From contig JAILLI010000166.1 in the NCBI GenBank assembly GCA_024693225.1, forward strand, positions 1 through 32,982: a stretch of 32,982 bases of DNA, read 5' to 3'. Position numbers and translations under genes: made by a program. This stretch comes from Lachnospiraceae bacterium. GTDB taxonomy: Bacteria > Bacillota > Clostridia > Lachnospirales > Lachnospiraceae. Numbering within the stretch: position 1 is the stretch's first letter; each line of letters starts with the position of its first letter. Below, piece by piece: positions 1 through 32,982 of the stretch. The notes beneath the pieces are model-generated. The model saw only the letters and a list, made by a program, of their open reading frames with translations. It was not told the origin of the DNA and made no database searches.

Positions 1-360
<360 letters not shown>

Positions 361-399
361 GTAGGATATGTCCAAAACGGATGTAGTCAATGTGTAGTT

Positions 400-432
400 T
401 TGAAGGTATAATTGCCTTAATTTAATTTTTTT
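400..432 (+). terminator. possible rRNA operon terminator
   Basis: A short imperfect hairpin (TTGAAGG, loop, CCTTAA at 400-420) is followed by a T-rich run at 421-432. It lies about 40 nt after the 23S end and before the tRNA promoter. The stem is weak, so this could instead be processed spacer RNA. Confidence 0.35.
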
Positions 433-453
433 TAAAAAATTTCATATTTACTA

Positions 454-482
454 TTGATTTTTTTTGAAATATTGCATATACT
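454..482 (+). promoter_or_regulatory. sigma-70 type promoter for the tRNA cluster
   Basis: TTGATT (454-459) and TATACT (477-482) are separated by 17 bp. The -10 box ends 10 nt before the first base of tRNA-Asn, so transcription would start a few nucleotides upstream of the mature tRNA. The surrounding 421-492 spacer is extremely A/T rich. This suggests the tRNAs need not depend on rRNA operon read-through. Confidence 0.6.
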
Positions 483-492
483 ATATATGTAT

Positions 493-564
493 TCCTCGAT
501 AGCTCAATGGTAGAGCACACGGCTGTTAACCGTGGGGTTGTTGGTTCGAGCCCAACTCGGGGAG
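493..564 (+). tRNA. tRNA-Asn (GTT)
   Basis: A complete 72-nt cloverleaf. The acceptor arms TCCTCGA and TCGGGGA pair with one wobble, the D-stem is GCTC/GAGC, the anticodon stem CACGG/CCGTG encloses loop CTGTTAA, and the T-stem is GTTGG/CCAAC. The anticodon GTT reads asparagine codons. The discriminator is G564. CCA is not encoded and must be added after transcription. Confidence 0.96.
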
Positions 565-578
565 TTTACTTTTGACTT

Positions 579-650
579 GGCTCCATGGTCAAGCGGTTAA
601 GACGTAGCCCTCTCAAGGCTGAGTCAGGGGTTCGATTCCCCTTGGAGTCA
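579..650 (+). tRNA. tRNA-Glu (CTC)
   Basis: A complete cloverleaf with acceptor GGCTCCA/TGGAGTC, D-loop GGTCAAGCGGTTAAGAC typical of bacterial tRNA-Glu, anticodon loop CTCTCAA (anticodon CTC, reading GAG) and T-loop TTCGATT. The discriminator is A650 and no CCA is encoded. This is the minor glutamate isoacceptor; the TTC form must be encoded elsewhere. Confidence 0.93.
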
Positions 651-654
651 TTAT

Positions 655-725
655 GGCGACATAGCCAAGCGGTAAGGCATGGGTCTGCAACACCCTGATC
701 ACCAGTTCAAATCTGGTTGTCGCCT
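655..725 (+). tRNA. tRNA-Cys (GCA)
   Basis: A complete 71-nt cloverleaf with acceptor GGCGACA/TGTCGCC, anticodon stem TGGGT/ACCCT with loop CTGCAAC (anticodon GCA at 687-689), and T-stem ACCAG/CTGGT. The discriminator U (T725) is the usual identity base for cysteine tRNA. Only 4 nt separate it from tRNA-Glu, so the two are processed from one precursor. CCA is not encoded. Confidence 0.96.
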
Positions 726-728
726 CTC

Positions 729-771
729 AAAGTCTGATGTTGTTGCTTTTGCAATGATGTTGGACTTTTTT
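729..771 (+). terminator. intrinsic terminator of the tRNA cluster
   Basis: A long hairpin begins 4 nt after tRNA-Cys. An 18-nt arm starting AAAGTC pairs throughout with the arm ending GGACTTT (several G-U pairs, loop TTTT). A run of T at 766-771 follows. It ends the tRNA transcript. Confidence 0.85.
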
Positions 772-772
772 G

Positions 773-801
773 TTGTGATATGTAACCGGAGAGTATATTA
801 T
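773..801 (+). promoter_or_regulatory. promoter for the 809 gene, likely leaderless transcript
   Basis: TTGTGA (773-778) and TATTAT (796-801) are spaced by exactly 17 bp, directly behind the terminator. A start site 6-8 nt after the -10 box falls at the ATG (809). The purine-rich GGAGAG at 788-793 would then lie upstream of the transcript start and could not serve as a ribosome-binding site. Confidence 0.55.
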
Positions 802-808
802 CTTAATC

Positions 809-1558
809 ATGAAAAGATATGATCTGATAGATACATTAAGAGGACTAGCAATAATCAGTATGATCGCATTTCATACATGCTGGCTCCTGAATTATTTTGG
901 TATGGCCATATCTGCACAGGCACTGTACGGGCCTGTCTTTAACATATGGGAAAGGAGTATCTGTATCAGCTTTATTTTGATCTCGGGGTACTGCTTTTCG
1001 CTTGGACGCCACCATCTTCGTTCGGGACTTACCGTATTTGGAGCAGGTCTTGTCATTACTCTTGTCACATGCATATTTCTGCCGGGGATCCGTATAGTGT
1101 TCGGAGTTCTGACATTTATCGGGACAGCTATACTTATAACGATACCGGTGGACAGGCTGGCCAAGGATAAATGTGAGAGTTCCAAAATGGTTTGCCGTCT
1201 GATGCTTGTATTGGCGCTTGCCGCTTTTCTATTCACATATAATATCAATGTGGGTTATCTGGGGTTTGGATGGATGAGAGCAGATCTGCCTGAAGGCCTC
1301 TACAAGGGTTATATTGCGACCTTTGTGGGTTTTATGGAAGCGGGTTTTGTGTCAGCGGATTATTTTTCTCTTATGCCATGGTATTTCTTATATTTATCAG
1401 GTTATGCACTTCATAAAGTCATTAACGATGCGGCAGCAGACAGCAGGATTATGAAAATGGGGATTCCGGGAGTTAAAACGCTCGGCAGACACTCACTCCT
1501 TGTCTATATACTTCATCCGGTCGTGATCTATCTTATCCTTTTTACTCTGAAGCAATGA
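809..1558 (+). CDS. HGSNAT-catalytic-domain (DUF1624-like) membrane acyltransferase
   Basis: A 249-residue integral membrane protein with about seven hydrophobic segments. The N-terminus carries IDTLRGLAIISMIAFH, the signature of the heparan-alpha-glucosaminide N-acetyltransferase catalytic domain (PF07786); His22 is the conserved membrane histidine. The C-terminus ends in LGRHSLLVYILHPVV, the matching terminal helix motif. Family members are thought to carry an acetyl group across the membrane to a sugar acceptor; the substrate here cannot be read. It is a single gene: a terminator lies before it and a new promoter after it. The ATG at 809 gives the family N-terminus, although the nearest Shine-Dalgarno-like run is 15 nt away. 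A general acyltransferase-3 protein is the alternative label. Confidence 0.85.
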   Translation: MKRYDLIDTLRGLAIISMIAFHTCWLLNYFGMAISAQALYGPVFNIWERSICISFILISGYCFSLGRHHLRSGLTVFGAGLVITLVTCIFLPGIRIVFGVLTFIGTAILITIPVDRLAKDKCESSKMVCRLMLVLALAAFLFTYNINVGYLGFGWMRADLPEGLYKGYIATFVGFMEAGFVSADYFSLMPWYFLYLSGYALHKVINDAAADSRIMKMGIPGVKTLGRHSLLVYILHPVVIYLILFTLKQ

Positions 1559-1569
1559 GGGCGGGCCTG

Positions 1570-1598
1570 TTCTAATTTTACTCCGGATATGATATAAT
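1570..1598 (+). promoter_or_regulatory. extended -10 promoter of the signalling cluster
   Basis: TATAAT (1593-1598) is preceded by TGA, giving an extended -10 (TGn) element, with a weak TTCTAA 17 bp upstream. Transcription would begin near 1605. A 7-bp hairpin (CAGTCTG...CAGGCTG, 1606-1629, followed by TTTT) would then lie at the very 5' end of a ~110-nt leader. It could protect the mRNA or act as an attenuator; neither is shown. I see no known riboswitch in the leader. Confidence 0.6.
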
Positions 1599-1715
1599 TT
1601 TGTATCAGTCTGAAGCACGAAACAGGCTGTTTTACCGACTTTTTGCGATAACGCAGAAGAACCCGCAAGTTGTGATCTATAGTAATGATCTTCGTCATGA
1701 TACGAGGAGGTTAAT

Positions 1716-3764
1716 TTGGACGATATAAGAAGAGAACGTCTGATCGTATCCATTGTCACGCTGGCAGCCATATCATGCATATTGATCAATTATTTCGGCA
1801 GTTGGGAAGCCTGGGTACCCTTTATAGTTTTTGTGGGAGGGATAGCCATATGGTATTTTCACATTGCCCAAAAGCTGGACATGAATTCCAGAATAAACCT
1901 GTATTTTGTCTACACGGCATTTCTTGTCTTCTATCACGGTATCCATGAAACAAGCCTTTACGATGTTTCTGTCGTGATCGTCCTCTTCATGGCAACATTT
2001 ACAATAGCAAAGAAAATGATACTGATGGACCTGATCCTTGCAGAGTATGGCATTATGATGGCCGTCCAGTTTTATTACCTTTACAGGGACAATCGGTTCG
2101 ATTCAGGTGCTTTCGAAACGATGAGGATAGCATTTCATATCGGCACGGTCGCTGCCATGTATATCCTCAGCCGGATTAACATCAATCACAGTATAGCGGA
2201 GAAGAACAGCATTGAGGAATGGATCAGAACTGTCAAGGAGAACGGTCATGACATGGAGGATTTTCTGTCAAATATCTCGCATGAACTCAGAACACCGGTA
2301 AATGTTATAAGCGGGATGACAGCCATACTTCAAAAGAACAATGACAGCAGGGAGCTTGTATCCATTCAGGATGCAGGGGTTCGTCTGGCGCATCAGATAG
2401 AGGATATCCAGGATTATACGGAGATTAAACGCAAAGAACTTGTGCTTGAGGAAGAAAACTATATGTGCATCTCCCTCATTAACGATGTTGTATCGAATTA
2501 CAGGGCTGAAAATGCGGACAGTGATCTTGAACTGATCATAGATCTTGATCCGCTCACACCTTCCATGCTAAAAGGTGATATCAAAAAACTGCGTAAGCTG
2601 TTCAGGCATCTTCTCGGAAATGCGGTCAAATTCACCAAAAGCGGAGGGATACTTGTAAAGGTGTTTACCGTCCTTCAGGAATATGGCTGTAACCTTACGA
2701 TCGAAGTAACGGATACGGGGACAGGCATGACGCGCGCCCAGATGTCGAGGCTGTCCCGGGGCATGTATCAGGCCAATAAAAAACGAAACCGAAGCACGGG
2801 CGGGATCGGCATAGGTCTTCCCATAGTGTACGGATTTGTTCATAAGATGGGTGGATTTGTGCGTATTGAAAGTGAAAGGGGAAGAGGGACAGTAGTCAGG
2901 TTATCTATCCCTCAGGCCATCGTTGACCCGGCTCCGTGCCTGTCGGTAAATAATGCCGCATCCACCAACGTTGTATTCTATACCAAGCCCGTTAAGTTCA
3001 TGGTACCTGAAGTCAGGGAGTTCTTCAGGACAATGGCCGTAAATATGGCTAACGGACTTGGGATAAAGCTGTATTCTGCCGAAAATGCCCGGGAACTCGA
3101 ACAGCTGGCGGATGAAATGAACATATCATACATATTCATGGGTCAGGAAGAATATGAGGATGACAGGAGCGTGATGGACCGCCTGTCCATGGAGGGACAT
3201 AAGGTTGTCGTATACGCCCGGCCGGGATCTGAGGATATACAATCTGATGCGATAACGGTACTGCCTAAGCCCCTGTACGGCTTTCCTGTCGTTCGTATAC
3301 TTAACGGCGAGACCGGGGACCGGTCACTTGAGGAGGATCACGGGAATCTGCGCTTTACGGGAGTTTCGGCTCTTGTTGTCGATGATGAGCCGATGAACCT
3401 TATTGTTGCGTCAGGTATGCTTCGCGAATATAAGATATTTGCCGATACGGCCGAAAGTGGTAAGGAAGCTGTCAGAAAGTTCGAGGAAGGGGAATATGAT
3501 GTCATCTTCATGGATCATATGATGCCCGGAATGGACGGAGTGGAGGCAATGAAGCAGATCAGACAGGTTGCCGCAGAGACAAAAAAGGAGCCTGTTGTGA
3601 TCGCCCTTACGGCAAATGCCTTAAGCGGCGCCAGAGAAATGTTCATAAAAGAGGGATTTGACGGATTTATAGCAAAGCCGATAGATGTAGGGGAATTTGA
3701 GCGCGTCATGAAGAGGGTCCTTCCTGAAAATATGATCCATTATGAAGGGAGGGGCGGCCAGTGA
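1716..3764 (+). CDS. hybrid sensor histidine kinase with degenerate and functional receivers
   Basis: A 682-residue membrane kinase. Residues 10-155 form about five or six transmembrane segments with no large extracellular loop. The HisKA helix carries phospho-acceptor His189 in NISHELRTPVN. The ATPase has N-box Asn302, G1 box DTGTGM (333-338) and G2 box GGIGIGL (362-368). Residues ~418-530 look like a receiver fold that ends VLPKP but has no phosphorylatable Asp (YIFMGQEE at that strand). Residues 552-670 are an intact receiver: acidic pair D555/D556, acceptor D600 in MDHMMPGMDG, T632, K654. The start is TTG, supported by GAGGAGG six bases upstream. It overlaps the next gene by 4 nt, so the two kinases are translationally coupled. 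No DNA-binding domain is present. Confidence 0.93.
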   Translation: MDDIRRERLIVSIVTLAAISCILINYFGSWEAWVPFIVFVGGIAIWYFHIAQKLDMNSRINLYFVYTAFLVFYHGIHETSLYDVSVVIVLFMATFTIAKKMILMDLILAEYGIMMAVQFYYLYRDNRFDSGAFETMRIAFHIGTVAAMYILSRININHSIAEKNSIEEWIRTVKENGHDMEDFLSNISHELRTPVNVISGMTAILQKNNDSRELVSIQDAGVRLAHQIEDIQDYTEIKRKELVLEEENYMCISLINDVVSNYRAENADSDLELIIDLDPLTPSMLKGDIKKLRKLFRHLLGNAVKFTKSGGILVKVFTVLQEYGCNLTIEVTDTGTGMTRAQMSRLSRGMYQANKKRNRSTGGIGIGLPIVYGFVHKMGGFVRIESERGRGTVVRLSIPQAIVDPAPCLSVNNAASTNVVFYTKPVKFMVPEVREFFRTMAVNMANGLGIKLYSAENARELEQLADEMNISYIFMGQEEYEDDRSVMDRLSMEGHKVVVYARPGSEDIQSDAITVLPKPLYGFPVVRILNGETGDRSLEEDHGNLRFTGVSALVVDDEPMNLIVASGMLREYKIFADTAESGKEAVRKFEEGEYDVIFMDHMMPGMDGVEAMKQIRQVAAETKKEPVVIALTANALSGAREMFIKEGFDGFIAKPIDVGEFERVMKRVLPENMIHYEGRGGQ

Positions 3765-6700
3765 ATGCTATCAGAAAACTGAGAAAAAGATTCTCGGATT
3801 ATCTGTTCGATCAGTCTGTCAATATAAAAGACAGAACCTTCATCCTGTTTTCCGTGTGTGAACTTGCAGCCCTTCTTGCGTCCGCTATTGTCGGCATATT
3901 TATGCAGGAGCCTTTTATATCGGTAGTCGCTGCCCTTTGCGGAGTTGTGGCAGGATGTCTGATCCTCTATTATTTTGTAAAGAAAGACAGGGTAAAAACC
4001 GCAAAAACAGCAGTTGTTCTCTTTCTGGTATTTATTCTGCGCCCATTTGCTTTCTTTGCAAAGGGAGGCATCGATAACGGTTCACTGATCATGTTCCTCC
4101 TGGGAGCATACTATCTGATCATGGTCCTTGAAGGAAAGTTCAGGATCATAATCTGCCTGATGGATACTGCGATCTTCATGATATGCGGGATGATCGCGTA
4201 TTACCATCCCGACGTTCTGATCGGATATTCCAGGAAGAAGGATTACGTCTTTTCATATTCACAGTATATAATAGGATTTCTTGTACTTACCATACTGATC
4301 ACGTTCTGGACAAGGATATTACAGAAAGAAACAAAGAGTGCCGAGGAAAAAACAAAGGAACTGGAGGAGATGAACCGGTCCCAGAACCGCTTCTTCTCCA
4401 GCATGAGTCATGAGATCCGTACCCCCATCAACACCGTGCTCGGTATGAACGAGCTCATATTAAGGCAGGAGGATGCTTCCGATGAGATCCGTAAGGACGC
4501 CAGAAACATCCAGGGCGCAGGAAAAATGCTGCTGGCACTCATAAACGATATTCTTGATGTCAGCAAGATCGAGGCGGGTAAGATGGATATCGTGCCTGTC
4601 AATTATAATGTGGCCTCGCTTCTGTCCGAGATAGTGAACATGATGTGGCTCAAGGCAGAAGAGAAGGGATTGGGTTTTAATGTGGATATCGATCCGGATG
4701 TCCCGGAAACACTTTTCGGTGATGAAGTCAGGATCAAGCAGATACTTATCAATCTTCTGAATAATGCAGTCAAATATACAAAAGAAGGCTCTGTAAGCCT
4801 GCATATGGAATGCGAGTTTCCCGGCAGCGGAGAAGCCCTCCTGATGATCCAGGTAAGTGATACCGGAATGGGTATAAAGCCGGAAGCCCTGCCACACCTG
4901 TTTGATACATTCCAGCGGGTTGATGAGGAGAAAAACCGCCATATAGAAGGAACAGGGCTCGGACTTTCGATAGTAAAGCAGCTCGTGGAACTTATGGACG
5001 GAGAGGTCACCGTGAACAGCGTTTATTCACAGGGTTCGACCTTTACGGTTAAGCTCAGGCAGGGTGTTTCATCTGAACAGCGTATAGGGAATCTGAGCAT
5101 AACCGGGGCAGGCACCATATCGAATTCGGAAAAGTTTGAACACAGTTTTCACGCACCTGCCGCAAGGATACTCATAGTAGATGATAATGAGATGAATCTG
5201 CAGGTGGAGAAGAGGCTTCTTGAAGGGACAGGCATGACGATAGATCTGGCAATGTCCGGAAAGGATGCTCTGGCTCTTACCCTGCGTAACCGGTACGATG
5301 TCATATTCATGGACCATCTGATGCCGGAGATGGACGGTATAGAGTGTTACGAGAGTATAAGGACACAGAAGGGCGGTATGAATGAAGCGTCTCCGATCAT
5401 CGTCCTTACCGCAAATGCAGGCGGAGAGAATATTGAACTTTACAACAACACAGGTTTTGACGGTTATCTTGTAAAACCTGTATCAGGGGCCATGCTCGAG
5501 GAAATGCTCCTGGCATATCTTCCTTCCGCAAAAGTGATCCTTTCAAAGGGAGGCGAGATGGCCGGTTCCATTATGAGTACCGCCAGCAGATATATCAAAA
5601 AGAAACCCGTCATCATAGCAACGAGTACAATGGTCGATCTGCCACAGCATGTATTAAGAGACCTGAACATCTCGGTCATCCCCTACAAGATCATTACCGA
5701 CGAAGGTGTATTCTTCGATACGGTTGATATCGATTCAGAGGAACTGGTACATTACATGAAGGATGAGACGAAGATCGTCACTTCGGAGCCACCGACCGAA
5801 GAAGCGCTCGTGAAGTTCTTCTCCTCGGAATTAAAGAAGGCGCATCATGTAATATACATTACACTCACAACCGGGAGCAGCAGGGAGTACGGGTGGGCTC
5901 TTAATGCGGCAAAGACTTTTGAAAACGTATCCGTTATCAATTCAGAAGCATTGTCGAGCGGAACGGGCATACTTGTAATGATAGCGGCAAGGCTTGTGCA
6001 GCAGAACCTGCCTGTTGATAAGATAATATCAGAACTGGAGGAAGCAAAGCGGCTCATAAGGTGCAGTTTTGTGATAAAATCAACAGATGTCATGGCCAGA
6101 CGCGACCGGATCAGTCCCTTTATGAACAGCGTGCTCAATACACTCTGGCTGAGGCCTATGCTCAGGGTCAGGAATGATAAGCTCGGGGTTGGGAGATTCC
6201 TCTTTGGCAGCGAGAGGAAATGCTATGAAAAATATATAAAATACGCCATACCGGCAAATCTGCATCCTGACAGATCATTTGTGTTCATCACTTATGCCGG
6301 GATGGAGGAAGAGGATCTTCTGTGGGTAGAGAAAAGACTCAACGAGAGGATGAAGTTCGATCATATCATCTTCCAGAAAGCATCTGCGGGTATAACTTCC
6401 AACTGCGGCGAGGGAACTTTCGGACTTCTGTTCATGGTAAAGGGCAACTATAATTACAACCTGGGGGCACTTTTTACCAACAGGGCCGAAGAGGGTGACT
6501 TCATAGACGAGCTTTCTGATGATGAAGCAGATACTGCCATTGTGACGGAAGATGAAGATACGGTCATATCAGAGGAGACAGAACATGAGGAAAAATGGTA
6601 CGATCATATCGTAGGCCTGGATCCTCTTCTTGCGATAAAGAACAGCGGTTCGGAGGAATCGTTCAGGTCGGTCCTTCAGATATTCTATGATTCATATGAA

Positions 6701-7168
6701 AGCAAAACCGGAGAGATACAAAAGTACTATGATGAGCAGGACTGGGAAAACTATACTATAAAAGTTCATGCCTTAAAGAGCAGCTCGCGTCTTGTGGGTG
6801 CGGCAGGTCTCGGAGATGAAGCGGAAGCGCTTGAGATGGCAGGGAAGAAGGGTGATACCGGTTTTATCACCAAATATCACCCGCTTATGATGATTTCGTA
6901 TGGAAAGATACATGATTCTCTTGATCCGGTATTTAATAAGGAGAGCAATGACCTTCCGGAGATAGCAGAGGATATGCTGACCGATGCATATGAGGGGCTT
7001 GCGGAATTCGTCGCATCAAGAGATTATGAACTTGCAAAGATGGTCACTTCTTCCATGAAGGAATATACCCTTTTGCAGGAAGATGAGGAAAGGTTTATGA
7101 GGATAGATGAATGCCTGTCCCGGCTTGACTGGGACGGGATCGGAGAGATATTAAAGGAAAGAGATTAA
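3761..7168 (+). CDS. hybrid histidine kinase fused to a DegV domain and HPt
   Basis: A 1135-residue protein. Order: six-helix membrane sensor (~25-185), HisKA with His217 in SMSHEIRTPIN, ATPase (Asn335; DTGMG 367-371; GTGLGLS 397-403), receiver (D474/D475, acceptor D518, T550, K572), DegV fold (~615-895), acidic linker (~908-945), HPt with His1003 in HALKSSSRLVGA, then a helical tail. The DegV assignment rests on IIATSTMVDLP, VTSEPPTEE and LSSGTGILVM near its N-terminal half and a GEGTFGLLFM strand near its end, matching the (S/T)-rich lipid-contact motifs of DegV/FakB proteins. FakB proteins bind fatty acids for a FakA kinase; no fakA is present here. GTG start, 4-nt overlap with the gene before. 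The domains allow a full His-Asp-His relay. DegV as a kinase module is unusual. Confidence 0.9.
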   Translation: MNAIRKLRKRFSDYLFDQSVNIKDRTFILFSVCELAALLASAIVGIFMQEPFISVVAALCGVVAGCLILYYFVKKDRVKTAKTAVVLFLVFILRPFAFFAKGGIDNGSLIMFLLGAYYLIMVLEGKFRIIICLMDTAIFMICGMIAYYHPDVLIGYSRKKDYVFSYSQYIIGFLVLTILITFWTRILQKETKSAEEKTKELEEMNRSQNRFFSSMSHEIRTPINTVLGMNELILRQEDASDEIRKDARNIQGAGKMLLALINDILDVSKIEAGKMDIVPVNYNVASLLSEIVNMMWLKAEEKGLGFNVDIDPDVPETLFGDEVRIKQILINLLNNAVKYTKEGSVSLHMECEFPGSGEALLMIQVSDTGMGIKPEALPHLFDTFQRVDEEKNRHIEGTGLGLSIVKQLVELMDGEVTVNSVYSQGSTFTVKLRQGVSSEQRIGNLSITGAGTISNSEKFEHSFHAPAARILIVDDNEMNLQVEKRLLEGTGMTIDLAMSGKDALALTLRNRYDVIFMDHLMPEMDGIECYESIRTQKGGMNEASPIIVLTANAGGENIELYNNTGFDGYLVKPVSGAMLEEMLLAYLPSAKVILSKGGEMAGSIMSTASRYIKKKPVIIATSTMVDLPQHVLRDLNISVIPYKIITDEGVFFDTVDIDSEELVHYMKDETKIVTSEPPTEEALVKFFSSELKKAHHVIYITLTTGSSREYGWALNAAKTFENVSVINSEALSSGTGILVMIAARLVQQNLPVDKIISELEEAKRLIRCSFVIKSTDVMARRDRISPFMNSVLNTLWLRPMLRVRNDKLGVGRFLFGSERKCYEKYIKYAIPANLHPDRSFVFITYAGMEEEDLLWVEKRLNERMKFDHIIFQKASAGITSNCGEGTFGLLFMVKGNYNYNLGALFTNRAEEGDFIDELSDDEADTAIVTEDEDTVISEETEHEEKWYDHIVGLDPLLAIKNSGSEESFRSVLQIFYDSYESKTGEIQKYYDEQDWENYTIKVHALKSSSRLVGAAGLGDEAEALEMAGKKGDTGFITKYHPLMMISYGKIHDSLDPVFNKESNDLPEIAEDMLTDAYEGLAEFVASRDYELAKMVTSSMKEYTLLQEDEERFMRIDECLSRLDWDGIGEILKERD

Positions 7169-7183
7169 GGAGGTCTGCAGGGT

Positions 7184-7936
7184 ATGGGAAAAAAGATCAT
7201 GATCACAGCCCCGGGTGAAGGCTTTATAATAAAAGGACTTGAGACAAAGCTGAGCGATATAGGCATGTTTAACATGTATTGTCCTCCGGTCACCGACGAG
7301 ATCAGGGAAAACAGCGAAGGTACAGGGCTCTTTATCATCTTTACGGATGATAATGTTAGAAAGTACGCGGATGTGCTGCTTTTCATAAAAGAATTCTGCT
7401 TCGAGAGTGATGTGCGGATCATATTGGTCGGGACCAAGGAAGAGCATGAAATAGCGAGCGGATATGTTTCCGAAAATTTTATCCACAGGTTTTTTGAGAG
7501 ACCGCTTGACATGGAACAGCTTGTAGATGAAGTTGACCGCTATATGAAAGAGGGGACCGATACAACTGAAAGGAAGAGTATCCTTATCGTTGATGATGAT
7601 GTTTCGTATATGAGCATGATAATGAGCTGGCTGAAGGGTTCATACCGTGTTTCTATGGCAAATTCGGGGATGCAGGCGATCACGTGGCTGGTGAAGAACC
7701 GTGCCGATCTTATACTGCTGGACTACGAAATGCCGATCACACCGGGTCCGCAGGTTCTGGAGATGATAAGATCCGATGCCACACTTGCCGATATTCCCGT
7801 GATGTTCCTTACCGGGAAAGGTGACAAGGAGAGTATAATGAAAGTGCTGGCCTTAAAGCCGGTGGGATACGTGCTGAAGACCGTGGAAAAGAAAGAATTA
7901 TGTGAGAATATCTCCAAATTTTTTTCCACACGATGA
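7184..7936 (+). CDS. two-domain response regulator, pseudo-receiver plus receiver
   Basis: A 250-residue cytosolic protein. Residues 131-248 are a complete receiver: D137-D139 acidic cluster after ILIV, phospho-acceptor D180 in LILLDYEMP, T210 and K232. Residues 1-120 resemble a second receiver fold (strand LFIIFTDD, then RPLDMEQLVDEV like the last receiver helix) but lack an acceptor Asp in the usual place. There is no DNA-binding or enzymatic output, so it resembles a single-receiver phosphate shuttle or adaptor. Perfect AAGGAGG overlaps the stop of the kinase gene, 10 nt before the ATG, indicating co-transcription. It is the natural phosphate recipient from the upstream HPt; this is inference. 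Confidence 0.88.
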   Translation: MGKKIMITAPGEGFIIKGLETKLSDIGMFNMYCPPVTDEIRENSEGTGLFIIFTDDNVRKYADVLLFIKEFCFESDVRIILVGTKEEHEIASGYVSENFIHRFFERPLDMEQLVDEVDRYMKEGTDTTERKSILIVDDDVSYMSMIMSWLKGSYRVSMANSGMQAITWLVKNRADLILLDYEMPITPGPQVLEMIRSDATLADIPVMFLTGKGDKESIMKVLALKPVGYVLKTVEKKELCENISKFFSTR

Positions 7937-7985
7937 GTGATGGTAGTATATTATACCGTGTAGAACTGTTTAGAGAGAGTTTGTT

Positions 7986-10247
7986 ATGAAGATCATCAGA
8001 CATGCATTTGATCGCATAAAAGAAAACATATATGATAATTCGGTCAGCGTGCAGGACAGATCCTTTATCCTCTTCTCATGTCTTGTCCTTATCGCACTTT
8101 ATGCAGCGGTCCCTTTCGGGATTATCATGCGTGAACCCCTGTCGGCAACCCTGTCCACCCTTTTTGGTGCAGTTTCCTTTTCCATATATATTTTTTATGT
8201 ACATAATAAGAAAAAGATAAAACAGGCCAAGCCGGTACTCTCCATAGTTGTGGTGTTTATATTTCTTCCCGTTATGTTCTTTACAAACGGAGGTGCAGGA
8301 GGAGGCGCTCCCAACTGGCTTCTCCTCGGCACGATCTATATAGGACTTATACTTGAGGGAAGGATGCGGGTGATCATGCTCGCAGCGAACGCTTTTGTTC
8401 TTACCGTATGCTGGATCATAGGATACAAGTTCCCCGGTCTTGTTACGGAATATACAAGAGGGCAGAATTATTTTGATGCCATAACAGGACTCCTCATAGT
8501 CGGAGGGATCGTGTACACGCTGATAGTATTTCATATCAGCCTCTATCGAAAAGATGAAGAAGACAAGAATCTGAGACGCCTGTTCGAGCAGACTGCTACG
8601 GCTCTGGTAAACGCGATAGATGCAAAAGATAAGTATACTCACGGACACTCTTCAAGAGTTGCCGAATATTCAAGAAGGATAGCCGAGTTCTCCGGTAAGA
8701 GCAGCGCAGAATGCGATGAGATATATCACATCGCCCTTCTTCATGATGTCGGAAAGATAGGCATCGCCGAGAGCATCATCAACAAGGAAGGCAAGCTTAC
8801 TGATGAAGAATATGAAGCTATCAAGCAGCATCCGGTTCTTGGGGCTCAGATACTGAAAAGCATAAGCGAGTATCCGGATCTGATCATCGGTGCAAGATAT
8901 CATCATGAAAGATATGACGGAAGAGGTTATCCCGACAAACTGAAAGGCGATGATATACCTGAGGTCGCAAGGATCATTTCTGTGGCAGACGCATATGATG
9001 CCATGACATCCAAGAGGAGTTACAGGGATCCCATACCGCAGCAGAGCGTGAGGGAAGAGATAGTAAAAGGATCGGGTACCCAGTTCGATCCCAAGTTTGC
9101 CAAGATCATGCAGCATCTCATAGATCTTGATACGGAATATGATATGAAGGAAAAGACCGGCGTGCAGGAACTTGCCGGTAGAAATGAGCTCATATGCATA
9201 AAGTGCAGGGATGAGATATCTGACGGTATCCTTGTAGGTCCCGCTCCCCAGAAGAGATTCATACATTTTAAGTGTGCTGCCGCAGACCGTTCAGGGAAAG
9301 AGTGCTCACCCGCAATGATTCTCTTTGACTCTCTGGATGGAAGGTACCATGACAATCCTCACGATATGGAGGAACTCAACTATTTTGAATACGCAGTGCT
9401 TAAGCTTGACGGCCGCTATGAATGCGAAGGCGCCAGAAAGATCGCTGTCAATAAGAGAGCCGGCACAAGAGGGTCCGATGCTCCGGACGGAAAAGGGATA
9501 GTCAAATATGAGATCGAAGCCGTTAAGATAAAAGACCATGTCCTTATCAGCATAGATGACGGCAGGGAAATAGTTGATGTAACGATCGCTCTTCCCGATA
9601 CGGCAAGGTATTTCTATATAGGTCTTACCGGTGATAACTGTCGGATCTATGATGTAAATATAGATATTGATGAGGGATACGTTCCGGAAGACTATATCCC
9701 CAGGATAGCAGAAGAGATCAGTTATATCAAAGGACCGTCAGGCGATATTCCAAATGTACAGATGGACGGATACAGAACGGATTCCACACTGGGGATCCCT
9801 GTAAGGGACGGGATGAAGATAACCTTCCATACCATGAGCCTTCCGACGGCTCGACTGGTCTGGCATTGTGCATATGCCGACATCTTCTATTCCAAGGACA
9901 GAAAGCCTTCGGGAGAAGAATACAGGGAATATGCGCTGATAAGACTTGACGGTGAGAACTGGGAAGCAGTCGGAGTAGCCGAAAACAAAATGAATGTGAA
10001 CATGAGTGATGATTTTAAAGGGTGGGATGCCTGGAAGGAAGCAAACAAGAAGGGCTTCGACTGCACCCTCTCATTCAGAAGGGATGACAACAAGATCATC
10101 ACCACAACGGAGAACTTCGGAATAAGCCTCAATATCACAACGGTTGTTCTTGATAATCCCTTTGATATTTATGTGGCACTTACCGGTGACCAGTGTGCCA
10201 TAACCAATATCCGGATAACAAACAACGAACAGGGATCAGATATATGA
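7986..10247 (+). CDS. HD-GYP cyclic-di-GMP phosphodiesterase with sensor and duplicated C-terminal domain
   Basis: A 753-residue protein. Residues 1-190 are a six-helix membrane sensor clearly paralogous to that of the DegV kinase: both share an SV..(Q/K)DR(S/T)FILFS stretch, a (R/Q)EP after helix 1, and an F(F/A)..GG loop. Residues 198-385 are a canonical HD-GYP domain with HSSRV (His221), LLHDVGKIG (H253, D254) and HHERYDGRGYP (306-316), all metal ligands present; such domains hydrolyse cyclic-di-GMP. A cysteine-rich spacer (C404, C407, H427, C430, C440) could bind zinc. Residues ~445-746 hold two related beta-rich copies: FEYAVLKLDG/REYALIRLDG and YIGLTGDNC/YVALTGDQC. They resemble concanavalin-like folds and lie on the cytosolic side. 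The start is ATG with a weak AGAGAGAG ribosome site. Confidence 0.92.
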   Translation: MKIIRHAFDRIKENIYDNSVSVQDRSFILFSCLVLIALYAAVPFGIIMREPLSATLSTLFGAVSFSIYIFYVHNKKKIKQAKPVLSIVVVFIFLPVMFFTNGGAGGGAPNWLLLGTIYIGLILEGRMRVIMLAANAFVLTVCWIIGYKFPGLVTEYTRGQNYFDAITGLLIVGGIVYTLIVFHISLYRKDEEDKNLRRLFEQTATALVNAIDAKDKYTHGHSSRVAEYSRRIAEFSGKSSAECDEIYHIALLHDVGKIGIAESIINKEGKLTDEEYEAIKQHPVLGAQILKSISEYPDLIIGARYHHERYDGRGYPDKLKGDDIPEVARIISVADAYDAMTSKRSYRDPIPQQSVREEIVKGSGTQFDPKFAKIMQHLIDLDTEYDMKEKTGVQELAGRNELICIKCRDEISDGILVGPAPQKRFIHFKCAAADRSGKECSPAMILFDSLDGRYHDNPHDMEELNYFEYAVLKLDGRYECEGARKIAVNKRAGTRGSDAPDGKGIVKYEIEAVKIKDHVLISIDDGREIVDVTIALPDTARYFYIGLTGDNCRIYDVNIDIDEGYVPEDYIPRIAEEISYIKGPSGDIPNVQMDGYRTDSTLGIPVRDGMKITFHTMSLPTARLVWHCAYADIFYSKDRKPSGEEYREYALIRLDGENWEAVGVAENKMNVNMSDDFKGWDAWKEANKKGFDCTLSFRRDDNKIITTTENFGISLNITTVVLDNPFDIYVALTGDQCAITNIRITNNEQGSDI

Positions 10248-11095
10248 TACGTACACAAAAAACTCTGTCAGAAGATCTGCAGGGTAAGCTGCAAAAACTT
10301 GAAGAATATATAAGGGGTCTCGGATCTCTTGCCGTGGGTTTTTCCGGAGGAGCAGACTCTGCCCTTCTTTTGTATGTTGCCCATGAACTCCTGGGTGACA
10401 TGGCTGTTGCCGTCACGGCAAAGGATGCATCAATGCCCGAAAGAGAGCTGACAGAGGCGGTCAGCTTCTGCGAAGACCGCAATATCAGGCATATCATCTG
10501 TGATGTTGATCCTCTGAAGATAGACGAGTACAGGAACAACAGCCCTGACCGCTGTTATCACTGCAAGCATATGGTGTTTTCCCGGATAAAGAGTGTCGCA
10601 GAAGAAAAGGGGATAAGCTATGTGGCGGAAGGTTCCAATACGGATGATATGGGAGACTACCGTCCCGGACTCCGGGCGGTTTCCGAACTCGGAATCAAAA
10701 GCCCCCTGCGGTATGCCGGGCTCTGCAAGCAGGATATCCGCGATCTGTCTGAAGCCTTTGCGCTCCCCACGTGGAACAAGCCTTCATATGCCTGTCTGGC
10801 ATCCCGCTTTGTTTATGGAGAAGAGATCACCCGGGAGAAGCTTCATATGATCGATATGGCGGAACAGTTTCTTATCGATAAAGGATTTGCCGGGGTGAGA
10901 GTGAGAATGCACGGAAACCTTGCCAGGATCGAAGTTTCACCAAAAGATATCCCAAAGATAACATTAGACGGTCTGAGGGAAGAGATATACGATCAGATGA
11001 GGAAGATAGGTTTTCTCTATGTGACGGCCGACATGAAAGGATACAGGACGGGCAGTATGAATGCATCTCTTAAAGATGGTCCGTTCAGGGCCTGA
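10244..11095 (+). CDS. larE: LarE-type ATP-dependent sacrificial sulfur transferase
   Basis: A 283-residue PP-loop enzyme. The ATP-pyrophosphatase loop is SGGADS (34-39). DRCYHCK (102-108) and YACLASRFVYGE (182-193) match LarE, where the cysteine of the second motif (C184 here) corresponds to the sulfur-donating position of the single-cysteine enzymes. LarE builds the dithiocarboxylate of the nickel-pincer cofactor of lactate racemase. The start is taken at the ATG overlapping the stop of the HD-GYP gene (ATGA), not the earlier in-frame ATG at 10193, which would overlap by 55 nt. LarA, LarB and LarC are not in the window, so its role next to signalling genes is open. The 3' end overlaps the convergent MATE gene by 11 nt. 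Confidence 0.9.
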   Translation: MIRTQKTLSEDLQGKLQKLEEYIRGLGSLAVGFSGGADSALLLYVAHELLGDMAVAVTAKDASMPERELTEAVSFCEDRNIRHIICDVDPLKIDEYRNNSPDRCYHCKHMVFSRIKSVAEEKGISYVAEGSNTDDMGDYRPGLRAVSELGIKSPLRYAGLCKQDIRDLSEAFALPTWNKPSYACLASRFVYGEEITREKLHMIDMAEQFLIDKGFAGVRVRMHGNLARIEVSPKDIPKITLDGLREEIYDQMRKIGFLYVTADMKGYRTGSMNASLKDGPFRA

Positions 11096-12425
11096 TCTGT
11101 TTGCGCAATGTGGTGTAATACCTGTACCATGCAGTCACACCGCTTAAGACCCAGACCACACCGGCGGATACCCAGATACCGGTTTCACCCATCCCCATGT
11201 ACTTAGTCATGAGAAGAGGCAGCGTAAATCTTCCGATAACCTCCACGATACCGTTAAAGAGTGCAAAGAAGGCATCTCCCACACCTGTGAGGACACCTCG
11301 TATCACATAGATGAGACCGAGAGCCGGATAAAACCATGATGTGATACGAAGCCCCATGGCACCGAGCCGGATAACATTTTCGTCCGTTACAAAGAGACTT
11401 GTTATGGTGCCTCCGAGGAACTGCATCAGCAGTATCATCCCGGCCGAAAGGACCAGCATGATGATAAGGCTTTTTATATAGCCCGAATAGACCCGGTCAT
11501 TTTTTCTGGCCCCGTAGTTCTGCCCGGTGTAGGTTGCTATGGAAGCACCGAGGGTTGTAAAGGGCTGGTGGATCAGCTGTTCTATCCTGTTGGTTGCCGT
11601 AAAGGCTGCAATGACGACGGTACCGTATGAATTGACAACACGCTGGACCGCCATGCCGGATACGGATATGAGAGCAAACTGAAGAGACATGGGGACACCG
11701 AGCCTTATTATCCTGTAGGACATATCTGAGGTGATGGTGAAATCACTCTTCTTAAGTTTGAAATACTCATTTACACGACGGGCATATACGGCACAGGTAA
11801 CGGTTGCCGTAAACTGGGATATTATTGTCGCGATGGCGGCACCTTTTATGCCCATACGGAAGTTATAAACAAGAATGACATCAAGAAAGACGTTCAGTAT
11901 CGTTGACAGGATGAGAAAGTAAAGGGGGCTTTTGGAGTCCCCCAGGGCTCTTAACATGGATGCAAGATAATTGTACAGGGAAACGAACAGGAGGCCTATG
12001 GCCATATAGCGGATATACATGGCCCCTGAGGGAAGGATATCGTCGGGAGTACTCAGGATCCTTAAAAGAGAGGGGGCGGATATATAAGCTATCGTCCCCA
12101 CTAACAACGGGACCAGGAGCATGATAAAACCTGTATTTACTATACATTTCCTGACATTGGCATCGTCTTTTGCACCGTAATACTGGGATACTATGATACC
12201 GCCGCCGCTTCCTATACCGTTGCAGAGCGCGAAGAAGAGAAAGGTGATCGATGCGCTCGAGCCTACGGCCGCAAGGGCGTCCGGGCCGACAAATCTTCCC
12301 ACGATAATGGAATCGGCAAGGTTGTAGACCTGCTGAAATATGTTTCCTACAAGTGCAGGAAGAGAAAAAAGGATTATGTGTCTTACCGGATCGCCGGTAG
12401 TCATGTCGGTCGTGTGTGCTTTCAT
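11085..12425 (-). CDS. MATE family efflux transporter
   Basis: About 446 residues with twelve hydrophobic segments in two related halves. The beginning, DMTTGDPVRHIILFSLPALVG followed by QQVYNLADSIIVGRFVG, is the classic MATE N-terminus (PF01554). Such proteins export cationic or small organic compounds in exchange for Na+ or H+; the substrate is unknown. The open frame extends upstream to a TTG at 12464; the ATG at 12425 is preferred because it gives the usual short leader before DMTTG. No candidate has a convincing ribosome site, so the start is uncertain. A TATAAT on the minus strand (12500-12495) may be its -10 box. It would overlap the divergent promoter. Confidence 0.93.
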   Translation of the reverse strand: MKAHTTDMTTGDPVRHIILFSLPALVGNIFQQVYNLADSIIVGRFVGPDALAAVGSSASITFLFFALCNGIGSGGGIIVSQYYGAKDDANVRKCIVNTGFIMLLVPLLVGTIAYISAPSLLRILSTPDDILPSGAMYIRYMAIGLLFVSLYNYLASMLRALGDSKSPLYFLILSTILNVFLDVILVYNFRMGIKGAAIATIISQFTATVTCAVYARRVNEYFKLKKSDFTITSDMSYRIIRLGVPMSLQFALISVSGMAVQRVVNSYGTVVIAAFTATNRIEQLIHQPFTTLGASIATYTGQNYGARKNDRVYSGYIKSLIIMLVLSAGMILLMQFLGGTITSLFVTDENVIRLGAMGLRITSWFYPALGLIYVIRGVLTGVGDAFFALFNGIVEVIGRFTLPLLMTKYMGMGETGIWVSAGVVWVLSGVTAWYRYYTTLRKQIRP

Positions 12426-12470
12426 GGTAAGGTACATTTTGCTATATTTTTGGCTCACTTTCAATACTTG

Positions 12471-12499
12471 TTGACAATCTTTTCAAATCATTCTATTAT
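12471..12499 (+). promoter_or_regulatory. consensus sigma-70 promoter for the queuosine transporter
   Basis: TTGACA (12471-12476) and TATTAT (12494-12499) are separated by 17 bp: a near-perfect vegetative promoter. Transcription would begin at about 12506, leaving a ~48-nt leader. The same A/T stretch read on the minus strand gives TATAAT, so MATE transcription may compete with this promoter. Confidence 0.8.
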
Positions 12500-12553
12500 A
12501 ACCACGCTTTTTAACTTGCGGATCTGGCAGTTTTTTAAGAACAGGAGAAGATC

Positions 12554-13231
12554 ATGAGTGACAGGAAAACTGCGATTTCGGGCATATTTGTTGCGCTTAG
12601 TATGCTTTATGTCACGTGCCTTTTGACATCAAACCTTATAGCGGGAAAAATATGGGCGCTGACCGATCATATTACAGTACCGGCATCTGTCATACTCTTT
12701 CCCGTTACTTATATACTTGCGGATATTTATACGGAGGTATACGGGTTCGGACGTGCAAAGCAGGTCATATGGATGGGATTTATATGTAACTTCATTGCTG
12801 TAATCACATATGTGATCATGGTCGATCTTCCCTATCCCGCTTCATGGATAGATCAGAATGCTTATGCAGTGGTGTTCGGGTTTACGCCCAGAGTCCTGGC
12901 AGCATCGTTTGTAGCTTATCTTTTCGGTGAGTTTTCCAACGCGGTCATATTATCCAGGCTCAAGGTCATCACAAAGGGTAAGAAGCTCTGGCTGCGGACG
13001 ATCCTTTCCACAATGGTCGGACAGGGACTGGATTCGGTCATCTTCATTACCATCTCTTTTATGGGGATCATCTCAATTGGCCATATAGTTACCATGATCC
13101 TGTATCAGTATCTGTTTAAACTCATTTTTGAAGTGGTGTTCACGCCCCTGACATACTTGATCGTCGGTAAGCTCAAGAAGGCAGAAGGGGTAGATGTATA
13201 CGATACCGACGAGAAGTACAGGCTGATCTGA
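12554..13231 (+). CDS. yhhQ: queuosine precursor transporter (YhhQ/VUT family)
   Basis: A 225-residue membrane protein with about six helices. LLTSNLIAGKI near the N-terminus, VILFPVTYILADIYTEVYGF in helix 2-3 and the conserved GQGLDSVIFI segment mark the VUT/YhhQ family (PF02592), which imports preQ0/preQ1 or queuine for queuosine modification of tRNA. Ribosome site AGGAG at 12543-12547 is well spaced from the ATG. The short leader does not show a preQ1 riboswitch that I can recognise. Divergent from the MATE exporter and probably co-transcribed with the YfhO gene 46 nt downstream. Confidence 0.9.
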   Translation: MSDRKTAISGIFVALSMLYVTCLLTSNLIAGKIWALTDHITVPASVILFPVTYILADIYTEVYGFGRAKQVIWMGFICNFIAVITYVIMVDLPYPASWIDQNAYAVVFGFTPRVLAASFVAYLFGEFSNAVILSRLKVITKGKKLWLRTILSTMVGQGLDSVIFITISFMGIISIGHIVTMILYQYLFKLIFEVVFTPLTYLIVGKLKKAEGVDVYDTDEKYRLI

Positions 13232-13277
13232 AAAGTAACATCATAAGCCTGTAAGGGCGGAAAGGTATATCCGGTCA

Positions 13278-15863
13278 ATGGATGGGACTAAGTTTTTTCA
13301 GGGCAGAAGGGCTGTATATCTTACGGCTTTTCTGATCCCCTTTATAATGACCCAGGTCTTCTGGGCCATATGCGGTGTGTATCCCTTTGGTGATCATTCG
13401 ATCCTCACGGGGGATATGAACATCGAATTTGTTAATTTTTATGCTTATTTTATTAATTCGTTCGGCTCCTCAAATGACTGGTCTTATATGCTCGCCAAGA
13501 CTCTCGGCGGTGATTTTCCGGGGCTGGCTGCGTTTCAACTTCATGACCCGCTTTTATTACTGCTTTTTCTTTTTCCGGGTGACAGGATAGCTGCAGGGAT
13601 CGAGCTGGTATTCTCGCTTCAGATATCTCTTGCCGGGTTATTCGCATCGGTACTTCTGAACAGGAGATACCGCCTGACGTGGATGTCTCTTATATTTTCC
13701 ACAGGATATGCCTTCTCTTCCTTTTTCTTCGGATACCTGGTCCTTACCATATACTTCGGTGCACTTGCCATCCTGCCCCTGGTACTTTATTTCTTTCTTA
13801 AGTATCTGGATGAGGACGGCGGACCGGTCCCCTTTATCATCTGTGCAAGCCTTCTGATATATCTGAATTACCACATGGGATTTATGATGTGTCTGTTTCT
13901 TGCGATCCTTTATATATCAAGGATCATCGCTGACACATCCCGGGTAAAGAGGTTTCTTCCCCTGCTCATCTCGGGGATCACGGTACTTCTTATCAACGGT
14001 TTCTTTCTGGTCAGGATCGGCCTGTCTCTTATAGGAGAAAAGACAACAGAAGGTGCGGATTACGGATTTTACAGAAGATTTCCCATGAACCAGCTGTTTG
14101 CGGGGATGTTTGCGGGATGCGCGAGGAACGACCTGCGGCCTCTCATATACTGCGGGCTTGTGCCTTTTCTTTTTGCCGTGGTATACTTCCTCCTTTCAAC
14201 AGTAAAGATAAGAGAGAAGCTGGCCAACCTCTTCGTCATTTCAGTCGTTGCCGTAAGCATGTGGATCAACACTCTCGATGCCGTCTGGCACGGTTTTAAC
14301 AATCCGGAAGGTTTTTACTGGAGGTACGCCTACTATATCAGCATAACAGTACTTGTTCTGGGATATAAGGGATATATTGCCTTAAGTGAGGATGAGGATA
14401 TACAGGATGGGAAAAAGAAGAGATACATTGCAGTGGCTGCCCTGATCCTTTTGCTCTATATGGTCTGGCTCCTTATCACAAAGAACGCCTATATGGACAG
14501 GACCCGTTTTGTGCTGAACATGGTGCTGATAGTTGTGTTTGCCGCAATATCTTTGATCCTTATAGGTATGAAGAAGCTGAAGGGACCTGCGCTTGCACTC
14601 CTTCTTGTCATATCGGCATGTGAGATGCTCTACAGTGCCAAAACGGCCTATCTGTGCTTAAATCTTGAGGCAGATACTCTTCCGGTGATGGCCGATTTTA
14701 AACAGGACTATAATGATATTGACGATGTCATAAGCTTTATAAAGGAAGAGGATGACGGATTTTACAGGATAGAAAAGGATTTTGACAGGGCCATCAACGA
14801 TCCTTCCATGTTTGATTATACGGGCATGTCACATGACAGTTCATGTGAGAAGGATGCGATACTGGACTGGCTGGTGAACTTCGGTTTCTGCAAGACCGTC
14901 TACTACACATATTATAACGGGGGCAGCACAGCCTTTGTTGATGATCTGTTCGGGATCAGATACTATGTCTCCAAGTATGACAGCATAGAAAAACCCTATG
15001 AGATCATGCCATATAAAGGGAAATACCATGCATATCACAATGAGCAGGCCCTTCCCATGGCGTATGCGGCACCGGAGGGTCTTAAGGACTGCGACATAAG
15101 CGACGGGAACACCTTTGAAAAACAGAACCTGATAGCATCTTTCTGGACAAAGGATCCCATCTACGTAAAAGCCGGATATGAGGTGTCAACGGAAGGGGCG
15201 GTCGAGACCGAAAAGGGTCATTATGTCCGTACCGGAGATGAAGCATATATTGTCTATGATATCCCCATAACGCATGAAATGCCCCTCTACTTTTACTTTT
15301 ATGCTCCCGAAAGACAGAATGCGGAGGTTTTCGTAAACGAAGAATCCTATGATGCATATTTTACGGTCAACCACTGGAATACACTGTGTGCGGGAACCTT
15401 TACCAAGGGTGATGTCGTAAAGATCAGGATGAAGATGAACGACGCCGAAATTACGATCTCAGAGCCCTGTTTCTATTACGAAGATGCCGGTGCCCTTAAT
15501 GCATGGTCGGAGGCGGCCCAAAAACTTAACGGATCTGTGGGAGAAATAAGCAAGATCACGAGCTCGCACTTCACCTTTACGACTGATGGTGGTGAAGGCA
15601 ATGTGATAGTATCCATACCCTATGAAAAAGCCTGGATCGTGACAATAGACGGAGAGGCGGCCGTAACAGAACCTGCTGTCGGGATGCTCATGGGTATTGA
15701 AGTTCCTGCGGGAAGCCACATCATAGACATGAAGTACAGGCCGGAAGGAACTGGTACGGGGATCCTTTTAAGCTGTGCGGGTATCATCATGCTTGTTTGT
15801 ATTTTTGCCAAAGGAAGACTACTTAGCCGAAAGAAAATTGTTGAAAAGGTCGAAAATATATAA
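13278..15863 (+). CDS. YfhO family membrane protein
   Basis: An 861-residue protein. The first ~470 residues contain a dozen or more transmembrane helices. PFGDHSILTGDMNIEFVNF early in the first extracellular loop is the YfhO/GT-C acidic motif (PF09586), with the catalytic-type Asp in TGDM. Residues ~480-830 form a large extracytoplasmic domain rich in aromatic residues, and one last helix precedes a basic tail (RKK). YfhO proteins are GT-C fold glycosyltransferases used in lipid-linked sugar modification of wall polymers; the acceptor here is unknown. A weak ribosome site GGAAAGG sits about 13 nt before the ATG. No separate promoter is evident, so expression probably follows the queuosine transporter gene. 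Confidence 0.88.
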   Translation: MDGTKFFQGRRAVYLTAFLIPFIMTQVFWAICGVYPFGDHSILTGDMNIEFVNFYAYFINSFGSSNDWSYMLAKTLGGDFPGLAAFQLHDPLLLLLFLFPGDRIAAGIELVFSLQISLAGLFASVLLNRRYRLTWMSLIFSTGYAFSSFFFGYLVLTIYFGALAILPLVLYFFLKYLDEDGGPVPFIICASLLIYLNYHMGFMMCLFLAILYISRIIADTSRVKRFLPLLISGITVLLINGFFLVRIGLSLIGEKTTEGADYGFYRRFPMNQLFAGMFAGCARNDLRPLIYCGLVPFLFAVVYFLLSTVKIREKLANLFVISVVAVSMWINTLDAVWHGFNNPEGFYWRYAYYISITVLVLGYKGYIALSEDEDIQDGKKKRYIAVAALILLLYMVWLLITKNAYMDRTRFVLNMVLIVVFAAISLILIGMKKLKGPALALLLVISACEMLYSAKTAYLCLNLEADTLPVMADFKQDYNDIDDVISFIKEEDDGFYRIEKDFDRAINDPSMFDYTGMSHDSSCEKDAILDWLVNFGFCKTVYYTYYNGGSTAFVDDLFGIRYYVSKYDSIEKPYEIMPYKGKYHAYHNEQALPMAYAAPEGLKDCDISDGNTFEKQNLIASFWTKDPIYVKAGYEVSTEGAVETEKGHYVRTGDEAYIVYDIPITHEMPLYFYFYAPERQNAEVFVNEESYDAYFTVNHWNTLCAGTFTKGDVVKIRMKMNDAEITISEPCFYYEDAGALNAWSEAAQKLNGSVGEISKITSSHFTFTTDGGEGNVIVSIPYEKAWIVTIDGEAAVTEPAVGMLMGIEVPAGSHIIDMKYRPEGTGTGILLSCAGIIMLVCIFAKGRLLSRKKIVEKVENI

Positions 15864-15887
15864 AGTTAATCACTTCATCCTCATTTT

Positions 15888-15896
15888 TGCTATACT
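15888..15896 (+). promoter_or_regulatory. extended -10 promoter for the phosphate symporter operon
   Basis: TGC-TATACT (15888-15896) is an extended -10 element, with only a poor TTAATC-like -35 further upstream. Transcription would start near 15903, about 33 nt before the ATG. No terminator separates it from the YfhO gene, so read-through is possible. Confidence 0.55.
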
Positions 15897-15935
15897 TAAC
15901 ATGTAATCGGCAAAGGTTCTTTTGAGGATATTAAA

Positions 15936-17756
15936 ATGTACATATTCAGTATCATTTCCCTGCTTGGCGGACTGGCCCTGTTCCTGTACGGAATGAGGCT
16001 TATGGGTAATAATCTTAAGGAGAGTTCTTCGGGAACACTGAAGATCGTCATCGGAAAGATCACCGATAATGCCGTCAAGGCTTTCTTCGTCGGAATGATA
16101 ATGACAGCCATAATACAGTCATCAACAGCCACCATAGTCATCACATCAGGTCTCGTCGCAGCAGGCGTTATATCCCTCGATCAGTCATTCGGAATAATAG
16201 TCGGCGCTAATGTCGGAACAACGATCACAGGTCAGATCATCAGACTTATGGACATTAATGCCGAGAACGGGTCCTTTCTGCAGTTCTTTCAGCCTTCCAC
16301 CCTTGCTCCGATCGCTCTTATGATCGGGATAATACTCATAATGGGCTTTCGTTTCAAAAGATCCGACAATATAGGAAATATAGCGGTCGGGTTCGGTATA
16401 CTCTTTACGGGTCTCATGAACATGACGAGTGCCGTCAGCGCTTTTTCGGAAAGCGGGATAGTCGACAGGCTCTTTGAGAATATGGGAAACAATCCGGTGA
16501 TCGGATATCTGACGGGTGCATCGATAGCATTTGTTCTCCAGTCTTCATCGGCTACTATCGGTATGCTGCAGGCGTTTTCACAAGCAGGCACCATACCCTT
16601 CAAAGTCGTATATGTCGTGATCGTCGGTGTATATCTCGGTGACTGTGTTACAACCGGTATAGTCTGTTCCATCGGGGCCAAGCCGGATTCAAAGAGGGTC
16701 GGCCTTGTAAACATCATCTATAACCTGGCCAAGACAGTCCTTGTCCTCGTTGTCGTCGTTATACTGAAGAAGACGGGAGTGATCGACGGTCTGTGGGATA
16801 TGACGATGCGTTCGGGAAGTATAGCCAATGTCAACACTATATTCAATCTCGCATGTGCCATAGTCCTCCTTCCTTTCGGAGGTATAATCAAGAAGGCGTC
16901 ATACGCCATCGTCAAGGATGAAGAGGTTACAGCAGGCAAATATGCGGACAAGGTCACCGCTCTCAACCCGGTATTCTTCAGGACACCGGCCATAGCTTTT
17001 GGAGGATGTTATGATGTACTGACTGTGATGTTTGATGCCGCCAGGCAGAATGTGGGCAAGGCCTTTTCCGTTATAGAAAGATATGATGGGGATACAGTAT
17101 CCGAGATACATGAAGAGGAAGAGAACATAGATTATCTGACCGACCGTGTTGACAAGTATCTGGTCCAGCTGGCTCCCTATGTAAATGAGGATCTGCATAT
17201 CAGGATACTCAAGCAGTATCACAAGCTTGTTTCCGAGTTTGAACATCTGGGAGATCATGCGGACAGGATGGCGGATGCGGCTACAAGGCTGCGGGAAGGG
17301 AGGATCGTTTTTTCCAGGAACGCTTCTGAAGAGATCCGGCTTACCAGGGAGCTTGTTTCTGAGATACTGGAGTATGCGAGCCGGGCTTTTGAAAAGAGAG
17401 ATGTGAGTGCGGCTTATCATATCGAACCCTGTGTCAACGTGTTGCAGGATCTGACCACCACACTTCATGACAATCATCTTGTAAGGCTTCGTGAAGGACA
17501 GTGTACCGTAAAAGGCGGTGTTGTATTTTCTGACATACTGACGAACGTTGAAAGGATCGGAAAGACCTGCTCCAATATAGGCATAGCAACTATAGCCAGA
17601 GTGAGTTCCGAGGTCGACAACCGGGCCCATTCATATACAGCCCGGATACGGCAGGGGAAGAACGAGGAGTATAATGCCGAGTATGACAGGGTCCATAAAG
17701 AATATCATGATAAACTGGCTGCTATAGGCAGTGTTACGGAGGCAGGGAATGTTTAA
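15936..17756 (+). CDS. Na/Pi cotransporter family protein with PhoU domain
   Basis: A 606-residue protein. Two inverted transport repeats carry the diagnostic QSST (61-64, in IIQSSTATIVIT) and QSSS (202-205, in VLQSSSATIGM) motifs of type II sodium/phosphate symporters (PF02690). GGLALFLYGMRLMG at the start is the usual first helix. From about residue 380 to 590 the protein is soluble and helical like PhoU, with E/D-rich heptads (EFEHLGDHADRMADA) that bind metals in PhoU. This NptA/YjbB-like arrangement couples phosphate flux to a regulatory domain. Ribosome site GAGGA (15924-15928). Its stop overlaps the next gene by 8 nt. Confidence 0.93.
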   Translation: MYIFSIISLLGGLALFLYGMRLMGNNLKESSSGTLKIVIGKITDNAVKAFFVGMIMTAIIQSSTATIVITSGLVAAGVISLDQSFGIIVGANVGTTITGQIIRLMDINAENGSFLQFFQPSTLAPIALMIGIILIMGFRFKRSDNIGNIAVGFGILFTGLMNMTSAVSAFSESGIVDRLFENMGNNPVIGYLTGASIAFVLQSSSATIGMLQAFSQAGTIPFKVVYVVIVGVYLGDCVTTGIVCSIGAKPDSKRVGLVNIIYNLAKTVLVLVVVVILKKTGVIDGLWDMTMRSGSIANVNTIFNLACAIVLLPFGGIIKKASYAIVKDEEVTAGKYADKVTALNPVFFRTPAIAFGGCYDVLTVMFDAARQNVGKAFSVIERYDGDTVSEIHEEEENIDYLTDRVDKYLVQLAPYVNEDLHIRILKQYHKLVSEFEHLGDHADRMADAATRLREGRIVFSRNASEEIRLTRELVSEILEYASRAFEKRDVSAAYHIEPCVNVLQDLTTTLHDNHLVRLREGQCTVKGGVVFSDILTNVERIGKTCSNIGIATIARVSSEVDNRAHSYTARIRQGKNEEYNAEYDRVHKEYHDKLAAIGSVTEAGNV

Positions 17757-18342
17757 GCTTATAAAACACTTCAGAACGGTAAGTGAGCACAGGAGGATGG
17801 TAAGACAGGGATGTTTCAGGGTAGGTCTATATCTTCAGGGCCTTACTCATGATCTTTCCAAATACAGCCCGTCGGAATTCTTTGTGGGAGCGAAGTATTA
17901 TCAGGGATATCGCAGTCCCAACAATGCGGAGCGCGAAAAAAAGGGCTATTCGGAAGCCTGGATGCATCACAAGGGACGGAACAAGCATCATTATGAATAC
18001 TGGACGGATTACAGGTCAGGAAAACGGGACGGAGAGGAACATGTGATAGTCCCCATGAGAATGCCCAAAAAGTATCTCGTTGAGATGTATGTGGACAGGG
18101 TCGCCGCATCCGCCATATACAACAAGGGTCATTATACATGCGACATGCCGCTCAAGTATTACAAAAGAGGCGATTATACCAACCTTATAGAGGAACATAC
18201 AAGGGCTGAGCTGGAGAATCTCCTTAAAATGCTGGCAGCCAACGGACCGGTGGTCACCGAGAGCTATATAAGGAATGTGATACTGAAGCATCACCCGGGC
18301 GCACGTCTGGCTGAACGCCTGGCAAAACGAAGGAAGAAATGA
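17749..18342 (+). CDS. DUF5662 family protein
   Basis: A 197-residue soluble protein. FRVGLYLQGLTHDLSKYSPSEF and HHKGRNKHHYEYW are the conserved blocks I associate with DUF5662; the clustered His/Asp residues suggest a metal-binding, HD-like site, but no activity is established. The ATG at 17749 is chosen over the upstream GTG (17731) because GGAGG at 17738-17742 sits six bases before it. It overlaps the symporter gene by 8 nt and endonuclease III by 4 nt, so the three are translationally coupled. What phosphate transport has to do with it is unclear. Confidence 0.85.
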   Translation: MFKLIKHFRTVSEHRRMVRQGCFRVGLYLQGLTHDLSKYSPSEFFVGAKYYQGYRSPNNAEREKKGYSEAWMHHKGRNKHHYEYWTDYRSGKRDGEEHVIVPMRMPKKYLVEMYVDRVAASAIYNKGHYTCDMPLKYYKRGDYTNLIEEHTRAELENLLKMLAANGPVVTESYIRNVILKHHPGARLAERLAKRRKK

Positions 18343-19001
18343 TGGCTAGCGCAAGGACACATGAGATCATAGAGATCTTCAGGAAGATGTATTCGGATGA
18401 GGTCAGGTGTTATCTGGTATACAAAGAGCCCTGGCAGCTCCTTATTGCTACTATCCTCAGTGCCCAGTGTACCGATGAGCGGGTCAATATGATCACAAAG
18501 GATCTGTTTAAGAAGTATCCTTCTCTTTCGGATCTGGCTAATGCAGACCGGTCTGAACTGGAGCAGGATATAAGGCAGGCAGGCTTTTTCCGGAACAAGG
18601 CTGCGAATATCATCGGATGTTCCCGTATGCTGATAGAAGAATACAAAGGAGAAGTGCCAAGCGATATAGATGAGCTTACCGCTCTTCCCGGAGTGGGGCG
18701 TAAGACTGCAAATGTGATCCGGGGGAATATCTACGGTATCGCTTCTATAGTTGTGGATACGCATGTTAAACGTATATCGGGAAGGCTGAAGCTGACAAAG
18801 GAAGAAGATCCGGAAAAGATAGAATACGATCTGATGAGGGTCATACCCAGGGAATACTGGATACTGATAAACATCTGGTTCATCACTTTTGGTCGGACGA
18901 TATGTAAGGCACAGTCTCCAAAATGTCAAGAATGTCCGCTGGCAGGATATTGCCGGGATCATTCCCTGAAGAAGCCGGGTCGGAAGAGCCGTCAAGCCTG
19001 A
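18339..19001 (+). CDS. nth: endonuclease III
   Basis: A 220-residue DNA glycosylase/AP lyase that removes oxidised pyrimidines. The helix-hairpin-helix LPGVGRKTANVI holds catalytic Lys122, and VVDTHVKR holds catalytic Asp140. The [4Fe-4S] ligands are C189, C196, C199 and C205 with the standard 6-2-5 spacing. LLIATILSAQCTDERVN is the family N-terminal motif. The start overlaps the stop of the preceding gene (ATGA); a second ATG follows immediately and is equally possible. Its last 119 bp are also coding on the other strand. Confidence 0.97.
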   Translation: MMASARTHEIIEIFRKMYSDEVRCYLVYKEPWQLLIATILSAQCTDERVNMITKDLFKKYPSLSDLANADRSELEQDIRQAGFFRNKAANIIGCSRMLIEEYKGEVPSDIDELTALPGVGRKTANVIRGNIYGIASIVVDTHVKRISGRLKLTKEEDPEKIEYDLMRVIPREYWILINIWFITFGRTICKAQSPKCQECPLAGYCRDHSLKKPGRKSRQA

Positions 19002-19626
19002 TCACGGCTGATGTATGGGAATCGAGTATATTCTGAAGTTTGTTAATGGTGGACTGCTTTGTCAGGGAACGGATGGTGCCGGCGCAGTTTATCAGCCGCT
19101 GTATTTCCACATAGAGCCCTTTTGATGCATATATCTCGGCAAGCGCCGTATAATTTCCGGATATATCGGACCCCAGATCAATGGCAGTATTAAGGGTGGT
19201 CAGGGCCTCTTCTTCATGATCCGCATTAAGGTACTCAATGCCCAGGTCATAAAGATCCTTGCAAAGAGATGTGAAGTCCTGATCGTATTCGGTAAGTATG
19301 GGAAGATTGGCAGCTCCGTAAGTAAGCTTGAGATCGGTATTGGAGATACCGGTAAGATTGACAAGCTTTTTTTCGGACAGACGGACGATATCGGCGATAA
19401 GCGCTGCACACCGTTCGTTTACGGCAGGATCCGGCATGGGGATGCTTTCAAGAGGGACTTTGATAAAGGCAAGATCGTCAAGCGGCTGCCGGAGAGTGTT
19501 GTTGGCTTTGCGTTCTTTTTCGTTAAACATCCTTATGGCGTCACCGGGTTTGGATGACGTAAATTTCATGAATACGAAAATGAAACCGGCAACCAGTACA
19601 ATGGTTGTAAATATCGGTGATATCAT
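18883..19626 (-). CDS. membrane-anchored hypothetical protein with TPR-like helices
   Basis: A 247-residue protein of no family I recognise. Residues 3-20 (PIFTTIVLVAGFIFVFMK) are an N-terminal membrane anchor. The rest is helical and soluble; residues ~125-175 look like tetratricopeptide repeats (LGIEYLNADHEEEALTTLNTAI, then NYTALAEIYASKGLY), suggesting a protein-binding scaffold. It is the only long open frame between 19002 and 19626, so it is likely real although its ribosome site (ATAGGTAA) is weak. The final ~39 codons run antisense through the iron-sulfur region of nth. Its start codon lies beside the promoter of the opposite-strand operon, implying interdependent expression. Confidence 0.75.
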   Translation of the reverse strand: MISPIFTTIVLVAGFIFVFMKFTSSKPGDAIRMFNEKERKANNTLRQPLDDLAFIKVPLESIPMPDPAVNERCAALIADIVRLSEKKLVNLTGISNTDLKLTYGAANLPILTEYDQDFTSLCKDLYDLGIEYLNADHEEEALTTLNTAIDLGSDISGNYTALAEIYASKGLYVEIQRLINCAGTIRSLTKQSTINKLQNILDSHTSAVIRLDGSSDPASSGNDPGNILPADILDILETVPYISSDQK

Positions 19627-19633
19627 ATATAAT
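19605..19633 (+). promoter_or_regulatory. promoter for the small-peptide/VanW operon
   Basis: TTGTAA (19605-19610) and TATAAT (19628-19633) are spaced by 17 bp. The start would be near 19640, about 29 nt ahead of the 35-residue gene. The boxes straddle the start codon of the minus-strand gene. A minus-strand TATACT (19654-19649) could be that gene's -10, so the two promoters face across each other. Confidence 0.7.
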
Positions 19634-19668
19634 TACCTATCAATAACAAGTATAAGGAATGGTGGAAA

Positions 19669-19776
19669 ATGATAAACTTTCAAAAGAAAAAAACAAAGCA
19701 GGTCATATCTGGAGTGATAATAGCGATACTGGTCCTTGCCATGATAGTGCCTACGTTGCTGTATCTTGTATCATAA
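19669..19776 (+). CDS. 35-residue single-pass membrane peptide
   Basis: ATG to TAA encodes 35 residues: a basic N-terminus (MINFQKKKTKQ) followed by a continuous hydrophobic segment (VISGVIIAILVLAMIVPTLL) and YLVS. This is a typical small membrane protein with N-in topology. AAGGA and GGTGG precede the ATG, and a good promoter lies about 30-60 bp upstream. The gap to the VanW-domain gene is under 30 nt, so the two share a transcript. I do not recognise a named family. It could assist membrane insertion or regulate the exported neighbour; that is inference. Confidence 0.7.
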   Translation: MINFQKKKTKQVISGVIIAILVLAMIVPTLLYLVS

Positions 19777-19803
19777 ACAAAATGGGCAGGTGTGTCAATC
19801 GAT

Positions 19804-21453
19804 ATGAACAGAGGTAAAAACATACACAGAACTGTAAAGATCGCAGCGGCATCTGCTGCGTTCATATTGGGTTTTCTGTCGATGCCGTCTGAGGTCTTCG
19901 CTCTTTCGGGCGAAGAGATATACGGGGGTGCCAATTCTCTTGTAAAGGACGCGATAGATGTTATCAGGAGCACAGGGAACGGCCTGCCGGCCGAGCCCAC
20001 TTTTAACATGGACATCGAGACCTTTATTGAACCGGACCTTTCCGGAACAATACTTGACGGGGTCTATATCGATGATATCGATCTTTCCGGCAGGACCTAC
20101 GATGAAGCTGTTCAGCTTGTAAATGACAAGGTAAGTTCGATGGCCGGCGCCAACATCACCCTTAATTCCGTTGAAGGCCACAGCGTCAGTCTTACTGCTG
20201 AAGAGCTCGGGATGACCTGGGATGACAAGAAGACAATAGAAGAGGCGTTGTATCTGGGAAGAAGCGGCAATCTGGTGGAGAGATACAAGCAGCGCAAGGA
20301 TCTGGAGCATGATAAAGCCGTATATCCACTCAGGCTGCATTTTGACAGGAATGCCATAACCGACATCGTAAAAGAGCAGGGAGACCTGTACAACGTGGAA
20401 GCGCAGGATGCCAGTCTGTCCAAGGAAAACGGGTCTTTTGTGATCACTGAGGGAACAAAGGGTGAGAAGATAGATGTCGGAGCATCCGTATCGCGGATCC
20501 TTACGGGGCTTGACAATTTCAAGGGATCGGATATGACCATGGATATGGTGGTTGTTGAAGATGTTCCCAAAGCAGGCAAGGAAGATCTTGAGAAGATAAA
20601 GGATGTTATCGGCAGCTTCAGGACAAGTTTCAAAACATCCGGAGCGGACAGGTCCGGAAACGTGAGAAACGGGACCAGGCTTGTCAACGGAACAGTACTT
20701 CTTCCCGGGGATTCATTTTCAATGTACGCCACTGTAAGTCCCTTTACCGAAGAAAACGGATATTATCTTGCAGGGTCCTATCTTAACGGTATGGTGGTCG
20801 AGAGCCTGGGCGGAGGGATATGCCAGGTCAGCTCCACTTTGTATAATGCTGTCCTCAGGGCAGAGCTTCAGGTTGATGAGCGCCACAACCATTCCATGAT
20901 AGTCTCCTATGTAGATCTTTCAAGTGATGCCGCCATATCCGGTACCAGCAAGGACTTCAAGTTCACGAACACTTCGGAGTACCCGATCTATATCGAGGGA
21001 TATACAACAGAAGATAAACAGATAGTATTCAACATATACGGGGTTGAGACCAGACCCGAGAACAGGAAAGTGTCTTATGAAAGCGAGCAGATCTCGGAGA
21101 CGATACCCGAGGGTGACAAGATCATAGCTGACGGCGGTGCGCCGATAGGATCAATCACCACGCAGGGAGCTCATACGGGATATGTCGGAAAGCTGTGGAA
21201 GATCGTTACCGTTGACGGGAAGGAAACGGAGAGGACCGAGGTCAATAAGAGCGTATATCTGCCTACTCCGAGAACGGCCACGGTCGGGACCGCAACCGAC
21301 AATCCTGCGGCGGCAGCGATGATACAGACTGCCATTGCATCCGGAAGTATTGATATGGTCAAGGCAACGATCGGGGAACTTAATGCTGCAGCAGCTGCGG
21401 CTGCGGCTGCAGGGGAGGTGGCACCTCCGGCTGAGGGGGAGGCACCTCAATAG
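19804..21453 (+). CDS. VanW domain exported protein
   Basis: 549 residues. A signal peptide or anchor occupies ~10-33 (ending SEVFA). Two PG_binding_4-like segments follow (~85-260). The VanW domain (PF04294) spans ~270-415 with FRTSFKTSG, LPGDSFSMYATVSP and the diagnostic GGGICQVSSTLYNAVLRAEL. A G5-like strand region follows (ISETIPEGDKI onward). The tail contains nine consecutive alanines (528-536) and a proline/glutamate-rich end. VanW proteins are cell-surface proteins linked to peptidoglycan; the molecular function is unknown. A GTG at 19792 is in frame; the ATG at 19804 is preferred for its better-spaced AGGTG, but either is possible. Follows the 35-residue membrane peptide. Confidence 0.92.
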   Translation: MNRGKNIHRTVKIAAASAAFILGFLSMPSEVFALSGEEIYGGANSLVKDAIDVIRSTGNGLPAEPTFNMDIETFIEPDLSGTILDGVYIDDIDLSGRTYDEAVQLVNDKVSSMAGANITLNSVEGHSVSLTAEELGMTWDDKKTIEEALYLGRSGNLVERYKQRKDLEHDKAVYPLRLHFDRNAITDIVKEQGDLYNVEAQDASLSKENGSFVITEGTKGEKIDVGASVSRILTGLDNFKGSDMTMDMVVVEDVPKAGKEDLEKIKDVIGSFRTSFKTSGADRSGNVRNGTRLVNGTVLLPGDSFSMYATVSPFTEENGYYLAGSYLNGMVVESLGGGICQVSSTLYNAVLRAELQVDERHNHSMIVSYVDLSSDAAISGTSKDFKFTNTSEYPIYIEGYTTEDKQIVFNIYGVETRPENRKVSYESEQISETIPEGDKIIADGGAPIGSITTQGAHTGYVGKLWKIVTVDGKETERTEVNKSVYLPTPRTATVGTATDNPAAAAMIQTAIASGSIDMVKATIGELNAAAAAAAAAGEVAPPAEGEAPQ

Positions 21454-21461
21454 GGGATCTC

Positions 21462-22454
21462 ATGTTAAAGACCGGTAAAGTACCTGAAAACATACTCAGG
21501 AGAACCATAATCAAACAGATCAGGACTAAACGTGAGGAAATCCTTGTCGGAGCCGGAGTCGGCGAAGACTGTGCGGCTATTGAGCTTTCCGGCGATGAGA
21601 TATTTGTGGTATCCACGGATCCCATAACGGGAACGAGCCATGACATCGGAGCCCTTGCGGTTCATGTCACGGCAAATGATATAGCATCAAGCGGTGCGCA
21701 GGTCATAGGGATAATGCTGTCCGTCCTTCTTCCCGAAGGAAGCGAAGAGGAAGACCTTAAGATCATCATGAGCCAGGCGGAAGAGGTATGTGCAAGACTC
21801 AACATCCAGACGATCGGAGGACATACAGAAGTTACTCCTGTTGTCAATCAGATCGTGATCACTGCCACCGGTATCGGAAAAGTAAAGAAAGACAGACTGA
21901 TCACAACATCATCGGCCCATCCGGGAGATGATGTTGTTGTTACTAAATGGATAGGCCTTGAGGGCACTTCCATAATCGTCAACGAAAAGAAAGAAGAGCT
22001 TCAGAAGAGGTTTTCTTCTTCATTTCTGGAAACGGCAAAGGGATTTTCCGAATACCTGTCTGTTGTTGAAGATGCAAGGATCGCAGCATCGGTCGGGGTC
22101 AGTGCCATGCATGACGTGACTGAAGGAGGGATATTCGGTGCTTTGTGGGAAGTTGCCGAGGCAAGCGGATGCGGTCTTGATATAAGCCTTTATGATATTC
22201 CCATAAGGCAGGAGACTGTAGAGATATGTGAAGAATTCCGGATCAATCCCTACATGCTGATATCAAGCGGTTCAATGCTGATCACTGCGCCTAACGGACT
22301 GGACGTGGTAAGGGCCTTGAAAGCTGCAGGTATAAATGCAGCTGTGATCGGAAAGGTCACAGGCGGTAATGACAGGATAATACGTAACGGAGACGGGACC
22401 AGATACCTTGAACCTCCCGGTCCCGATGAGCTGTATAAGATATACCGAAAATGA
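21462..22454 (+). CDS. AIR synthase-related (HypE/PurM-like) protein
   Basis: A 330-residue protein with the PurM/HypE two-domain fold (PF00586, PF02769). GEDCAAIEL near the N-terminus supplies the acidic metal/ATP site, HVTANDIASSGAQ is the conserved helix, and MHDVTEGGIFGALWEVAEA is the hallmark of the C-terminal domain. HypE itself ends in a PR(I/V)C tail whose cysteine carries the carbamoyl/cyano group; this protein ends DELYKIYRK with no cysteine, so it is not canonical HypE. No hydrogenase maturation genes are nearby. Ribosome site AGGGGA at 21453-21458, 8 nt after the VanW gene. The substrate is unknown. Confidence 0.85.
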   Translation: MLKTGKVPENILRRTIIKQIRTKREEILVGAGVGEDCAAIELSGDEIFVVSTDPITGTSHDIGALAVHVTANDIASSGAQVIGIMLSVLLPEGSEEEDLKIIMSQAEEVCARLNIQTIGGHTEVTPVVNQIVITATGIGKVKKDRLITTSSAHPGDDVVVTKWIGLEGTSIIVNEKKEELQKRFSSSFLETAKGFSEYLSVVEDARIAASVGVSAMHDVTEGGIFGALWEVAEASGCGLDISLYDIPIRQETVEICEEFRINPYMLISSGSMLITAPNGLDVVRALKAAGINAAVIGKVTGGNDRIIRNGDGTRYLEPPGPDELYKIYRK

Positions 22455-22490
22455 AATGAGGCGGCCTGTACGGCCATGAAAGGATGCGAC

Positions 22491-22973
22491 ATGAGAGAAG
22501 AGATACTGAATTTTATCGAGAAGAACAGCAGGGTGGATCTGAAAGAGGTTGCAGTCTGTCTCGGCATAAGTGAGATCGACGTTGCAAACGAGCTTGCTGC
22601 TATGGAGAGCGAAGGGATCATCTGCGGATATCATACCCTTATTGACTGGGACAAGGTGACTGAGGAGAGGATACATGCGCTGATAGAAGTCAGGGTCACT
22701 CCTCAGAGGGGCAAGGGATTTGATGAGATAGCGGAGCGCATATACAAATATCCCGAAGTCCAGTCTACTTATCTGATCAGCGGAGGCTATGATCTTCTTG
22801 TCTTTATGGAAGGCAAGACGCTGCGTGAGATATCATCCTTTGTATCCCAGAAGCTGTCTACTCTCGATTCAGTCATCAGTACGACGACACATTTTGTCCT
22901 TCGCAAATACAAGGATCACGGTATCATTTTAAACAGGAATGAGGAAGATGAAAGGATGATCATTACACCATGA
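22491..22973 (+). CDS. Lrp/AsnC family transcriptional regulator
   Basis: A 160-residue regulator. Residues 1-50 form a winged-helix (VDLKEVAVCLGISEIDVANEL) and ~60-135 an RAM ligand-binding domain (IHALIEVRVTPQ, then TYLISGGYDLLVFMEG and the closing TTTHFVLRKYKDHG). Lrp proteins sense amino acids and form octamers. The ATG at 22491 is chosen because AAAGGA sits six bases upstream; an in-frame ATG at 22476 would add five residues. It overlaps the aminotransferase start by 4 nt. This strongly suggests it regulates the metabolism of that enzyme's substrate and its own operon. Confidence 0.92.
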   Translation: MREEILNFIEKNSRVDLKEVAVCLGISEIDVANELAAMESEGIICGYHTLIDWDKVTEERIHALIEVRVTPQRGKGFDEIAERIYKYPEVQSTYLISGGYDLLVFMEGKTLREISSFVSQKLSTLDSVISTTTHFVLRKYKDHGIILNRNEEDERMIITP

Positions 22974-24139
22974 GAAATCCCCTGTCACAGACTATAACAT
23001 CCATTAAGCCGTCAGGCATCAGGAAGTTTTTTGATCTTGCAAGCGAAAGAGCCGACACTATATCTCTCGGTGTCGGAGAGCCTGATTTTGACACGCCCTG
23101 GCATATAAGGGACGAAGGTATATATTCCCTTGAAAAAGGCCGGACCTTCTATACATCCAATTCGGGTCTTAAGGAACTTCGGGAAGAGATATGCAGATAC
23201 TATGCCAGAAGGTTTAAAATCTCCTATGATCCGCTTAAGGAGACCATCATAACAGTCGGCGGTTCGGAGGCCATAGATATAGCACTCCGTGCCATGGTAG
23301 ATCCCGGTGATGAAGTAATAGTCCCCCAGCCCTGTTATGTTTCTTATGAGCCTTGTGCCATTCTTGCAGGTGCAAAGCCCGTCATCATAGAGCTTAAGAA
23401 TGAGGATGACTTCCGGCTTACCCCCGAAGAACTTGAAGAAGCCATTACAGACAGGACCAAGATACTGGTTCTTCCCTTCCCCAACAATCCGACCGGAGCC
23501 ATCATGGAGAGGGAGGATCTGGAAAAGATAGCAAAGATCTGTATAGAAAAGGATATCTTTGTTCTGTCCGATGAGATATATGCCGAGCTCACCTTCAAGA
23601 ACGATCATGTATCCATAGCATCGATCCCCGGCATGAAGGAAAGGACGATAGTCATAAACGGTTTTTCCAAGGCATATGCCATGACAGGCTGGAGGCTGGG
23701 CTATGCAATGGGTCCAGAGGAGATCATCTCACAGATGACCAAGATCCATCAGTTTGCCATTATGTGTGCACCTACCACAAGCCAGTATGCGGCGGTCGAA
23801 GCAGTTCGCAACGGGGATGAGGATGTCAAAAAGATGAGGACATCATATAACCAGAGAAGGAACTTTCTTATGGATGCGTTTCATAAGATGCAGCTTCCCT
23901 GTTTTGAACCTTTCGGAGCCTTTTATGTATTCCCGGATATAAGGGAATTTAATATGACCAGTGAGGAATTTGCTTTTGCCCTGCTTGATTCCCAGTCTGT
24001 GGCGGTAGTGCCGGGAACAGCATTCGGTTCATGCGGAGAGGGATTTTTGAGGATATCTTATGCCTATTCCCTGGAAAAGCTCAAGACCGCGATGGAAAGG
24101 ATAGCTGTGTTCATAGGTGAATTAAGAGAAGGCAGATGA
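22970..24139 (+). CDS. PLP-dependent class I/II aminotransferase
   Basis: A 389-residue fold-type I enzyme. The Schiff-base lysine is K234 in NGFSKAYAMTGWRLGY. Other cofactor contacts are N173 (PNNPTG), D201 and Y204 (SDEIYAE), and R242. The C-terminal arginine that binds the substrate carboxylate lies in GFLRISYAYS. The sequence resembles the aspartate/aromatic aminotransferase branch (GVGEPDFDTP), but the amino donor cannot be read. Translationally coupled to the Lrp-type regulator (ATGA). Its stop is only 2 bp from the stop of the convergent sensor kinase gene. Confidence 0.94.
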   Translation: MRNPLSQTITSIKPSGIRKFFDLASERADTISLGVGEPDFDTPWHIRDEGIYSLEKGRTFYTSNSGLKELREEICRYYARRFKISYDPLKETIITVGGSEAIDIALRAMVDPGDEVIVPQPCYVSYEPCAILAGAKPVIIELKNEDDFRLTPEELEEAITDRTKILVLPFPNNPTGAIMEREDLEKIAKICIEKDIFVLSDEIYAELTFKNDHVSIASIPGMKERTIVINGFSKAYAMTGWRLGYAMGPEEIISQMTKIHQFAIMCAPTTSQYAAVEAVRNGDEDVKKMRTSYNQRRNFLMDAFHKMQLPCFEPFGAFYVFPDIREFNMTSEEFAFALLDSQSVAVVPGTAFGSCGEGFLRISYAYSLEKLKTAMERIAVFIGELREGR

Positions 24140-24163
24140 TGTCATTCATCATCCGTGTTTTTT
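24135..24163 (+). terminator. possible terminator at the convergent junction
   Basis: GATGATG (24135-24141), loop TCATT, CATCATC (24147-24153), then CGTG and six T (24158-24163). The stem is only 7 bp and the T-run starts 4 nt late, so the terminator would be weak. It covers both stop codons of the converging genes. Confidence 0.35.
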
Positions 24164-25572
24164 GATCTGGGCAGAGTGAATATGAACTCGGTTCCCACAT
24201 CTACGGTCGATATCACGTTTATGTTTTCGTGGTGTGCGTTCAGTATCTCTTTTACGATGGACAATCCCAGTCCGGTTCCCTTCTTGTCTTTCCCGCGGGA
24301 ATGATCCGTCTTGTAGAACCTGTCAAAGATGAGTTTCAGGTTATCCTTGGGTATACCTATACCGGAATCCTTTACCGAAACAAATACTGTCTCGTTTTTT
24401 TCGCTTGTCTCGAGTTTTATGGTAGAATCGGGTTTGCTGAATTTGATGGCATTGTCTATGAGATTGTACAGGACCTGTTCTATCTTTCCCTTGTCTGCAG
24501 TTACATAAAGGGTCTGCCCGGTGAGGGTGAGGTTAAAGGAAATGCGTTTGTTCTTGCATATCCCCTCAAATGTGGCTGCCGTATTCCTGATGGTCCTGTT
24601 GATATCAAAGTCTGAGATATCAAGGTTTGTTCCGGAGATATTAAGGTTGTTCAGCGTTAAGAGGTTGTTGGTCAGTTTTGTCAGGCGTTCGGTCTCATTT
24701 TTGACGATCTTTAAGTATTTCTCATGCTGTTCGGGAGGTATCGTTCCATCCATCATAGCCTCAAGATAGCCATTCATCGACGTCAGCGGCGACCGGAAAT
24801 CATGAGACACATTTGCTATGAATTTCTTCTGGTCATCTTCAAAATGAGAGAGCTTGTCCGCCATATAAGTCAGTGAAGCGGCAAGGTAACCTATCTCATC
24901 ATTCTTGTCCACATCAATAGGATATGTAAAATCGCCTTCCGCATATGCTTCTGTGGCTTTGGTGATCTTGGTGATAGGTATATATACTATATCGGTAAAT
25001 ACCAGCAGTATGATGGTCGAGAGGACGAATACTACCGCGACGGTAGCCAGAACTATCAGATTCAGGTCATTTCTCTGTTCACGGATCCTCGACAGTGGTG
25101 AGTGTATGACAACGTATCCCTTGAGATTATAGTTGAAAGTAATGGGGGACAGAACGGAGAGCATTTCTTCATTGAACTGTCCGTAGAAATAGCCTTCCTG
25201 ATAAAAGCTCCTGCTTGGACCCTCATCAAGAAAACCGTTAACGGTAAAGAAGGAGCCGGGATCCGTTTTATCAGCGGAATTATAGATGACCTCACCGTCA
25301 GTGTTCATGATCCATATGGTCAGAAATGAAAAATCACCGGCAGCAGAAAGCTGTTTTTTGACATCATCGGTAGAGAGTGTGTCATCGTAAAAATACCCGG
25401 CATAGGTGGTCGATATTTCGTTTGCCGACCTGTACAGTTCGGCGGCCTTCTGCTTTACGAGGAAACTGAAGGTTATGGGTGAAGTGATGGTAAGCACTAC
25501 GGTAACACAAAGTGCCGCAAAGCAGACATACGCAAGTATGAACTTATAGTACAGCTTGCGGTTCTTTTTCAT
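24142..25572 (-). CDS. HAMP sensor histidine kinase
   Basis: A 476-residue membrane kinase. TM1 (~10-38), an extracellular sensor (~40-168) containing a Cache-like WIMNTDGEVIYNS, TM2 (~170-193), HAMP (~195-245), HisKA with His257 in NVSHDFRSPLTS, then the ATPase with N374 (DNAIKF), DSGIGI (402-407) and GTGLGL (432-437). It pairs with the regulator just upstream. The start is set at 25572 because its ATG overlaps the regulator's TGA (ATGA); the longer frame to 25626 would run into the regulator. The signal is unknown; the extracellular position suggests an envelope signal. Confidence 0.94.
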   Translation of the reverse strand: MKKNRKLYYKFILAYVCFAALCVTVVLTITSPITFSFLVKQKAAELYRSANEISTTYAGYFYDDTLSTDDVKKQLSAAGDFSFLTIWIMNTDGEVIYNSADKTDPGSFFTVNGFLDEGPSRSFYQEGYFYGQFNEEMLSVLSPITFNYNLKGYVVIHSPLSRIREQRNDLNLIVLATVAVVFVLSTIILLVFTDIVYIPITKITKATEAYAEGDFTYPIDVDKNDEIGYLAASLTYMADKLSHFEDDQKKFIANVSHDFRSPLTSMNGYLEAMMDGTIPPEQHEKYLKIVKNETERLTKLTNNLLTLNNLNISGTNLDISDFDINRTIRNTAATFEGICKNKRISFNLTLTGQTLYVTADKGKIEQVLYNLIDNAIKFSKPDSTIKLETSEKNETVFVSVKDSGIGIPKDNLKLIFDRFYKTDHSRGKDKKGTGLGLSIVKEILNAHHENINVISTVDVGTEFIFTLPRSKNTDDE

Positions 25573-26273
25573 ACCGAACGGGCCTCGAATTTGTATCCTA
25601 CACCCCAGACAGTGTGAAGACGCCACGCTTCGTGGTCATTAATCTTTTCCCTCAGACGTTTGATATGGACATCCACGGTACGGGTGTCACCCGCGTATTC
25701 GTAGCCCCATATATGATCGAGGAGCTGCTCTCTGGTGAATACCTGATTAGGCTGTGAAGCCAGGAAGAACAGAAGCTCGATCTCTTTTGGAGGCATGTCG
25801 AGGTAGCGGCCGTTGTACATTACCGAATAATCATTGAGACTGATGACAAGATCGGGATATTCAACGACCTTTGTATCGGCAGTGGGTGCGGGAGTGCTTG
25901 TCTGGGTACACCTTCGGAGGACTGCCTTGACCCTTGCCACAAGCTCCTTGGAGTCAAAAGGTTTTTCCATATAGTCGTCGGCTCCGAGCTCAAGTCCGAG
26001 AACCTTGTCAAATACTTCTCCCTTTGCGGACAACATGATTATGGGAGTGGGATTCTTGCTTCGGATCTCCCGGCAGACCTGATATCCGTCAATCCCGGGA
26101 AGCATCAGGTCCAGAAGTATAAGATTGGGTTCATAAGTGTCATAGACACTTAAGGCGGATTCACCGTCATGAACGATCTTTGTGTCAAAACACTCTTTTG
26201 TAAGGTAAAGCTCAATCAGTTCAGCAATGTTTTCATCGTCATCAACGATAAGTATCTTCTGTTTTCCCGCCAT
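25569..26273 (-). CDS. OmpR/PhoB family response regulator
   Basis: A 234-residue regulator. The receiver has D11/D12, phospho-acceptor D55 (LILLDLMLPG), S82 and K104 (EKPFD). A proline/threonine-rich linker (~122-135) leads to a winged-helix OmpR domain with LDMPPKEIELLFFLA, RTVDVHIKRLREK and the closing VWGVGYKF. AAAGGAG lies 7 nt before the ATG. It sits between mutS2 (19 nt upstream) and the sensor kinase (4-nt overlap), so the three form one minus-strand operon. Confidence 0.96.
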   Translation of the reverse strand: MAGKQKILIVDDDENIAELIELYLTKECFDTKIVHDGESALSVYDTYEPNLILLDLMLPGIDGYQVCREIRSKNPTPIIMLSAKGEVFDKVLGLELGADDYMEKPFDSKELVARVKAVLRRCTQTSTPAPTADTKVVEYPDLVISLNDYSVMYNGRYLDMPPKEIELLFFLASQPNQVFTREQLLDHIWGYEYAGDTRTVDVHIKRLREKINDHEAWRLHTVWGVGYKFEARSV

Positions 26274-26292
26274 GATCTCACTCCTTTACATA

Positions 26293-28656
26293 TTATTTGA
26301 ATTCCACTATTGTAACACCGGCATCTCCCTCGCCGAATTCTCCTGCGCGGAATCCGGCCACGTAGGATATCTTTTTCAGATGGGCGGATACGGCAGACCG
26401 CAGTGCTCCGGTCCCCTTGCCGTGAACTATACGGACGCTCGGCAGATGGGACAGATAGGCATCGTCGAGGTACTTATCAAGTTTGGGAATGGCTTCATCG
26501 ACCTTCAGGCCTATAAGGTTTATCTCAGATGATATATTGCCTGATTTTGAAAGCTTTCCACCGCCTGTGGAAAATTTCTTCGCAAGGTCCTTGCCGTTTT
26601 TTTCTTTCTTCTTCTCCGTTATCTCAAGATCGGATATATTTGTGCTTATGTTCATGATACCACACTGAACAAAGAGATTGCCCTTCTGGTCCGGTTTTGT
26701 ATGGACGGTCCCGTCAAGGTCCATGGATATTATCCTGACGTACAGTCCCGGTGTAAAGTCAGATGCTTTATGTCTGGGTTTGGAGGACGGTTTTTGCAGG
26801 ATATCACCGGAGGTATTGTCATTGATGGCTTTTCTAAGAGAAGTCCGGTCTTTTTCAAGTTCCTTTACGTTTCCGCCGTCCCTGTTGATATCGCGGATCA
26901 CGGAATCGGCAAGATCCTTGGCTTCTTTCAGGATGGTACGTGCTTCTTCCCTTGCCTCGTTCAGGATCTTATCGCGGGATTCGTTTATCTTTTCCCTGCG
27001 CTGTTCGTAGGTTTTTTTCAAGACTTCTATGTCATGACGGTATCTTTCTATCTGCCGCCTGTTGTCCTCCATGGTTATCCGGTCCTTTTCAAGCCTTGAT
27101 ATGACATCCTCGAAAGATGAGTCTTTTGCGGATATCTGCCGGCGGGCCATGTCGATGACTGATGCGGGGAGCCCCAGCTTTTCGGATATGGCAAAGGCGT
27201 TGCTCTTACCGGGTATACCGGTCAGAAGACGGTAAGTCGGTTTCAGGGATCCTACATCGAATTCACAGCTGGCATTTTCAACACCTTTTGTATTTAAGGC
27301 GTATATCTTGAGTTCACTGTAGTGGGTAGTGGCCATACACCGGATGCCTTTGGCGTGCAGAGTTTCAAGGATCGATATGGCAAGGGCGGCACCCTCGACG
27401 GGATCGGTTCCGGCACCAAGCTCGTCGAAAAGGCACAGGCAGTCTGGATCGGCCTTCTTAAGTATGTGAACGATATTTTTCATATGGGATGAAAAGGTGG
27501 ACAGACTCTGTTCTATGCTCTGTTCATCACCTATATCGGCAAACACTTCTTTGAACACGGACAGCTCGCTTTTATCCGATGCGGGTATGTGAAGTCCGGC
27601 CTGACCCATCAGTGTCAGCAGTCCCACTGTTTTGAGGGAGACTGTTTTGCCGCCTGTGTTGGGTCCTGTCACTATGAGCAGACTGTATTCATCGCCAAGG
27701 GATACGTTTATCGGAACTGCGGTATCTTTGGGAAGGAGGGGGTGTCTGGCATTTTTAAGCTGTATGCCCCTGTTTTTGGTAAATACCGGCCGCTTACCGT
27801 TTATATCAAGTGCAAATGAGCCTTTGGCAAAAATGAAATCCAGTTGGGCGAGGGTATCGAGATTGACAGTCAGCTCCCCGGTATGTTCGGCGCAGTCTGC
27901 CGACAGGCCGGCCAGTATCTTATTGATCTCGCTCTCCTCTTCAATATCGAGCTGGCGGAGTTCGTTGTTGTATGAAACTATCGAGGCCGGTTCAATAAAG
28001 AAAGTTGAAGCACTTGCAGACTGGTCATGGATCATTCCGGGAACATTTCCCTTGTATTCAGCCTTAACGGGGATACAGTATCTTCCGTTCCGCATTGTTA
28101 TAACGGCATCCTGCAGATAAGTGCGGTAGGTACTGCTTACCATTTTGGAAAGCTGGGAATGTATACGGTCATTGACACTTTTTTTTCTTCTTCTGATATC
28201 GCGGAGGTTGGTGCTGGCGTCATCTGCTATCTCATCTTCTGACAGGATACAGCGTCGTATCTCCCTGCACAGAGGTGACAGGGGTGACAGTATGGCAAAA
28301 AGATCCGACAGGGAATCGGTATGATCCGGATCCCCGGTCCCGTAGGATCTTACCCTGAGTACATTTTCCAAAAGAAGGGCAAGCGAAAGGAGCTCAGCAG
28401 CGGAAAGAGAACTCCCCTTACCAAGCCTGTCAACGGACTCCCTCATGCTGTCCCTGGCGGTAAAGGATATGGATCCTTCACGCAGGAGCCGGTTTGTCGC
28501 ATCCTCGGTGTTCTGCTGCATCAGTTCTATGTCAGACAGACTGTCGGAGGGGGTAAGGGAGACGGCTATACGCCTTCCCGGCTGTGTAGAGGTATATCCG
28601 GCAAGCATCTGTGTGATCTTATCAAATTCAAGTACACGTAAACATCGTTTGTTCAT
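26293..28656 (-). CDS. mutS2: MutS2 (endonuclease/ribosome-rescue ATPase)
   Basis: A 787-residue protein. The start MNKRCLRVLEFDKI is the standard MutS2 N-terminus. The ATPase has Walker A GPNTGGKT (331-338), Walker B LCLFDELGAGTDP and the switch ATTHYSEL. A long coiled coil (~520-620) follows, and the C-terminus is a Smr domain with INLIGLKVDEA and HGKGTGALR. MutS2/RqcU is known both as an anti-recombination factor and as a sensor that splits collided ribosomes. The ATG has no ribosome site. Combined with the promoter position, the mRNA may be leaderless. Lies first in an operon with a two-component system. Confidence 0.96.
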   Translation of the reverse strand: MNKRCLRVLEFDKITQMLAGYTSTQPGRRIAVSLTPSDSLSDIELMQQNTEDATNRLLREGSISFTARDSMRESVDRLGKGSSLSAAELLSLALLLENVLRVRSYGTGDPDHTDSLSDLFAILSPLSPLCREIRRCILSEDEIADDASTNLRDIRRRKKSVNDRIHSQLSKMVSSTYRTYLQDAVITMRNGRYCIPVKAEYKGNVPGMIHDQSASASTFFIEPASIVSYNNELRQLDIEEESEINKILAGLSADCAEHTGELTVNLDTLAQLDFIFAKGSFALDINGKRPVFTKNRGIQLKNARHPLLPKDTAVPINVSLGDEYSLLIVTGPNTGGKTVSLKTVGLLTLMGQAGLHIPASDKSELSVFKEVFADIGDEQSIEQSLSTFSSHMKNIVHILKKADPDCLCLFDELGAGTDPVEGAALAISILETLHAKGIRCMATTHYSELKIYALNTKGVENASCEFDVGSLKPTYRLLTGIPGKSNAFAISEKLGLPASVIDMARRQISAKDSSFEDVISRLEKDRITMEDNRRQIERYRHDIEVLKKTYEQRREKINESRDKILNEAREEARTILKEAKDLADSVIRDINRDGGNVKELEKDRTSLRKAINDNTSGDILQKPSSKPRHKASDFTPGLYVRIISMDLDGTVHTKPDQKGNLFVQCGIMNISTNISDLEITEKKKEKNGKDLAKKFSTGGGKLSKSGNISSEINLIGLKVDEAIPKLDKYLDDAYLSHLPSVRIVHGKGTGALRSAVSAHLKKISYVAGFRAGEFGEGDAGVTIVEFK

Positions 28657-28665
28657 AACGAAAAC

Positions 28666-28694
28666 ATGATAACAGAAAAAGGAATATCAGGCAA
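28666..28694 (-). promoter_or_regulatory. promoter of mutS2, predicted leaderless
   Basis: On the minus strand TTGCCT (28694-28689) and TATCAT (28671-28666) are spaced by 17 bp. The -10 box ends 9 nt before the mutS2 ATG, leaving a leader of only two or three nucleotides. No Shine-Dalgarno sequence precedes that ATG, which fits leaderless translation. Confidence 0.55.
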
Positions 28695-28715
28695 CGCAGG
28701 ACATGTATGTTTAAG

Positions 28716-28744
28716 TTGTGGATAACGGGGATTTTTTGTATAAT
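28716..28744 (+). promoter_or_regulatory. promoter of the HtrA-like/yhaM/rlmD operon
   Basis: TTGTGG (28716-28721) and TATAAT (28739-28744) are spaced by 17 bp, with an A/T-rich spacer (ATTTTTT). Start near 28751, leaving a ~35-nt leader with AGGAG at 28776-28780. A consensus DnaA box covers the -35 element. Confidence 0.75.
28717..28725 (-). promoter_or_regulatory. consensus DnaA box
   Basis: TGTGGATAA on the plus strand is the exact complement of the DnaA box TTATCCACA. It overlaps the -35 box of the promoter for the HtrA-like gene. By chance one exact copy would be expected about every 130 kb per strand pair, so it may be accidental. No other box was seen nearby, so it is not an origin. 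Confidence 0.4.
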
Positions 28745-28785
28745 TAACAACTGAATCGGGAACTGATTATGTCGCAGGAGATGCT

Positions 28786-30486
28786 ATGGAAGACAGAGAA
28801 CGGGATAATGCCGCAGACGGCGATTATGAATTTATGACTGAAACGATAAAAAGACCTCCGGTCAATAAGCGAAAGCTGTTTAAGAAGATCTTTCTGACGA
28901 TCTTTCTCGGACTTCTTTTCGGTGTATGTGCATGCCTGGCATTTCTGTTTTGCTATCCATGGATCCAGGCATATCTGTATCCGCCTGCCGAGACCAAACC
29001 GGTATCGCTTCCCGTAGCAGAGAGCGTACAGGATGAGGAGCCTGTGGAACCTTTCGTGATCCCCGAGCATGATAATACGGCTGATGCTGCAGAGCCGGCA
29101 GATACCGCCAATGCGGAAGGGGATACAAAAACTGCCGATACAAGACCCGGAGAGGATGTGAGCGAAGCTTCTGAACCGGATGCTGCTACGGATAAGGATG
29201 AGGCGGGAAGCAAAGAAGTATCAGAGGAAAAACCTGAAGAAAAAGGTGATGATACAAAGCCTGAAGAGGACAGCAAAGAGGATATAAAGCCTGAAGACGA
29301 TAAGAGCGATGACAAAGAGCCTGAAGATAAAGACAGTGATAATTCAGGTGGTGAGGGAGAGGATAATAGCGGCCAGGAGGCAGATGACGGCTCCAAGACC
29401 GGTGAAGATACATCAAATGAGGATACAGAGAACGGGGAAGGCTTAGGGGAGCCAAAGGAGGATGAAGATAAGGTTGTCGTAAACAATGTTGTCGAGACCA
29501 TAGAAAAACAGCTTGAACTCGATGATTACAGATCGCTCCTGCGAAAGATCTCCGCGATCGCCGAGACTACCCGGAAGAGCCTGGTGACTGTATCCGGTGT
29601 AAGCTCCAATACGGACTGGTTCAACAATTCTTATGAGAACAATAATTCAACGACCGGAATGATAGTCGCCGATAACGGAAAAGAGCTTCTCATAGTCTCG
29701 CCGGCGGATATCCTCCATAATGCCAGAAACGTCAGGGTAACATTCTGTGACGGGGAGATGTATTCCGCAAGAGTCAAGGAATCGGATGTCAACGTTAATC
29801 TTTGTATCGTGGCGATAGATCTGGAGCGCATATCGGAGAAAACGGCGGGTCAGATCGAAATGGCCCAGTTTGGAAGCCTTGCCACGTCGGCAGTAGGGAT
29901 CCCTGTTGTTGCCGTGGGCGCACCCTATGGTGCTTCCGGGTCCGTAGGGATGGGACAGATCACTTCCAATTCGGTCGTGATAGACAAAACGGATTCAAAC
30001 GTGACGATAATATCTACCGATATATACGCCAGTACGGCTGCTAGTGGCGTTCTGGTCAATTATAACGGCCGCATAGTCGGCATAATATGTCACGAGGATA
30101 TGTCGGGAAATATGCCCAATCTTCTGAGAGCTTACTCGGTATCGGATATATCAGACACCATTGAAAAGATATCAAACGGCCAGGCCCTTGCAACGGTGGG
30201 TATCATTGGAACGGATGTAACGGAGGAGGCAAACAGTGACAGGGGTGTTCCGTTCGGGGCATACGTAAAGGAGGTAGTCGCCGATTCACCTGCAATGAAG
30301 GCCGGGATCAGGAACGGGGATGTCATAGTGAAGATGGGCACGATCGATATAGGATCTTTTACGGATTACAAACAGGCCATACTGAAGTATCAGCCGGGAG
30401 AGATCATAACGGTAACACTGCAGAGGCCCGGCAGGGATGAGTACATGGAAATGGCATATGAGATCACTTTGGAGGACCAGAAATGA
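28786..30486 (+). CDS. HtrA-like trypsin-fold/PDZ membrane protein, probably catalytically inactive
   Basis: 566 residues. A cytosolic basic N-terminus, one membrane helix (~36-60), then an acidic low-complexity linker (~95-230, rich in D, E, K, S), a trypsin-like domain (~260-455) and a PDZ domain (~470-560; VVADSPAMKAGIRNGDVIVKMG). The catalytic positions look lost. TNxHVV of HtrA corresponds to SPADIL (Asp308 for His), DLAVL to NLCIV (Asn338 for Asp), and GNSGGPL to TAASGVL, one residue shorter, with Ala419 most likely in the serine place. The remaining fold (GAPYG, GRIVGI) is intact, so it probably binds peptides without cutting them. AGGAG lies 5 nt before the ATG. It overlaps yhaM by 4 nt. 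Confidence 0.85.
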   Translation: MEDRERDNAADGDYEFMTETIKRPPVNKRKLFKKIFLTIFLGLLFGVCACLAFLFCYPWIQAYLYPPAETKPVSLPVAESVQDEEPVEPFVIPEHDNTADAAEPADTANAEGDTKTADTRPGEDVSEASEPDAATDKDEAGSKEVSEEKPEEKGDDTKPEEDSKEDIKPEDDKSDDKEPEDKDSDNSGGEGEDNSGQEADDGSKTGEDTSNEDTENGEGLGEPKEDEDKVVVNNVVETIEKQLELDDYRSLLRKISAIAETTRKSLVTVSGVSSNTDWFNNSYENNNSTTGMIVADNGKELLIVSPADILHNARNVRVTFCDGEMYSARVKESDVNVNLCIVAIDLERISEKTAGQIEMAQFGSLATSAVGIPVVAVGAPYGASGSVGMGQITSNSVVIDKTDSNVTIISTDIYASTAASGVLVNYNGRIVGIICHEDMSGNMPNLLRAYSVSDISDTIEKISNGQALATVGIIGTDVTEEANSDRGVPFGAYVKEVVADSPAMKAGIRNGDVIVKMGTIDIGSFTDYKQAILKYQPGEIITVTLQRPGRDEYMEMAYEITLEDQK

Positions 30487-31421
30487 AATATATAGACAGT
30501 CTCAGGGAAGGCGAGGGGATCAATGATATCTATCTCGTCAGGAGCAAAAGATCAGATGTAACGAAAACAGGCAAACCGTATGAAAAGGTTGTCCTTTCCG
30601 ATAAGACCGGAAGTATTGATGCTATGATATGGGACCCCAATTCGGCCGGCATAGATGATTTTGATGCCAATGATTACGTATGTGTAAATGCCGTGGTCAA
30701 CAGTTATCAGGGAGCGTGTCAGCTGAACATCAAACGGGTCAGAAAGTGCAGTGAAGGCGAATATGATCCGGCCGATTACCTTCCGGTATCACAAAACAAT
30801 ATTGAAGATATGTGGACGGAACTTATGGGATTCATCGACAGCGTCAGTAATACATTCCTGAAGGATCTTTTGAAAGCTTTTTTTGAGGATGATGGTTTTG
30901 CGGAAAAGTTTAAAAGAAGTTCCGCCGCCAAAGCCGTACATCACGGTTTTGTCGGAGGCCTTCTCGAACACACATTGTCCGTGACCAGACTATGTGATTA
31001 TTTTTCCCGGGCCTATCCCATGCTGCACAGGGATCTGCTCATAAGTGTTGCCATACTTCATGACATAGGAAAGATAAAAGAACTCTCGGATTTTCCGCAG
31101 AACGATTACACGGATGAGGGCCAGCTGCTCGGCCATATAGTGATGGGTGCCCATATGGCGATGGAAAAGATGGATGCCATAGAAGGGTTTCCGAAGAAGC
31201 TGTATTCGGAAGTCACCCACTGTATACTTGCACATCACGGGGAGTATGAATACGGATCGCCCAAGAAGCCGGCAATAATGGAAGCGGTCGCACTTCATTA
31301 TGCCGATAATACGGATGCGAAAATGGAAACGATGAAGGAGATCTTTTCTTCCGCTCCCAATGACGGGTGGCTTGGTTATAACAGACTGATGGATTCAAAT
31401 ATCCGCAAGACCTCCGACTGA
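30483..31421 (+). CDS. yhaM: YhaM-type 3'-5' exoribonuclease (OB fold plus HD)
   Basis: 312 residues, the length of Bacillus YhaM. Residues ~1-90 are an OB-fold nucleic-acid binding domain (KTGKPYEKVVLSDKTGSIDA). Residues ~145-285 form an HD phosphohydrolase with H163 (LLEHTLSV), HD pair H193/D194 (ILHDIGK), H251/H252 (ILAHHGEYE) and D275 (HYADN), all metal ligands present. YhaM trims 3' ends of RNA. The ATG overlaps the stop of the HtrA-like gene. The pairing of an RNA exonuclease with an envelope protein is probably only co-transcription. Confidence 0.93.
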   Translation: MKYIDSLREGEGINDIYLVRSKRSDVTKTGKPYEKVVLSDKTGSIDAMIWDPNSAGIDDFDANDYVCVNAVVNSYQGACQLNIKRVRKCSEGEYDPADYLPVSQNNIEDMWTELMGFIDSVSNTFLKDLLKAFFEDDGFAEKFKRSSAAKAVHHGFVGGLLEHTLSVTRLCDYFSRAYPMLHRDLLISVAILHDIGKIKELSDFPQNDYTDEGQLLGHIVMGAHMAMEKMDAIEGFPKKLYSEVTHCILAHHGEYEYGSPKKPAIMEAVALHYADNTDAKMETMKEIFSSAPNDGWLGYNRLMDSNIRKTSD

Positions 31422-31449
31422 AAGAAAAGATACATTACGGGGGAAGAGA

Positions 31450-32871
31450 ATGGAGTATCATAAAAACCAGATCCTGACTGTGACAATTGAAGATATCGGA
31501 AATAACGGAGAGGGTATAGGCCGTAGCGACGGCTATATCCTTTTTGTTAAGGACGCTGTTTGCGGTGATCTTGTTAAGGCAAAACTTACGAAAGTAACAA
31601 AAAGCTATGCTTATGCAAGGGTGGAAGAGATAATAAAGCCTTCCGCCGACCGGGTGGTTCCGCCGTGTGAAAACCACAGCAGATGTGGCGGATGTCAGAT
31701 ACAGGCCATGTCCTATGCATCACAGCTGCATTTCAAGGAAAACAAGGTCAGGAATAATCTGATGCGGATAGGCGGGATCCCGGAGGATGTCATAGAACAG
31801 GCATATGAGCCGATCATCGGCATGGACAGACCGCTGCGTTACCGTAACAAATCCCAGTATCCGGTAGGTTATGATCGTGACGGTAATATCGTCGCCGGTT
31901 TCTACGCCGGAAGGACTCACGCCATAATCCCCTGTGCCGATTGTATGTTATCACCTGAAGAAAACAGCCATATACTCCGGATCATACTGGATCACATGCA
32001 AAGTTACGGGATCAGCCCCTATGACGAAACAACAGGTTCAGGTACAGTACGGCATGTGCTTGTAAGAAAAGCATTTGCAACCGGTCAGATAATGGTATGC
32101 CTGGTAATCTGTCATGAGAAGCCGGCTGACATACATAAAGGAAGTACTATGGCGGACGGGAGGACCGATGTCTGTCTGAAAGGGCAGGATGAGCTTATTG
32201 AGAACTTATGCAGGATCCCGGGAATGACATCAGTATGTGTATCGGTCAATAATGAAAGAACGAACGTGATCATGGGTGATGAGATACATGTCCTGTGGGG
32301 AAAGGATACGATCACGGATGTTCTTCTGGGAAAAGAGTTTAAGATATCGCCACTTTCTTTCTATCAGGTAAATCCGGTCATGGTCGGGAAACTGTATTCG
32401 ACGGCGATCGAGTTCGCAGGCCTTTCAGGAAGCGAGGAAGTATATGACATATGCTGCGGTATAGGGACGATAGCTATATGCATGGCTGACAGGGCTAAGA
32501 CGGTCCACGGACTTGAGATCGTACCTGAAGCTATAGAGGATGCAAAGAAAAACGCTGAAGCAAATCATATCGGAAATGTAGATTTTATATGTGCTGCTGC
32601 AGAGGAGTACCTTCCCAAACACAGAGATGAGATAAGTGCCGATGTCATAGTCATGGACCCTCCCAGAAAAGGGATGGATGCTGCGGCACTTGAAGTGATA
32701 GCAGCGGCAGCACCCGAGCGGATCGTCTATGTCAGCTGCGACAGCGCAACGCTTGCAAGAGATCTGAAATACTTAAGAGAAGAAGGTTATGAGATCAGCA
32801 GGATCAGATGTGTTGATATGTTCCCGCATACAGTGCATGTGGAGACTGTCTGCTTGCTGACGAAGAAATAG
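31450..32871 (+). CDS. rlmD: RlmD/RumA-type 23S rRNA (uracil-C5) methyltransferase
   Basis: 473 residues. An N-terminal TRAM domain (TVTIEDIGNNGEGIGR) is followed by Fe-S ligands C73, C79, C82 and C162. The methyltransferase domain has SFYQVNP, YDICCGIGTIAI (SAM site) and MDPPRKGMD, with nucleophile C430 in VSCDSATLARDL and base E465 in HTVHVETV. All residues needed to methylate uracil at C5 are present. The family includes enzymes for U747/U1939 of 23S rRNA and U54 of tRNA; the exact target cannot be told from sequence. GGGGGAAG lies 5 nt before the ATG. The third gene of the operon. Confidence 0.93.
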   Translation: MEYHKNQILTVTIEDIGNNGEGIGRSDGYILFVKDAVCGDLVKAKLTKVTKSYAYARVEEIIKPSADRVVPPCENHSRCGGCQIQAMSYASQLHFKENKVRNNLMRIGGIPEDVIEQAYEPIIGMDRPLRYRNKSQYPVGYDRDGNIVAGFYAGRTHAIIPCADCMLSPEENSHILRIILDHMQSYGISPYDETTGSGTVRHVLVRKAFATGQIMVCLVICHEKPADIHKGSTMADGRTDVCLKGQDELIENLCRIPGMTSVCVSVNNERTNVIMGDEIHVLWGKDTITDVLLGKEFKISPLSFYQVNPVMVGKLYSTAIEFAGLSGSEEVYDICCGIGTIAICMADRAKTVHGLEIVPEAIEDAKKNAEANHIGNVDFICAAAEEYLPKHRDEISADVIVMDPPRKGMDAAALEVIAAAAPERIVYVSCDSATLARDLKYLREEGYEISRIRCVDMFPHTVHVETVCLLTKK

Positions 32872-32898
32872 TGTATTTACGGGCTTTATCGGCATTTC

Positions 32899-32982
32899 TA
32901 AAGGAAATATATCGACTAAAATCCGGGCATGAAAAATGTACTTTTGCCACTGACAGGGGTCGGGGTGTAAAAGAAATATATC
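32899..32982 (+). repeat. start of a 69-bp tandem repeat, cut by the window edge
   Basis: TAAAGGAAATATATC (32899-32913) recurs as TAAAAGAAATATATC (32968-32982), one mismatch in 15, at an offset of exactly 69 bp. This gives one full unit and the beginning of a second. Inside the unit CTTTT (32941-32945) can pair with AAAAG (32969-32973) around the CACTGAC/GTC...GTG segment, forming an imperfect hairpin. The unit length is a multiple of three and one plus-strand frame stays open from 32871 to the edge (reading ...KEIYRLKSGHEKCTFATD... ), so it could be coding, but I see no convincing start. More likely an intergenic repeat. Confidence 0.55.

Follow-up and report, generated by a model that had tools for sequence, protein, structure and literature searches.

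A hybrid histidine kinase with a FakB-type DegV domain, a partner kinase and one HPt domain per pair

The domain order HisKA, HATPase, receiver, HPt is that of TorS, BarA and ArcB. P0001, the DegV hybrid histidine kinase described here, has this order in common with them and differs by a DegV domain placed between the receiver and the HPt; TorS, BarA and ArcB models are among the top-scoring NCBIfam models for P0001, with the kinase models shown all scoring below their curated cut-offs. DhaQ is not known to be fused to a histidine kinase. Its structure title makes it a co-activator of the operon for dihydroxyacetone kinase in Lactococcus, and it resembles the present case in that a fold of the kinase-substrate-binding type has been reused in regulation; however, its structural similarity to the DegV domain is low (TM 0.51-0.55). 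FakB/DegV proteins (PF02645, TIGR00762) have the same fold, the same tunnel caps and mostly the same Ser/Thr at the carboxylate positions as the domain studied here. In contrast to FakB, the domain is either part of a kinase or the product of a gene next to one, its docking Arg has been lost, the carboxylate His is mostly Asn, Arg170 is not conserved and Lys185 has been replaced.

In the RpfC/RpfG system of Xanthomonas, as set out in PMC4504480, a fatty-acid-type signal is coupled through a hybrid kinase with an HPt to an HD-GYP output. The DegV kinase is similarly a hybrid kinase of the membrane that carries both a receiver and an HPt, an HD-GYP regulator is found in part of its loci, and a fatty-acid-type signal, suspected for the DegV kinase, would be a further shared property. 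RpfC, however, senses DSF through its membrane helices, whereas a separate DegV domain is present here together with two kinases that have one HPt between them; the comparison is one of architecture. The titles and abstract openings found, mostly outside subscription papers and InterPro architecture lists, contain no description of a DegV histidine kinase, and an entry or a mention may well exist. Both terms are present in PMC3146951, where the available portion of the text mentions DegV just as a gene neighbor.

The window is the whole analyzed stretch of 32,982 nucleotides of Lachnospiraceae bacterium DNA (assembly GCA_024693225.1, contig JAILLI010000166.1). The relevant features are as follows.

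1716..3764, + strand: partner hybrid kinase with membrane segments, HisKA, HATPase and receiver, without HPt (Pfam, hydropathy)
3761..7168, + strand: DegV hybrid histidine kinase P0001, 1135 aa (open reading frame and Pfam)
3770..4330, + strand: N-terminal membrane module of P0001, aa 4-190 (hydropathy; without Pfam match at E 0.01)
4382..4579, + strand: HisKA, aa 208-273, phospho-acceptor His217 (Pfam, alignment)
4718..5059, + strand: HATPase_c, aa 320-433 (Pfam)
5168..5506, + strand: receiver (Response_reg), aa 470-582, acceptor Asp518 (Pfam, alignment)
5615..6436, + strand: DegV domain, aa 619-892 (Pfam, NCBIfam, structure model)
6671..6838, + strand: HPt, aa 971-1026, His1003 (Pfam, alignment, structure model)
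6878..7165, + strand: C-terminal helical extension, aa 1040-1135 (without Pfam match)
7184..7936, + strand: receiver protein, receiver at aa 133-243, first ~130 aa without Pfam match (Pfam)
7986..10247, + strand: HD-GYP protein with an N-terminal membrane module of the DegV-kinase type (Pfam, similarity)

P0001 is encoded by a single open frame whose GTG start at 3761 overlaps the stop of the partner kinase gene directly upstream. About five or six membrane segments lie within residues 25-188, on hydropathy alone. The HisKA His, the ATPase, the receiver Asp and the HPt His are all found in the one polypeptide, which is thus a hybrid histidine kinase with an HPt. The DegV domain scores 131.3 bits against a Pfam cut-off of 27 (PF02645), and the protein scores 142.6 bits against 99.7 for the NCBIfam DegV model TIGR00762; by these curated cut-offs and by its fold it belongs to the DegV family. 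The Pfam Hpt match is barely above threshold (24.7 bits, cut-off 24.6). This marginal call is held up by Pfam Hpt matches in 10 of 10 aligned proteins, P0001 among them, by the identity of His1003 across all ten, and by the HPt-like structure predicted for the last 190 residues (pLDDT 90.8, pTM 0.59). The top match of that model among solved structures is the HPt domain 3myf, with TM 0.83 by target length and a Foldseek E of 0.017; no solved structure was matched at E 0.001. The original prediction of a 1135-residue sensor-kinase-receiver-DegV-HPt protein is therefore borne out by Pfam and NCBIfam, by the HPt model and by recurrence in many genomes, and the DegV-type domain that it put at about residues 615-895, between receiver and HPt, coincides with Pfam DegV at 619-892 ahead of Hpt at 971-1026. 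Structure prediction, the check proposed for the DegV fold, gave a DegV model with pLDDT 92.9 and TM 0.73-0.86 to DegV/FakB structures (Foldseek), several of which were solved with fatty acid. Additions to that single-window view are the loss of FakA-substrate residues, a partner kinase with one HPt per pair, and a widespread family of several architectures.

The residues that define FakB function were compared between 73 signaling DegV rows and 15 FakB-like rows, numbered as in FakB2, which the Arg spacing in 4x9x fits; the near-identical L018, L019 and L055 were left out. Rows L014, L017, L019 and L021 are absent from A3 and A4, L017 and L019 from A1, and L014, L015, L017, L019 and L055 from A2. 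Arg202 (FakB1 Arg205) is the residue of FakA and membrane docking, Arg170 (FakB1 Arg173) is essential in the kinase reaction, and His266 (FakB1 His270) belongs to the carboxylate hydrogen-bond network; PMC8892158 gives the Arg202-type Arg as required for docking to both FakA and the membrane. Arg202 is present in 15/15 FakB-like rows and lost in 72/73 signaling rows, with Lys in one further row. In P0001 its place is taken by Phe815, next to the invariant Gly816, and the place shifts by one column between alignments, being Gly in one and mostly hydrophobic in the other. At the His266 place 14 of the 15 FakB-like rows have His, the exception (L004) having Tyr where its matched stretch ends, whereas Asn is found in 68/73 signaling rows (Asn881 in P0001) and His in 2; the residue that follows is Cys in 65/73. 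Arg170, which is Arg783 in P0001, is Arg in just 33/73 signaling rows vs 15/15 FakB-like rows, and Lys185, invariant in the 15 FakB-like rows, is most commonly His (45/73). The carboxylate pair is largely kept, with Ser/Thr at position 61 in 66/73 and at position 93 in 60/73 signaling rows, the other 13 rows differing at the latter; P0001 has Ser675 at the place of FakB2 Thr61 and Ser707 at that of FakB2 Ser93. The three tunnel-capping segments of FakB are kept in 73/73 rows, and 67 mostly hydrophobic columns are common to both groups, with 6 in the FakB-like group only and 8 in the signaling group only. In a quick tree without bootstrap (long branches flagged for L004, L001, L002, L111 and 2dt8; L018, L019 and L055 left out), the signaling DegVs are set apart by a branch whose SH-aLRT is 99. 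Judged by its residues, the DegV domain does not work as a FakB, having lost those that make FakB a FakA substrate.

All 60 of the non-redundant pairs that were scored have exactly one HPt, on either the DegV protein or its partner; outside this count are L021, L104 and L111, one of the two DegV kinases of L077 (the second) and the cut partners L076 and L079. The DegV kinase and its partner therefore probably form one relay. Among a wider set of 69 pairs none has an HPt on both members, and the three in which the nearest neighbor lacks it (L077, L104, L111) have an HPt elsewhere in the cluster. The switch of HPt location needs only three changes on the tree, so few that in an independent-pairs test, with one pair on starred branches and three on all, significance was unreachable. 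Phospho-acceptor motifs are present in the DegV proteins in 54/54 cases for HisKA, 54/54 for the receiver and 29/29 for the HPt where that domain exists; under a strict pattern, partner kinases lack the receiver motif in 4/60 and the HPt motif in 4/31. When 20 genomes picked for carrying DegV kinases were searched with the partner membrane module, 28 of 31 matches were followed by a DegV gene and the remaining three reach contig ends.

Of 397 genomes of the family, 66 contain fused DegV kinase frames with a length of 780 aa or more, and the arrangement with a second kinase alongside is seen again in many related bacteria of the gut and rumen. The protein has two main forms, one of about 1130 aa with an HPt and one of about 900 aa without, in which DegV is the C-terminal domain; DegV is otherwise found fused to an HPt only, in an N-terminal position, or free beside a kinase. 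The source genome of the window is fragmented (224 contigs, completeness 85.1, contamination 6.76), as might be expected if the P0001 gene were an assembly or annotation artefact. The identical architecture with conserved spacing in many independent genomes argues against both chance and an assembly chimaera, and we regard such an origin as exceedingly improbable. The architecture, predicted fold, conservation, partner gene, single HPt per pair and loss of FakA-type residues are all read directly from the sequences.

What the DegV domain does is open to several readings. That it is an ordinary FakB feeding FakA, the kinase tether being incidental, would agree with Pfam, NCBIfam and the fold, all of the DegV/FakB type, and with the Arg at the Arg170 place in P0001; the near-universal loss of Arg202, the Asn at the His266 place and the poor retention of Arg170, all against FakB-like rows that keep these residues in 15, 14 and 15 of 15, make this very improbable. 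It is less improbable, yet still unlikely, that the domain is an output, such that receiver phosphorylation sets the holding or release of lipid and the relay controls the fatty-acid pool or membrane composition. DegV lies directly after the receiver and, in the 900-aa class, occupies the C-terminal place usual for outputs, and there are loci with DegV-HPt proteins without a kinase or with a free DegV adjoining a kinase. However, the source genome encodes separate FakB-like proteins, and the loss of the docking Arg makes delivery to FakA unlikely. The order of receiver then DegV is also that of a receiver plus output domain, which speaks against a sensory role.

The DegV domain could also sense something other than a fatty acid, or bind nothing and provide a surface at which the two kinases dock with the HPt. 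Asn for His, the lost Arg and the lost Lys185 could point to another ligand or to the absence of any; the nearly fixed Asn-Cys, the frequent His at the Lys185 place, the appearance of DhaQ among the Foldseek matches and the lack of recurrent lipid genes nearby all lean this way. The kept caps and hydrophobic columns are, on the other hand, what is expected of a domain still enclosing a hydrophobic ligand, and we consider this explanation doubtful, to about the same degree as an output role.

On balance we favor, with restrained confidence, the reading that P0001 is half of a conserved two-kinase phosphorelay in which a FakB-type domain, uncoupled from FakA, now serves as a sensory module in the cytoplasm, next to the receiver and HPt. 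Among the points in favor of this reading is that FakA and four free-standing DegVs are encoded elsewhere in the same genome. The DegV kinase looks like a sensor of a lipid or similar small molecule; lipid binding by its DegV domain and gating of the relay, as put forward in the original prediction, are conjectural. The retained Ser/Thr pair would hold the ligand, a fatty acid or a comparable amphipathic carboxylate, with Asn in the place of His. Its bound and free states would alter the passage of phosphate from the receivers of both kinases to the single shared HPt, which would hand it to a nearby receiver protein, in part of the family a breaker or maker of c-di-GMP. The net effect would be a lipid-status sensor over c-di-GMP or a single-receiver output. 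Somewhat more speculatively, such systems may constitute a separate class of lipid-status phosphorelay, where a FakB relative minus FakA docking is the input of a two-kinase complex with a single movable HPt, and c-di-GMP turnover is a frequent output. If so, these bacteria use a two-component relay to sense the free fatty acid inside the cell, or some related metabolite, and the loss of kinase-docking residues turned a carrier protein into a sensor. With the movable HPt, it can be asked directly whether two membrane kinases act as one relay. Purification of the DegV domain by itself is probably feasible, which would make the identity of its ligand an easy first experiment.

Within the window, the receiver protein at 7184..7936 is a possible relay target and the HD-GYP protein at 7986..10247 a possible linked output of the DegV kinase. 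The latter link consists of proximity and a similar membrane module (32% identical, E 3e-28), Pfam matching no receiver domain in the HD-GYP protein. Across the family, 58 downstream and 58 upstream genes were scanned; they were picked by script and include some cut or spurious frames. Immediately upstream of the partner, 35 of 58 genes encode a receiver, 13 an HD-GYP and 8 a GGDEF domain; such frequent neighbors suggest that some members of the DegV kinase family have a c-di-GMP output, as in RpfC/RpfG. HD-GYP occurs in 12/35 class B loci, in 2/31 with the HPt on the DegV kinase and in 2/7 others (L018, L019 and L055 left out). Among families found in at least two of the 116 scanned neighbors there is no fatty-acid gene, so the neighborhood gives a lipid ligand no support. 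The recurrent non-signaling families were Na_Ala_symp and DUF6976 downstream (5/58 each) and, upstream, an Fe-hydrogenase domain and Fer4_7 (3/58 each) with MatE and MurJ (2/58 each).

The DegV hybrid histidine kinase is encoded within a set of four genes on the same strand:

1716-3764, forward strand, partner hybrid kinase of 682 aa
3761-7168, forward strand, DegV hybrid kinase of 1135 aa, its start overlapping the stop of the partner kinase gene
7184-7936, forward strand, receiver protein
7986-10247, forward strand, HD-GYP protein

The original prediction placed a kinase core, receiver, DegV domain and HPt in that order in a single 1135-aa protein. This order is borne out by Pfam (HisKA 208-273, HATPase 320-433, receiver 470-582, DegV 619-892, HPt 971-1026) and, for DegV, by the consistent score of the NCBIfam model (142.6 bits; cut-off 99.7). 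Hydropathy indicates approximately five or six membrane segments within residues 25-188. The DegV fold that had been claimed was also recovered by structure prediction: the model of the 285-residue DegV part, built on an alignment of 12 rows (pLDDT 92.9, pTM 0.90), matched 68 chains of solved structures at E <= 0.001, the best 45 of which are DegV/FakB-type, with 2dt8, 1pzx, 4x9x and Staphylococcus aureus FakB1 entries on top. TM scores by query length for those 45 chains are 0.73-0.86, and at least 0.77 in all except one. The model of the C-terminal part (190 residues) has a pLDDT of 90.8 and a pTM of only 0.59; it gave zero matches to solved structures at E 0.001, and its top match is the HPt domain 3myf, with a TM of 0.83 by target length and an E of 0.017. 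The first ~130 residues of the neighboring receiver protein have no Pfam match and, judged by eye, may be a degenerate receiver.

Two forms of the DegV kinase predominate: class A, of ~1130 aa, with the order membrane-kinase-receiver-DegV-HPt, and class B, of ~900 aa, with the same order minus the HPt. Rarer forms in related loci of other genomes (L-numbers) are DegV-HPt proteins without a kinase domain (L113 and L114), a free DegV adjoining a kinase with an HPt (L105-L108), an N-terminal DegV in a 1582-aa kinase (L110, reverse strand 5445-10194) and a split version (L104). The DegV-HPt genes of L113 5855-7115 and L114 5792-7265 (reverse strand) each adjoin a kinase-receiver gene without HPt. 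The free-standing genes of L105-L108 directly follow the HPt kinase and carry the same Asn-Cys-Gly signature, as unfused signalling members. In L110, the DegV domain is followed by a long region resembling, by eye, extracellular sensor domains, and then by kinase-receiver-HPt. A tandem pair of DegV kinase genes is flanked by two HPt kinases in L077, and in L021 (6178-9326) the DegV kinase is split over two overlapping frames of 474 and 592 aa.

A pattern scan of 84,980 species genomes, which detects close relatives only, found 13 loci. Record titles name Lachnospiraceae or Pseudobutyrivibrio for 12 of them and Clostridiales for the other; the assignment of the relatives to Lachnospiraceae rests on these titles. 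A profile built from 51 signalling DegV domains had matches at E <= 1e-72 in 74 of the 397 genomes from the family to which the window belongs. Open frames of at least 780 aa, spread over 66 genomes, hold 92 of the 104 family matches; 20 matches, in 16 genomes, are in frames of 1090-1170 aa and one is in a frame of 1582 aa, these lengths being a few residues too long since frames were measured stop-to-stop. The class-level sample had matches in 12 of 391 genomes, and the only fused DegV frames outside the family came from three genomes, all of one genus. Across the 398 genomes sampled from the phylum, frames longer than 700 aa among the matches listed were all from the window's family. Outside the family, the phylum-sample matches G465:C44 and G747:C12 have DegV in 580- and 603-aa frames, candidates for other fusions or double domains.

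In FakB1, the fatty-acid carboxylate is reported to be surrounded by a network of Thr62, Ser95, Ser171 and His270, and Arg173 and Arg205 to be completely conserved; Arg205 serves for docking, both to FakA and to the membrane, and Arg173 is required for the kinase reaction and dispensable for fatty-acid exchange (PMC8892158, PMC9136124). A single branch (SH-aLRT 99) divides 73 signalling DegVs from 15 FakB-like rows (11 free-standing and four PDB) in a quick tree of 88 rows, made without bootstrap, with five long branches flagged and a FakB-like sample of only 15 rows. The shared residues in FakB2 numbering, which we take to be Thr61, Ser93, His266, Arg170 and Arg202, fit the spacing of the conserved residues. 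Thr61, Ser/Thr93, Arg170 and Arg202 are each present in 15/15 FakB-like rows and His266 in 14/15, the exception being L004, a protein of the window's genome, which has Tyr there. The signalling rows have Ser/Thr61 in 66/73, Ser/Thr93 in 60/73, Arg170 in 33/73 and Arg202 in 1/73, with Lys in one other; position 266 is Asn in 68 of them and His in two, and the next residue is Cys in 65. The three segments roofing the FakB tunnel, their FakB1 positions converted approximately to FakB2 numbering, occur in 73/73. FakA_C is described as having neither the roof segments nor the tunnel (PMC9136124). The window's genome possesses FakA, with Dak2 and C-terminal domains above cut-off and the middle domain just below it (24 bits against 24.9). 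It also has four free-standing DegVs, each with both Arg residues retained. At the sequence level, the fused domain is an altered FakB from which the FakA features have been lost. The residue changes, the kept roof segments and the separate FakA and free DegVs together suggest that it may still bind something at the same place and that its service to FakA has probably been lost.

The sequence data likewise establish the architecture, its conservation and the partner gene. A signalling frame of more than 150 aa lies directly upstream in 69 of the 76 DegV frames of the fetched loci; six of the others are cut by a contig end or start at most 120 bases from one, and the seventh, in L075, has 578 upstream bases containing just a 141-aa receiver frame. 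In 33 of the 69 pairs the DegV protein carries the HPt and the partner lacks one; 31 pairs show the reverse, as do two more whose partner is cut, and in three the HPt is found in another part of the cluster. Once near-copies, pairs with a cut partner and odd cases had been left out, exactly one HPt was present in 60/60 pairs, carried by the DegV protein in 29 and by the partner in 31. Mapped onto the tree, each of these traits needs three changes, too few for significance testing. The partner membrane module, searched in 20 genomes picked because they have the system, gave 31 matches, with the DegV gene next in 28; two of the others reach contig ends and one precedes a cut frame matching the DegV-kinase membrane module. 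By simple patterns, acceptor motifs are present in DegV proteins with the respective domain (HisKA 54/54, receiver 54/54, HPt 29/29) and in partner kinases (HisKA 60/60, receiver 56/60, HPt 27/31). It is likely that the two kinases act as one shared relay.

In 58 genes immediately preceding the partner, a set including a few kinases of the cluster itself, receiver domains occur in 35, HD-GYP in 13 and GGDEF in eight; among 58 downstream of the DegV gene, 16 encode receiver and three GGDEF domains. HD-GYP occurs in at least 12 of 35 class B loci, at least two of 31 loci whose HPt sits on a DegV kinase, namely the window and L110, and at least two of seven other loci, counts that are lower bounds because many loci are cut. 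The N-terminal membrane module of the window's HD-GYP protein shares 32% identity (E 3e-28) with its counterpart in the DegV kinase. The closest working parallel found is RpfC/RpfG, where a fatty-acid signal passes through a hybrid kinase with an HPt to an HD-GYP regulator (PMC4504480). A fatty acid is a plausible ligand of the fused DegV domain, with roughly an even chance of being correct, and, by inference, such a ligand may gate the relay. No description of DegV histidine kinases was found in the collection of open-access papers searched, which leaves out most subscription papers. The C-terminal part of the HD-GYP protein (about 390-753) has no Pfam match, and the Na/alanine symporter and DUF6976 families each account for five of the 58 genes downstream of the DegV gene.
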